A DNA stretch of 62,471 bases, taken from positions 1-62,471 of the forward strand of contig JAGQIK010000560.1 in the NCBI GenBank assembly GCA_020431405.1, written 5' to 3'. Positions 1 through 62,471 of this stretch are shown here, piece after piece; the stretch's first letter is position 1, and each line of letters begins with the position of its first letter. The notes beneath the pieces are model-generated. The model was not told the origin of the DNA and ran no database searches. It worked only from the letters and a program-made list of their open reading frames with translations. Origin of the DNA: Myxococcales bacterium (lineage in GTDB: Bacteria > Myxococcota_A > Polyangia > GCA-2747355). Position numbers and translations under genes: made by a program.

Positions 1-49
1 CGATCTCTGCGGCCTCGATCGGCACTTCGTCTGGTCGGCGCTCGCTCAT
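1..49 (-). CDS. N-terminal fragment of gene coupled to ECF sigma factor (possible anti-sigma factor)
   Basis: Only the first 16 codons are inside the window (MSERRPDEVPIEAAEI). The ATG overlaps the TGA of the upstream sigma-factor gene as ATGA, so the two are probably translationally coupled. Genes immediately downstream of ECF sigma factors are very often their anti-sigma factors, but nothing visible in this short stretch proves that. Function is therefore inferred from position only. Confidence 0.5.
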   Translation of the reverse strand, partial: MSERRPDEVPIEAAEI

Positions 50-567
50 GACTGCAGCACCTCGCGCAGCATGCGCAGCCCGCGATGCACGTTGACCCGC
101 ACCGACTTCGGCGTCAGCCCCGTGCGCTCGGCGATCTCGTCGCTGCTCATGCCCTCCACCAGTCGCATGATCAGCGTCTCGTGATATGCCGCGGGCAGCG
201 AGTGGATCGCCTCGAGCGCGCGCCGCGCTTGCAGCGCCTGCGGCGCGCTGGCGGTGGCGCTGGCGCCCACACCGTGGCGCTGCTCGTCCAGCGGTGTGAC
301 GACGCGCCGCCGCTGGCGCAGGCCCGACATGGCGCGATTGCGCGCGATGGTCGCGAGCCAGCCGCCGAACGCGTCAGGGTCGCGCAGTGTGGCCAGCCGC
401 GTGATCGCTTGCACGAAGGTATCTTGCACCACGTCCTGCGCCTCGCTCGGCGATACGCGCGCGAGCGCGATGGCGTGGACCATCGGTGCGAAGTCGTCGT
501 GCAGCTTGGCCATGGCGTCACGCTCGCCGCGCCGCGCCGCTTCGACGAGCTTGGCGAGCTCGCTCAC
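46..567 (-). CDS. ECF-family RNA polymerase sigma factor
   Basis: A 173-residue sigma-70 family protein of extracytoplasmic-function size, with only regions 2 and 4. Region 2 is seen around residues 20-85, including the core-binding stretch DVVQDTFVQA and the following FGGWLATIARN typical of ECF factors. Region 4 is at about residues 120-170, with LPAAYHETLIMRLVEGMS followed by the helix-turn-helix DEIAERTGLTPKSVRVNVHR. It starts at GTG 567. It should recruit core polymerase to a small regulon. Its stop overlaps the start of the next gene (ATGA), suggesting a co-translated partner such as an anti-sigma factor. An imperfect palindrome lies upstream at 586-603. Confidence 0.93.
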   Translation of the reverse strand: MSELAKLVEAARRGERDAMAKLHDDFAPMVHAIALARVSPSEAQDVVQDTFVQAITRLATLRDPDAFGGWLATIARNRAMSGLRQRRRVVTPLDEQRHGVGASATASAPQALQARRALEAIHSLPAAYHETLIMRLVEGMSSDEIAERTGLTPKSVRVNVHRGLRMLREVLQS

Positions 568-585
568 GCTGACAGGGACGCGCGA

Positions 586-603
586 GGTTGACGCGTGTTA
601 ACC
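586..603. promoter_or_regulatory. Imperfect palindrome upstream of ECF sigma gene
   Basis: The 18-bp element GGTTGACGCGTGTTAACC pairs at seven of nine positions. It sits 18 nt before the GTG of the sigma gene, between it and the divergent end of the YHYH gene. It could be an operator or part of the promoter. The regulator is unknown. Confidence 0.3.
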
Positions 604-659
604 ACGTCGCCGCGGTTATCACACAAGTCGGCCAGATCGCTAGCGTTAGCCCCGTCGCT

Positions 660-1667
660 CTAGGGACGCTTGCTGAACGAACGGTGTGGCGTGCCCCGAA
701 AGCAGCCCATCACCCACGGGTAGCTGCTCGTGACGTAGTAGCCGTAGCTGCCGTTGCGGGTCATGCCGTTGCACGCGTCGAGATCGCCGGCGCCCGCCTT
801 CCACTCGTAGTCGTCTCTGAACGTGCCGTCGTAGTCGCCAGCGGGGAAGGCGCCCTCGCCGCTCTGGCTCGCGCGCGCGCCGCTGCGCAGCACATACCCC
901 GACGTCACTTTGCGGATGGTGCCGTTGTCGTCGATGTAGGGTCCATAGATCGGATAGCCGTCGGCGGCGAAGCCGATCACGCCGGACGCCTTCTGGCCGG
1001 CGTCGTCGTACATTGCACGCGGATCGCCGTGGTAGTGGTAGGCGCCGTCGGGCTGCGTGTGTGCGTTGTTGTGGTCGGTGCCAAAGCTGTTGCCCGCAAA
1101 CATCGGGTCGTAGCGCCAGGGCGTGCCCTCGGTAAAGCAGCCGATCTTCTCGCGCCCGAGCGGCTCGTTGCCGACGCCGTAGCAGGCGGCGGCGAGCTGG
1201 TCGAGCTTGACGCCGTTGAGAAACACCGCGTTGTCGTACTGCAGCGACAGCGGTGTCGTCGACGACGCCTCCGCAGGCACCGGGATCGTGAACGACTCGC
1301 TGACCTCCGCCGTGACGTTGGCGAAGGCGCCCATGTTGTTGAAGTCGTGATTGGGGATCGAGTTGCTCGAGATCGTGCACGTGCCGTCGGCGTTGGACGT
1401 CACTTGCACCGACGCGGCGAACACGATGTTGCGCCCGACATCGGTCACCGAGGCGCGATAGCGTCCGGCGTACACGGCGCACGAAGGGTCGGTGCGCGAA
1501 AAGACCGCGCCTGTGATGTCCACCAGCCCGCTGGCGTCCGCACCGAGATCCGAGGCGTCGTCGCGTGCCGAGTCGCTGTTCTGGCTGCTGTGGTCGCTGC
1601 AGCCGGCAGCGAGCAGCGTGACGCCGCACACGGCGACGAGTGCGAGGAAACGTGGAGGCATGCTCAT
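660..1667 (-). CDS. YHYH-domain lipoprotein
   Basis: A 335-residue predicted lipoprotein with signal peptide and lipobox LLAAGC followed by a Ser/Asp-rich linker. The C-terminal half carries the signature DGAYHYHGDPRAM of YHYH-domain proteins, preceded by FGTDHNNAHTQPDG and followed by GVIGFAADGYPIYGPY, a conserved arrangement of that family. The domain has no well-established activity; family members are secreted or surface proteins. I chose ATG 1667 rather than the upstream in-frame GTG at 1676 because the hexamer TACGGT lies 7 nt before ATG 1667 and no Shine-Dalgarno is seen. It is monocistronic and lies upstream of, on the same strand as, the sigma-factor gene. Confidence 0.85.
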   Translation of the reverse strand: MSMPPRFLALVAVCGVTLLAAGCSDHSSQNSDSARDDASDLGADASGLVDITGAVFSRTDPSCAVYAGRYRASVTDVGRNIVFAASVQVTSNADGTCTISSNSIPNHDFNNMGAFANVTAEVSESFTIPVPAEASSTTPLSLQYDNAVFLNGVKLDQLAAACYGVGNEPLGREKIGCFTEGTPWRYDPMFAGNSFGTDHNNAHTQPDGAYHYHGDPRAMYDDAGQKASGVIGFAADGYPIYGPYIDDNGTIRKVTSGYVLRSGARASQSGEGAFPAGDYDGTFRDDYEWKAGAGDLDACNGMTRNGSYGYYVTSSYPWVMGCFRGTPHRSFSKRP

Positions 1668-1674
1668 TACTTCC

Positions 1675-1680
1675 ACCGTA
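1675..1680 (-). promoter_or_regulatory. Putative -10 (TACGGT) for YHYH lipoprotein
   Basis: TACGGT ends 7 nt before the ATG at 1667, fitting a leaderless transcript. No clear -35 is seen. Confidence 0.35.
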
Positions 1681-1793
1681 CCAAGGCGGCGCGCGCGCGG
1701 CGGTTGTCAGCGATTGCAATCGGTACTGCGGCGGGCCCCTATCTGACCTCGCGCCCTTGCGCGGGTCCCGATCGACACCAGACTTGCTTCACC

Positions 1794-2120
1794 ATGTCGC
1801 GCGCGCTCGTCATCATCACCGCCCTGCAGCTACTGCCTGCCGGGGCCGTGGCCAGCGAAGGCTACGTGGTCATCGCGCAGCTCGAGGTCTCGCAGCGCGG
1901 CGATGGCTGCGACCTGCCTAGCGCGCCGCATCACGACACGCTCGAAGCCGGCGGCGCCTGTGCCGACACCGGCCTACACAGCTGGCAGGCGCTATGCGCG
2001 CCGAGCACGCGCGCCATCGCGAGCCCCGCGGCCGGTCGCGCACCGGCGACGACCAGCGGCCCAGCGCCACGCGCGCCGACCCGCCGCGCGCGCGCACGTG
2101 CACCGCCTGCCGCGCGCTAG
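1794..2120 (+). CDS. Possible small secreted protein (doubtful)
   Basis: A 108-residue reading frame beginning with a credible signal peptide (hydrophobic LVIITALQLLPAGAVASEG), then a Cys-containing stretch with four to five cysteines and a Pro/Arg/Ala-rich tail. There is no recognisable domain and no ribosome binding site. The tail composition resembles translated GC-rich non-coding DNA. The frame is open far upstream, so openness is not evidence. It sits in the 534-bp gap 1668-2201, which otherwise holds nothing I can identify. It may be a real small exported protein or chance. Confidence 0.3.
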   Translation: MSRALVIITALQLLPAGAVASEGYVVIAQLEVSQRGDGCDLPSAPHHDTLEAGGACADTGLHSWQALCAPSTRAIASPAAGRAPATTSGPAPRAPTRRARARAPPAAR

Positions 2121-2201
2121 CTCGCGAGTCTCGAGATCCACAGACATCTATCGCGTATCGACGGCGATGCGGCCCAGGCCGCCGCCGAGAGGGAGACCTT
2201 C

Positions 2202-2735
2202 ATGTCCACCAACCCGGCCATGACTCGATGGCTGAGCAGCACGATCACCGCGCTGCTGCTGTTTAGCGCGCTGACGAGCGATCCGACGCGCGCTGCAGCC
2301 GCAGCGCCCGGCTTCGCGTCGCATCACGCCGAGCGCGACGAGCGACGACATCTCGACGACCTGCGCCAGCTGCTGCTGCGCAGCGCGCAGCAGGCCAACG
2401 TCGCCGTGCAGGTCGTGCGGCGCGGTCGCAAGCTGCTGGTCAAGCCGCTCGGCCCACCGCGACAAAGCCTCGCTACCGTCAAACGACGTGTGCTCATCGA
2501 TGGCGTGCTCGAGATCGCCGCGCAGCGCGACGACATCGCCGACTCGCGCGGCCGATTCGGACAGCGCGCACGTCAGCAGCAGCAGGCGCGAGCGCACGCG
2601 GCGCGTGTGGATGTGCGCGCGCGCCAGCACGCCGAGCGAGCCCTCGCGCAGCAGCAGCGCGCCGTGCAAGACGGCGGCAGCGCGGCGGCAAAAGCGCGTG
2701 CAGCGCGCACACGGGGAGCACGCAGTGCGTCATAG
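2202..2735 (+). CDS. Hypothetical secreted protein, Gln/Arg/Ala-rich
   Basis: A 177-residue protein with a plausible signal peptide (MTRWLSSTITALLLFSAL within the first 25 residues) and a charged helical remainder rich in Arg, Gln and Ala (for example QRARQQQQARAHAARV). A purine-rich stretch GAGGGAGA lies about 7-14 nt before the ATG. Both the signal peptide and this site favour this strand over the overlapping reverse frame at 2148-2669. The pattern suggests a periplasmic heat-resistance/CpxP-like helical protein or a low-complexity exported protein, but no family motif is visible. Function unknown. Confidence 0.5.
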   Translation: MSTNPAMTRWLSSTITALLLFSALTSDPTRAAAAAPGFASHHAERDERRHLDDLRQLLLRSAQQANVAVQVVRRGRKLLVKPLGPPRQSLATVKRRVLIDGVLEIAAQRDDIADSRGRFGQRARQQQQARAHAARVDVRARQHAERALAQQQRAVQDGGSAAAKARAARTRGARSAS

Positions 2736-2792
2736 CCTGTAAGGGACGGCGCACGGCTGCGTTTCGGGCGGGCACATAACGGGAGTTGCCCT

Positions 2793-3524
2793 ATGAAACG
2801 ACTTAGCCATACCGCCGCCCTGACCACACTCGCACTAACGTTGTCGACCGGTTGCGCGGGCACACGCGTCTACAGCCCCGCCAGCGCCGCCGGCTTCGAC
2901 CTCTCACCGGGTCGCGAGATCGACGACGCCGCCATCGAGCGCGCCTTCAAGGCCCGCCCGCAGCTGCGCGTCCCTGCCCGCGTGGCCTTCTACTCCTTCG
3001 ACCCCAGCCGCACCGATCAGATCGCCGAGCAGCTCGAGCAGCTGCCGCAGGTCAAGTCGACCTACGCCATCCCGCCCTTCATCATGACGGGACAGCGCCG
3101 CTTCGACGAGCGCGCGCCGCGCCAGCGCCCACCCAGCCTCAAGAAGATGCGCCTGCTCGCCGCGCGCGCGCGCTGCGACCTGCTGCTGATCTTCGACTAC
3201 GGCCACCGAATCAAGCGCACGCTCAACTGGCTCAGCGCCTTCACCGTGTTCATCGTGCCCACGCTGTTTCTGCCGTATCTCGACGAAGAGGTGGAGAGCT
3301 ACCTGACCGCCTACGTCATCGACGTGCGCAACGGCTATCTCTACGGCCAGGTCACGTCGGACAAGAAGCGCGGCAAGGCCTACAGCAGCATCTACTCCGA
3401 CTGGGGCACCGAGACGACCAAAGCCTTCTGGAGCAAGCTGCTCGGCGACACACGCGGCGCGCTCGACAAGCTGCTGGCGCGCCGCGATCTACGCGAAGGC
3501 GCCGCCGGCAAGACGGCGCCCTAA
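2793..3524 (+). CDS. Hypothetical lipoprotein
   Basis: A 243-residue predicted lipoprotein with lipobox LSTGC near residue 21. The mature part begins with a short linker, then an alpha/beta segment (PARVAFYSFDPSRTDQIAEQ) and the stretch ARCDLLLIFDYGHRIK. A hydrophobic segment follows (SAFTVFIVPTLFLPYL), then TAYVIDVRNGYLYGQV near the C-terminus. This order (value computed from a stress- or surface-type lipoprotein, then a Y-D-x-R-x-GYLYGQ strand) recurs in secreted proteobacterial lipoproteins of unknown role. A GGGAG ribosome site precedes the ATG. No enzyme motif is visible. Confidence 0.8.
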   Translation: MKRLSHTAALTTLALTLSTGCAGTRVYSPASAAGFDLSPGREIDDAAIERAFKARPQLRVPARVAFYSFDPSRTDQIAEQLEQLPQVKSTYAIPPFIMTGQRRFDERAPRQRPPSLKKMRLLAARARCDLLLIFDYGHRIKRTLNWLSAFTVFIVPTLFLPYLDEEVESYLTAYVIDVRNGYLYGQVTSDKKRGKAYSSIYSDWGTETTKAFWSKLLGDTRGALDKLLARRDLREGAAGKTAP

Positions 3525-3580
3525 GCCCCTCCCAGCCGCGTTTTGTCATTGTGCTCTGTGGGGCCTGTGATCGCGCGGCC

Positions 3581-4579
3581 TTAGAGATCGGAGAGTGACC
3601 CCGTGCCGCCGATGGGCCAGATGTCGAGCTGGCTGGAGAGCTGGCGCTTGTCGGCGAGCGCGGCGAGCCAGGCGGGCGGCTCGCCGGGCGGCTCGTCGGA
3701 GAGGCGAAACGTGCCCCAGTGGATCGGCCACAGGCGCGCGCCGTCGAGCCGCTCGATGGCGTCGAGCGCCTCGCTTGGCTCGCAGTGTTGCGGCTGCATG
3801 AACCAGCGCGGCGCGTAGGCACCGATGGGCATCATCACCGCGCGCGGCTTGAAGCGTTGCGCCACGCGCTCGACCACGCCCGCGTACTGCTCTGACCAGC
3901 CGGTGTCGCCCGTGTAGTAGATGCAGTGCTTGTCGGTCTCGACGACGAAGCCGCCCCACAGGCTCTTGTTCTCGTCGCCGATCCCGCGCCGCGACCAGTG
4001 CTGCGCCGGCACGAACGTGATACGCCCGGCGTCGCACTCGACCGAGTCCCACCAGTCGAGCTCGAGCACGCGCTCGCGCCGCGCGCGCCGCATCCACTCG
4101 CCCATGCCCACCGGCACGATCACCAGCACGTCACGCGCGATCTGCGCGATGCTGCGGCGGTCGAGGTGGTCGCGGTGGTTGTGCGAGATCAAGACCGCGT
4201 CGAGCCGCGGCAGCTGCTCGGGCAGTAGCGCCGGCGCGGCGAGGCGCGGCGTACGCGGTAGCGCAGTGAAGATCGGATCGGTGAGCAGGCTCAGCCCGTC
4301 GAGGTGCATCAACATCGTCGCGTGGCCGATCCACGTCACGCCAGGCGCGGCCTTGCAGCGCTTGCCGGCCGCGTCGCGCAGCGCGCTGTTGACCGCGACC
4401 ACCGGGATGTCGTCGAGGCGCGGACGCTCCTCGTGCGGGTCGCCCGGCACGTTGCCGAAGCGCCAGCGCAGAAACTGTTTGATCGACGAGCGGTGTGCCC
4501 CGCCGAGGTTGGCGTAGCGTCCTTGCTCGTCGCGCGGCGCGTGGTCTGCGGCGTCGGCGGCCTGCAATCGAAAGATCAT
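3581..4579 (-). CDS. MBL-fold metallo-hydrolase, NAPE-PLD/UlaG-like
   Basis: A 332-residue metallo-beta-lactamase-fold protein of the N-acyl-phosphatidylethanolamine phospholipase D-like group. The metal-binding motif HNHRDH is near residue 134, after WIGHATMLMHLDGLSLLTDP, the usual N-terminal strand pair. Further family landmarks are YYTGDTGWSEQY, the strand PIGAYAPRWFM and the final histidine in PIHWGTFRLSDEP. Members hydrolyse phosphodiester or lactone bonds with two metals; in bacteria the substrate is usually unknown. There is no signal peptide, so it is probably cytoplasmic. It is divergent from the MORN-repeat gene, with 50 bp between starts. Confidence 0.9.
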   Translation of the reverse strand: MIFRLQAADAADHAPRDEQGRYANLGGAHRSSIKQFLRWRFGNVPGDPHEERPRLDDIPVVAVNSALRDAAGKRCKAAPGVTWIGHATMLMHLDGLSLLTDPIFTALPRTPRLAAPALLPEQLPRLDAVLISHNHRDHLDRRSIAQIARDVLVIVPVGMGEWMRRARRERVLELDWWDSVECDAGRITFVPAQHWSRRGIGDENKSLWGGFVVETDKHCIYYTGDTGWSEQYAGVVERVAQRFKPRAVMMPIGAYAPRWFMQPQHCEPSEALDAIERLDGARLWPIHWGTFRLSDEPPGEPPAWLAALADKRQLSSQLDIWPIGGTGSLSDL

Positions 4580-4629
4580 CCGCCGAGAGCGTACTGTAAG
4601 CAGCCGCGCCTGCCACCGTTTGACCCCAC

Positions 4630-6208
<1,579 letters not shown>

Positions 6209-6216
6209 ACGGCATC

Positions 6217-6222
6217 ATTGTA
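6217..6222 (-). promoter_or_regulatory. Putative -10 (TACAAT) for AgmX-like gene
   Basis: TACAAT ends 8 nt before the ATG at 6208. There is no Shine-Dalgarno. This fits a leaderless or near-leaderless message. Confidence 0.4.
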
Positions 6223-6240
6223 CGCCGAGCCGCACCGGCG

Positions 6241-9522
<3,282 letters not shown>

Positions 9523-9579
9523 CGAAGCTCTCTCTTTGGGATGTCGGGCGCGGCGGCGGCGCGAAGGCCGCGGCGTGGC

Positions 9580-10545
9580 TTAGGGCTGGCAGAGCATACT
9601 GAAGACGCGGTCTTGCTGCTTGCTCTGATATGTGACGTGGCCGGCGTAGTAGATCTCGAGCGAGCCGTCGCTCCTGGCGAGCAGCTCGGGGCCCGAGCCG
9701 CTGACGAAGTTGCTCGGCGTCGTGCTGTGCACGAGCTTGTAGGTGCCGGTCGGGTCACGGCGCCAGATATTGACGCCCGCTTTGGTCGTGACAAGGGTCT
9801 GACCGTCGTCGCTGAGCACGACGTCGTCGGCGTCGATCTCGGTGGGCTGCAGCGCCTCCGCCTGCCAGCTGACGATCAGGCCCGACACGGCGGGCCGCGC
9901 CATCAAGACGCGGCGATTGGCGTCGAAGTAGCTGATGGTCATGCGCAGCTCGCCGTTGATCGTCGCCACCGACGGACCGTCGATGTCGCCGGTGATCGTC
10001 TGCCCATCGAGGGTGACGACGAGCTCTTGGCAGGTGGGCACCGTCGTGTCGCTGAACGGACCGATGCAGACCCACAGCGAGCGCGCCGATGCCGTCTTGG
10101 TGCGCGCAGCAAAAGCGTGCTCGGTGCCGTTGATATCGACGAACGTCAGGTCCTGTGCCCAGACGGGTAGCGCGTTGGTCTTGCGCCAGTGTGTCCACAC
10201 ACCGCCCATCAGCCGAACCGAGACGTAAACGCCGTCGGTGGTCTGCGCGTACATGCGGCTGCCGTCGGCGCTCAGCGCGGGCTCGTTGATCGGCAGATCC
10301 GCGGTGCCGACCTCGCCTAGCTCGGTGCAGGCGTACGGCGCGCTCGCGCCGTCGCCGGCCGCGTCGTCACCGCCAGCGTCCGGCGGCGGCCCGCCTTCGG
10401 GTCCTGTCGCGCTGTCGGCTCCGCCGTCGCCCGCCGCCGTGTCGGCCCCCGCCTCGCCGCTGAAAGGCGTGGCTCCGCCGTTGAAGACGCGCGAGCAGCC
10501 CGCCGCCAGCGTGAGCGCGAGGAGCAGACTTAGGGGTGTGCGCAC
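9580..10545 (-). CDS. Beta-propeller-type lipoprotein
   Basis: A 321-residue predicted lipoprotein. It starts with GTG and has lipobox LAAGC near residue 17, followed by a Gly/Asp/Ala linker to about residue 75 and a Cys-bounded globular part (YACTEL to the final MLCQP). The globular part has repeats such as PALSADGSRMYAQT and DVVLSDDGQTLVTTKAG, resembling PD40/TolB-like propeller blades. No catalytic residues are seen. It shares overall design with the lipoproteins at 41397 and 50405. The start fits TACAGT exactly 6 nt upstream. Confidence 0.8.
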   Translation of the reverse strand: MRTPLSLLLALTLAAGCSRVFNGGATPFSGEAGADTAAGDGGADSATGPEGGPPPDAGGDDAAGDGASAPYACTELGEVGTADLPINEPALSADGSRMYAQTTDGVYVSVRLMGGVWTHWRKTNALPVWAQDLTFVDINGTEHAFAARTKTASARSLWVCIGPFSDTTVPTCQELVVTLDGQTITGDIDGPSVATINGELRMTISYFDANRRVLMARPAVSGLIVSWQAEALQPTEIDADDVVLSDDGQTLVTTKAGVNIWRRDPTGTYKLVHSTTPSNFVSGSGPELLARSDGSLEIYYAGHVTYQSKQQDRVFSMLCQP

Positions 10546-10551
10546 ATGATA

Positions 10552-10557
10552 ACTGTA
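10552..10557 (-). promoter_or_regulatory. Putative -10 (TACAGT) for propeller lipoprotein
   Basis: TACAGT, six nucleotides, then the GTG start at 10545. No ribosome binding site is seen. Confidence 0.45.
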
Positions 10558-12792
10558 TCAGCCCTCACGACTTTTCGCATCGATAGGCAATGCAACGACA
10601 AACGTCGCGCCGGCTGGTGACCTATCTCCGGGCCACAGCGACGGCTCGGCCAGCGTCAGCTCGCCGCCGTGCGCGCGCGCCACGCGGTAGGCGATGGCGA
10701 GCCCGAGCCCCGCGCCAACACCGACGCCGCGCGTGGTGAAGCCCGGATCGAAGATGCGGGCACGGTCTCGCTGCGGCACGCCGGGCCCGTTGTCGCTGAT
10801 AGCGATCGCGATCACGCCGTCCTCGTCATCTTGTCGGGCGCGCACCGAGATGCGCCGCTCGCCCTCTCGCTCCGCCACGGCCTGAAGCGCGTTATCGAGC
10901 AGCTGCCTGAGCAGCACCACCAGCTGCCGACGGTGGCCGGTGAGCGGCGAGACATCGGCGAGGCCTTCACGCTCGAGCTGCACGCCGGCCGCGGCGAAGC
11001 GCCCTTCGAGCAGCTGCACGGCGCCATCGACGAGCTCTTCGACCTGCAGCGTCTCGTTCTGCGGCGCCTCCACGCGAGCGAACTGCGCCAGCCGCTCCGC
11101 GATCGCCGCCACCCGCTGGCCCCCGTCGTCGATGACGCGCGCCGCCTCGGTGAGCGCGGCCAGCGAACGCTGCAGCCGGCGGTCGTCGCACGCGGCCGCA
11201 GAGCTCGCGAGCGCCGCTGTCAGTGCGGCGTGCGCGCGCTGCAGCTCGTCGGCGCGCTGGACGATATGCGCCACCGGCTCGTCCATCTCGCGCGCGACGC
11301 CGTCGACGAGCTCGCCGAGCGACGCCAGCTTCTCTGTCTGCACCAGCTGCGCCTGCGTGCGCGAGAGCTCCTTGTTGGCGTGGTCGAGCGCGTCGACCGC
11401 CTCCTGTCGCTTGCGCGCCTCGACCAGCGACAGCTCGCGCTGCTTGTTGGCGGCCGCCGCCGCATCACGTGCCAGCCGCTCTTCAGCAGCCTCGCGCTCG
11501 CGCTCGAGCGTCTGCTGCGAGAGGCGCTGTATCTCGGCCAGCTGCTCGGCGAGCGAGCGTTTGTCGAGCGCGATCTCGCGCGCCAGATGCACCGACATCG
11601 ACGCCGAGAGCGCGAGGAAGCCGTAGAGGAACATGTCGGGGTTGCCGCCGAAGTAACCCAGGTCAACGAAGATCGTGAACGTCGTCAGCACCGCCGCGGC
11701 CACGCCGCCAGCGGCGATGATGCCCGAGCCGCGCTTGCGCGCCAGCACGGCGCGCCCGAGGGTCAGCAGCTGCTCGGCGAACGACGCCAGCGCGTAGCCG
11801 TAGAGCGCCGAAAACGGGATCCAGTAGGCGCCGGCGACGATGCCCGCCCCGGCCAGCACGAACAGTATGTAGTAGCGAGGCGGCCGCTCGAGGAAGCTCT
11901 CGTAGTAGAAACGCTGGCTGAAGACGCAGGCCATCGCTGCGCTGGCGTTGAACAGCGCGTTGCCGTGCACGATGCCGCTCGCCGTCTGCGCCACGCTCGA
12001 CATCTCGATGCCGCGCGCGAGCATGCCGATAGAGGCCGCGGCGACGGCGAAGTAGAGGTTGGCCGGCCGCTCGCGATAGAAGATGAAGAGCAGAAAGTGC
12101 AGCGTCGCCAGGCCCATGGTCACGCCGTAGAAGAAGACGTGAAGGCGTGCCACCTGGCCCCATAGTCCCTCCCAGTAACGCTTGAGCTTGGCTCGCTCGC
12201 CGACGGCGATGGAGACGCCGCCGCCGAAGCCGAGGCCAGCGAGCCGGCGCGCCCACGTGCTCTCGAAGCGCACGGCGATGACGTGCGACGCGCCACCAAA
12301 GGTCACGCGCACGACCCTCGGGTGGAAGCACGCGACGATGGGCGGCTCGCTCGATGGACGGCCGAAGCGTCCGAAGCGCGCGATCCGATCGCCGTCGACG
12401 TAGATCTCCACCGCGCCGCGATAGCGCAACGCCAGCGCCAGCGGTCGGCCCTGAAGCGACTCCGGCACGATCACACGCATGCGAAACCAGCCGCGTGCAG
12501 GAAAGTCCGGCGGCACCTTGCCCATCATCGAGTGCCACGGCTTGCCCATCGAGACGCCGGAGGGCAGCTCGCGCGCGGCGAGACGGGTGTCATCGCCGGG
12601 AAAGAAGCGCCACTCGCCGTCGAGCGCCTGCCCCTTTTCGGAGAGCACCTTCGCGGCGCGCAGGGTGATCTCGCCGGCCGCGTGGGCGCCGGAGGTGTAT
12701 CCGATGGCCCGCTGCGCGCGCGCGACGCTTCCGCTGCTCGCGAGCAGCAGCGCCGCCGCCGCGACGGCCCGAGCGAAGCCGCAGCGCCTCAC
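10558..12792 (-). CDS. 7TMR-DISM-like histidine kinase homologue lacking the phospho-acceptor His
   Basis: A 744-residue membrane protein. The order is signal peptide, an extracellular jelly-roll-like region (about 40-190, with RGWFRMRVIVPESLQG and YVDGDRIARFG), seven predicted membrane helices (about 205-395), a coiled coil, then a kinase core. The ATPase part looks intact: N-box LLDNALQAV, G1 DNGPGV, F-box FDPGFTTRG and G2 GAGLGLAIA. The H-box reads ELVDGVAREMDEP, with Arg where the phosphorylated His normally stands. It may be a pseudokinase partner or be phosphorylated elsewhere. Its ATG overlaps the TGA of the upstream kinase gene, implying co-translation with it. No response regulator is nearby. 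Confidence 0.88.
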   Translation of the reverse strand: MRRCGFARAVAAAALLLASSGSVARAQRAIGYTSGAHAAGEITLRAAKVLSEKGQALDGEWRFFPGDDTRLAARELPSGVSMGKPWHSMMGKVPPDFPARGWFRMRVIVPESLQGRPLALALRYRGAVEIYVDGDRIARFGRFGRPSSEPPIVACFHPRVVRVTFGGASHVIAVRFESTWARRLAGLGFGGGVSIAVGERAKLKRYWEGLWGQVARLHVFFYGVTMGLATLHFLLFIFYRERPANLYFAVAAASIGMLARGIEMSSVAQTASGIVHGNALFNASAAMACVFSQRFYYESFLERPPRYYILFVLAGAGIVAGAYWIPFSALYGYALASFAEQLLTLGRAVLARKRGSGIIAAGGVAAAVLTTFTIFVDLGYFGGNPDMFLYGFLALSASMSVHLAREIALDKRSLAEQLAEIQRLSQQTLEREREAAEERLARDAAAAANKQRELSLVEARKRQEAVDALDHANKELSRTQAQLVQTEKLASLGELVDGVAREMDEPVAHIVQRADELQRAHAALTAALASSAAACDDRRLQRSLAALTEAARVIDDGGQRVAAIAERLAQFARVEAPQNETLQVEELVDGAVQLLEGRFAAAGVQLEREGLADVSPLTGHRRQLVVLLRQLLDNALQAVAEREGERRISVRARQDDEDGVIAIAISDNGPGVPQRDRARIFDPGFTTRGVGVGAGLGLAIAYRVARAHGGELTLAEPSLWPGDRSPAGATFVVALPIDAKSREG

Positions 12793-15071
12793 GCGCGCGC
12801 CTCGTCGATAGGCAAGCGCAGCTCGAAGGTCGCGCCGCCCTCGTCGCGGTCGTCGCTGACGTGCTCGATGCTGCCGCCGTGCTCGGCCGCGATGCGACGG
12901 CAGACGGCGAGGCCGAGGCCAGAGCCGCCGCCGCGCCCGACGCGCGGCTCGAACAGCCGCTCGCGCAGGTCGGCGGGCACGCCGGGGCCGTTGTCGCGCA
13001 CGCGCACTACGATCGCCTTGGCGTCGCTGTCGTGGCGCGCGTTGACCCAGATCGTGCCGTCGTCGACGCCCTCGAGCGCCTGGCCAGCGTTGACCAGCAG
13101 GTGCAGAAACAGCTGTCCGAGCTGACGCGGGTAGCAGCGCAGCTTGGGAAGCTCGCCGATGTCGCGCTCTACCGTGACGTCGGGGCCGATCTGGTGGCGC
13201 GCCAGCGCCAGCGCGTCATCGATGGTCTCGGCGACGTCCACCGCCTTGAGCGCCGCCTGGTCGAGGCGCGCGAAGCTGCGCAGGCGCTTGACGATCTCTT
13301 CGATGCGGTCGGCCTCGCGTGCGATCGCCGCACGCGCGGCGGCCACGCTCGCCAGCGACTCGGAGACGGCCGCGTCGCTCGCCAGCGCCGGATGATCGGC
13401 GGCGAGCTGCTGCGTCAGGCGCGCCAGCGCGCGCGAGAGCGAGTCCTGCATGCTGCGGATGGCGCCCATCGGCGTGTTGACCTCGTGCGCCACGCCGGCG
13501 ACGAGGCCGCCGAGCGCCGCCATCTTCTCCGACTGCACGAGCATGCCCGTAGCGTCGCGCAGCTCGCGGTTGACCTGCTCGACCTCGGCGTAGAGTGCCG
13601 CGCGCGTCTCGGCCTCGGCGAGCTGCAGCTTCTTGCGCTCCGACTCGGCTTCGAGCGCCTGGCGCGCCACGCGCTCGAGCGACAGCTCGCGCTGCTGCGC
13701 CAGCGTCGACTCGGACAGCTCGCGGATCTCGAGCAGCTGTCGCGCCAGGTCGCGGCGGTCGCGCGCGGCGCTGCGTGCCAGCGTCAGCGAGACGCTGCCG
13801 ATCAGCGTCAGGAAGCCATACAGATAGACGTAAGGCGGCATCTGCTCGAACGAGAGCACCTGGCTATCGATCAGCATCGAGACCGCCGACAGCCCGGCCC
13901 AGACCAACGCGCCGATGGCGATGGTCAGCGCGCCGCGCGAGTGCGCGATGAGCGCACGCAGCAGCACCAGCGTCTGATCGACGAGCGTCAGACCGACCGC
14001 GACGTAGAGCACCGTGCGCGGAATCCAAGGGCTGAGCAGCGCCGTCGGCAGCATCAGCGCGAAGAAGAGCCAGAAGCGCTGGCGCGCGCTGCCGTATGGC
14101 GCCTTGGCGGCGTCGGGATAGAGCGCGTAGATCATGCGGATGCCGCCGAGCACCGCGACGGCCACGCCCACCGAGAAGGCATACATGTAGCGCATCAGCT
14201 GCGGCACCGTGGGACCGCTGGCGCTGGTGATCGTCGAGTAGGCCATCACCACGACGCCGACGATCGCGATCGCGTGGTAGAGGTTGACGCGCACCGCCTC
14301 GGGCGTCGGCCCATCGCCGCCTGACACGAGCCGCTCCTCGCGCCGGATGAAGATGAACAGCAGCAGGTGGATCAGCGCCATGGCGCTGGCGAGCCCGATC
14401 GCGAAGTAGTGCAGCCGCCGCCCGCCGGCGCGAATGTTCGACCACCAGCGCGCCGTCTTCGGCGTGCAGACTGAAAACGCCACGCCGCTGTAGCCGAACA
14501 TGCGCGCCAGCTTGACGCTGTAGCGCGTGCGCAGGCGAATCGCCACGACGTGCTCGCTGCGCCGAAAACGCACCCACACCGGCGTCTCGCCCCACATCTC
14601 GCGATCGCGAAAGTCGGCGAGCCGACGGCCATCGAGATAGACGCGCAGCGGCTCGAAGTGCGCGACGATCACCGCTAGCGCGCGACCGAACAGCGCCTTG
14701 TCCACCGTGAGGTGCAGCCGCAGCCACACCACGCGCTCGCTTTCGCCGGCACGCGGCAGGCCCTCCGGCAAGCGCAGGTCGAGCGTGGGCCACTTGCTGT
14801 CGTCGACGCCGGGCGCTGCGAAGCGCGCGCCGTCGTCCTCGGCAGCGTCGGTGGGCGCGTCGATGGTCTTGTAGCGCCAGCGCGCGGGCAGCCCGAGGAA
14901 GTTGTCGCTGCCTGCGCTCAGCGTCTGCGGCGTGAGGCGGAACGTGCCCGGCGCGAGGTCGCGCGGGACGGGACGATCACGCCGGCAGCCGCTCGCGCTG
15001 AGAAGCGCGACGACGAACACGAGCGGCGCGACGGTGCGCGCGGCGGGCGGCGCGGAGGCGGCGCGAGACAC
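12789..15071 (-). CDS. 7TMR-DISM-like sensor histidine kinase
   Basis: A 760-residue sensor kinase of the same architecture as its downstream neighbour. It has a signal/lipobox-like N-terminus (LLSASGC), an extracellular ligand-binding-like domain (to about residue 215, with VYLDGRRLADF), about seven membrane helices, a long coiled coil, and a HisKA-HATPase core. The H-box LVAGVAHEVNTPMGAI has the phospho-acceptor His. ATP-binding boxes are DNGPGVP, LFEPRVGRGG and GSGLGLAVC. It should autophosphorylate in response to an external signal and pass phosphate to an unlinked regulator. The start is GTG 15071, with TAGACT exactly 6 nt before it. It overlaps the next kinase by ATGA. Confidence 0.93.
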   Translation of the reverse strand: MSRAASAPPAARTVAPLVFVVALLSASGCRRDRPVPRDLAPGTFRLTPQTLSAGSDNFLGLPARWRYKTIDAPTDAAEDDGARFAAPGVDDSKWPTLDLRLPEGLPRAGESERVVWLRLHLTVDKALFGRALAVIVAHFEPLRVYLDGRRLADFRDREMWGETPVWVRFRRSEHVVAIRLRTRYSVKLARMFGYSGVAFSVCTPKTARWWSNIRAGGRRLHYFAIGLASAMALIHLLLFIFIRREERLVSGGDGPTPEAVRVNLYHAIAIVGVVVMAYSTITSASGPTVPQLMRYMYAFSVGVAVAVLGGIRMIYALYPDAAKAPYGSARQRFWLFFALMLPTALLSPWIPRTVLYVAVGLTLVDQTLVLLRALIAHSRGALTIAIGALVWAGLSAVSMLIDSQVLSFEQMPPYVYLYGFLTLIGSVSLTLARSAARDRRDLARQLLEIRELSESTLAQQRELSLERVARQALEAESERKKLQLAEAETRAALYAEVEQVNRELRDATGMLVQSEKMAALGGLVAGVAHEVNTPMGAIRSMQDSLSRALARLTQQLAADHPALASDAAVSESLASVAAARAAIAREADRIEEIVKRLRSFARLDQAALKAVDVAETIDDALALARHQIGPDVTVERDIGELPKLRCYPRQLGQLFLHLLVNAGQALEGVDDGTIWVNARHDSDAKAIVVRVRDNGPGVPADLRERLFEPRVGRGGGSGLGLAVCRRIAAEHGGSIEHVSDDRDEGGATFELRLPIDEARA

Positions 15072-15077
15072 GCGGGG

Positions 15078-15083
15078 AGTCTA
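15078..15083 (-). promoter_or_regulatory. Putative -10 (TAGACT) for the kinase pair
   Basis: TAGACT, six nucleotides, then GTG 15071. The second kinase has no promoter of its own in sight. Confidence 0.45.
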
Positions 15084-15096
15084 ACGCGCTAGGCGT

Positions 15097-17208
15097 TCAT
15101 GGACACGTCCCGTTGGGCGCAGGCACCACCGGCACGTCGCCCGCGGCGAACGTCGACAGAAAGCAGCGATACTGCGCCTTGGGCTCGTCGCGTTGAAACA
15201 TCACCTCGTGCCCATCCTCAACACCGTCCTCGGCGTGCTGCGTTACCACCGTGGTCGCCGCGAAGTCACCCGCCTGGCGGTTGCCGCTCGCTGGCAGCGT
15301 GATCGCCTTGGCGCCCCCGTATGCCAGCACATCGTTGGCGCTGCGGAAGGCGCCGAGCTCGGGGTGCCCCACGTCGAGCGCCGTGCCGGCGAGGTCGAGG
15401 CCGAGCGAGATCGTCAGCGCGTTGGCGATGGGCGGCAGGATATAGCGGTCGACGATGCCCTGAAACATCAGCACGTGACGTGGGCCGCCGACCACGTCGC
15501 TGCCGGTGATGCGGCGCGCGTAGATCGGCGTGTCGGCCGGCTCGCCGGCCCACTGCAGCAGATTGAGGAACGGGTCGTGTCGCGAGAGCTTGCTTCGCAC
15601 CAGCGCCTCGGCGATGGGGCGCACCTCGAGCGGCTCGAGCTTGAACATCACGTTCTCGATCCAGCTGCCGCCCGCGCCGCTTACCACCAGCGCCTTGAAG
15701 TCTGGCTGCTCGGCCATCACCAGCGGCGCGATGGTGGCGCCCATGGAGTGGCCCATCAGCACCAGCTTGTCGACGTCGGCGCGATAGCGCGCCGTGCCGC
15801 CACCCGCCGCCGCGTCCACCGCGCAGTCGCCGAGATCGAGCGACAGCGCGCGCAACATCTCGGGAAGCAGCGTCAGCTCGGCCGCCGACTGGCGCAGGTT
15901 GTCGCGCAGCGCCGTCGGGTTGGAGATGTTGAAGACCAGAAACTGCTCGTCAGCGCCGCTCTTGTTGCGCAGCGGGCCGCCGTGCGGTCCGTCGATGCTG
16001 ACGCCGGCAAAGCCCGCGCGCGCCAGCTCGAGCGCCGGGCCGCTGCCGGGCTCGACGGCGCTGCCGCCCGCCTGCGCGCGGCGGCCGCGATCGATCAGCG
16101 GCCGGTCACCGCCGCCGCCGGTGCGGATGAAGACTGCCGTCGGCCAGCCAGAGAGCGGCATCGCGCGCTTGCGCGGCACGGTGAGAAACAGCCGCGCCGC
16201 CGCCACGCGCACCAGCCTGGGCGCGGCGGTCTCGTCGTGCTCGCTGGTCACGGTGCCGTCGCCTCGGACGAACTCGAAGCCGCCGCCTTCGGCGAGGTAC
16301 GGCGGCGTCCCCGTCTGATAGACGGGAAGCTCGTAGCGCGCCTCGTAGACGCAGTAGTCGTCGAAGACGTCGCGCCGCGTGAAAGCCATCGTCGGCGCCG
16401 GCAGCGGGCGCGCGCGCATCGCCTTGACCACCTCCGCGAGACCGCGCGTGGGATCGCCGGTGGTGAAGACGGCCAGACCGGCGATGTCCTCGCGCAGCTC
16501 GCCGAGCGCCTCGAGCCGATCGAGCGCGGCGCGATAGCGCGCGAAGGCGGCCGCGCTCATGCCCTCCGGTCGCACGCCGTCGCGGATGTCGCGCAGCTCG
16601 GGCCCCGCAGCCAGCGCCTTGCCGTCACCATCGCGCACGCGCGTGGTGACGACGGCGGCGTAGCGGCGCCGCGGCAGGAGCGGCACGCCCTGCAGCGGCA
16701 GCAGCGAGAGCAGCCCCGAGGCGCCGAACTTGCTCGGCCCGGCGCTAAAGCTGACATCTATTGGGTAGCGCCGCCCCACATCATCGGCGCCTTGCTCGAT
16801 GGCGATCAGATAGACCGACGCACCCGCCTGCGTCGACGCGGCGAGATCCGGCAGCGACGCCGCGTCGAGCGTCGCGCCGTCGGGTCCGATGCGCAGAAAC
16901 ACGGCCGCCGTCGTGGAAAAGCCGCGCGCCTTCTGGTGCAGCAGCCCCAGCGACTGGCCGACGATCTTGATGTTGCCAGGGTTGGGAAAGCCCTGCAGGT
17001 TGACGCGACCCTCGCCGTCGAGGCGATGGTCGCTGGGCATCGGCGCGTCCCAGAAGCTGCTCGCGCTGCCGAAGCGCATCATCACGCGCGTCGCGCTCGG
17101 CGCGGCGTCGGGCGGCGGTGACTCTGGCGGCGCAGCGTCGCTCGGCGGCGGCGACGCGTCGCTGCATCCCACCACGAGCACGCTCAGTGCTAGCAATGCC
17201 CCTTTCAC
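15097..17208 (-). CDS. Lipoprotein alpha/beta hydrolase, extracellular-lipase-like (VolA/Pla-1/Cef type)
   Basis: A 703-residue predicted lipoprotein (GTG start, lipobox LVVGC near residue 15). The N-terminal half resembles the virulence-factor lipase N-terminal region (for example VSFSAGPSKFGASGLLSLLP and LLPRRRYAAVVTTRVRDGDG). The C-terminal half carries the alpha/beta-hydrolase nucleophile elbow VLMGHSMGATIAPLV near residue 490 and the loop SIDGPHGGPLRNKS before it. The likely role is hydrolysis of lipid or other esters outside the cell. The substrate cannot be read from sequence. It is divergent from the RND adaptor gene, with 31 bp between starts, sharing a TATCAT/TAGCAT promoter region. 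Confidence 0.82.
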   Translation of the reverse strand: MKGALLALSVLVVGCSDASPPPSDAAPPESPPPDAAPSATRVMMRFGSASSFWDAPMPSDHRLDGEGRVNLQGFPNPGNIKIVGQSLGLLHQKARGFSTTAAVFLRIGPDGATLDAASLPDLAASTQAGASVYLIAIEQGADDVGRRYPIDVSFSAGPSKFGASGLLSLLPLQGVPLLPRRRYAAVVTTRVRDGDGKALAAGPELRDIRDGVRPEGMSAAAFARYRAALDRLEALGELREDIAGLAVFTTGDPTRGLAEVVKAMRARPLPAPTMAFTRRDVFDDYCVYEARYELPVYQTGTPPYLAEGGGFEFVRGDGTVTSEHDETAAPRLVRVAAARLFLTVPRKRAMPLSGWPTAVFIRTGGGGDRPLIDRGRRAQAGGSAVEPGSGPALELARAGFAGVSIDGPHGGPLRNKSGADEQFLVFNISNPTALRDNLRQSAAELTLLPEMLRALSLDLGDCAVDAAAGGGTARYRADVDKLVLMGHSMGATIAPLVMAEQPDFKALVVSGAGGSWIENVMFKLEPLEVRPIAEALVRSKLSRHDPFLNLLQWAGEPADTPIYARRITGSDVVGGPRHVLMFQGIVDRYILPPIANALTISLGLDLAGTALDVGHPELGAFRSANDVLAYGGAKAITLPASGNRQAGDFAATTVVTQHAEDGVEDGHEVMFQRDEPKAQYRCFLSTFAAGDVPVVPAPNGTCP

Positions 17209-17214
17209 GCGCCG

Positions 17215-17220
17215 ATGCTA
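17215..17220 (-). promoter_or_regulatory. Putative -10 (TAGCAT) for lipase-like lipoprotein
   Basis: TAGCAT, six nucleotides, then GTG 17208. The opposite strand of the same few bases reads TATCAT (17219-17224), which could serve the divergent RND operon. Confidence 0.45.
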
Positions 17221-17239
17221 TCATCTGCGCGACTTACCG

Positions 17240-18391
17240 ATGAGCCCCTCGCGCTACGCCACCGCATCGCTCGCCGCGGCGCTCGCCGCGCTGCTCGCCG
17301 TGGCGGGCTGCACGTCGAAGCCCTCCTCGGCGAGCGGCAGCGCGGCCGCGGGCGCTCAGAGCCGCGTGCCGGTCAAGGTGCTCGCGCTCGCCAAGCGCAC
17401 CCTGCGCCCCAGCGTACGCGTCGTCGCTGACGTGGCGCCGTGGCGCAAGGTCACCGTCGCCGCCGAGGCGGCCGGACGCGTGCGCTTGCTCGACGCCAAG
17501 GTCGGCGAGGTCGTCAAAGCCGGCGCGCTGCTCGTCCGTGTCGATGCGAGCAAGGTCGGCGACAACCTGCGGCTCACGCGCGCGCAGCGCGACCAGGCGC
17601 AAGCCACGCTCGATCTGGCGCGCCGCCAGCTGACGCGCATCGAAAAGCTCGCGCGCCGCGGCATCGTCTCCGACGCCACGCTCGACGCGGCGAAGAACCG
17701 CGTGCGCGTCGCCGAGGCGAGCCTCGCGGCCGCGCGTGCGCAGCAGCGGCTGACCGGCCGGCGCCACGCCGACAGCCGCATCCGCGCGCCCTTCGCCGCC
17801 ACCGTCGCCAAACGCCACGTCGAGCTCGGCGACTACCTCGCGCCCGGGCGCCCGGTGGTCACGCTGATCGACGTCTCGCGCGTCAAGGTCAAGGCCGCCG
17901 TGGCGCTCGCCGACGCGCTCGCGATCAAGCGCGGCCAGCGCTGCGAGGTGCGCATCAAGCTGCTCGGCGAGCACAAGCCGCTCGCTGGCGTGGTGCACAC
18001 CGTAGGTGCCGCCGCCGATCCGCGCAGCCGCCGCGTGGAGATCGAGGTCGCCCTCGACAATGCCGACGGCAAGCTCAAGCCGGGCCTCATCGCCGAGGTG
18101 CGCTTTTTCCTCGGCGCGGCGCGCAGCGCGCTGCTGGTGCCCAACGCCGCCATCGTCGAGCAGTTCGAGGTGCCCTACGCCTTCGTCGTCGAGCGCACCG
18201 ACAGCGCTGGCCTCGGCCACGCGCGGCGGCGCCGCCTCGAGCTCGGCCGCCGCGTCGGCCTCGAGACCGTCGTCAAGCGCGGCCTCGCCGTGGGCGAGCG
18301 GCTCGTCGTCGTCGGTCAGGAAGGCCTCGCCGACGGCACGCCGGTCAAGGTCGTCACCACGGCGTCGGCCTCCAAGACCGCCAAACGGTAG
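17240..18391 (+). CDS. RND efflux periplasmic adaptor (membrane fusion protein), lipoprotein
   Basis: A 383-residue HlyD/AcrA-family adaptor. It has a lipobox (LAVAGC near residue 24), a beta-barrel/lipoyl half-motif VTVAAEAAGRVRLLDAKVGE, an alpha-hairpin with heptads (residues about 110-175, QRDQAQATLDLARRQLTRIE) and the returning lipoyl half SRIRAPFAATVAKRHVELGD. Barrel and membrane-proximal domains follow. It should link the pump encoded immediately downstream (9 nt gap) to an outer-membrane channel. I set the start at ATG 17240 because it directly precedes the signal peptide; the frame is open further upstream. Confidence 0.95.
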   Translation: MSPSRYATASLAAALAALLAVAGCTSKPSSASGSAAAGAQSRVPVKVLALAKRTLRPSVRVVADVAPWRKVTVAAEAAGRVRLLDAKVGEVVKAGALLVRVDASKVGDNLRLTRAQRDQAQATLDLARRQLTRIEKLARRGIVSDATLDAAKNRVRVAEASLAAARAQQRLTGRRHADSRIRAPFAATVAKRHVELGDYLAPGRPVVTLIDVSRVKVKAAVALADALAIKRGQRCEVRIKLLGEHKPLAGVVHTVGAAADPRSRRVEIEVALDNADGKLKPGLIAEVRFFLGAARSALLVPNAAIVEQFEVPYAFVVERTDSAGLGHARRRRLELGRRVGLETVVKRGLAVGERLVVVGQEGLADGTPVKVVTTASASKTAKR

Positions 18392-18400
18392 ACCGCCGCT

Positions 18401-21400
18401 ATGCTGGGCAAGCTGGTGCGCCACCCGGTGCTGGTCAACCTGATGATGGTCGGCATCGTCGCCTTCGGCATCATCTACTACCGCGCCAACATCAAAGAGC
18501 AGATGCCCGAGGTGCGCATCAACGCGGCCTGGGTGGCGACCTACTACCCCGGCACGTCAGCCGCCGACATGGAAGAGCTGATCACGCGCAAGATCGAAGA
18601 AGCGGTCAAGACGCTCGAGGGCGTCGACCACTACACCTCGACCACCACCGAGGGGCGCTCCTTCGTGTGGGTCGAGTTCCGCCAGGACATCGCGAGCATG
18701 ACCAAGGCCGTGCTCGACCTGCAAAACGCCGTCAACCGCGTCAACGATCTGCCCGAGGACGCCAAGAAGCCGGTGGTCTCGCAAGCCAAGGTGCGCATGC
18801 CGGCCATCATCGTCGCGCTCAAAGGCGGCAAGCAGCCCGAGCGCGTCACGCGCGAGGTCGGCCGCAAGCTCAAGCAGAAGCTCACCGATCTGCGCGACGT
18901 CGGCGACGTGTGGTCCACCGGCATCCGCGATCGCCAGGTCGAGGTCGAGCTCGACCCGGCGCGCCTCGAAGCGCACAGCGTCACCGTCGCGCACGTCGCA
19001 CGCGCGCTGCGGACACGGCTGCGCGACGTGCCGGGCGGCACCATCACCTTCGGCCGCTCCGAGCTGGCGCTGCGCGTCAAGGCCGAGATGCGCACGCTCG
19101 ACGACATCCGCCGCCTCGTCGTGCTGCCCTCGCCGAGCGGCAAACACGTGCGCATCAGCGACGTCGCACGCGTCAAGCTCGCCTTCGGCGAGACGCTGCA
19201 GATCGGCCAGATCGACGGCCAGCGCGGCGTGATCCTGACCGTCATGAAGGAGTACGGCGGCGACATCCTGCGCCTCAGCCGCGAGGTGCACGCGCTGCTC
19301 GACACCTTCCGCAAGCAGCTGCCCGCCGGCATGAGCATCCGCACCATGGGCGACGGCGCGCGCGTGGTGAAGAGCGGCCTCGAGACGCTCTACTCCAACG
19401 GCGCCATCGGCATGGCGCTGGTGCTGATCTGCCTGTGGGTTTTTATGGGCGGCCGCAACGCGCTGATGGCCTCGCTCGGCCTGCCGGTGGCGCTGCTCGG
19501 CGCGACGATCGTGATGTATCTGCTCGGCGTGACGGTCAGCCTGCCGGCGCTGTTCTCGTTGATCCTCTGCGTGGGCATCGTCGTCGACGACGCGATCGTC
19601 ATCATCGAGAACATCTACCGCCACCTCGAGCTCGGCGCCACGCCGCTGCGCGCCGCCATCGACGGCACGCGCGAGGTGATGTGGCCTGTGGTCTCGTCGG
19701 TGCTCACCACCTGCGCCGCGTTTCTGCCGCTGCTGTTGATGACCGGCATCATGGGCAAGTTCTTCTCGATCATCCCCAAGGTGGTCGTCGCGGCGCTGCT
19801 CGTCTCGCTGCTCGAGGCGCTGCTGATTCTGCCCTCGCACATGGCCGACTTCGGCCGCGTGGCGCGCGGGCGCCATCAAAGCGCCGACACGCGGCTGGTG
19901 CGCTTCGCCTCACGCGTTCTGGGGCTCTATCGCCACGTGCTCGAGCGCGTGGTGCGCTGGCCGATCCTGGTCTCGGCAAGCGCGGTGCTCTTGTGCGTGC
20001 TGATGGTCGGGCTCGCCTTCGCCACCAAGGAGGTCGTGCTGCTCGCCGACGAAGACATCCAAGTCTTCGACGTACGCGTCAAGATGCCGCGCGGCTCGTC
20101 GCTCGAAGAGACCATGGGCGTGCTGCAGACCATGCAGCAGCGCCTCATCGCCGCGCTGCCCGCCAAAGAGCGCGAAGGCATCGTCGCGCAGGCCGGATGG
20201 ACGCGAACGCGCGTATTTCCCGAGCGCGGCAAGCACCTCGGGATGGTCACGATCTTTCTAGTGCGCACGGCGCAGCGCGAGCGGCGCGGCAAGCAGATCC
20301 TCGAGCACGCGCGGCGCGCCGTCGCCGGCATCCCGGGGCCGCTCTCGGTTGAGCTCGCCGCGGTGGTCTTCTCGCCGCCCAAGGGCATGCCCATCGCCGT
20401 GCGCATCAGCGGCGACAAGTACCCCACGCTCAAGCGCCTCGCCGATCGCGTCAAGGCCGAGATGCGCAAGGTCTCGGGCATCGTCAGCATCCAGGACGAC
20501 TTCGATCTCGGAAAGCGCGAGCTGCGCCTTCACGTCGACATGCAGCGCGCCGCGATGCACGGCCTCTCGCACGCGGACATCGGCCAGTTCGTGCGCGCCG
20601 CCTACGGCGGGCTGCCGGTGACGAAGTTTCGCCACGGCGACGAAGAGCTCGACGTGCTCGTGCGCTACGACCCCGCCGTGCGCCGCGACCCGGCGCGCCT
20701 GCGCTCGATCCAGATCGGCACGCGCGCCGGCGGGCGCGTCGCGCTCGGCGACGTCACGCGCGTCGAGGGCGGGCGCTCGCTGGCGGCGATCCGCCACCGC
20801 AACAGCAAACGCTCGGTCAAGGTCGCCGCCGACGTGGCCGGCGATCTGACCTCGTCAGAGGCCAACCGCCGCATCAAGGCGCGCATCGCGGCGCTGGCCC
20901 GCGCCAACCCCGAGGTCACGTTCGAGCTCGGCGGCGAGTGGGAGAAGACCGCCGAGTCGCTCAACTCGCTCGTGCGCGCGGCGATCCTGGCGGTGGCGCT
21001 GATGTTCACCATCCTCGCGGCGCAGTTTCGCAGCGTCTCGCAGGTCTTCGTGGTGCTGCTCGCCGTGCCGCTCTCTCTGATCGGCGTGGTGACGGGCTTC
21101 TTCGTCAGCGGCGAGCCCGTCGGCATGGTGGCGCTGGTCGGCGTGGTCGGGCTGGCCGGCATCGCCGTCAACGACGCCACCGTGATGCTCGACTTCATCA
21201 ACAAGCGCCGCCGCGCCGGCATGCCGCGCGACCAAGCCGTCGTCGAGGGCTGTGTGCTGCGCGTGCGGCCCGTCCTGCTGACCAGCATCACCACGGTGGC
21301 GGGGCTCTTCCCGCTCGCCATGGGCTGGGGTGGCACCGCCGAGTCGCTCAAGCCGATGGCCCTCGCCATCGTCTGGGGCCTCAGCTTCTGCACCGTGCTG

Positions 21401-21544
21401 ACGCTGCTGGTGGTGCCTTGTATGTACATCACGCTGACGCGCCTCGGCGCGGCGCTGTTTCCGGCTAGACTGCGCCACGCGTTGATCAATCAGCACGACG
21501 AGCAGGAGGAAAGCGATGAGCGAGCAGATCAAGATCGAACGTAA
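18401..21544 (+). CDS. RND-family efflux permease (AcrB/MdtB-like)
   Basis: A 1047-residue inner-membrane pump of the hydrophobe/amphiphile efflux RND family, of normal length. It has one N-terminal helix (LMMVGIVAFGIIYY), two large periplasmic loops and two blocks of six helices. The conserved helix-4 region reads FSLILCVGIVVDDAIVIIEN, with the paired Asp needed for proton transfer. The second block has VGVVGLAGIAVNDATVMLDF. It acts with the adaptor encoded just upstream. No TolC-like channel gene is in the window, so the outer-membrane partner must be elsewhere. The 3' end overlaps the start of the cupin gene by 29 bp. Confidence 0.96.
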   Translation: MLGKLVRHPVLVNLMMVGIVAFGIIYYRANIKEQMPEVRINAAWVATYYPGTSAADMEELITRKIEEAVKTLEGVDHYTSTTTEGRSFVWVEFRQDIASMTKAVLDLQNAVNRVNDLPEDAKKPVVSQAKVRMPAIIVALKGGKQPERVTREVGRKLKQKLTDLRDVGDVWSTGIRDRQVEVELDPARLEAHSVTVAHVARALRTRLRDVPGGTITFGRSELALRVKAEMRTLDDIRRLVVLPSPSGKHVRISDVARVKLAFGETLQIGQIDGQRGVILTVMKEYGGDILRLSREVHALLDTFRKQLPAGMSIRTMGDGARVVKSGLETLYSNGAIGMALVLICLWVFMGGRNALMASLGLPVALLGATIVMYLLGVTVSLPALFSLILCVGIVVDDAIVIIENIYRHLELGATPLRAAIDGTREVMWPVVSSVLTTCAAFLPLLLMTGIMGKFFSIIPKVVVAALLVSLLEALLILPSHMADFGRVARGRHQSADTRLVRFASRVLGLYRHVLERVVRWPILVSASAVLLCVLMVGLAFATKEVVLLADEDIQVFDVRVKMPRGSSLEETMGVLQTMQQRLIAALPAKEREGIVAQAGWTRTRVFPERGKHLGMVTIFLVRTAQRERRGKQILEHARRAVAGIPGPLSVELAAVVFSPPKGMPIAVRISGDKYPTLKRLADRVKAEMRKVSGIVSIQDDFDLGKRELRLHVDMQRAAMHGLSHADIGQFVRAAYGGLPVTKFRHGDEELDVLVRYDPAVRRDPARLRSIQIGTRAGGRVALGDVTRVEGGRSLAAIRHRNSKRSVKVAADVAGDLTSSEANRRIKARIAALARANPEVTFELGGEWEKTAESLNSLVRAAILAVALMFTILAAQFRSVSQVFVVLLAVPLSLIGVVTGFFVSGEPVGMVALVGVVGLAGIAVNDATVMLDFINKRRRAGMPRDQAVVEGCVLRVRPVLLTSITTVAGLFPLAMGWGGTAESLKPMALAIVWGLSFCTVLTLLVVPCMYITLTRLGAALFPARLRHALINQHDEQEESDERADQDRT

Positions 21545-21797
21545 GGCCGGCGACCAGCGCCTTTCGCAGCTCGGCGTCAAGTCGTGGCCGATCTGGACCA
21601 AGGAGCCGTCGGAGTTTCCGTGGAGCTACGACGCCGCCGAGACCTGCTACCTGCTCGAAGGCGACGTCGAGGTCACGCCCGACGGCGGCGGCGAGACCGT
21701 GCGCTTCGGCGCGGGCGACCTCGTCACCTTCGCGCGCGGCCTGTCGTGCACCTGGAAGATCCACGTCGCCGTGCGCAAGCACTACACGTTCGAGTAG
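21516..21797 (+). CDS. Small cupin-domain protein (DUF861/cupin_3 type)
   Basis: A 93-residue single-domain cupin. The core ETCYLLEGDVEVTPDG and later FGAGDLVTFARGLSCTW match the two cupin motifs of the ureidoglycine-aminohydrolase-like cupin_3 group, although the usual metal-binding histidines of motif 1 are replaced (YLLEG). A strong AGGAGG site lies 6 nt before the ATG inside the end of the pump gene, so the two are co-translated. Its role in an efflux operon is unknown; it may bind a small molecule. Confidence 0.9.
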   Translation: MSEQIKIERKAGDQRLSQLGVKSWPIWTKEPSEFPWSYDAAETCYLLEGDVEVTPDGGGETVRFGAGDLVTFARGLSCTWKIHVAVRKHYTFE

Positions 21798-21805
21798 TCT
21801 GCGTG

Positions 21806-21811
21806 TAGGCT
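21806..21811 (+). promoter_or_regulatory. Putative -10 (TAGGCT) for lipoprotein at 21817
   Basis: TAGGCT ends 5 nt before ATG 21817. There is no ribosome site. Confidence 0.35.
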
Positions 21812-21816
21812 ACTGC

Positions 21817-22791
21817 ATGCTTTACAAACGTATTAGTAGCCTACTTCTCGCCACGTCTCTTGCCCTCGCGCTGGCCGCCTGCGGCGACAGCACCCCGCCG
21901 GCCGGCGACCTGCCGCCCTCCGGAGGCGACAGCACCGTCGACGGCAGCACGCCCAACCCAGACCTCACCAGCGATGGCGTCGCGCCCGACGGTCCGCAGG
22001 ACGGCACGCCCGGCGACACCACCAGCGATGGCATCGCACCCGACATCTCGGCCGACGGCCCGCCGCTGCCCGACACCGCCGGCGCCACGCCCACGGCGTT
22101 TCGCGTCAACACGCTCAGCCTCGCCGACCCGCACATCTATCTCGGCTGCGCCATCGACCTGTCGTCGACGGTCGACGGCTTGATCTCCGATCAGATCACC
22201 AAGGACGGCGACGCCGACAACCTGCTCGATCTGAGCCTGTTGATCGTGTTCCGCCCGCTCTCGCAGGGCACGGCGATGGGCACGGTCGAGCTCGCGCAGG
22301 GCGACTGCGCGCCGCCGCACCCGCCGAGCAGCTGCTCGCGCACGCTCGCCACGCAGCCCGCGCTCGGCATCTCGACGTACAACAACCAAACCACCGGCAT
22401 GTGCCTCACGCGCACGCACAACGGCGTCAACGTCTCGCGCCACAACGCGGGCGAGACCTCGGCGCCTTGCTTCGTCTCGACCGCGCGCTCGGTGACGCTG
22501 CAGCTCGCGGGCATCAGTATCCCGCTGCGCGACCTGCAGATCGCCGGCCGCTACACGGGCAACCCAGCGACCGGCCTCGATCAGGGCCTGCTGCGCGGCT
22601 TCCTCAGCAAGACCGCCGCGGCGCAGGTGCTGTTGCCGGCCACGCTGCCGCTGGTCGGCGGCATGCCGCTTTCGTCGATCCTCTGCGACTCGGGCACCAA
22701 CGACGACACCGACACGCACCCCACTTTCGGCGCCGGCTGGTGGTTCTTCATCAACTACACGGCCAGCCAAGTGACGTACACCGAGCAGTAG
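21817..22791 (+). CDS. Hypothetical lipoprotein
   Basis: A 324-residue predicted lipoprotein: lipobox LALAAC near residue 21, then a long Asp/Gly/Pro/Thr linker to about residue 85 with repeated DGxxPD units, then a globular part. The globular part contains LSLLIVFRPLSQGTAMG, a Cys-rich segment (DCAPPHPPSSCSRT), NNQTTGMCLTRTHNGVN and SILCDSGTNDDTDTHPTFG. The cysteines probably form disulfides. No known domain is recognised. A hairpin at 22836-22862 probably ends the transcript. Confidence 0.82.
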   Translation: MLYKRISSLLLATSLALALAACGDSTPPAGDLPPSGGDSTVDGSTPNPDLTSDGVAPDGPQDGTPGDTTSDGIAPDISADGPPLPDTAGATPTAFRVNTLSLADPHIYLGCAIDLSSTVDGLISDQITKDGDADNLLDLSLLIVFRPLSQGTAMGTVELAQGDCAPPHPPSSCSRTLATQPALGISTYNNQTTGMCLTRTHNGVNVSRHNAGETSAPCFVSTARSVTLQLAGISIPLRDLQIAGRYTGNPATGLDQGLLRGFLSKTAAAQVLLPATLPLVGGMPLSSILCDSGTNDDTDTHPTFGAGWWFFINYTASQVTYTEQ

Positions 22792-22835
22792 CACCGCGAC
22801 GTAACAGATCTGCAGCGGCAACCGGGACGGTCTAC

Positions 22836-22862
22836 GCCACCCTTGACCGACGTCAGGGTGGC
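22836..22862 (+). terminator. Stem-loop, probable transcription terminator without U-tract
   Basis: The arms GCCACCCTTGAC and GTCAGGGTGGC pair over 11 bp with one bulged T and a 4-nt loop. It lies 45 nt after the stop of the lipoprotein at 21817-22791. There is no T-run. Confidence 0.5.
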
Positions 22863-22929
22863 GCGCCGCGCAAGTAGATGTAATCGCGCATCCCGCATTT
22901 GGCGCCGTGCTTGCTAGCGCTTGGCTAGC

Positions 22930-24750
22930 ATGAAGACCGCCGCCCCACTCCTGCTGGCCCTCAGCTGTGCGCTCGCCGCCTGCGGCGACGCCTCCCCCAC
23001 CAACGGCGATACCTCGGCCCCCGGTCTCGAGACCGGCACCACGCCGGGGCGCGACGCCGCCCCCTCCGACGCCCCGGTCGCGCCAGGCGACGATAGCGCT
23101 CCCACCGAGGGTGGCGCGCCCGCGGGCGACTCCAACCCCCCCGGCCCCGACCTGCCGCCGCCGCCGAGCTGCGCCGACGAGTGCTTCGTCGGCCAGACGC
23201 GAAGCAGCGGCAGCACCACGCAGACATGCGCGCTGTACTCGGACACGTCCAAGGCGTTCATCGCGCTCGGCGGCTCGCTGCGCGATCGCGCGCGCCGCCA
23301 CGAAGGCTGGATGCGTCGCTTCCACCTGCCCAACGGCTACGTCGCCGAGGCGTTTTACGCGGACAGCAACCACGACAAGGTCGTCACCTACGGTGGCTAC
23401 AGCGACGCGGCGATCTGGACCGGTACCTACCTCGCCGCCGAAGCGCTGCGCTATCAGGTCACGCGCTCGTCCGACGCGCTGGCCAACGTCAAACGCCTCG
23501 TGGCCAAGATCGACGAGCTGTTCGAGCTCACCGGACACCCTGGCTACATGGCGCGCTTCTGGGCGCCGACGCAGAGCGGCGACGCGGCCATCGACGGCCT
23601 CTATAACGCGAGCAACGGACGCCATCACGCGGCGAGCTACAAAGGGCAGCCGATGTTCTGGGACGGCAACACCAGCCGCGATCAGTACCAGGGCGTGTGG
23701 CTCGGCTGGTCGTACGCCTATCAGGCCCTCGCCAGCGCGCCGGCCGAGCGCGAGCTGATCCGCAAGCGCGCCGTCGCGATCGTCGAGGAGCTGATGAAGG
23801 TGCGCAAGCAGGTGCCGGTGACGTTGCGCTTCAAGCTGGGCGGGTCGTGGCAGGAGCTGCCGCTCAAGCTCGACATGCAGTACGCGATCATGAACCCCAC
23901 CGAGTACAAGAACGGCGGCCCCTTCATCGAGGTCGGCTCGTCGTCGGGCGGCGGCGGCGACTTCGAATCTTCGACCATGACGGGGCTGCGCGAGTTCATC
24001 CCCGACCTCGCCGCCGTGCTCAAGCAGGTGCCGATCCTCGGCGCGCTGGTGCCCGCCTCGCTGCCGCGCTCGGGCAGCGCACTGATGACGGCGTCGATCT
24101 TTCGCATCGCGCTGCAGGTCACCGACGGCGTGGCCGGCTACGCCGCGCGGCGCGCCGCGATCAAGAGCTTCTACGACAGCCACATCGCGGGCTGGCAGAC
24201 GCTGGCCAAGCAGTACGTGCAGCTCAACGACGCGGGTCAGTGCTGGAAGTCCTACTACGCCTTCAACATCGCCTTCGAGCCGCTGCTCACGTTGCTGCAG
24301 CTCGAGCGCGGCAACGCGGCGGCACACGCGACGTGGGCGCGCGACGTGCTCGGCGCCAAGATGTGGCCCTACGTTAAGGACCACAAGAACGTGTTCTTCG
24401 GCTACATCGCGGCCACGCACGGCAGCGGCCTCGTCAGCGCGGCGCAGCTAGCCGAGCTCAACAAGCAGCTCGGCCAGTTCCCCGAGCCGCCGAAGATCGC
24501 GCGCGCCGTCAACAACGCCGGCAAGTACCCGATGAACAGCAAGTGCGCCGGGCAGACGGCCGTCGCCGTCGACGTGGCCGACCGCGTGATGAGCGACTTC
24601 ATCTGGCAGCGCGATCCCTTCGGCGCCAGCGCCGGCGGCGACCCGCGGCGCGGGTACCCGGGCGTCGACTATCTGATGGCCTACTGGCTTGGCCGCCGCG
24701 ATGGTCACCTCGCCGACGACAACGCAGGCACCTGCTTGCGCTTCAAATAG
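22930..24750 (+). CDS. Hypothetical lipoprotein, alpha/alpha-barrel-like
   Basis: A 606-residue predicted lipoprotein (lipobox ALAAC near residue 18, acidic Pro/Ala linker to about residue 78, then PSCADEC). The mature domain reads like an alpha/alpha six-hairpin barrel: YGGYSDAAIWTGTYLAAEAL, SSDALANVKRLVAKIDELFE, WLGWSYAYQALASA, KSYYAFNIAFEPLLTLLQ. This fold is common in glycosidases, lyases and isomerases, but I see no diagnostic catalytic motif. It has two Cys near the C-terminus. ATG 22930 is preferred over TTG 22921. Function unknown. Confidence 0.8.
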   Translation: MKTAAPLLLALSCALAACGDASPTNGDTSAPGLETGTTPGRDAAPSDAPVAPGDDSAPTEGGAPAGDSNPPGPDLPPPPSCADECFVGQTRSSGSTTQTCALYSDTSKAFIALGGSLRDRARRHEGWMRRFHLPNGYVAEAFYADSNHDKVVTYGGYSDAAIWTGTYLAAEALRYQVTRSSDALANVKRLVAKIDELFELTGHPGYMARFWAPTQSGDAAIDGLYNASNGRHHAASYKGQPMFWDGNTSRDQYQGVWLGWSYAYQALASAPAERELIRKRAVAIVEELMKVRKQVPVTLRFKLGGSWQELPLKLDMQYAIMNPTEYKNGGPFIEVGSSSGGGGDFESSTMTGLREFIPDLAAVLKQVPILGALVPASLPRSGSALMTASIFRIALQVTDGVAGYAARRAAIKSFYDSHIAGWQTLAKQYVQLNDAGQCWKSYYAFNIAFEPLLTLLQLERGNAAAHATWARDVLGAKMWPYVKDHKNVFFGYIAATHGSGLVSAAQLAELNKQLGQFPEPPKIARAVNNAGKYPMNSKCAGQTAVAVDVADRVMSDFIWQRDPFGASAGGDPRRGYPGVDYLMAYWLGRRDGHLADDNAGTCLRFK

Positions 24751-24776
24751 CGCGGGCAAGCGACGGCGGGCCGGGC

Positions 24777-24840
24777 GGGGAAAACCCGCTAAACTTCCCG
24801 TAGGCATTTACACATCGGGGAAAACGACTTAGGTTTCCCG
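24777..24840. promoter_or_regulatory. Twin 24-bp imperfect repeats upstream of FtsH-like gene
   Basis: Two related 24-bp sites, 24777-24800 and 24817-24840, start exactly 40 bp apart. Both begin GGGGAAAAC and end TTCCCG, with a conserved CTxA near the centre. They lie 48 bp or more before the ATG at 24888. They look like paired binding sites for a dimeric regulator. The left part can also fold as a GCGGG-GAAAA-CCCGC hairpin that might terminate the upstream gene. Confidence 0.45.
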
Positions 24841-24887
24841 CGACGCAGGGCTCGCCCCGCCAAAATGCCAATGAATCCATCGCTGTT

Positions 24888-26507
<1,620 letters not shown>

Positions 26508-26560
26508 CGCGACTGGCGGCGACATGAACGCCCGCGGCGAGCGCGACAACAGAGCGGGCC

Positions 26561-27811
26561 ATGACCACACGCACGCTTCTCACGCGCCTCGCTCTCGCCG
26601 CGTTGTTGTTGGTCTGCGGCTGCGATAGCAAAAGCTCTAGCTCCACCGACGGCTCGACGCCCGACGCGCGCGGCGGCGACGCCGCGAACAGTGACGTCGC
26701 TCACGCGGACGGCGGTGGCGGCACGGACGGTGCGCCCACCGATGGGCCGGCGGCCGATATCGCCACGGCGCCGGTCAACTGGACCATCGCCGCCGAGATC
26801 AGCACCGACGTCGGCTGGGAAAACGGCATGCTGGCCACGCATCCGACGCAGCCGAGCACCATCGCGGTCAAGCGCGAGGTCTCGCCCTTCGAGCCCGACA
26901 TCGTGGTGATGGTCAGCCCCGATCTGGGCAAAAGCCGCACGCCGGCGACGGTCAAGACCTACGCCAATCCAGGGCCCGGCCACTACGACATGCCCTACGG
27001 CTTCGGCTTCGATCCGGCCGATGGCAGCCGGCTGGCGCTGCTGACCATGATGCCGCCGAGCAACCCGAACAACCCTGGCCCCGAGCCCGAATGGGACACG
27101 CTGGTCTTCGCCACCTCGAGCGACAGCGGCGCGAGCTTCGACGTCGCCGACCTGCGCACCAACCCGTGGCCGCCCGACGGCATGAAGCTGGTCGGCGGCA
27201 AGGCGCCGCGGCTGGCGATCCGCTCGCAGCACGTGCTCTACGTCTCGGGCGACCAAGGCACGACCCTCGATACCGTCTTCGACGACAGCAAGCAGTGTCT
27301 CGCTCACGGCGACTTCGCCGTCAGCCCCGTCGACGAGCCGCTGACGTTCCTGATGGCCTGCAACGACAAGCTGCTGCGCTGCGAGCTCGCCAAAGGCGCG
27401 ACCAAGCCAGCCTGCGCCGCGGCGACGCTGCCGTCGGGCTTCATCGCCGAGCGCGTCGAGTTCGCGCCCAACGATCCGCAGCGCGTGATCGCCGCCAGCG
27501 ACGGCCTCGCCTACTCCACCGACGGCGGCAAGACGTTCCAAAGCGCCAACCTCGGCACCACCGGCCTTCACCACGTGCGCAAGATCGTCTTCGACGCGCG
27601 CCCCGGCCAGACCACCGTCTACGTCCACATCCCAGCCAACAACAAGGTCTACCGCTCGCTCGACGGCGGCCGCACCTATCAAGACGTCACGCCGCCGACC
27701 ACGCTCAAGCCGCCCATCGGCACCTACGCGCGCGACATCGCCGTCGCCGCCGACGGCGCGCTCGTCGCCCTCGGCCACCCCGGCGTCCTTCGTCTCGCGC
27801 CACCTCCCTAG
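26561..27811 (+). CDS. BNR/sortilin-type beta-propeller lipoprotein
   Basis: A 416-residue predicted lipoprotein (lipobox LVCGC, Ser/Asp/Gly linker to about residue 65). The rest is a seven- or eight-bladed propeller of the exo-alpha-sialidase/VPS10 type. Asp-box-like repeats include SSDSGASFDVAD, YSTDGGKTFQSANL and RSLDGGRTYQDVT, and SPDLGKS fits the same pattern. Such proteins bind ligands or polysaccharides at the surface; no catalytic sialidase triad is evident. It lies 53 bp after the FtsH-like gene and may be cotranscribed or separate. Confidence 0.85.
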   Translation: MTTRTLLTRLALAALLLVCGCDSKSSSSTDGSTPDARGGDAANSDVAHADGGGGTDGAPTDGPAADIATAPVNWTIAAEISTDVGWENGMLATHPTQPSTIAVKREVSPFEPDIVVMVSPDLGKSRTPATVKTYANPGPGHYDMPYGFGFDPADGSRLALLTMMPPSNPNNPGPEPEWDTLVFATSSDSGASFDVADLRTNPWPPDGMKLVGGKAPRLAIRSQHVLYVSGDQGTTLDTVFDDSKQCLAHGDFAVSPVDEPLTFLMACNDKLLRCELAKGATKPACAAATLPSGFIAERVEFAPNDPQRVIAASDGLAYSTDGGKTFQSANLGTTGLHHVRKIVFDARPGQTTVYVHIPANNKVYRSLDGGRTYQDVTPPTTLKPPIGTYARDIAVAADGALVALGHPGVLRLAPPP

Positions 27812-27827
27812 GAAAAAACAACCGGGG

Positions 27828-27833
27828 TAGAGT
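27828..27833 (+). promoter_or_regulatory. Putative -10 (TAGAGT) for FAD-GcvT dehydrogenase
   Basis: TAGAGT, six nucleotides, then ATG 27840. There is no ribosome site, so the mRNA is probably leaderless. Confidence 0.45.
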
Positions 27834-27839
27834 CGGCGC

Positions 27840-30299
27840 ATGACTGACCTGCCTCAGAGCGCCCGCGTCGTCGTCGTTGGCGGCGGCATCATCGGCTGCT
27901 CCGTCGCCTACCACCTCGGCCACCTCGGCGAGCGCGACGTGCTCGTGCTCGAGCGCGACCAGCTCACGTCGGGGACGACGTGGCACGCCGCCGGCCTGAT
28001 GACGACCTTCGGCTCCACCTCGGAGACCGCGGTCAAGATGCGCATGTACACGCGCGAGCTCTACGCGCGCCTCGAAGCGGAGACCGAGCTCTCCACCGGC
28101 TTCGATCGCCTCGGCTTCATCGAGCTCGCCGCCGACGCTGACCGTCTCGAAGAGTATCGACGCGTCGCCGCGTTCAACCGGCTGATGGAAAACCCGGTCG
28201 AAGAGATCTCGGCGGCCGAGTGCAAGCGCCTCTTTCCGCTCGCCGAGGTCGACGACGTGCTGGCCGGCTTCTACCTGCCGCAGGACGGCCGCGTGAATCC
28301 GGTCGACGCGACGATGGCGCTGGCCAAGGGCGCGCGCCAGCAGGGCGTGCGCTTCGCCTCCGGCGTCTCGCTGACGGGCGTCGTCGCCACCAACGGCCGC
28401 GTCAGCGCGGTGCAGACAGACCAGGGCGAGATCGCCTGCGAGGTGCTCGTCAACTGCGCCGGCATGTGGGCGCGGCAGCTCGGCGCGCGCTCGGGCGTGA
28501 CGATCCCCAACCAGGCTGCCGAGCACTACTACCTCATCACCGAGCCCATCGACGGCGTGACGCGCGAGCTGCCGATCATCGAAGACCCGTCGTCGCACGG
28601 CTACTACCGCGAGGAAGGCGGCGGCCTGATGATCGGCCTCTTCGAGCCGGTGTGCGCGCCGTGGAAGGTCGAAGGCATCCCCGCAGACTTTTCCTTCGGC
28701 GAGATCCCGCCCGACTGGGACCGCATGATGCCGTTTCTCGAGACCGCCATGAATCGCGTGCCGGTCACGCGCGAAGCCGGCATCAAGAAGTTCTTCTGCG
28801 GGCCCGAGAGCTTCACACCCGACATGGGGCCGGCCTTCGGCGAGGCGCCGGAGCTTCGCAACTACTTCGTCTGCGCCGGCATGAACTCGGTGGGCATCAT
28901 CACCGGCGGCGGGCTCGGCCAGGCGCTGGCGCAATGGATCGTCAGCGGCGACCCCGGCGTCGACATCACGCCGATCAACATCGACCGCTTCCACCCCTAC
29001 CAGTGCAACCCCGAGTACCTGCAGACGCGCGTGGTCGAGACGCTCGGGTTGGTCTACGCCTGCCACTACCCGACGCGCTCGCCCAAGACGGCACGCGGCG
29101 CGCGGCGCTCGCCGTTTCACGATCGGCTCGCCGCGCGCGGCGCCTACTTCAAAGACGTCAGCGGCTGGGAGTCACCGGACTGGTACGCGCCCGAGGGACG
29201 CGAGGCCAAGATCGAAAAGCTCTCCTGGGGGCGGCAGCACTGGTTCGACTACTGGCGCGCCGAGCACGAAGCCTGCCGCGAGGGCGTGATCGCGATGGAC
29301 ATGTCGTTCATGTCCAAGTTCTCGGTGGTCGGCCGCGACGCGGGCAAGGTGCTCGACCACATCTCGGCCAACAGCGTCGATGGCCCGTACGAGACGATCA
29401 CTTATACGCAGTGGCTCAACGAGGGCGGCAAGCTCGAAGCTGACCTCACCGTGATGAAGCTCGCGCCCGAGCGTTACATGGTCGTCGCCACCGACACCAT
29501 GCACCGTCACGTCGAGACGTGGCTCGCGCGTCATATCCCGGCCGACGCGCACTGCTTCGCCTCCGACGTCACCAACCGCTTCGGCCAGCTCAACCTGCAG
29601 GGCCCGCGCTCGCGCGAGCTACTCGCCACGCTGACCAGCGCCGACCTCGGCGACGAGGCCTTCCCGTTTCGTACGGCGCGCGAGATCGACATCGGCTTCG
29701 CGCGCGTTTTGTGCGTACGCATCACCTACGTCGGCGAGCTCGGCTACGAGCTCTACATCCCCGCCGAGCACGCCGTGCACGTCTACGACCGCATCGTCGA
29801 GGCAGGCGCCGCGGTCGGGCTGCGGCACGCCGGCCTCAAGGCGCTCTCGAGCCTGCGCATGGAGAAGGCCTACCGCGACTACGGTCACGACATCGACAAC
29901 ACCGACGACCCCTTCGAGGTTGGCCTCGGCTTCGCCGTCGATCTCGACAAGGCCGACTTCATCGGCAAGGCGCCTTGTCTCGAGAAGAAGGCGCAAGGCC
30001 CGGCGTACGATCGGCGCCTGCTGCAGATCCTCGTCAAAGACCCCGAGCCGCTGCTCTATCACGGCGAGGTGATCTACCGCGATGGCGTCGCCGTCGGCTA
30101 CAACCGCGTCGGCTCCTACGGCTTCACCGTCGGCGGCGCGGTGGGCCTGGCGATGATCGAAGCCGGCGAGCCCGTCGACCGCGCCTACATGAAGAACGGC
30201 AGCTGGGAGATCGACATCGCCGGCACGCGCTATCCGCTGAAGGTCGGATTGCCCGCGCGCCCGTTCTACGACCCCAAGATGAAACGCATCAAAGGCTAG
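27840..30299 (+). CDS. FAD-dependent dehydrogenase with GcvT domain (dimethylglycine/sarcosine dehydrogenase-like)
   Basis: An 819-residue two-domain enzyme. The N-terminal FAD domain begins RVVVVGGGIIGCSVAYHL (Rossmann dinucleotide site) and has SGTTWHAAGLM, where the His corresponds to the residue that carries FAD covalently in dimethylglycine dehydrogenase. The FAD-domain end is near GMNSVGIITGGGLGQAL. The C-terminal half is a GcvT/aminomethyltransferase-like folate domain (FGQLNLQGPRSRELL, ITYVGELGYELYIP). Family members oxidatively demethylate dimethylglycine, sarcosine or related N-methyl amines and pass the one-carbon unit to tetrahydrofolate. The exact substrate is uncertain. No electron-transfer flavoprotein gene is nearby. 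Confidence 0.94.
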   Translation: MTDLPQSARVVVVGGGIIGCSVAYHLGHLGERDVLVLERDQLTSGTTWHAAGLMTTFGSTSETAVKMRMYTRELYARLEAETELSTGFDRLGFIELAADADRLEEYRRVAAFNRLMENPVEEISAAECKRLFPLAEVDDVLAGFYLPQDGRVNPVDATMALAKGARQQGVRFASGVSLTGVVATNGRVSAVQTDQGEIACEVLVNCAGMWARQLGARSGVTIPNQAAEHYYLITEPIDGVTRELPIIEDPSSHGYYREEGGGLMIGLFEPVCAPWKVEGIPADFSFGEIPPDWDRMMPFLETAMNRVPVTREAGIKKFFCGPESFTPDMGPAFGEAPELRNYFVCAGMNSVGIITGGGLGQALAQWIVSGDPGVDITPINIDRFHPYQCNPEYLQTRVVETLGLVYACHYPTRSPKTARGARRSPFHDRLAARGAYFKDVSGWESPDWYAPEGREAKIEKLSWGRQHWFDYWRAEHEACREGVIAMDMSFMSKFSVVGRDAGKVLDHISANSVDGPYETITYTQWLNEGGKLEADLTVMKLAPERYMVVATDTMHRHVETWLARHIPADAHCFASDVTNRFGQLNLQGPRSRELLATLTSADLGDEAFPFRTAREIDIGFARVLCVRITYVGELGYELYIPAEHAVHVYDRIVEAGAAVGLRHAGLKALSSLRMEKAYRDYGHDIDNTDDPFEVGLGFAVDLDKADFIGKAPCLEKKAQGPAYDRRLLQILVKDPEPLLYHGEVIYRDGVAVGYNRVGSYGFTVGGAVGLAMIEAGEPVDRAYMKNGSWEIDIAGTRYPLKVGLPARPFYDPKMKRIKG

Positions 30300-30314
30300 T
30301 AGGACGCTGGGCCT

Positions 30315-30791
30315 ATGCCGCCGAAAGCGATAGGCGTGCTGGCGATCGTCTTCGGTGCTTTGGCGCTGCCCGGCACGGTCGTCTGCGCCTACGTTGTCGA
30401 CAACGCCACCACCTGCGCGAAGAAGCCACGCCACGACGCCCGGCGCGACCAGGGCGTAGACCGCTGCAGAAGACGAAGGGCCGTGGCAGAGAAGTGGGCC
30501 ACCTCGATCGGCGGGGCGTGGGCCGCGTTCGGCGTGCTGCTGTTGCTCAGCGGCGTCGGCCTCGTGCGCCGGAAGCGCTGGGGCGTCGTCGTGGGCTACG
30601 CGTGGGCCATCGGCGCGCTCGGCGCGACCGTGGTCTCGCTGGTGCTGCTGATCAAGGACGGTGACGGCGCAGAGGTCCTCTTCGGGGGGCTGGCGCTCGC
30701 CGTCGCACCGGCGCTGATGCTCGTCGCGCTGACGCGCAGAGGCACGCGTGACGCACTCGACGCAGCCGCGGCGCGGCGGTCGAGGCGCTAG
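30315..30791 (+). CDS. Small membrane protein, four predicted helices
   Basis: A 158-residue hydrophobic protein with about four membrane segments: IGVLAIVFGALALPGTVVCAY broken near its end, WAAFGVLLLLSGVGLV, VVVGYAWAIGALGATVVSLV, and LFGGLALAVAPALMLVAL. A basic, Cys-containing loop follows the first helix. It resembles unknown-function membrane proteins common in myxobacteria. It follows the dehydrogenase gene by 15 bp and may be cotranscribed. Its last 4 bp overlap the end of the convergent kinase gene. Confidence 0.75.
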   Translation: MPPKAIGVLAIVFGALALPGTVVCAYVVDNATTCAKKPRHDARRDQGVDRCRRRRAVAEKWATSIGGAWAAFGVLLLLSGVGLVRRKRWGVVVGYAWAIGALGATVVSLVLLIKDGDGAEVLFGGLALAVAPALMLVALTRRGTRDALDAAAARRSRR

Positions 30792-32890
30792 TCAACGAGA
30801 TCGTTGTAGGCCGACGTCTTCACCGCCGAAAAACCGGTGATGGTGAAAGGGTAGACCTCCGACACGGTGCGACCGCGCTTGACGGTGAAGCCGAGCAGCG
30901 CGCGGCGCAGGCGGCTGGTCAGCGACGCGGAGAGCTTCGGCGAGGCGGCGACGACGTCAGAAGGGACCGCGCCGGTGATGGCCAGCACCTGTAGCGTCGC
31001 GCGAGAGATGCCAAGGCGATCGGCGCGCAGGTAGGCCTCGGAGAACACCGCGCCGAGATCGCATCGGCCCGCGACCAGGTCGCGCAGCACCTGCGGGTGC
31101 GTACCCGAGTAGCGCACCGCGCTGAACGACTTGTCGGGATCGATCCCACGCGCGCGCAGGAAGCGTCTCGGCAGCAAATAGCCGCTGGTGGAGCCCTTCT
31201 CGACGTAGCAGACGCGCTTGCCGCGCGCGCTGGCGAGATCGCGCACAGCGCTCGACGCGCGCGCGACCAGATAGCCCTGGCTCGCGCCCTCGTAGCGATG
31301 CGCCGCCAGCGCGCGCACGCGTGCACGTGCGAGGGCGAACTGCAGCGGCGGCAGCGTGGCGAAGTCGAGCTCTCCGCGCAGCAGCGCGCGCCTCAGCGCG
31401 CCGTAGCTCTTCGGCGTGACGACGATGATGCGGCGCCGCAGCACGCGCCGCAGCTGTAGAAGCAGCGGCGCCAGCTCGCGCCGCACCACCTCGGCCTGCA
31501 CCGCCGGAAAGAGGCCGTAGCGCAGCGGCGGCCCGCTGACAGGAGGCAGTGCCGCGCCTCGTGGTTGACGACGCGACGTGGCGGCGACAAAGAAGGCGGC
31601 GACCGCTAGCGCGGCGATGCCCGCGACGGCTCCGACCCGGGCGAGCCACGCGCGGCGCGCGCTCGCAGCTCGCGGCGGTATCGACGCCTCGGCAGACTGC
31701 GCCTCGGCCTCGGCAGGCTGCGCCTCGGCCTCGGCAGGCTGCGCCTCGGTCTGCGCCTCGGCCGCCGTGGGCCGCGGCTCCGCCTGCAGCGTGCGCAGAA
31801 TGTCTGCCACCTCGGCCGCATCCGGACGCGCGTCGGGGTCCTTGTGCAGGCAGCGATCGATCAGCGCCGACAGCGCATCGGGCAGTGGTTCGGGCGCCAC
31901 GCGCGCGATGGGCGGGACGCGCGTGGGGCTCATGACCTCGACCATCAGGCTGCGAACTGTCGGCAGCTCGTCGTAGGGACGATAGCCACAGGCGAGCTGG
32001 TAGAGGATCATGCCGAGCGCCCAGACGTCGGTGGCAGGGCTGACTTGCGTGGCGCGCCACTGCTCGGGCGCCATGTATGTCGGCGTGCCGAAGCAGCCAC
32101 TAGGCGCCACCTCGAGGTCAGCTGCGTCGATGCCGGCGCCCGGCTCGACGGCATCGCCTTCAGCGTGCGGCTCGCGCGCCGCCGTCACCGCGCGCGAGAG
32201 CCCGAAGTCGAGCACGCGCAGACGACCACCGGCGTCGATCATCACGTTGCTCGGCTTGAGGTCGCGGTGCAGAACGCCGCGCCGGTGCGCTTCGGCGAGC
32301 GCCTCGGCGATGGGCATGCCAAGCTGCACCGTGCGCTCGACGCTCGGCGGGCGCCGCGACATCAGCTGCGCGAGCGTCTCGCCGTGCAGATACTCGAGGG
32401 CCATGTAGGGCTGACCCTCGTGCTCGCCCACGGCGTGGATCGCCACGATGTGCGGATGGCTGAAACGCGCCGTCGTGCGCGCCTCCTCCATGAAGCGGTC
32501 GTAGGCCTCGGGCGTCGTCAGAAGCTCCGCCGAGATCAGCTTCAGCGCCACCGAGCGCTCGAGCTTGCTGTCGCGGGCCAGATAGACCTCGCCCATGCCG
32601 CCGCGCCCGATCAACCGCTGCACCACGAAGTTGTCGACGCGCGCGCCCGGCTCGAGCGCTCGGCGACGCCGCCCAGGCGGCCTGCGCGCCACGGATTTGA
32701 TCGTCGGCGGCGCGTCGTCGATGGCGGCAGCGCCCGCTTCGCTCGCCGGCCGCGCGATGACCAGCGCCGCCAGCAGCTGGCGACACGGCTCGCAGGCGTC
32801 GATGTGCTCGTCGAGCGCGCGCACCTCGTCGTCCGAGAGCTGCCCCTCGAGCATGCGCTGCAGCGTGCTGTCGTCGGGGTGCTCCGTCAT
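30788..32890 (-). CDS. Membrane Ser/Thr protein kinase with anti-sigma-type zinc finger and PhnD-like binding domain
   Basis: A 700-residue fusion. Residues 1-45 form a zf-HC2/anti-sigma zinc finger (H29-x3-C33-x2-C36 in HIDACEPC). Residues 88-370 form a complete Hanks-type kinase: glycine loop GRGGMG 95-100, Lys117, HRDLKPSN 208-215, DFG 228-230, APE 274-276. A repetitive AEAQP linker (375-400) leads to one membrane helix (415-437). The C-terminal 245 residues match the PhnD phosphate/phosphonate periplasmic-binding fold (LRYGLFPAVQ, GELDFATLP, KRVCYVEKGSTSGYLLP, GRCDLGAVF). The predicted topology is kinase inside, binding domain in the periplasm. It is divergent from a sigma factor, with 16 bp between starts, so I infer a ligand-gated kinase/sigma circuit. 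Confidence 0.93.
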   Translation of the reverse strand: MTEHPDDSTLQRMLEGQLSDDEVRALDEHIDACEPCRQLLAALVIARPASEAGAAAIDDAPPTIKSVARRPPGRRRRALEPGARVDNFVVQRLIGRGGMGEVYLARDSKLERSVALKLISAELLTTPEAYDRFMEEARTTARFSHPHIVAIHAVGEHEGQPYMALEYLHGETLAQLMSRRPPSVERTVQLGMPIAEALAEAHRRGVLHRDLKPSNVMIDAGGRLRVLDFGLSRAVTAAREPHAEGDAVEPGAGIDAADLEVAPSGCFGTPTYMAPEQWRATQVSPATDVWALGMILYQLACGYRPYDELPTVRSLMVEVMSPTRVPPIARVAPEPLPDALSALIDRCLHKDPDARPDAAEVADILRTLQAEPRPTAAEAQTEAQPAEAEAQPAEAEAQSAEASIPPRAASARRAWLARVGAVAGIAALAVAAFFVAATSRRQPRGAALPPVSGPPLRYGLFPAVQAEVVRRELAPLLLQLRRVLRRRIIVVTPKSYGALRRALLRGELDFATLPPLQFALARARVRALAAHRYEGASQGYLVARASSAVRDLASARGKRVCYVEKGSTSGYLLPRRFLRARGIDPDKSFSAVRYSGTHPQVLRDLVAGRCDLGAVFSEAYLRADRLGISRATLQVLAITGAVPSDVVAASPKLSASLTSRLRRALLGFTVKRGRTVSEVYPFTITGFSAVKTSAYNDLVD
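31687..31760. repeat. Tandem 21-bp-type repeats in kinase linker
   Basis: Short tandem units built on GCCTCGGCAGGCTGC encode the AEAQPAE repeats of the juxtamembrane linker in the Ser/Thr kinase. The copies differ by single bases. Confidence 0.7.
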
Positions 32891-32906
32891 GCAATCCTAG
32901 TTTCGC
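32891..32906. promoter_or_regulatory. 16-bp divergent start region between kinase and sigma factor
   Basis: Only 16 bp (GCAATCCTAGTTTCGC) separate the two start codons. Both strands show a TAGNNT-like hexamer 3 nt from the ATG (TAGTTT plus, TAGGAT minus). There is no room for two conventional promoters, so control elements must extend into both coding regions or the real starts lie further in. Confidence 0.4.
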
Positions 32907-33755
32907 ATGGGTCATCCGCCCGACGAGCCACCGACGATAACCGAGCGCCTGCGCGCCGCGCGCGCACGCTGGCCCGACGTCTCCGTCGATGACGATCACT
33001 TCGCACGCTACCTCGCGGCGCGCGCCGGCGACGACCTCTCCATCGACGCGCTCAACACTGACGATCTATACCTGGCCTGCGCTTGCGCCGCCGGCGACGA
33101 CGCCGCGCTGCGCACCTTCGAGCGCGAGCTGCTGCCGACCATCGACGGCGCGCTGCGCCGCATGAGCCTCGCCCCGTCTATCGCCGACGACGTCAAACAA
33201 TCGCTGCGCACGCAGCTGTTCGTCGCGGCGGCCGGCGACGAGCCCGGCATCACCAAATACAGCGGCCGCGGCGATCTGCGCGGCTGGCTGCGCGTCACCG
33301 CCGTGCGCGCGGCGCTCAAGGCGCTGCGCCCCTACCGCCGCGCGCCCGACTTCGACGACGACGAGCTGCTGCTCGAGGTCGCCGACGATCAGACCGATCC
33401 CGAGCTGGCCCACGTCAAGCGCGTCTACCGCGGCCAGCTCAAGCACGCCGTCGCCGCCGCCTGCGCCAAGCTGAGCGCGCGCGAGCGCAACCTGCTGCGC
33501 CTGAGCACCATCGACCAGCTCAGCATCGACCAGATCGGCGAGCTCTATCGCGTGCACCGCGCCACCAGCGCGCGCTGGCTCAACCGCGCGCGCGAGCGAC
33601 TGGTGGTATTGACGCGCGAGCTGCTCGAGGCGCAGCTTCGACTCTCGCGCACCGAGCAGCAGCACGTCGTCGCGCTGGTGCGCAGCCAGCTCGACCTGTC
33701 GCTGCCACGCGTGCTCAGCGCCGGCGACAAAGACGAGCCGTCAGCGGGCGAATGA
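32907..33755 (+). CDS. Sigma-70 family RNA polymerase sigma factor paired with Ser/Thr kinase
   Basis: A 282-residue ECF-like sigma factor, longer than usual because of an N-terminal extension of about 50 residues and a C-terminal tail. Region 2 is around residues 65-145 (GDDAALRTFERELLP, IADDVKQSLRTQLF, GDLRGWLRVTAVRAALKALR). Region 4 is around 180-240 (LSARERNLLRLSTIDQLSID, then QIGELYRVHRATSARWLNRA). The type resembles sigma factors encoded beside protein kinases in Myxococcota and Planctomycetes. The divergent kinase has an anti-sigma-like zinc finger and could hold or phosphorylate this factor. The 3' end overlaps the convergent small lipoprotein gene by 15 bp. Confidence 0.88.
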   Translation: MGHPPDEPPTITERLRAARARWPDVSVDDDHFARYLAARAGDDLSIDALNTDDLYLACACAAGDDAALRTFERELLPTIDGALRRMSLAPSIADDVKQSLRTQLFVAAAGDEPGITKYSGRGDLRGWLRVTAVRAALKALRPYRRAPDFDDDELLLEVADDQTDPELAHVKRVYRGQLKHAVAAACAKLSARERNLLRLSTIDQLSIDQIGELYRVHRATSARWLNRARERLVVLTRELLEAQLRLSRTEQQHVVALVRSQLDLSLPRVLSAGDKDEPSAGE

Positions 33756-34052
33756 CATGCTGCTGCTGCTGGTGATCACCTTCTTGGGGCCGCCATCGAG
33801 CACGCACTGCAGGCGCCGGCGCGTCGGGCAGCTGCAGTTGAAGAACGTCGCGGTGCAGCCGCACTTGGTGCAGATGTCGCGCGTGGTCGTGGGCGTGCCG
33901 TTGACGGCTTGAGCGGTGCGCACGCCGTCCTCGCTGGCGAGGTCCACGTCGACGATGTCGTCTGGCTGCGCGACGCCTTCGCCGCAGGCGACGGTGACGA
34001 GGGCGGCGGCGACGACGAGCGTGATCACGAGCGCGAGCTTCTTGATGGGCAT
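33741..34052 (-). CDS. Small Cys-rich lipoprotein
   Basis: A 103-residue predicted lipoprotein. The signal is MPIKKLALVITLVVAAAL with lipobox LVTVAC. The mature part has a dense cysteine cluster (CTKCGC, then FFNCSC and LQCVLDGG), probably disulfide-bonded or metal-binding. AAGGAGA, 6 nt before ATG 34052, decides this start over the longer frame to 34118. It resembles small cysteine-rich secreted proteins often seen in myxobacteria. No function is known. It ends within the 3' end of the sigma-factor gene. Confidence 0.75.
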   Translation of the reverse strand: MPIKKLALVITLVVAAALVTVACGEGVAQPDDIVDVDLASEDGVRTAQAVNGTPTTTRDICTKCGCTATFFNCSCPTRRRLQCVLDGGPKKVITSSSSMSFAR

Positions 34053-34197
34053 GAGGTTCTCCTTTGGTCTTTCCTCTTCCTCGAAGGGGAGAGCCACCCA
34101 CGCCACGCCGTGTCGCACGCTCGCTACGAAAAACTTGCTGCGCGCCGAGATCAGCTAACAAACAGGGTCTTTCGAAATAGGACAATTCAGAGTCGAA

Positions 34198-34227
34198 TTG
34201 ATCTTGACTGACACGTCAGTCTAATAG
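34198..34227 (+). promoter_or_regulatory. Promoter with TetR-type operator for the dehydratase/activase operon
   Basis: TTGATC (34198-34203) and TAATAG (34222-34227) are spaced 18 bp. The spacer holds the inverted repeat GACTGAC-AC-GTCAGTC (34206-34221), with perfect 7-bp arms. This is the classic position for a repressor, and the repeat looks like operators of TetR-family regulators. Transcription would start near 34234, about 85 nt before ATG 34318. Confidence 0.6.
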
Positions 34228-34317
34228 TCCTTGCGTTGCTCTTCGCCTGCTCTCACCATCGCTTCTCGACGCCACCCGTTCGACTGACATCTGTCACCTC
34301 ACGAGGAGCCCGCGACC

Positions 34318-36051
34318 ATGGAGCACCAGGTCCCGCAGCAAGATAAGGCCATCGAAGAGATCCTCCGCGCCGAGCGCGCTCGGCTCGAAGCCGAGGCGGG
34401 CCTCGATAAGAAGGTCGAGCACTTCAAGCGCCCCACCGAGCACAAGTTCACCGCCGCGCAGCGCCCGCACACCACGATCCTCGTCGGCGGCCTGTCGCTG
34501 CGTCACGACATCCTGATCTCCGCCGCCTGGCGCGGCCTCGGATACAACATCGAGCAGGTCCACGTGCCGACCAAAGCCGACTTTCAAGCCGGCAAGGAGT
34601 ACGGCAACAACGGCCAGTGCAACCCGACCTACTTCACCGTCGGCGCGCTGGTGAACTACCTCAAGAACCTGCGCGACAACGAGGGCATGTCCTCCGAGTA
34701 CATCGTCAACAACTACGTGTTCATGACGGCCGGCGCGTGTGGTCCCTGCCGCTTCGGTATGTACGAAGCGGAGTTTCGCCTGGCGCTGCGCAACTCGGGC
34801 TTCGAAGGCTTCCGCGTGCTGCTGTTCCAGCAGTCGGGCGGGCTCGACCAAGCCAGCGGCGACGACGGCCTACAGATGAACCTCGAGTTCTTCTTCGGCC
34901 TGGTCAACGGCATCCTCATCGGCGATCTGCTCAACGAGGTCTACCACCAGGTGCGGCCCTTCGAGACGGCGCCCGGACAGACCGACGCCCTCTACCAGAA
35001 GCTGATGGCGCACTGCTGCAAGTACATGCAGCACAAGCAGTACGCCAAGAAGGGCGGCATCCTCGCGCAGGCGCTCGCCAAGATCGCGCCGCTCAAGGAC
35101 GACGCCGAGGCCGAGAAGTTCCTCGATCAGCTCTTTGGCGACTACTACACCAAGATGCTCGAAGAGTGCGTCGAGATCGCCAATCGCGAGATGGTGGTCG
35201 ACTACACCCAGCCCAAGCCGATCGTGAAGATCACCGGCGAGTTCTGGGCGCAGACCACCGAGGGCGACGGCAACTTCAACATGTTCCCGTTCCTCGAGAA
35301 CGAGGGCGCGGAGATCATCGTCGAGCCGGTCGTCACCTGGCTCAACTACCTGCTGCACCAGGCGCGGCTGTTCGTCAAAGACAAGCGCGGCCTCAACGAG
35401 GGCGGCGAGCCGATCAAGAGCTGGGATCTGATGGGCCGCCTCAAGCGCGAGGTCGAGTACCGCAAGAACCACCTGCTGCTCACCGTCGCCGAGAAGATCA
35501 TCCTGCGCGAGTACGAGCGACTGCGCCTCGCCTTCGGCGGCACCGCGCACAAGCCGGTCAACCAGCTCGAGCTCGAGCGCATGGGCCACCCGTTCTACAA
35601 CACGCGCTCGGGCGGCGGCGAAGGCCACCTCGAAGTCGCGAAGAACATCTACTACTCGACCAAGGGCATGGCGCACATGGTGCTCTCGGTCAAACCGTTT
35701 GGCTGCATGCCCTCGACGCAGTCTGACGGCGCGCAAGCGGCGGTCATCAGCCACTACCCCGACATGATCTATCTGCCCATCGAGACGTCGGGCGAGGGCG
35801 ACATCAACGCCCACAGCCGCACGCAGATGGCGCTCGGCGAGGCCAAGGTCAAAGCCAAGGCCGAGTTCAAGGACGTGCTCGAGCGCACTGGCAAGTCCAT
35901 CGAAGACATCCGCGCCTACGTCGACAAGCACCCCGAGCTGCGTCGTCCGATCCAGACGATGCCGCACTACGAGGGTGTCGTCGGACGCGCGGCCAACTTC
36001 GTGCTGCACGTCAGCGAGCTGATGGACGCCGATCCGGCCTACGCAAACTAG
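34318..36051 (+). CDS. 2-hydroxyacyl-CoA dehydratase-like protein (HgdB/BadF-associated)
   Basis: A 577-residue cytoplasmic protein related to the 2-hydroxyglutaryl-CoA-dehydratase-type proteins that accompany BadF-like activases. Conserved cysteine contexts are NGQCNPTYFTVG, MTAGACGPCRFGMYEAEF and KPFGCMPSTQSDG, candidate ligands for an iron-sulfur cluster. It has no signal peptide. GAGGAG lies about 8 nt before ATG. It is followed after 10 bp by the giant activase gene, with which it should form an ATP-driven radical/reduction system. The substrate is not known; related pairs occur in many bacteria without a characterised pathway. Confidence 0.87.
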   Translation: MEHQVPQQDKAIEEILRAERARLEAEAGLDKKVEHFKRPTEHKFTAAQRPHTTILVGGLSLRHDILISAAWRGLGYNIEQVHVPTKADFQAGKEYGNNGQCNPTYFTVGALVNYLKNLRDNEGMSSEYIVNNYVFMTAGACGPCRFGMYEAEFRLALRNSGFEGFRVLLFQQSGGLDQASGDDGLQMNLEFFFGLVNGILIGDLLNEVYHQVRPFETAPGQTDALYQKLMAHCCKYMQHKQYAKKGGILAQALAKIAPLKDDAEAEKFLDQLFGDYYTKMLEECVEIANREMVVDYTQPKPIVKITGEFWAQTTEGDGNFNMFPFLENEGAEIIVEPVVTWLNYLLHQARLFVKDKRGLNEGGEPIKSWDLMGRLKREVEYRKNHLLLTVAEKIILREYERLRLAFGGTAHKPVNQLELERMGHPFYNTRSGGGEGHLEVAKNIYYSTKGMAHMVLSVKPFGCMPSTQSDGAQAAVISHYPDMIYLPIETSGEGDINAHSRTQMALGEAKVKAKAEFKDVLERTGKSIEDIRAYVDKHPELRRPIQTMPHYEGVVGRAANFVLHVSELMDADPAYAN

Positions 36052-36061
36052 AGGTTCTGCT

Positions 36062-40003
<3,942 letters not shown>

Positions 40004-40049
40004 CCGCGCTTCCTACTGCCCTCCGCCAGGGGGGTGCGCTCCGCAGTCG

Positions 40050-40072
40050 AGGGGTGCGCCCCCACCCACACC
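40050..40072. terminator. Possible hairpin after activase operon
   Basis: GGGGTGCGCCCCC can fold as a 4-bp GC stem with a TGCG loop about 50 nt after the activase stop. There is no T-run, so termination is only suggested. Confidence 0.25.
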
Positions 40073-40172
40073 TACATCCCGCGCGAAAATTCCCCAAGAC
40101 TATCGGCGCGTAGCCTGCTGGCGTAGCCGTTGCTTTGCCTCTCCACGTCGAACCCCTGGAGAGGATTCTGCG

Positions 40173-41372
40173 ATGAAGCGCGGCGCGGTCATCAGCACGG
40201 TCATTAGCCTCAGCCTGCTCGTCGCCTGCGGTGGTGCTGCGCAGGACGAGGAGATCTCGCGGCGCACGCAGGCCGTCTCCGGCGAGCAGCCCGTCGACGC
40301 GCTCTTCGGCTCGGTGGGCACGCTGATGAAGGGCCGCAGCGAGGCGCTCTGCTCGGCGACGCTGGTCGGCGCGCAGACGGTGCTCGCCAGCGCGCGCTGC
40401 GCCGAGAACGCGACGCACTTCGTGATCTTCGACGGCGACCAGATGGCGCGCTTCTTCATCGAGACCAAGCGCCTGCACCCGCAGTTCGACGCGACGCAGC
40501 CGGCCTACGACGTGGCGCTGCTGCGCCTCGCCGAGCAGCCCGCGTCGGTGCGGCCCAGCGCGCTGTTGACGACGTCGCCGCAGATCGGCCTGAGCCTGCA
40601 GATCCCCAATCGCAAGCCGACCGCCCAAGAGCTCGAGAACAACCGCGCGACGCTGCCGCTGGCGCCGCTGGTCGACGCGCGCGTGGCGACGCTCGGCCCG
40701 CTGCTGCTGCAGACCAGCGTCGCGGCCGTCGACCGCGCTGGCAGCTGCCCTGCGCCGCGCGGCATGCCCGTCTTCGCGGACCTCGGCAAGGGCCGGCGGC
40801 GCGTCCTCGTCGGGCTCACGTCCGAGTCGCCCGGCGCCGCGTGCGGCCTCGCGCTGCGCCTCGACGCGGTGCTGGCGTGGCTGACGCAGGCGAGCCAGGG
40901 CGAGATCGAGATCGCCGATCTCGTCGCGCCGACCCTCGCCATCGATCGCCCCAACGAAGGCGAGCGCGTGGTGGACAAGGTGCAGGTGCTCGCCTTCGCC
41001 AACGACGACCGCAAGCTCGAGAGCGTCACGCTGCGCGTCGACGACCAGCTCGCTGGCGTGAGCGACAGCGGCGACGTGCGCATGACGCTCGAGCTCGCCC
41101 CGGGCATACACGTCATCGAGCTCGAGGCGCGCGACCAGGCCGGCAACAAGACCACCGAGCGCGTCACCGTCACCGTCTACGGCGGCGCAGTGCCCGACAC
41201 GCAGTCGCCTGGGCTCAAGCAGATCGAGTCCAACCTCGGCACCACGCCCGGCAGCCGCGTGACCACGATCTACGGCGGCTGCAGCGCAGCGGGCGCGCCC
41301 TCGGCGAGCGGCGGGCTGGCGTGGATCACGCTGCTGCTGGCGCTGGTGCTGCTGCGGCGCAGGCGGCGTTAG
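40173..41372 (+). CDS. Trypsin-fold pseudoprotease with Ig-like domain and MYXO-CTERM tail
   Basis: A 399-residue predicted lipoprotein (lipobox SLLVAC). The first 240 residues follow a trypsin-like layout: LCSATLVGAQTVLASARC where TAAHC is expected, then YDVALLRL with the Asp, then CPAPRGMPVFAD where GDSGGP is expected. The catalytic His is Arg and the Ser is lost, so it is probably inactive. Residues about 285-375 form a bacterial Ig-like domain (LAIDRPNEGERVVDK to NKTTERVTVTV). The C-terminus GGCSAAGAPS, a hydrophobic helix and RRRRR form a MYXO-CTERM-like sorting tail. GAGAGGA precedes ATG 40173. Confidence 0.85.
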   Translation: MKRGAVISTVISLSLLVACGGAAQDEEISRRTQAVSGEQPVDALFGSVGTLMKGRSEALCSATLVGAQTVLASARCAENATHFVIFDGDQMARFFIETKRLHPQFDATQPAYDVALLRLAEQPASVRPSALLTTSPQIGLSLQIPNRKPTAQELENNRATLPLAPLVDARVATLGPLLLQTSVAAVDRAGSCPAPRGMPVFADLGKGRRRVLVGLTSESPGAACGLALRLDAVLAWLTQASQGEIEIADLVAPTLAIDRPNEGERVVDKVQVLAFANDDRKLESVTLRVDDQLAGVSDSGDVRMTLELAPGIHVIELEARDQAGNKTTERVTVTVYGGAVPDTQSPGLKQIESNLGTTPGSRVTTIYGGCSAAGAPSASGGLAWITLLLALVLLRRRRR

Positions 41373-41384
41373 CGGCAACGCTGC

Positions 41385-41390
41385 TAGACT
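41385..41390 (+). promoter_or_regulatory. Putative -10 (TAGACT) for lipoprotein at 41397
   Basis: TAGACT, six nucleotides, then GTG 41397. There is no ribosome site. Confidence 0.45.
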
Positions 41391-41396
41391 TGCCGG

Positions 41397-42590
41397 GTGA
41401 TCGGCAAGACCACCACGCTTGCCCTCGTCGCGCTGCTGTTGCTCGGCGGCTGCGATCGAATCGCCGACTTCTTTGGCGGCCCAGCAGCCCCGACACCCGA
41501 GCGCGGTGCTGATCTCGCGTCCGATCTCGACGGGCCCAGCGGCGGCGATGCCGACGGCCAAGCCAAAGACGACATGCTGCCGGCCGATCGCTGCTCGACC
41601 TCGAGCCGTCAGCTCGCCGCGCTCGGCGACGCGCGCGCAGCCGCGATGGCGATCGACCCCAGCGGCCAGATCTATCTCGTCGGCGCGGCAGCCAACACGC
41701 CCTTCACGGTGCACCAGTTCAACGCCACCACCTGGAGCACGATCCCGGGCCCATCCACGGTGGGCTCCATCACGGCGCTTGGTGCCGCTGTTGCCGGTGG
41801 CCGGCTGTACGTCGCCCAAGGCGCCGGCGACACGCTCGACGTGCAGTCGGCACCGCTCGGAGACACGAGATCGTGGCGGCAGGAGACGCAAGCGCCGCTC
41901 GGCTCGGCGGAGATCGAGCTGGCGCTCGCCGCTACGGCGAGCAACACGTACGGCATCGCGACGACCAACGTGTTCGTGTCCCGCTCGATCCAAGGCTTCG
42001 CGGTGCCCGGCTCGCTGTGCCCGGCGACGACGTTCCCCGTCCTCGCGCGCTCGTTTCCGAACATCGCCGCCAGCGCGCAGGTCGTGGTTGCGACCAACCT
42101 CGAGAGCCCTAGCGCCCATCGGATGTGGGTCTCGGACGGCAGCTGCACGGCGGGCAGCGTGCCGTTGGTGGGTGCGGTGCTGGCGGGTCCGGCCGCTGTG
42201 ATTGTCTCGGGCGGCGAGGCCGACCTCTGGCGCGTCAACACAGGAAAGCTCGAGCGCCTGCGTGGCCAGGCCAGCACGCTCGTTTCGGGCGCTTTTGCGC
42301 CGTGGACGGCGAGCAACCTGCCCCATTCCGATCAGCTCGACCCTTCGATGCTCGCGCTGGCGCACGACGTCGCTGGGCATGTCGTGCTCGTCTATCGCGA
42401 GGGCGACGACGTGCGCTTCAACGTCGAGGCGCAGCCGGGTGTGTGGCGCTTCAGCAGCGGGCGCCTGCTGCAGCCCGCGCCCGACGGTGTGCGCGTGCAG
42501 GCCGCGGTGTTCGGCACGGAGCTGCACGTGCTGATCGTCGAGGCGACCAACGGCATGCCCACCGCGACCTATCGCTGCGCCGCACTGTAG
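41397..42590 (+). CDS. Hypothetical lipoprotein (GCDRIA family), propeller-like
   Basis: A 397-residue predicted lipoprotein. It starts with GTG and has lipobox LLGGC followed by DRIADFFG, an acidic linker, then a Cys-bounded globular domain (ADRCSTSSRQ to TYRCAAL). Internal strands such as AMAIDPSGQIYLVG and ITALGAAVAGGRLYVAQG suggest a beta-propeller. The DRIA start after the lipid cysteine, the linker and the paired terminal cysteines are shared with the protein at 50405-51661, so the two look like paralogues. Function unknown. Confidence 0.8.
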   Translation: MIGKTTTLALVALLLLGGCDRIADFFGGPAAPTPERGADLASDLDGPSGGDADGQAKDDMLPADRCSTSSRQLAALGDARAAAMAIDPSGQIYLVGAAANTPFTVHQFNATTWSTIPGPSTVGSITALGAAVAGGRLYVAQGAGDTLDVQSAPLGDTRSWRQETQAPLGSAEIELALAATASNTYGIATTNVFVSRSIQGFAVPGSLCPATTFPVLARSFPNIAASAQVVVATNLESPSAHRMWVSDGSCTAGSVPLVGAVLAGPAAVIVSGGEADLWRVNTGKLERLRGQASTLVSGAFAPWTASNLPHSDQLDPSMLALAHDVAGHVVLVYREGDDVRFNVEAQPGVWRFSSGRLLQPAPDGVRVQAAVFGTELHVLIVEATNGMPTATYRCAAL

Positions 42591-42615
42591 CGGCGGGTGA
42601 CTTAGTGCGAGCGGC

Positions 42616-43725
42616 TCAGCGCTGGTGCTGGCGTCGGCGACGCGCCAACAGCGCGAGCAGCGCGAACAACACGAGCGCTAGCAACAGCGGCGTGCCGCTG
42701 GCGATGCCGCGACCTGAAACGGCGCAGCCGCTGCTGTCGTCTTTGTTGTTGCTGTCGCCGCCGCTCGATGTCCCGTCGCCGCTCGCGCCGCCGTCGCCGC
42801 CCGCCTCGGAGACGGCGGCGTCCGGCTCGGGCACGTAGGCCTTGAGCCAGGCGGGCGGCTCGATGCCGCCCGACTTGATGGCGGCAAGCGCGGCCGTGAT
42901 GACGAGATCCTTGTTGGAGGCCACGTCGCCATAGACCGACGAGCTGCAGCCTTGCGGACCGCGCGAGAGCACGCCGAAGACGCGCCCTTGGCTGTCGAGG
43001 GCGGGCCCGCCCGAGTCGCCCTGACAGGTCGGCGCGTCGGTGCCGAACTCCTTGTCGGTGACGAAGGCCGCCGTGCAGCCGCTCTTGGTGCAGACGATCT
43101 TGCGGCCGTCGATGCGCATGCGCGTGCCGGACGTGGCGCCCGAGTCGGGCCCGCCGCCGGCGGCCGTGAGGCCGTAACCCACCGCCGACATGGTCTCGCC
43201 CGTTTGGGCGGTCTCTTCGATGCGCGGCTCGATGGGAACCGCCTCGCTGGCCGGGATGCCCTTGCCCTCGAGCATGATCAGCGCCACGTCGAAGCCGCAG
43301 ATGTCGTTGGCAGCCTTGTCGACGAAGACCTTGCCGATGCCCTTGTAGAACTCGCCCCCGCCCGTGTCCTGTTCGGGTCGCTTGGTCAGCGTGGTCGCGC
43401 GAAAGATCTCGCCTGGCCCCTGCAACGTGAACTGCGTCTTTCCGCAAACGACGCTGCCTTGCTGGCCCGGCGACTGTGTCAGCGCCACGCAGTGGCGCGC
43501 CGTCAGGATCAGGTTGGGCAGGATCAACGTGCCCGTGCAGTGGCCGAAGAAGAAGTTGTTGATGCCCACGCCGAGCCCGACGACGGCCTTGGAGCTGTCG
43601 TCGACGGTGCCGCCGACGACGGCGCCCTGCCGCGAGGAGACGCGCGATGGCGCCGGATCGGGCGCGCTGCAGGCGGCGATGGTGGTCAGGCTAAGGGCGA
43701 TAAGAACGACGCGGGTACGGCTCAT
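42616..43725 (-). CDS. Trypsin-like serine protease with MYXO-CTERM tail
   Basis: A 369-residue S1-family protease, predicted lipoprotein (lipobox TIAAC). The mature domain begins at VVGGTVDDSSKAVVG. The catalytic triad is present: His in ILTARHCVAL, Asp in CGFDVALIML, Ser in CQGDSGGPAL. After about residue 275 comes an acidic Ser/Gly/Asp linker and a C-terminal MYXO-CTERM-like tail: SSGCAVSGRG, a hydrophobic helix and ARRRRQHQR. It is therefore probably surface-sorted by a myxosortase-type system. ATG 43725 is chosen because the signal peptide begins there and a TATGCT box lies 8 nt upstream. Confidence 0.92.
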   Translation of the reverse strand: MSRTRVVLIALSLTTIAACSAPDPAPSRVSSRQGAVVGGTVDDSSKAVVGLGVGINNFFFGHCTGTLILPNLILTARHCVALTQSPGQQGSVVCGKTQFTLQGPGEIFRATTLTKRPEQDTGGGEFYKGIGKVFVDKAANDICGFDVALIMLEGKGIPASEAVPIEPRIEETAQTGETMSAVGYGLTAAGGGPDSGATSGTRMRIDGRKIVCTKSGCTAAFVTDKEFGTDAPTCQGDSGGPALDSQGRVFGVLSRGPQGCSSSVYGDVASNKDLVITAALAAIKSGGIEPPAWLKAYVPEPDAAVSEAGGDGGASGDGTSSGGDSNNKDDSSGCAVSGRGIASGTPLLLALVLFALLALLARRRRQHQR

Positions 43726-43733
43726 AGCTGGGG

Positions 43734-43739
43734 AGCATA
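43734..43739 (-). promoter_or_regulatory. Putative -10 (TATGCT) for trypsin-like protease
   Basis: TATGCT ends 8 nt before ATG 43725. Confidence 0.4.
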
Positions 43740-43766
43740 GCACCCGCGCGGCTCGGCGTAGCTGCG

Positions 43767-44843
43767 CTACTTCTCGGCGATCCAGGTGAAGGAGCCACCG
43801 GGCGGGTCGATGACCGTGAGGGTCGTTCCGTTGACGCAATAGTCGGCCATGTACGAGTTGCTGCTGCCGTTCTTGGTGCGCGTCAGCACGTTGCCGGCCG
43901 TGCTGTAGGTGCCCATCTCGGGCGGAAACATGTCCGTGCGCTCACCCACGCCGACGCAGCGCGTGCCTTCGTCGTTGAAGAATGGAATGTCGGCGTTGGC
44001 GAGCTCCGCGCAGGTCGAGACGTTGAAAACCGAGAAGCAGGTCTTGGGTACGATGCGCGTCGAGCGCGTGATCAGCGAGATGTCCCAGATGTAGTTGCCA
44101 GCGTTGAAGGTCGCCTTGCCCTTGAGCTCCTGGGCGATGCTCATCGTCGCCGCGGGGCACAGCGGGTCTGGACCGCCGCCGGGATCGGTGTAGATGCAGT
44201 TGTCGGTGATGGTCCACACGCCGCTGATGTCGCCGCCGCACCCCGAAAACTTGCCGCTGGGGCAGAGCGTTCCTGCCATGCGAGGGTCGGCGATGATCCA
44301 CAGCACCGCGTAGACCGAGAAGCTCGTGGTGGTCGCCTTCACCGCGCTCCCGTTGACCGCCGAGTCTGAAAGCGGCTTCCACGCGCCGCCTTCGAGCTTG
44401 GCGATCATCGGCGTCGCGTTGGTCGGCGCAGTCCCTTGGAAGTCGATGGTGAGCGTCACGGGCGCGCTAAACTGCGTTCCATCGGGTCCGAGATCGTAGA
44501 CGCGGCTGGCGATGTTCGCCTCGTCCGGCAGCCCTGACTTGGACAACTCGGCGACGGTGATGGTCGTGTCGCTCGCCAGCGCGCCGGCGGGAATCTCGAT
44601 CACGATGCCGTTGCCAGGATCAACCGTGCCACCTGCGGCCGCGCTGATGTTCTGCGAGAACGCGCCGCTGGCATCGGCATCGCCGCCGCCGCCGCCGCCA
44701 TCGCCGCCGTCGCCCGTGTTGCCCACGTCCGCGGCCGCGTCTGCGCCGCCATCCGCCTTGCTGGTGTCATCTCCCGAGCATGCAAACGCGCCGAGGAGCA
44801 TCGCACCAACCAGCGCCCGCGCGATCCATCGTCTTGCCATCAT
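43767..44843 (-). CDS. ZU5-like domain lipoprotein
   Basis: A 358-residue predicted lipoprotein (lipobox GAFAC, Asp/Gly linker to about residue 60). Residues about 65-175 look like a ZU5-type beta domain: AAGGTVDPGNGIVIEIPAGA, DTTITVAELSKSGLP, YDLGPDGTQFSAPVTLTIDF. The C-terminal half is Cys-containing (CPSGKFSGCGGDISGVWTI, DNCIYTDPGGGPDPLC), a pattern of lipocalin-like or secreted proteins. A GGAGAA ribosome site precedes the paired ATG codons. Function unknown; probably a surface adhesion or binding protein. Confidence 0.82.
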   Translation of the reverse strand: MMARRWIARALVGAMLLGAFACSGDDTSKADGGADAAADVGNTGDGGDGGGGGGDADASGAFSQNISAAAGGTVDPGNGIVIEIPAGALASDTTITVAELSKSGLPDEANIASRVYDLGPDGTQFSAPVTLTIDFQGTAPTNATPMIAKLEGGAWKPLSDSAVNGSAVKATTTSFSVYAVLWIIADPRMAGTLCPSGKFSGCGGDISGVWTITDNCIYTDPGGGPDPLCPAATMSIAQELKGKATFNAGNYIWDISLITRSTRIVPKTCFSVFNVSTCAELANADIPFFNDEGTRCVGVGERTDMFPPEMGTYSTAGNVLTRTKNGSSNSYMADYCVNGTTLTVIDPPGGSFTWIAEK

Positions 44844-44888
44844 CGTCGTTATTCTCCAGCGATAAGCTTGTTGCTCGAGGCAAGCGTA

Positions 44889-46406
44889 TCAGCGCAACCG
44901 TCGCGGGCGTAGTGCGCAGGCCACACGCCGTATCGCCTCGTCGATCTCGACCTCGTCGAGGGGCGCGAAGCCGAGGCGCACGTAGGGGCGGCGACCGCTC
45001 GAGAACAGAAACGAGCTGGCGGGGTCGAAGCGCGCGCCGAGCTCGGCGGCGCGCTGGCACCAGGCGTCGACGTCGACACCGCGCGCGCGGCACCACAGCG
45101 CCAGGCCGCCGGCCGGAAGCTCGTAGCTCAGCACTTCTGCCAGCTCGCGCGACAGCGCGGCTTGCAGCACGGCGCGCCGCTCGCTGTAGACGCGACGCAT
45201 GCGGCGCGCGTGCCGTGCGACCTCGCCGTCTTCGAGCAGCTCGGCGACGGCGTGCTCCACCGCGAGATCGCCCTGCCGATCGATGCCGAGGCGCAGGCGC
45301 GCCAGGCGCTCGATGACCTGCGGCGTGGCGACGACCCAGGCGATGCGCAGGCCCGGGGCGAAGATCTTCGACAAGGTCCCGACGTAGAGCACCACACCGC
45401 GCTCGTCAGCGCTCGCCAGCGGCAGCAGCGGCGCGCCGCTGAAGTGAAACTCGTGATCGTAGTCGTCTTCGATGACGGCCATACGGCGGCGCGCCGCCAG
45501 CTCGAGCAATCGAAGCCGGCGCGCCGGCGCCAGCGGTACGGTGGTCGGATACTGGTGATGCGGCGTCAGGTAGACGGCGCGTACGGGGCGCGACTCGGCG
45601 AGCGCTGCCAGCGCTTCGACGTCGAGCCCGTGCGCGTCGACGGGCAGCGGCACCAGCTCGGCGCCGCCGCTGGCCAGCGCCTCCCAGGCGGGGGGATAGC
45701 CGTAGCGCTCGACGGCGATGACGGGCCGCTCGCGCGCGCCGCGCGGGGAGCGCCCGAGCAGCTGCCCGACGAGATGCAGCCCCATCTGCGCGCCACGCGT
45801 GACCAGCAGCGCCTCGGGCGCCGCCACCACGCCGCGCGTGGCGGCCAGCATCTGCGCGATGGCCTGGCGCAGGCGCAGCGACCCGCGCGGATCGCCATAG
45901 CTCAACACCTCGCGCGCCGAGCGGCGCAGGGCGCGGCGGTACGCGCGCGCGAGCAGATCGGCGGGCACCAGGCGCGTGTCGGGCAAACCGCCGGCGAGCA
46001 TCAGCGTGCCCGGCTGCGGCTCGTCGCGGCGCGCGCGTCGATAGCGCTCGCTGGGGCCGCGTGCTTCGCGCGGCAGATCGAAGCCGGGCGTCAGCGCGTG
46101 AGAAGACGTGGCGGCGCCCGCGCGCCCGGGCGTGGCTGGTGGCAGGTCGGAGGCGATGAAGGTGCCGCGCGCCGGCACGCGTACGATCCAGCCCTGGGCG
46201 CTCAGCTCGTCGAGCGCGGCGAGCACGGTGTTGCGGTGCACGCCGAGGTCGTCGGCCAGCGTGCGGCTGCCGGGCAGGCGCTGTCCTGGGCGCAGCCGTC
46301 CGCGGCGCACGTCGCGGCGCAAGGCGTCGCTGATGCGCAGATACAGCGGGCGCGCCCCACCTTCGTCGACAGCGATACGCGGCTCCCAGCCGTCCTGGTC
46401 GTGCAT
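44889..46406 (-). CDS. MocR/PdxR-family transcriptional regulator
   Basis: A 505-residue GntR-type regulator fused to a PLP-dependent aminotransferase-like domain. The wHTH is at about 20-95 (PLYLRISDALRRDVRRGRL, GSRTLADDLGVHRNTVLAAL). The aminotransferase fold follows (about 130-500), with LVTRGAQMGLHLVGQLLG, YLTPHHQYPTTVPLA, the PLP-Lys region VLYVGTLSKIFAPGLRIAW and VIEDDYDHEFHFSG. MocR regulators sense PLP or related amines. It is divergent from a pyridoxamine-oxidase-like/GNAT fusion across a 10-bp inverted repeat, so it probably controls that gene and itself. This fits the PdxR type, but I do not give a symbol. Confidence 0.93.
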   Translation of the reverse strand: MHDQDGWEPRIAVDEGGARPLYLRISDALRRDVRRGRLRPGQRLPGSRTLADDLGVHRNTVLAALDELSAQGWIVRVPARGTFIASDLPPATPGRAGAATSSHALTPGFDLPREARGPSERYRRARRDEPQPGTLMLAGGLPDTRLVPADLLARAYRRALRRSAREVLSYGDPRGSLRLRQAIAQMLAATRGVVAAPEALLVTRGAQMGLHLVGQLLGRSPRGARERPVIAVERYGYPPAWEALASGGAELVPLPVDAHGLDVEALAALAESRPVRAVYLTPHHQYPTTVPLAPARRLRLLELAARRRMAVIEDDYDHEFHFSGAPLLPLASADERGVVLYVGTLSKIFAPGLRIAWVVATPQVIERLARLRLGIDRQGDLAVEHAVAELLEDGEVARHARRMRRVYSERRAVLQAALSRELAEVLSYELPAGGLALWCRARGVDVDAWCQRAAELGARFDPASSFLFSSGRRPYVRLGFAPLDEVEIDEAIRRVACALRPRRLR

Positions 46407-46413
46407 CAGCTAC

Positions 46414-46456
46414 TGGTCTATCACATATGTCAGAACTGGTACTACTTGATAGACCA
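46414..46456. promoter_or_regulatory. Inverted repeat, probable MocR/PdxR operator
   Basis: TGGTCTATCA (46414-46423) and its exact reverse complement TGATAGACCA (46447-46456) lie between the divergent genes, with two more ACTGGT copies (46412 and 46435). This is the arrangement expected for a regulator controlling both directions. The right arm would fall inside the coding region if the fusion gene began at ATG 46427, which favours ATG 46478. Confidence 0.7.
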
Positions 46457-46477
46457 CTGGCGCGCTATCTGTTGCTC

Positions 46478-47572
46478 ATGAGCTTCGAAGGGATCACCCG
46501 CGACGAAACCCTGACACTGCTGCGCCAGGCGCACGTCGTCCGCTTCGCCGGCACCACCGAGTCGGGCCTTCCGCTGATGCGCACCGTGCACCCCTGCGTG
46601 GCCGGCGGCTGGCTGCTCTTTCACGCCGGCCCGCGCGGCGAGAAGAACGCCTGCCTCGGAAGGCCCGTCGTCTTCTGCACCGAGCGCGTGATCGCGCGCA
46701 TCCCGAGCTACTTCATCGACGAGCGACGCGCCTGTCCGGCGACGACCTACTACGAGAGCGTGATCGTCGAGGGGCTGCTCGAGCGCGTCGACGACCACGC
46801 GCTCAAGACCGCGTCGCTCGCTGCGCTGATGGCGCAGCTGCAGCCGGAAGGCGGCCACGTGCCGCTCGAGCCCGACGAGCCGCTCTACCGCAAGACCATC
46901 GAAGGGCTGCTGGTGGCGGGCGTGCGGCTCGACGCGGCGCAGATCGGCGGCAAGCGCAAGCTGGGGCAACATCTCGCGCCCGCGCGCCGCCAGGCCGTGC
47001 TCGAAGGCCTCTGGCGCCGCGGCGACGCCGGAGACGCCGCCGCCATCGAGGAGATCCGCCGCGCCGCGCCCGATGCCGCGCCGCCCGCCTTCGCCGCCGC
47101 TCCGCGAGAGGGCGTCTCGCTGCACGTTCACCTCTTCGACGAGGATCTGCCCGCCGCGATCGCGCTGGTGCAGCACGAGTACTGGAACGACGGCCGCTAT
47201 GACGGCGCGGCCCTCGCGCGCGCGTTTCGCGGGTCGGCGGTTTGGGTCGGCGCACGCGACGCGGCCGGCGCGCTGATCGCCACGGCCCGCGCCATTAGCG
47301 ACGGCGTCAAGCTCGCGTATGTCGGCGACGTGGCGGTGGCGCCCGCCTATCGCGGAAGCGGCGTCGGGCGCGCCTTGATGGCGTTGCTGCTCGATCACCC
47401 CCGCGTGCGCACGACCGGCTGCGTGCGCCTCGCGACGCGCGACGCGCACGGCTTCTATCGCGGACTGGGCTTCGAGATGGCGGGCGAGCTGCCGCTGACG
47501 CCGCAGATGGCGCTGGTAAGATGGCCGCGCCGGCCGCTACCAGGAGAACAGAAAGCCGTCGGTATCGCCTGA
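46478..47572 (+). CDS. Pyridoxamine 5'-phosphate oxidase-like / GNAT acetyltransferase fusion
   Basis: A 364-residue two-domain protein from ATG 46478 (an in-frame ATG at 46427 would add 17 residues). The N-terminal part (to about 200) is a split-barrel flavin-binding PPOX-like domain: HVVRFAGTTESGLPLMRTVHP, GGWLLFHAGPRGEKN, YYESVIVEGLLERVDD. The C-terminal part (about 225-350) is a GNAT domain with the acetyl-CoA loop VAVAPAYRGSGVGRALMALL. It may act on a vitamin B6 compound or amine in a pathway controlled by the divergent MocR regulator. Such fusions are known, but their substrate is not established. Its 3' end overlaps the convergent GNAT gene by 36 bp. Confidence 0.88.
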   Translation: MSFEGITRDETLTLLRQAHVVRFAGTTESGLPLMRTVHPCVAGGWLLFHAGPRGEKNACLGRPVVFCTERVIARIPSYFIDERRACPATTYYESVIVEGLLERVDDHALKTASLAALMAQLQPEGGHVPLEPDEPLYRKTIEGLLVAGVRLDAAQIGGKRKLGQHLAPARRQAVLEGLWRRGDAGDAAAIEEIRRAAPDAAPPAFAAAPREGVSLHVHLFDEDLPAAIALVQHEYWNDGRYDGAALARAFRGSAVWVGARDAAGALIATARAISDGVKLAYVGDVAVAPAYRGSGVGRALMALLLDHPRVRTTGCVRLATRDAHGFYRGLGFEMAGELPLTPQMALVRWPRRPLPGEQKAVGIA

Positions 47573-48661
47573 AGAGAGGTGCCAGTTGTTGGCGTCGAGC
47601 ACGAATGACTCGGGCGGGCCGTCCTTCTTGCCGATACCGCCGATGATGAAATACTCGGGCTCGCTCGTCTCGGCGAAGAGGAAGCGCTTGAACACGCGCG
47701 CGTAGCGCGGGTCGCTGACGATGCTCTCGACGAGCGCCACGTCGCTGCTGTGGAAGTGCTGCACCGCGGCGCCGGCGATGGTGGCGATCGCTTCCTCGTC
47801 GTCGGGCATGGCGAGAAAGTCGACGATGGCGCCGACCGACTGCTCGCCGCGGTCGCTGCGCCCGACCACGACCCACCCGCGCAGGTCGCCGCCCTTCTCG
47901 ATGGCGTAGCAGGTTTTCTGATTGTAGGGGCGGTCGATGTACTTCCAGTTGAGCAGCTTGGCCGGCTTGTAGGGCTGGATCGCGGCGCTGGGGATCACGC
48001 GGTCGGCGAGCGCGTCGAAGCGCGCGTCGAAGCGATCGATCTTGTCGACGCGCATGCCGCGGCCGAGCACGGCGCGCGCTCCCCGATCGAAGAGCACCAT
48101 CGCGCTATCGGCGGCGAAGGCGAAGGCCTCGCCGAGCGCGCCCTCGGCGAGAAACGGCACCTTCTCGCGCACGCGATGAAGCTGCGACTTGGCGCGGATC
48201 ACACGCGCCATGCGCCGCGCGCCGCCGGTGTCCTTGTAGTGTTTGCGCGCGCTCTGCAGCTCGCGGTTCTCGGGGCTCGACCAGATGATCGGAAACACGT
48301 GCGAGGTCTCTGCCTCGACGAGCTTGTACATCTTGGCGCAGATGAAGAACGCCAGACCGGACGCGCGCAGCTCGGGATGTACGAACAGATCGTGCGGCAC
48401 CGCCATCTCGACGAGCTTGCCCTGCACGATGTAGGTCGTGGGCGTGATGCCGAAGTAGCCCATCACGCGCTGAGATTCGTCGACGGCGACCCAGTAGCGC
48501 GGGTTCTCCGGCTTGGCCATCGGGTTCTCGAAGGCCATGTACTCGACGAGCACGCGCCGCACGCGCGGCTCTTGCGGCATCTCGCGGTATTGCAGCAGCT
48601 CCTCGAAGCTGTCCATGTCCTCGCGTCGGATCGGGCGGTATTCGAGCTTGGGACGCGCCAT
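47537..48661 (-). CDS. GNAT-family N-acetyltransferase-like protein
   Basis: A 374-residue protein with an N-terminal GNAT-like domain (about 1-160): YRPIRREDMDSFEELLQYRE, RYWVAVDESQRVMGYFGITP, VEMAVPHDLFVHPELRASG with LAFFICAKMYKLVEAE after it. The remainder resembles a second acetyltransferase-like fold (YRPYNQKTCYAIEKGGDLRG near residue 262), as in the tandem-GNAT proteins of bacterial lipid or peptidoglycan metabolism. No signal peptide is present. ATG 48661 with GAGAGGA 8 nt upstream is preferred over the longer frame to 48691. Substrate unknown. Confidence 0.84.
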   Translation of the reverse strand: MARPKLEYRPIRREDMDSFEELLQYREMPQEPRVRRVLVEYMAFENPMAKPENPRYWVAVDESQRVMGYFGITPTTYIVQGKLVEMAVPHDLFVHPELRASGLAFFICAKMYKLVEAETSHVFPIIWSSPENRELQSARKHYKDTGGARRMARVIRAKSQLHRVREKVPFLAEGALGEAFAFAADSAMVLFDRGARAVLGRGMRVDKIDRFDARFDALADRVIPSAAIQPYKPAKLLNWKYIDRPYNQKTCYAIEKGGDLRGWVVVGRSDRGEQSVGAIVDFLAMPDDEEAIATIAGAAVQHFHSSDVALVESIVSDPRYARVFKRFLFAETSEPEYFIIGGIGKKDGPPESFVLDANNWHLSSGDTDGFLFSW

Positions 48662-48732
48662 CGCAGATCCTCTCGTAGCTAGGCGCAGCACTATCGCCTG
48701 CCGCCTCGCGGCCGGTCAATCGCCGCGAAGGC

Positions 48733-50364
48733 TCACGGCGCCGGCGCCGGCAGCACGATCAGGCGGCGCCGCAGATAGGCCAGGTTGAGCGGGTTGAAGC
48801 GGGCTGCGCCGAGAAACTGCGCGATGTTGATAGAGACGCCAGGCGCCGACGAGGGCCCCGCCTCCATGATGTTGAAGCCGTCGGTGTCGATGTGGCCTGG
48901 CGTGGTGCGCGGCCCGGTAAACTCGGCCTTGGCCGCGCCGCCGAAGAGGCCGAAAGGCGGCGCGTGCTCGGCCACGAGACCGAGCGCGTGCCCCACCTCG
49001 TGCGCCGTCAGCGCGCCGACCAGACGCCCCAACGTCTGGATCACGGTGGCGAGCTTGCGCGCGCGCACCACCGCGAGCGGGGGCGCCGTCTTTTCGTCGT
49101 AGGCCTCGTCGAGCAGCAGCCCATCGTGCGGGTGCTCGCCGACCGCTACGCCCCCGGCGCCGAGCGCGGCGATGAAGTCGCCGAGCAGCACCGTGGCGAG
49201 CGACTTGCTCGTCGGATCGCCGGCGATCAGCCCGGCGACGGTGCTGAGCGCCTTGCTGGTAAAGACGCCGTAGCCGGGGCCGATGTTGTCCTCGGTCTGC
49301 AGGTTGTTGCGGTCCACCGTACGAGACCGCCCGAGAAACGGCTCGGCGAGATCGCCGCCGCCGATGGCGATCACCGAGAAGCCGCGCGTGCTCTCGCTGC
49401 CGTCGAGCTTCTGGTAGACGTAGTCGGCGAGCTTCGGCGCACCGGCCTCGTCCTCGCGCACGAAGCGAATGCCCACCGAGTCGGCGTCGCGCGCGCCGTC
49501 GACGGCGATGCCGTAGGCCGCGCGCAGGTTGGTCAGGATCTCGCGCTTCATCCACTCGGCGACGATGGCGCTGGCGCCGGTCACGCCGTAGCGCGTCGCC
49601 GCCTTGGCGGCTGCGGTCTCGTTTTCGCTGCCGAGGCCGGCGGCGCGCAGGTCTTCGAGAAAGTCGGCCACGCCGTTGGGTTTGGCCTCGCTGGCGACGC
49701 GCCACTCGCCGGCGCTGTCGCGCTCGCTGCGGATCGTGTAGAGGTCCTGGCTGAACAGCACCAGCCAGCGGTCCTCGAGGCGGAACGGATCGAGCTCGGG
49801 CCGCAGCTCGCCGACGTCGAAGGAGACGGTCGCGTCGCGCTGGGAGCCGTCGAGATCGGCGATGCGGGCGGTGAACGTGACGGCGCCATCGGGCGCGGCG
49901 CGCTCGGCGGGCAGCCGCAGCTGCGCGCGCCCGTCTTTGTCGCTGCGCGAGAAGAGGTCGACGAGCTCGCTGCCAGCGGCGCGATCGCCGAGCGCCACGT
50001 CGGCCTTGATGCTCAGCGTGGCGCCGTCGGCGCGCGTGCCGCGCCAGCTGACATCGACGGTGAAACCCGCGCGCGGCACCAGCACGCGGAAGCGCTTGCT
50101 GCTGCCGTCTTCGTCGGTGTAGGGCGTGCTGCCGTCAAACGTCGCGCCGAGCTCGTCGACCGTGATCGACAGCGCCAGCGGCACGAACACGTCGGGCTTG
50201 ATCGTGTCGGCCGCGGCATCGCTGGGCGCGTCCGATGACACGTCGGAGGCACCGATGTCGCGCGTGCGTACGTCGCGCGGCGGCGTGCGACACCCCGCGG
50301 CGCTCGCGGCGGTGAGAGCGACGAGGACGGCGAAGGCCAGCGGCCGGAGCGGCGAGCGCAGCAC
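48733..50364 (-). CDS. Metzincin-like zinc metalloprotease lipoprotein
   Basis: A 543-residue predicted lipoprotein (GTG start, lipobox ASAAGC near residue 21, acidic linker, Ig-like beta region to about 180). The catalytic region near residue 455 has TAHEVGHALGLVAEH: HExxHxxG is present, but the third His is two positions further than in standard metzincins (HExxHxxGxxH). A Met-turn-like NIMEAGPSS follows. It probably is a secreted protease, with a noncanonical site. The start is set at GTG 50364, with TATGCT exactly 6 nt upstream; longer frames would run into the divergent gene. Confidence 0.85.
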   Translation of the reverse strand: MLRSPLRPLAFAVLVALTAASAAGCRTPPRDVRTRDIGASDVSSDAPSDAAADTIKPDVFVPLALSITVDELGATFDGSTPYTDEDGSSKRFRVLVPRAGFTVDVSWRGTRADGATLSIKADVALGDRAAGSELVDLFSRSDKDGRAQLRLPAERAAPDGAVTFTARIADLDGSQRDATVSFDVGELRPELDPFRLEDRWLVLFSQDLYTIRSERDSAGEWRVASEAKPNGVADFLEDLRAAGLGSENETAAAKAATRYGVTGASAIVAEWMKREILTNLRAAYGIAVDGARDADSVGIRFVREDEAGAPKLADYVYQKLDGSESTRGFSVIAIGGGDLAEPFLGRSRTVDRNNLQTEDNIGPGYGVFTSKALSTVAGLIAGDPTSKSLATVLLGDFIAALGAGGVAVGEHPHDGLLLDEAYDEKTAPPLAVVRARKLATVIQTLGRLVGALTAHEVGHALGLVAEHAPPFGLFGGAAKAEFTGPRTTPGHIDTDGFNIMEAGPSSAPGVSINIAQFLGAARFNPLNLAYLRRRLIVLPAPAP

Positions 50365-50370
50365 GGGCGA

Positions 50371-50376
50371 AGCATA
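50371..50376 (-). promoter_or_regulatory. Putative -10 (TATGCT) for metalloprotease lipoprotein
   Basis: TATGCT, six nucleotides, then GTG 50364. Confidence 0.45.
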
Positions 50377-50389
50377 GCCTGCCGCGGCG

Positions 50390-50395
50390 TATACT
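50390..50395 (+). promoter_or_regulatory. Putative -10 (TATACT) for lipoprotein at 50405
   Basis: TATACT ends 9 nt before GTG 50405 and immediately before another in-frame GTG at 50396. This favours the downstream start. Confidence 0.4.
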
Positions 50396-50404
50396 GTGCG
50401 CATC

Positions 50405-51661
50405 GTGTACGGGCTGACAAAGGCGCCGCTGGTGCTCGCGCTGCTGGTCGCGCTCGTCGGAGTGCTCGCAGGCGGCTGCGACCGCATCGCGCGTTACTAC
50501 GGCTACGACGCCGGCGCACGTCCCGAGGACGCCGCCAAAGACGCGACCGGCGATCTCGATGCACCATCGGAGATGCGCGTCGGCGATCTTCCCATCGACG
50601 GCCCACCCGGCGACACGATGCCCCCCGACTGCAGCGGCGCCACGCGCAGCTTCGGCACCGCGCTCGTCGGCGCGCGCTTCTTCGCGGCGACCTACGAGCT
50701 GCTGTCGCGCCGCATCTGGGTCGCTGGAGACGTGGTGCAGAACGGCCGGCGCGTGCCGGTGGTCGCGGCGTTCGACGAGTGCGGCGTGCTCGTCCCGTCG
50801 AGCGTGCGCATGATCCCGCGAATGGACTGGCGCGCCACCGACATCATCGCCAGCTACCGCGGGCTTCCCACCGGGCTGATCTGCGTCTCGGGCGACAACG
50901 GCAGCACGCAGAGCTTCATCGCCTGCCTCGACCGCGACCCGACGGGCCTCCCCAAGGCTGTGCGCTGGCAGAACGACGCCGTCACCCCGCCGCCGCCGCT
51001 GGCCATCGCCGACATCAGCGCCTACGTGGTGATGCTCGGCAGCCGCGGCGGCGCCCCAGTGCATCGCGCCTTCGCGCTCGACGGATCCGCCATGGGCAAC
51101 GAGCTGACGATCACCGAAACGGGCGACGTCGCAGGATTTGCGTCGCGTGCCACGGCGGCGAGCTATGGACTAGCGCGGCTCAGCGGTGGGGCGCTGATGC
51201 CGGCGCTCGGCATCGTGACGTTTCAATCGAGCTGTGACTGGATGAGCTGTTCGGCGCAGCCCAAGATCTACACCGCCACCCTGAGCAAGCTCGCGGCCTT
51301 CACGCTGACGCCGACGCGCGGCATCTGGTTGAGCTCTTCGGGCGGCCTCAACCAAGGCGTCTCGATCGCGCTGGCCACCGACACGCCCAACAGCGCCACC
51401 CTCAGCGCCGGCACCATCCGCGCGGCGACTGCCGTCAAGAACGTCGTGCTCGCGGTGGGAGACGACGGCAACGGCGAGGTCAATATCTGGCGCGTCAACG
51501 CCGACATGACCTCGCCCAGCTCGGCCACGCTCGGCGTTGGCGGCACCGCACACGACATCATCGTCATCTCCAACGACCGCGTGGCCTTCGTCGGCGAGAC
51601 GAACGCGGGCGATGGAGCGCTCGGGATCTGCGTCTACGACAAATGCGTGCCATCGCCGTAA
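50405..51661 (+). CDS. Hypothetical lipoprotein (GCDRIA family)
   Basis: A 418-residue predicted lipoprotein from GTG 50405 (GTG 50396 would add three residues). Lipobox LAGGC is followed by DRIARYYG and an Asp/Pro/Gly linker to about residue 75. The globular part is bounded by cysteines (PPDCSGATRS to YDKCVPSP) and contains beta-rich repeats, such as FFAATYELLSRRIWVAGDVV and SLGVGGTAHDI-like strands, suggesting a propeller. It shares the GCDRIA start and layout with the protein at 41397-42590. Function unknown. It is convergent with the downstream hydrolase gene. Confidence 0.8.
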   Translation: MYGLTKAPLVLALLVALVGVLAGGCDRIARYYGYDAGARPEDAAKDATGDLDAPSEMRVGDLPIDGPPGDTMPPDCSGATRSFGTALVGARFFAATYELLSRRIWVAGDVVQNGRRVPVVAAFDECGVLVPSSVRMIPRMDWRATDIIASYRGLPTGLICVSGDNGSTQSFIACLDRDPTGLPKAVRWQNDAVTPPPPLAIADISAYVVMLGSRGGAPVHRAFALDGSAMGNELTITETGDVAGFASRATAASYGLARLSGGALMPALGIVTFQSSCDWMSCSAQPKIYTATLSKLAAFTLTPTRGIWLSSSGGLNQGVSIALATDTPNSATLSAGTIRAATAVKNVVLAVGDDGNGEVNIWRVNADMTSPSSATLGVGGTAHDIIVISNDRVAFVGETNAGDGALGICVYDKCVPSP

Positions 51662-51667
51662 CGCGCG

Positions 51668-52504
51668 CTAGAGCGCGCCGGCGAGAAAGTCTGCGACGTC
51701 CGCGATGGAGTCGGGCTTGTCGGAAAACAGCCCGGTACCGTGGGCCGTGCCGGCGTACTGTTTGAACTGCCAGCCCGCGGGTGCGCCCGTCTTGAAGCCA
51801 TCGTTCCAGCTCGCCTCCGACGCCGGATAAGCAAAAAGCAGCGGCAGCTGCAGCTTGGACAGGTTGGCCGCGAGCGTGTTTTGCGCCTCGGTGTAGGTGC
51901 CGCCGCTGAGAAAGACCAACGCCGCGGGCGACGGCTGCTGCGCGTCGCCGTCGGCTGCGACCGTGTAGTCGAGCACGGTGGTGGTGCCGTTGGAGGCGCC
52001 CACGAGCGCCAGCTTGTCGAGGTTCATGGCGCAGGCGTGCGCGGCGAGGAAGGCCACCGCGGCCTTGGCGTCGAGCTTGCCCTTGTCGCCGAGGTAGGCG
52101 TCCATCGCGTTGCCCGCCGAGTTGCCCGCGCCGCGGCGGTCGACGTTGAGCACGTTGAACCCCTTGGCGCGCAGCGCTTGTACGAAAGCGAGCGGGAAGT
52201 TGGCGCGCGAGTTGGCGGGCGGGACCATGTGCAAAAGCACGACGGCCGCTGCGTTGGCCTGTCCGCTCAGGTAGAGGTCCGCCTCGAGCTTGACGTTGTC
52301 GTCGGTGGTAAAGGTCACCACCTCGGGATCGGAGCCTTTCATGCACGCGGCGGGATTCGTGTCGGCGCCAGCCTCTGCGGGGCCAACGTCGAGCGCGGCG
52401 TCGAGGGTCTTGTTGGTGTCGGGGGTCGAGCCGCCGTCATCACTGCAGCCAGCGCCAACCACCGAGAGCAGCAGGCCCAACGCGATAAGGATAGTCTTGG
52501 TCAT
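51668..52504 (-). CDS. Lipoprotein alpha/beta hydrolase
   Basis: A 278-residue predicted lipoprotein (lipobox VVGAGC near residue 20, short acidic linker to about 52). The rest is an alpha/beta-hydrolase domain: AAAVVLLHMVPPANSRANF (oxyanion-hole region), GFNVLNVDRRGAGNSAG, nucleophile elbow LVGASNGTTTVLD with Ser in GASNG, and probable His in GTAHGTGLFSD. It resembles dienelactone-hydrolase or esterase-type secreted enzymes. Its ATG overlaps the TGA of the upstream amidohydrolase gene (ATGA), yet it also has TAAGCT 6 nt before the ATG, so it may be both coupled and separately transcribed. Confidence 0.87.
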   Translation of the reverse strand: MTKTILIALGLLLSVVGAGCSDDGGSTPDTNKTLDAALDVGPAEAGADTNPAACMKGSDPEVVTFTTDDNVKLEADLYLSGQANAAAVVLLHMVPPANSRANFPLAFVQALRAKGFNVLNVDRRGAGNSAGNAMDAYLGDKGKLDAKAAVAFLAAHACAMNLDKLALVGASNGTTTVLDYTVAADGDAQQPSPAALVFLSGGTYTEAQNTLAANLSKLQLPLLFAYPASEASWNDGFKTGAPAGWQFKQYAGTAHGTGLFSDKPDSIADVADFLAGAL

Positions 52505-54297
52505 CGGCCAAGCTTACCGTAGACGACCTTGCCCGCCAGCAGCGTGGCGCTGACACGCGCGTCGAGCAGCGCGCGCGGAGACTTGGCGACGGCGGACCAC
52601 AGGTCGCGGTCGAAGACGACCAGGTCGGCGTCCATGCCCGGCGCGAGGGTGCCGCGGCGCGCCTCGACGTGCGTCGCGTAGGCTGATCCCGCGCTGTAGG
52701 CGCGCAGCGCCTGGCCGAACGCCAGCGCCTGCTCGGCGTGCCAGCCGACGACGGCGGGCGTCTCGACGCGGCGGCGCGTGATCGCGGCAAAGAGGTTTCG
52801 CAGCGGATCCACCGGCTCCACCGGCCAGTCGGTGCCGAGCGCGATGCGCGCGCCGGCGCTGGCGAGGGCGCGCCAGCGATAGCCGCGCTCTGCGGCGCGC
52901 GCGGCGCCGAGGCGCTTTTCGACCCAGCGCTGATCGGTGGAGAGGTGGCACGGCTGCAGCGAGGCGATCACCGAGAGCTTGGCAAAGCGCGGCACGTCCG
53001 CGGGCGCGATGACCTGCACGTGCTCGACGCGGTGGCGCAGGCGAGCGCGCGCGGCGGGCGCGAGCTTGGCGTAGGTGTCGAGGGCGCGTCGCACGGCGCG
53101 ATCGCCGATGGCGTGAAGCGCGATCTGAAAGCCTGCGCGCGACGCGGCGAGCACCTGCGCCTCGAGCACGCCGGGCGGCTGGCGCAGCGTGCCGCGGCTA
53201 CCGGGCTTGTCCGCGTAGGGCTCGAGCAGCGCGGCGGTGCGCGAGCCGAGCGTGCCGTCGACGAAACCCTTCAGCGCGCCGAGCCGCACCAACGCGGCGC
53301 CGCCGGCACGGGCGCGGGCCTGTGCATGCGCGGCGAGCTTGGCGCGGCGCGCCGTGGCCGCGCTCAGATCGCTGCCGAGGCTCGTCCACAGCGTGACCCG
53401 CGCGGTGAGCTTGCCTTCGCGCTCGAGCGCCAGCAGCGCGTCGAGGCTCGAGCCGAGCTCGCACACCGACGTCACGCCGCGCCGGCGTGCCCGCTGCAGC
53501 GCGCGCAGCAACGCCTGGCGTGCGGCTGCGACGCCGCCGCCTTCGCCGATGCGCACCAGCGCGGTGGCCTTCTCCTCGAGGATGCCGCTCGGTTGGCGCG
53601 ACTTGCCTTCGCGCACGATCGTGCCGCCAGATGGGTCGGCGCTCTTCGCGCTGATGCCTGCGCGTGCCAGCGCGGCGCTGTTGAGCCACAGCACGTGGCC
53701 GTCGATGCGCGCGAGGGCCACTGGGTGGCGCGGCGCGACGCGGTCGAGATCGGCGCGCGTCGGCCAGCGCGCGTCCTTCTGTGCCGGATGCCAGCCCTTC
53801 CACAGCGTCTGGTCCCAGCCGCGACCGACGATCCAGGCACCCGCGGGCCGCTTCGCCACGGCGGCGCGCACCTTGGCCAACACGTCGTCGAGCGAGCGCA
53901 GGCCCGACAGGTCGAGGCGTGCGAGCGCGTCGCCAGCGCTCTGCAGATGCATGTGGGCGTCATGAAAGCCGGGCGCGACGAAGCGGCCGCCCAGATCGAC
54001 GACGCGCGTGCCCGCGCCGATGTGCGCGGCGATGGCGGCGCGCGATCCCACGGCGAGCACGCGCCCGTTGCCGATGGCGAGCGCGGCCACCAGCTCGCTG
54101 TCGCTGCGCGCGGTGAAGATGCGCCCGTTGACCAACGCGAGCTCGGCACGCGCCGCGCCGGCGCCGCGCGAGCGCTTGGAGGCCGCGGGTGGAGGGGACG
54201 CCGGACAGCCCGCCAGAGCGATCGCCAGCGCCAGTCCGACCGCCAGCGTCGGCGCCACCGCCGCGCGGCGGCCGCTGGTATCATCGAGCATATGCAT
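52501..54297 (-). CDS. Lipoprotein amidohydrolase (YtcJ-like)
   Basis: A 598-residue predicted lipoprotein (lipobox IALAGC near residue 31). It belongs to the amidohydrolase superfamily, YtcJ-like group. Landmarks are VNGRIFTARSDSELV, the metal-site motif APGFHDAHMHL, GRGWDQTLWKG, LARIDGHVLWLNSAAL, the later histidines in IALHAIGDRAV and RHRVEHVQVI, and GTDWPVEPVDP. Members hydrolyse amide or similar bonds; the substrate is unknown. The start is ATG 54297, the ATG of the palindrome ATGCAT that also contains the start of the divergent gene; ATG 54291 is an alternative. It overlaps the downstream hydrolase by ATGA. Confidence 0.91.
   Translation of the reverse strand: MHMLDDTSGRRAAVAPTLAVGLALAIALAGCPASPPPAASKRSRGAGAARAELALVNGRIFTARSDSELVAALAIGNGRVLAVGSRAAIAAHIGAGTRVVDLGGRFVAPGFHDAHMHLQSAGDALARLDLSGLRSLDDVLAKVRAAVAKRPAGAWIVGRGWDQTLWKGWHPAQKDARWPTRADLDRVAPRHPVALARIDGHVLWLNSAALARAGISAKSADPSGGTIVREGKSRQPSGILEEKATALVRIGEGGGVAAARQALLRALQRARRRGVTSVCELGSSLDALLALEREGKLTARVTLWTSLGSDLSAATARRAKLAAHAQARARAGGAALVRLGALKGFVDGTLGSRTAALLEPYADKPGSRGTLRQPPGVLEAQVLAASRAGFQIALHAIGDRAVRRALDTYAKLAPAARARLRHRVEHVQVIAPADVPRFAKLSVIASLQPCHLSTDQRWVEKRLGAARAAERGYRWRALASAGARIALGTDWPVEPVDPLRNLFAAITRRRVETPAVVGWHAEQALAFGQALRAYSAGSAYATHVEARRGTLAPGMDADLVVFDRDLWSAVAKSPRALLDARVSATLLAGKVVYGKLGR
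52511..52516 (-). promoter_or_regulatory. Putative -10 (TAAGCT) for hydrolase lipoprotein
   Basis: TAAGCT, six nucleotides, then ATG 52504, inside the 3' end of the amidohydrolase gene. Confidence 0.35.
54279..54284 (+). promoter_or_regulatory. Putative -10 (TATCAT) for esterase-like lipoprotein
   Basis: TATCAT ends 7 nt before ATG 54292 and lies inside the beginning of the divergent amidohydrolase gene. Confidence 0.4.
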
Positions 54298-55227
54298 CGC
54301 GGGTGGACTAACACGCTGCGCGTCCCTTGTGCAGTGCCACTGCTGCTGCTGCCCCTGCTGCCGCTGCTGCTGGCCGGCGCGGCCGGCTGCGCCGGCGACG
54401 CGACCTTTCAGCGCGACAGCAATCCGGTGGTGCTGCTCGACGGTCCGCCCGGCAGCGACGCGGGCGACGCCACGCCTGCAGACACGCAGCCGCCGCCGCG
54501 CGAGGGCGGCTCGACTCCCGACACGCAGCCAGCCGATTCGACGCCGCCCGATCAGCCCGCCGGCTCGCTGGTGCCGCCTGCGGGTGGCTCGTCGAACGGC
54601 AGCGGCGGCAGCGCGGCCGATCACGGCAAGACGCGCCAGGCCGGCAGCACGAGCTACATCTTGCTCGTGCCGCAGAGCTACAACGCGAGCAAGGCGAGCC
54701 GCGCGATGGTCGTTATCTCGGGTACCGAGGGCATGACCGTGATGGCCAACAACCTCAACGGGCTCGCCGGGCAGCTCGGCCTCGGCGACGTGATCTTCGC
54801 CGTCATCGACGGCCCCGCCACCTTCGGCAACGGCCAGGCCTGCGCCGCCGTGCTCGACGACGTGCGCGCGCGCTTCAACGTCGACAACGACCGCACGTAC
54901 CTGCTCAGCGAGTCTGCTGGCACGCGCGCCGGCCTGTCTCTGGGGCTCTCGCTGCGACAGTCCTACTTCGCCGCCTACTGGGCCAACGACGTCAACGCCT
55001 CGGCGACCCCAGCGAAAAGCGCCGCGCAGCTCGGCTTCTCGCCGTGGGGCAACGCCGGCCCTGGCGGGGCGCTAGCGACGGCCACGGCCATCGTCAATGG
55101 CATGAAATCAGCCGGCTATCGGTTGCCCGCGGACGCGCCCTACAGCGGCTCGGGCTCGACGCAGCACGGAAACCCGCAGCAGTTCATCGCCGCACTGCAG
55201 TTCTTCCGCGACAAATCACGGCAGTGA
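54292..55227 (+). CDS. Lipoprotein alpha/beta hydrolase (esterase/depolymerase-like)
   Basis: A 311-residue predicted lipoprotein (a very leucine-rich signal and lipobox AGAAGC near residue 33). A Pro/Asp/Ser linker runs to about residue 105, then an alpha/beta hydrolase domain: TSYILLVPQSYNASKASRAM, the oxyanion-type loop VVISGTEGMTVM, nucleophile elbow YLLSESAGTRAGLSLGLS, and probable His in STQHGNPQQF. It resembles polyhydroxyalkanoate-depolymerase or feruloyl-esterase-like secreted enzymes. Substrate unknown. The start is ATG 54292, shared within the palindromic ATGCAT with the divergent amidohydrolase start. Confidence 0.85.
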   Translation: MHRGWTNTLRVPCAVPLLLLPLLPLLLAGAAGCAGDATFQRDSNPVVLLDGPPGSDAGDATPADTQPPPREGGSTPDTQPADSTPPDQPAGSLVPPAGGSSNGSGGSAADHGKTRQAGSTSYILLVPQSYNASKASRAMVVISGTEGMTVMANNLNGLAGQLGLGDVIFAVIDGPATFGNGQACAAVLDDVRARFNVDNDRTYLLSESAGTRAGLSLGLSLRQSYFAAYWANDVNASATPAKSAAQLGFSPWGNAGPGGALATATAIVNGMKSAGYRLPADAPYSGSGSTQHGNPQQFIAALQFFRDKSRQ

Positions 55228-55347
55228 TAACTTGGCTGGGGATTCCGTAGTAAGGGCGTGATCCATGCCATTGCCAGGCGCGGCGGCCGGTGTTCCACTC
55301 GGCGTAGCTGCTAGAATTAAGCAGTAGGCATGTTGGAGGTTGGGACG

Positions 55348-55662
55348 ATGACGCGGTCGATGGACTCTAGAGCGGTGCTGACCGCCGCGCTGCTTTCTGG
55401 CGCGCTCGCCCTGAGCCTGTCAGCGTGCATCGCCAGCCACCCGATGCAGGTGCTGATGGCGCCGCCCGCCGTCGCCTACCGCACGCTGGGCATGGTCACC
55501 GGTCAGGGCCCCAACGAGCAGTCCGCCGTCAATCACGCCATGGCTCAGGCCGAGAACCTCGACGCCGATGCGATCATCATCGTCCACCGCCAGCCTCGGG
55601 GCCATCAGATCTGGGTCACCGCGCGCGCGATCAAGTACCACGCCCGCCCAGTCTCCTACTAA
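55348..55662 (+). CDS. Small lipoprotein, possible YbjQ/DUF4156-like
   Basis: A 104-residue predicted lipoprotein (lipobox LSLSAC, about residue 25). The mature part PAVAYRTLGMVTGQGPNEQS, then AVNHAMAQAENLDADAIIIV, resembles small lipoproteins with a Gly-rich loop and ADAII strand, such as the DUF4156/heavy-metal-binding-like group. GGAGG 8 nt before ATG 55348 supports this start; ATG 55330 is possible but has no such site. Its 3' end overlaps the beginning of the M16-like frame by 95 bp. Confidence 0.72.
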   Translation: MTRSMDSRAVLTAALLSGALALSLSACIASHPMQVLMAPPAVAYRTLGMVTGQGPNEQSAVNHAMAQAENLDADAIIIVHRQPRGHQIWVTARAIKYHARPVSY

Positions 55663-57805
55663 CACGTCTCCTGCGTTTGTCGCCGCCTGCGCCCTGCAGC
55701 TGCTGCTGCTGAGCGTATCCGGCTGCAAGGCGCCGCCGCCGCGCGGGCCCATCGCGCTGCCGCCGCTACGCCCCGTCCACGCGCTGCGCCTGCCGCCGAT
55801 GACGCGCTTTTCGCTGCCCAACGGCGTGCGCGTGATCGTGCTGCCCGACAAGCGCCTGCCGATCATGACCACGCACCTGATGCTGCGCGTGGGCAGCATC
55901 GATGACCCCGCAGACCGCGCCGGGCTCGCCGAGCTCGCCGTCGCGCTGGTCGCGCGCGGCAGCACACGCACCGACGCCGAAAAGCTCGCCGAGCTGGTCG
56001 ACAGCGCCGGCCTCAAGCTCGCCGCCGCCACCGAGTACGAGCTGTCACATGTCAGCTGTCGCGGCCGCGCGCGCTACGCGGAGCGCTGCCTCGCGCTCGT
56101 CGGCGAGCTGGTGCGCACGCCGCGGCTGGCCGAGGGCGAGCTCGAGCGGCTGCGTCGCAAGCTCGGCGCCGAGGCGCGCCAGGCGCGCGACGATCCGGCG
56201 ACGCTCGCCGAGCTGCACTTCGACAACCAGCTCTTCGGCGAGAAGCACCCGCTCGGCCGCGCCACCACGCTCGCATCGCTGGCTCGCATCTCGCGCGACG
56301 ACGTCAAGCGCTTCGTCGCGCGCCACGTCATCGCCAAGAACGCCGTGCTCGCCATCAGCGGCGACGTGTCGCCAGAGCGCGTGCGCGCCTGGGTCCGCGA
56401 GCACTTCGGCAGCTGGCCGGCCGAGCCCCAACCGCCGCCGCGGCGCGTGCGGCCGCTCGGCGCGACGCCGCGCGGGCTGTCGCTGCTGCTCGTCGACAAG
56501 CCAGGTCTCACCCAGAGCTTCATCGCGCTCGGCCACCGAGGCATCTCGCGCCGCCACCCGCTGCGCGACGCGGCCAGGCTGCTCAACCACGTGCTCTCGG
56601 GGCTGCGGCTCTCGACAGCGCTGCGCCAGCGCGGCGGCAAGACCTACAGCGTGCGCAGCCGCTTCGACATCGCCACCGACGACGGCTCGTTCATCGTCAA
56701 GACGTACACGCGCAACGCCGAGCTGACCGCCACGCTGGCGCTGGTGCGCGCCGAGCTCGAGCGCATCCGCCGCGAGCCTCCCAACGCGGCCGAGCTGCGC
56801 GCCGCCCGCGGCCGCCTCGCCGGCGGCTACAACATCCGTTTTCGCACCAACGCCAAGCTCGCCGCCGTGCTCGGCCAGGCCGCGCTGTTCGGGCTCTCCG
56901 AGCGCTACGTCAGCGAGCTCGGCCTGCGCCTCTACACCACGAGCCCACACGAGGTCGAGCAAGCCAGCCGACTGGTGGACGCCGGCGCGCTGGTCGGCGT
57001 GATCGTCGGCCCGGCCTCGCGCTGCGCGAGCGCCTTGCGCGCGGCGGGGCTTCGCTTCGAAACCGTGAGCTACCTGGCACCGATCAGTGCCGCCGAGCGC
57101 GCACGGGCACGAGCGGCCGCCAAGCGACCGGTGAGCTCCGCCGAGCGAGCGCGTGCAAGAGCGCTGGTCGACGCCGCCTGGCGCCACGCCGGCGGCCCAC
57201 GGCTCGCACGCCTGCGCGCGCTGACCGTCGAGGGCATGCTGCGCGTGGTGCCCGCGGTGTCGTTCAAGAGCCCGCCGCTCAGCGGCCCCTACACGCTGCA
57301 CATCGAGCGCCCCGGCAAGCTCGACCTGGCGATGACCTTGCGCGCCGAAGGCACCACGCTGTCGGCGAAGAGCCGCCAGCGCCTGCGCGGAAGCAGCGGC
57401 ACGATCTCCCATGACGGCAAGACACGCGCGCTGTCGGCGCCGCGCGTGCGCGCGCTGCGCTTCGCGCTGTGGCGCCAGCCGATCCTGGTGCTCGACAACG
57501 CTCGGCGCCCTGACGTCAAGCTGCGCCCGCTGGCGCCGAGCGAGCTCGCCAGCGGACAGCGCGGCGTCGAGGCGCGCGCCGCCGAGCATCCTGCGGTGCA
57601 GCTGATCTTTAGCGGCCCCCAGTCGGCGCCGCGCCTCGTCGCGCTGCGCTATCGCGACCGCGCGCAGCGCCTGCGCAGCAGCCAGCTGTCGCGCCATCGT
57701 CGCGTCGACGGCGTTCTCGTCGCCCACGGCGTCGTCACAACCGTCGGACGCCGCGAGCAAACGCTTAGCATCGGCAAGCTGCGTTTCGTCTTCGCTCCGA
57801 GGTAA
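55568..57805 (+). CDS. M16 (insulinase)-family protein without the HxxEH zinc site
   Basis: A 745-residue predicted lipoprotein (hydrophobic stretch LQLLLLSVSGC near residue 53). Two M16-type lobes follow (about 75-285 and 285-490): LPNGVRVIVLPDKRLP, AGLAELAVALVARGST, HVIAKNAVLAISGDVSPERV, LRQRGGKTYSVRS. Where active proteases have HxxEH, this has ELAVA, so the zinc ligands are absent. The Arg-Tyr pair of the noncatalytic lobe is kept. It is probably a noncatalytic partner. The C-terminal 250 residues are unlike M16. No ATG, GTG or TTG lies close to the signal, so the start at ATG 55568, inside the previous gene, is uncertain. Confidence 0.8.
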   Translation: MRSSSSTASLGAIRSGSPRARSSTTPAQSPTNTSPAFVAACALQLLLLSVSGCKAPPPRGPIALPPLRPVHALRLPPMTRFSLPNGVRVIVLPDKRLPIMTTHLMLRVGSIDDPADRAGLAELAVALVARGSTRTDAEKLAELVDSAGLKLAAATEYELSHVSCRGRARYAERCLALVGELVRTPRLAEGELERLRRKLGAEARQARDDPATLAELHFDNQLFGEKHPLGRATTLASLARISRDDVKRFVARHVIAKNAVLAISGDVSPERVRAWVREHFGSWPAEPQPPPRRVRPLGATPRGLSLLLVDKPGLTQSFIALGHRGISRRHPLRDAARLLNHVLSGLRLSTALRQRGGKTYSVRSRFDIATDDGSFIVKTYTRNAELTATLALVRAELERIRREPPNAAELRAARGRLAGGYNIRFRTNAKLAAVLGQAALFGLSERYVSELGLRLYTTSPHEVEQASRLVDAGALVGVIVGPASRCASALRAAGLRFETVSYLAPISAAERARARAAAKRPVSSAERARARALVDAAWRHAGGPRLARLRALTVEGMLRVVPAVSFKSPPLSGPYTLHIERPGKLDLAMTLRAEGTTLSAKSRQRLRGSSGTISHDGKTRALSAPRVRALRFALWRQPILVLDNARRPDVKLRPLAPSELASGQRGVEARAAEHPAVQLIFSGPQSAPRLVALRYRDRAQRLRSSQLSRHRRVDGVLVAHGVVTTVGRREQTLSIGKLRFVFAPR

Positions 57806-57821
57806 ACTCGGCGCTGTCGAC

Positions 57822-58955
57822 ATGGTTCTCCCCTGCTCCACGCGCTCGCGCGGCCAGCTCGCCGCGCTGCTCTGCATCATGGCCACCGCGCTGCTCGGCG
57901 GCTGCCCCGCCACCTCGGGCACCAAACGCGAGCGCTCCAAGCGCCCGCACGTGCACGCCGTGGTGGCGTGGTCGATCGGCGGCGCGCAGAGCCACAGCGC
58001 CTACAAAGACAACATCGACGCCATCACCGTGGCGAGCCCCGCCTACTACCGCGTGACCTTCGGCCAGGCCGGAGACACGGCGCTCGTCGACTGGGACGTG
58101 ACCAACCCCGTCGATCGCGACCAGGCGCGCGAGGTGGCGCGCGCGGGAGGCGCCAAGCTGGTGCCGCTCGTCGCCTGTCTCGACAGCTGCGCGCGTCGCA
58201 TCTCGACGCTGCTGGCCAAGCCCGAGGCGCGCAAGAAGCACATCGCCGTGCTGCTCGACGCCATCAAACGCGACAAGACCGACGGCATCTTCGTCGACTA
58301 CGAGGGGCTCAACTGCGCGGCGAAGGACTTCACGGCGCTGATCCAAGAGCTCTCCGCTGCGCTGCGCGCCGACAACAAGAAGCTCGGCATCGCCATCACC
58401 GAGCCGTGCGGCGTCGATCCGAGCTGCAAACGCCCCGGCTACCCGTTCGACATCGCCGCGCTAGCGAGCAGCGTCGACTACCTGGCGGTGATGGAATACG
58501 ACTACGCCATCGACGGCAGCGACGCCGTCGCGCCGCGCGACTGGGTGCGACGCGGGCTCTTGCGCGTCAAGCGCGAGGTCGGCGGCAACATCGACAAGGT
58601 CTTCGTCGGCGTGCCGTTCTACGGCCGCATCACGCGCGGCCTGACGAGCGACACGGGCGTGGTGTGGAGCGAGATCCACGCGCGCAAGATCCAGGGCAAG
58701 CCGATCACGCTCAGCGACAAGAGCTACGTCGCCTCGAAGCTTTCGTACAAGGCGACCGTCGAGGTCGGCGGCAGCCGCGGCAAGCTCTACTGGGATGACC
58801 ACGCCACGTTGGCGAGCCGCATCCGCCTGCTCGAGTCGGTGGGCATGCGGCACATCGCGGTCTGGCGACTCGGCGGCGAAGACCCCTGCGCCTGGTCGGT
58901 GATCCGCGCCTGGCAAGCCAAGCGGCTCGACGCCGAGGTCAAGTGCCAGCGCTGA
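57822..58955 (+). CDS. Glycoside hydrolase family 18-like lipoprotein
   Basis: A 377-residue predicted lipoprotein (lipobox ALLGGC near residue 27). The TIM-barrel domain has the GH18 catalytic signature TDGIFVDYEGLN, equivalent to DxxDxDxE with the acid-base Glu present. Further barrel strands include PHVHAVVAWSIGG, VDYLAVMEYDYAIDGS and KVFVGVPFYGRIT. It resembles chitinase-like or spore-cortex-type peptidoglycan hydrolases (YaaH type) and should act on cell-wall or chitin-like polysaccharide outside the cell. A TAAACT hexamer lies 13 nt before ATG. It is convergent with the exopolysaccharide-type operon. Confidence 0.9.
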   Translation: MVLPCSTRSRGQLAALLCIMATALLGGCPATSGTKRERSKRPHVHAVVAWSIGGAQSHSAYKDNIDAITVASPAYYRVTFGQAGDTALVDWDVTNPVDRDQAREVARAGGAKLVPLVACLDSCARRISTLLAKPEARKKHIAVLLDAIKRDKTDGIFVDYEGLNCAAKDFTALIQELSAALRADNKKLGIAITEPCGVDPSCKRPGYPFDIAALASSVDYLAVMEYDYAIDGSDAVAPRDWVRRGLLRVKREVGGNIDKVFVGVPFYGRITRGLTSDTGVVWSEIHARKIQGKPITLSDKSYVASKLSYKATVEVGGSRGKLYWDDHATLASRIRLLESVGMRHIAVWRLGGEDPCAWSVIRAWQAKRLDAEVKCQR

Positions 58956-58963
58956 GCTAGCGC

Positions 58964-59308
58964 TCAGTCCACGCCGGCGTCGAACGCTGGGCACTCGGGA
59001 TTGCTGCGGTGCGCCTGCGCGTTCGACCAGCAGAAGGCGACGCCGTCCTTCTGGTCGACTAGGCAGGTCTGATCGGCTTCGGGGCAGTTGCCGCGCGGGT
59101 TGCCCGCGGCCGGCACACACAACGGGCCAGAGCAGAGGTTGGTGCACTTGGGGTAGCCCGCGACGCCGAGGACGCACACGCCGACGCATTGCTCGTCGCG
59201 CTCGCATGGATCGCCGGCCGCGCCGTCACGGCTCGCGAAACTCGCATCGTCGGTGCCGCAGGCGGTGGCGAGCGCGAGAGCCCACAGCAGCGTGATCGCT
59301 AGTCGCAT
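58964..59308 (-). CDS. Small Cys-rich lipoprotein of EPS operon
   Basis: A 114-residue predicted lipoprotein (lipobox ALATAC near residue 17). The mature part has about ten cysteines in an EGF/Dickkopf-like spacing: DPCERDEQCVGVC, YPKCTNLCSGPLCV, NCPEADQTCLVDQ and VAFCW. Disulfide-bonded domains of this kind are common in myxobacterial surface proteins. It follows the deacetylase-like gene by 8 nt on the same strand, so it is the third gene of the operon in this window. Role unknown. Confidence 0.78.
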   Translation of the reverse strand: MRLAITLLWALALATACGTDDASFASRDGAAGDPCERDEQCVGVCVLGVAGYPKCTNLCSGPLCVPAAGNPRGNCPEADQTCLVDQKDGVAFCWSNAQAHRSNPECPAFDAGVD

Positions 59309-59316
59309 CGGATGAC

Positions 59317-60879
59317 CTACTTGCCGCGGCCGAGCCACAGCAGCAGCTCGGGGACTGTGACGAAGCGGATGTTGGCGCCGTCGTCGATGAGCTGACGGAT
59401 GCGGTCGAGTAGAAGCTCGATCGTGCGCCGCTTGCAGGCGCGGCTCTCGAGGTAGTTGCCCGGGCGCAGGCCGATGGAAAACGGCGCGCGATTGCCGCGC
59501 AGGTGCGCGCGCAGGTTGCGCATCACCGCCTTGACGGCGTCGGTGTTCGGCCCCGAGCCCGCACAGCCGTAGAGCGCCCACAGGCGATCGTCCATCGGCG
59601 GCTGCCAGCTGGCTTTCGATGCCGCCGAGCCCGAGCCCGAGCCCGCGCTGCCGCGCAGCCGCCAGGCGGCGAGCGGAACCTCGATGATCGCGGGCTTGCC
59701 GATAGCGACGGCCGTCTGCGAGCCCGGTGCCGCGGGGAGCATCAGCTCGCGCGGCTGCGGCGTCTTGAGCGAGAACGGCCACGGCAGGTCGCGAGGCGGC
59801 GCGAGCGCGCCAACGACGGGCGCGCGTCCGCGACGGCGGCGCCGCAAGCGCGGTCGTGCAGGCGAGTCGAGCGGCTGCAGCACCAGCGAGCTGTCGTAGC
59901 GGATCGGCGGCTTGGTGGCGAGCAGCGCCTCGAAGTAGGTCTTGGAGACGGCGAGCTTGGCGGCGCGCGCGCCCCAGGCGTGGGCCATCCAGCGCCACGC
60001 GCGCGGTGCGCGCAGCGTCGAGAGCCGCCCGATGGCGCGCGTGAACGCGCTCGCCCAGTCGCCAACCTTGGCCTTCGCGCCGCGCGGCGCGACGCAGACG
60101 CCGAGATCTCCGCTGTCCGCGGCGTGCTGCCAGGCGCCCGCCAGCGTGACGTCCTTGGTCAGGCGTTCGCCCGACAGAAAGAACGTCGTGTGGCGCCACA
60201 CGTCCTGTCGCTCGAGCGCTTTGCGCAGGAACGAGAAGCCCTCGAGCGCCATACCGTCGTTGATGCTGAGCAGCACGAACTGCGGCACGCGGCGCTGGAT
60301 CAGCAGCCGCTCGCGGCGACCGATCTTGCCGTCGCCGTCGAGATCGTGGGCCGCACGCGCGAACAGCGACGCCGCGCGCTCGGTGAGGTCGGGCACGTTG
60401 GGCTGTGGGCCGCGCTCCATCGGCTTGCGCGCCGCCGCCACCGCCGCCGCCGCGTTGATCGCCGCGCCACCGCCACCGCTGCCGCTGCCGCCCGCGGCGC
60501 GGCCACTGCCCGCCGTGTCCTTGCCCGTCGTGGCGCCGCCTTGGCCCCCGCGACGCGCGTCGCGCTGACCGGGATCGAGCACGTAGTAGTAGATCCACAC
60601 GCCGCCGGCCGCACCGGCGACGAGCACCAGCCACGTCAGCAGCGCCGCCCAAAACGAGCGTCCGCCGCGAACGGTGTGCGAGAGGCGATCGTGCGCCACG
60701 CCGCCGGCGCTGGGCAGCTGATACTCGACGAAGAACTCGAGCACCATCGGGCCCTCGCCGCGGCTCTTGGCGCGCGTACGCTCGCGGGCGCGAAAGATCG
60801 CGTACGAGATCAGCGCGCCGACCACGGTCAAGCCGGTCAGGATGAACAGCGTGGCCGCGACAGGGCCGGCGATATTCAT
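59317..60879 (-). CDS. Polysaccharide-deacetylase-like membrane protein with EF-hand
   Basis: A 520-residue protein from ATG 60879. It has two membrane helices (about 10-28 and 75-95), a Gly/Ala/Ser-rich stretch, an EF-hand loop DLDGDGKIGRRE near residue 187, then a NodB/polysaccharide-deacetylase-like fold: RVPQFVLLSINDGMALEG and IRYDSSLVLQ, the YDSS strand of that family. The usual metal histidines (HxxxH) are not seen, so activity is doubtful. The C-terminal half has YLESRACKRRTIELLLDRIR and VTVPELLLWL. It overlaps the upstream glycosyltransferase gene by ATGA and probably works with it in extracellular polysaccharide export or modification. Confidence 0.8.
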   Translation of the reverse strand: MNIAGPVAATLFILTGLTVVGALISYAIFRARERTRAKSRGEGPMVLEFFVEYQLPSAGGVAHDRLSHTVRGGRSFWAALLTWLVLVAGAAGGVWIYYYVLDPGQRDARRGGQGGATTGKDTAGSGRAAGGSGSGGGGAAINAAAAVAAARKPMERGPQPNVPDLTERAASLFARAAHDLDGDGKIGRRERLLIQRRVPQFVLLSINDGMALEGFSFLRKALERQDVWRHTTFFLSGERLTKDVTLAGAWQHAADSGDLGVCVAPRGAKAKVGDWASAFTRAIGRLSTLRAPRAWRWMAHAWGARAAKLAVSKTYFEALLATKPPIRYDSSLVLQPLDSPARPRLRRRRRGRAPVVGALAPPRDLPWPFSLKTPQPRELMLPAAPGSQTAVAIGKPAIIEVPLAAWRLRGSAGSGSGSAASKASWQPPMDDRLWALYGCAGSGPNTDAVKAVMRNLRAHLRGNRAPFSIGLRPGNYLESRACKRRTIELLLDRIRQLIDDGANIRFVTVPELLLWLGRGK

Positions 60880-62252
60880 ATCTTGCCCTTGCGCTCGAGC
60901 TTGCCCCAGCCCATGCGGATGCCGAGCAGCTCTTCGACCGTGGCGAGCAGCTTGCCGATGTCGAGCATGATCTGAAAGACGATGCGGTCTACCGGCGTGT
61001 AGAGCACGAGGTCGAGGTCTTGCTCCTCGACGCCGACGCAGAACAGCGCCACCGCGAGGTCGAGCAACATCAGCTGCAGCCACAGGTAGGCCACCGCCGG
61101 GCGCAACGTCGCGTCGAAACCGGAGAAGGCGAGAAACGCCACCGACAGCATGGTCAGCACTGGCCAGCAGAAGGCTTCGAAGGCCTGATACCAGAGCACC
61201 ATCGCGCCGGTGAGCGACTTGCTCGGCGTGAGCATGAAGCGCCAGTGCTTCTTGATCGATTGCAGGATGCCGCGCGTCCAGCGGTAGCGCTGCTTGGTGA
61301 GCGAGAGGATGTCTTCGGGCGCTTCGGTGTGCGAGACGGCGCGCGGCTCGTAGGCGATCTTCCAGCCGTCACACAGCAGCTTGAGCGTCAGGTCGCAGTC
61401 TTCGGCGAAGGTGTCGGTCTCGTAGCCGCCGACCGCGCGCAGCGCCGACTTGCGAAACATGCCGATCGGACCGGGCACGATGCTGACGGCGCGCACGAAG
61501 CTCTGCGCCTTGCGCACCAGGTTGAGGCCCTTGAGGTACTCGAGCGCCTGCAGGCGCGTCCACAGGTTGACCGTGTTGGCGACGACGACCTTGCCCGCCA
61601 CGGCGCCGACGATCGGGTCCTGCATGTGCCTGACGGCTTCTTTGAGCGTCTGCGGCTCGAGCACCGAGTCGCTGTCGACGGTGACGCAGAACTCGCCGGC
61701 GGCGCGCTCGATGCCGTAGTTGAGCGCCGAGGCCTTGCCGCCGTTGGGCTTCCAGAAGACCTGCACGTTGGCCGGCCCATGCTGGCCCTCGAGCGTCTGG
61801 GCGCGCGTCAGCGTGTCGTCCGACGAGCCGTCGTCGATGACGATCACCTCGTAGGCCGGGTAGTCGAGCGCGAGCAGCGACCGGATCGACGCCTCGATGA
61901 CGATGCCCTCGTTGTAGGCGGGCACGATGATGCTCACCAGCGGCTGAAAGGGCTCCACATCGAGCTTGCGCAGGCGCCGCTCGAAGCTGCTGCGCTCGAC
62001 CTCGTCGGCGGTGGCGCACACGACGAGCACCACGTGGCGGATGATGAACAGCAGCGTGAACGTCAGCATGCCGATGCTGACGATGGAGCGCAGCACGTGA
62101 TAGGGCGTGTCCCACGCGATAGGCAGCCACAGCGCGTCGCTGCCACCGGCCTGCTGTGCGAAGTAGGCGACGAACAGGATCGCCACCATGATCTGCACGT
62201 AGAAGATCGGGTAGAAGAAGCGCGTGACGCGGTCGCTGCCGCCGCGCCTCAT
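60876..62252 (-). CDS. Glycosyltransferase family 2, PgaC/NodC-like processive synthase
   Basis: A 458-residue membrane glycosyltransferase. Two N-terminal helices (about 10-35 and 52-78) precede a GT2 domain: LVSIIVPAYNEGIVIEASIR, VIDDGSSDD, TVDSDSV and later FAEDCDLTLKL, ending in the processive-synthase motif QRYRW near residue 318. Two or three C-terminal helices follow. This matches poly-beta-1,6-GlcNAc- or cellulose-type synthases that polymerise and secrete a polysaccharide. The start is ATG 62252; a TTG at 62255 precedes it. It overlaps the previous gene's stop as TGATG and the next gene as ATGA, so all are one operon. Confidence 0.92.
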   Translation of the reverse strand: MRRGGSDRVTRFFYPIFYVQIMVAILFVAYFAQQAGGSDALWLPIAWDTPYHVLRSIVSIGMLTFTLLFIIRHVVLVVCATADEVERSSFERRLRKLDVEPFQPLVSIIVPAYNEGIVIEASIRSLLALDYPAYEVIVIDDGSSDDTLTRAQTLEGQHGPANVQVFWKPNGGKASALNYGIERAAGEFCVTVDSDSVLEPQTLKEAVRHMQDPIVGAVAGKVVVANTVNLWTRLQALEYLKGLNLVRKAQSFVRAVSIVPGPIGMFRKSALRAVGGYETDTFAEDCDLTLKLLCDGWKIAYEPRAVSHTEAPEDILSLTKQRYRWTRGILQSIKKHWRFMLTPSKSLTGAMVLWYQAFEAFCWPVLTMLSVAFLAFSGFDATLRPAVAYLWLQLMLLDLAVALFCVGVEEQDLDLVLYTPVDRIVFQIMLDIGKLLATVEELLGIRMGWGKLERKGKI

Positions 62253-62470
62253 CAACGCCCCTTCTTGCGCGAGCTGGGGTGCTGTCCCGTGCGCCGCGAG
62301 TCGGAGTCGTCGAAGACCGGCGTGGTGCCGGCGCTGATGTGCGTGCTCTCGCCGAGGCTCACGCCGGCGGTGGGTAGTGCATCGAGGCCGCTGCTGGCCG
62401 CCGCGGCGCCGATGCCACCGCGGCGCGGCACGGGCAGCGGATTGGCGCCGCCACCACCGCCGCCGCCGCC
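62252..62470 (-). CDS. C-terminal fragment of gene upstream of the glycosyltransferase
   Basis: The last 72 residues of a gene entering from the right edge. They begin with a Gly run, continue with a Pro/Gly/Ala-rich stretch, then ALPTAGVSLGESTHISAGTT and end in PSSRKKGR before TGA. The stop shares bases with the ATG of the glycosyltransferase gene (TGATG), so it is in the same operon. The fragment is low-complexity and its function cannot be read. Confidence 0.6.
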   Translation of the reverse strand, partial: GGGGGGGGANPLPVPRRGGIGAAAASSGLDALPTAGVSLGESTHISAGTTPVFDDSDSRRTGQHPSSRKKGR

Positions 62471-62471
62471 G

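Follow-up and report, generated by a model that had tools for sequence, protein, structure and literature searches.

How a chemical signal outside the cell might be passed to a sigma factor through a single membrane protein is the question raised by a divergent gene pair in the window, that is, the whole 62,471-nucleotide stretch of Myxococcales contig JAGQIK010000560.1 that was analysed. On the reverse strand, positions 30788..32890 encode P0001, a 700-aa protein joining a zinc finger, a Ser-Thr kinase, a transmembrane helix and a PhnD-type sensor (open reading frame and Pfam). On the forward strand, positions 32907..33755 encode P0002, a 282-aa sigma factor of family TIGR03001 (Sig-70_gmx1), assigned by open reading frame and profile match. 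The two ATG codons lie head to head, separated by 16 bp (32891..32906), and an earlier sequence-only reading that proposed this arrangement had placed both reading frames exactly. The spacing is firm, since the first 66 codons of P0002 contain no alternative in-frame ATG, GTG or TTG, and the first ATG of P0001 is required for the zinc ligand H4. An AGGA Shine-Dalgarno-like stretch precedes the P0001 ATG; inspection of the 16-bp gap ahead of the P0002 ATG found no evident stretch of this kind. The gap is too small for two separate promoters, so the promoters would lie inside the coding sequence of the opposite gene, or one transcript would be leaderless.

The N-terminal part of P0001 carries an anti-sigma-type zinc finger (aa 1-45; 32756..32890, reverse strand), recognized by Pfam and by a model of paralogous fingers. 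The zf-HC2 profile (PF13490) matches aa 14-37 with an E-value of 1.8e-4 and 21.9 bits, slightly below the 22.2-bit cut-off, and the paralogue model matches with an E-value of 5e-19, the P0001 finger being one of its eight rows. The predicted finger is secured by this model together with the ligands H4, H29, C33 and C36, the first of which is Cys in most relatives. The Hx3Cx2C motif defines zinc-binding class I anti-sigma domains (PMC7406223). P0001 has the H...Hx3Cx2C pattern and, in its structure model, a predicted three-helix bundle (aa 7-14, 20-32 and 34-45; pLDDT of the block about 64-77), as expected for this class. In class I anti-sigma domains, which bind their sigma and inhibit it, helix 1 contacts sigma-4 and helix 4 contacts sigma-2; no evident fourth helix of the sigma-2-binding kind was seen in the modelled stretch between the P0001 finger and kinase.

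The finger is followed by a Hanks-type kinase domain (aa 89-361; 31808..32626, reverse strand), supported by Pfam, alignment and fold match. PF00069 matches with an E-value of 8e-48, all catalytic motifs are intact (G95-x-G97, K117, H208-R-D210, D228-F-G230), and the nearest solved folds are PknA and PknB (Z 30-31). The full-length structure prediction, which used 4 sequences, is good in the kinase part and poor in the PhnD part (mean pLDDT 54). By hydropathy there is a single transmembrane helix (aa 419-437; 31580..31636, reverse strand) with a mean of 2.43, against 1.48 for the next best stretch elsewhere in the protein, and it is preceded by a linker rich in Ala, Glu, Gln and Pro (about aa 373-405). 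The finger, intact kinase and lone helix described in the sequence-only reading were thus all recovered.

The C-terminal PhnD-type periplasmic binding domain (aa 459-695; 30806..31516, reverse strand; Pfam, alignment and fold match) matches Phosphonate-bd PF12974 with an E-value of 4e-47 over profile positions 2-242 of 242. When the domain was predicted alone (mean pLDDT 62) and this model used for a fold search, PtxB, PhnD, ArrX and AioX were the best matches, with Z of 10.8-11.8 over 195-216 residues and an rmsd >10 that probably reflects mis-set lobes in a model of modest confidence. The binding fold anticipated from the sequence was therefore found, and P0001 keeps most of the oxyanion contacts of PtxB (Y496, S567-T568-S569 and H598), including the Ser-Thr-Ser plus His motif that holds the oxyanion in both PtxB and PhnD. 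The claim that the domain is complete stands for the fold but not for the hinge, where the Tyr of most characterized relatives has been lost through a 2-aa deletion after S537; the hinge position is also non-Tyr in Pm_PhnD (Phe). A phosphite-specific PtxB identity was rejected: D645 and A463 stand where PtxB has its capping Tyr and the partner Asp, an arrangement similar to that of E. coli PhnD with its large pocket (D205/T14). Given this replacement and the missing hinge Tyr, a substituted oxyanion, phosphonate-like or other, is likelier than phosphite, and the residues of the site suggest that P0001 would bind an oxyanion or phosphonate-like ligand outside the cell. As had been noted before, ABC transporter genes are lacking: none of the nine annotated neighbours of the pair is a transport or phosphonate gene.

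P0002 matches TIGR03001 over model positions 4-244 of 244 with 223 bits (curated cut-off 154.6), which bears out the proposal of a sigma factor beside the kinase gene. Its closest relative, at 45% identity in genome G052, is divergent from a finger-kinase gene without a PhnD domain. A literature search found no mention of TIGR03001. Ser/Thr positions conserved in the gmx1 family correspond to residues 220, 236, 260 and 265 of P0002, and the C-terminal extension holds three of these. Assignment of P0002 to the ECF43-type sigmas, in which the acidic DAED patch is lost, was rejected: its region 2.2 reads A-D94-D95-V, and these conserved acidic positions are retained.

Myxobacteria and their relatives carry very many Ser/Thr kinases and ECF sigmas, most without known inputs or targets. 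Profile searches of the source genome (11.2 Mb, 96% complete) returned nine sigmas above the TIGR03001 cut-off and nine strong finger-model matches. Eight of the nine sigmas adjoin a finger gene (seven with a recognizable kinase), and eight of the nine finger genes adjoin a gmx1 sigma, the two being adjacent or within about 2 kb on contigs C134, C247, C363 (the present locus), C424, C441, C517, C603 and C624. The unpaired members are a sigma on C686 and a finger-kinase on C128. Under random placement, eight neighbouring pairs would have a chance of about 6e-19. Across the class, a neighbour within 2.5 kb encodes a finger, a kinase or both at 37 of 49 gmx1 loci (26 divergent, 9 tandem, 2 convergent), in a non-random sample of mostly best-scoring loci from the source genome and 21 relatives. 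As a control, 19 other ECF-like sigma loci in the source genome had a kinase within about 1.5 kb in no case; weak finger matches occurred at six of them. Because the pairing is near one-to-one in genome and class, far beyond chance, functional coupling of P0001 to its neighbouring sigma is well supported by comparative sequence evidence, in line with the one-protein transmembrane sensor proposed earlier, and every gmx1 sigma gains a predicted dedicated partner. Mirror-tree correlations of r = 0.17 (sigma against kinase) and r = 0.15 (sigma against finger) did not exceed within-genome permutations; the assay had no power, since its finger-versus-kinase positive control failed too.

P0001 and P0002 share sigma family, gene order, finger and kinase with the other divergent TIGR03001 pairs of Myxococcota. 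They differ in the C-terminal domain, where the other gmx1-linked finger-kinases examined carry PEGA, nSTAND, nSTAND plus WD40, TPR or nothing recognized. This domain is exchangeable; the finger protein on C134 even keeps its finger and nSTAND domain with no recognizable kinase. The linked sigma was earlier thought unusual, but a finger or finger-kinase neighbour is the rule for gmx1 sigmas. The kinase fusion is not unusual in itself, as kinase-PhnD fusions form a large Myxococcota family: four more kinase-TM-PhnD proteins are encoded in the source genome and many in other Myxococcota genomes. These share the kinase, TM and PhnD layout of P0001, while their kinase is of a different lineage, and neither a finger nor a nearby gmx1 sigma was found for the 44 other fusions examined. 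The rarity lies in the combination of finger-kinase, PhnD domain and gmx1 sigma, each half being known or widespread.

The two halves of P0001 have separate affinities. In the kinase tree P0001 falls inside the sigma-linked finger-kinases (a 7-row set, SH-aLRT 99), and an AU test rejects grouping it with the PhnD-kinases (p = 7e-5). In the PhnD tree its domain groups among the PhnD domains that are fused to kinases. It is closest to those from its own family and order, a smaller set with moderate support (87-92). With the kinase from one group and the PhnD domain from the other, P0001 is a chimera, and on these trees it is best read as a sensor swap, in which a finger-kinase module received the PhnD sensor of another receptor-kinase family. 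Two scans of named genomes were run, the first yielding nothing and the second one new relevant locus. The same architecture is present in one other sampled genome, at locus L191 (JAJRTE010000022.1) of the deep-sea-type Myxococcota MAG Dive96_bin1.27; a strict full-length search of 318 class and 379 phylum genomes, with 2-3 candidates per genome scored, returned P0001 and L191 only. L191 is the sister of P0001 in both trees (88-92) and retains the finger. The two PhnD domains have in common the 2-aa loss that follows S537 and, close to their ends, a 2-aa gain (YPFTIT / YPYTIT). The L191 genome (94% complete) holds no gmx1 sigma above the TIGR03001 cut-off, so a receptor of this architecture can exist without a gmx1 partner. 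This could have come about by horizontal transfer of the receptor gene alone or by subsequent loss of the sigma. The gene pair is conserved in relatives as a sigma/finger-kinase module, but not with its PhnD sensor.

We consider it moderately probable that P0001 is a ligand-gated finger-kinase receptor controlling its gmx1 sigma. P0001 would make a single pass through the inner membrane, its PhnD-type domain facing outwards and its kinase and finger facing the cell interior, and the finger would dock on or sequester P0002. When an external oxyanion or phosphonate-like ligand binds, the PhnD clamshell would close and the activity of the kinase would change; P0002 may then be freed or activated through a phosphorylation event in the finger region, in the linker or on the sigma. 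Two findings speak against this model: the L191 receptor occurs in a genome with no gmx1 sigma above the cut-off, and the P0001 model shows no evident fourth helix ahead of the kinase. The main rival to a finger that holds the sigma is direct activating phosphorylation. Here the kinase would activate the sigma itself, and the finger would serve docking or structure and never inhibit. Phosphorylation-activated ECF sigmas beside kinases are already known: in PknT-EcfP and PknS-EcfK of group ECF43 the kinase activates the sigma by phosphorylation (PMC8999054, PMC8103513), which supplies the charge of the acidic DAED patch that these sigmas lack in region 2.2 (PMC8103513, PMC8999054). P0002 likewise has a dedicated neighbouring Ser/Thr kinase, and the conserved Ser/Thr residues of the gmx1 family could offer target sites. 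However, the acidic patch missing from ECF43 is present in P0002, and the D94 and D95 positions are acidic in 78% and 100% of 49 gmx1 sigmas, so the exact ECF43 mechanism is unneeded. Reviews covering the ECF43 pairs mention no anti-sigma finger on the kinase (PMC8999054, PMC8103513), a difference from P0001. We regard direct activation as rather unlikely and prefer a sigma-holding finger with a ligand-gated kinase, since the acidic region 2.2 needs no charge supplied by phosphorylation.

The chimeric origin of P0001 also lends something to a different view, namely that it is a free-standing phosphonate or oxyanion receptor kinase with targets elsewhere, whose finger and sigma are inherited leftovers that are no longer relevant. 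The L191 protein, with its finger and no gmx1 sigma in its genome, and the 44 fusions with neither finger nor sigma nearby would fit such a receptor. Against this, P0001 retains all four zinc ligands and its head-to-head sigma, like the other paired modules of the source genome, and we think the leftover scenario quite improbable. A broader proposal, which we put forward tentatively as somewhat short of an even prospect, is that gmx1/finger-kinase pairs form a lineage-wide signalling system in which a single polypeptide with interchangeable sensors unites two normally separate mechanisms, sequestration of the anti-sigma kind and Ser/Thr phosphorylation, and that P0001 gained a ligand-gated outside receptor through the PhnD swap. 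Since this pair also comes with a predicted type of external ligand, input (the ligand), transducer (kinase and finger) and output (the sigma regulon) can be tested jointly, and the pair could reveal whether one protein serves as both anti-sigma factor and kinase switch.

A literature search for links between PhnD domains, kinases and sigma factors found nothing relevant. AioX and ArrX are PhnD-family proteins in a signalling-sensor role (PMC5908839), and both rank near the top when the P0001 domain is compared by fold and by sequence. They are separate proteins that act on the histidine kinases AioS and ArrS, whereas P0001 has its sensor fused to a Ser/Thr kinase. The arsenite-binding Cys106 has been reported as AioX-specific (PMC5908839). 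P0001 has a Cys pair of its own, C561 and C610, in common with the Myxococcota kinase-PhnD fusions. Each of these positions is Cys in 43 of 49 kinase-fused PhnD domains and rarely so outside kinase fusions (2 of 27 other PhnD domains for each), and the two residues probably form a disulfide.

Cysteines C561 and C610 of the window kinase protein lie at positions that are each filled by cysteine in 43 of 49 kinase-fused PhnD domains, and each in 2 of 27 PhnD domains that stand alone or are otherwise fused. The kinase-fused domains concerned are the window domain (30806-31516) and those of the kinase-PhnD loci L046-L049, L087-L099, L132-L150 and L196-L210. The two residues likely form a disulfide, and the pair is likely a marker of the kinase-fused PhnD family. 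Ahead of the membrane helix of the window protein, imperfect AEAQPAE-type repeats build the linker (aa 373-405), possibly a region of variable length.

An ortholog of this chimeric protein is found in a Myxococcota MAG from another class (L191; JAJRTE010000022.1, 3519-5831), the genome of which contains no gmx1 sigma factor over the family cut-off; horizontal transfer of the receptor alone is a possible explanation. In the genome of the window (G000), a gmx1 sigma partner on contig C134 (L037:2420-4342) carries the finger and an nSTAND domain without a recognisable kinase domain. This partner is possibly a degenerate kinase, in which case the finger role and the kinase role would become separable. 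The only G000 finger-kinase without an adjoining gmx1 sigma gene (C128, L229) and the only gmx1 sigma without a finger-kinase (C686, L043) may be a split pair.

Around the window pair, a gene for a probable membrane protein (30315-30791, +; 158 aa, no Pfam match) converges on the kinase gene and overlaps its 3′ end by 4 bp. The nearby gene for a dimethylglycine/sarcosine dehydrogenase-like protein (27840-30299, +; DAO, FAO_M and GCV_T) has no evident connection to the sensor. A 577-aa protein without a Pfam match (34318-36051, +) and, after it, a BadF/BcrA-type activase of 1313 aa that contains DUF2229 (36062-40003, +) are probably a CoA-dehydratase/activase-like pair.
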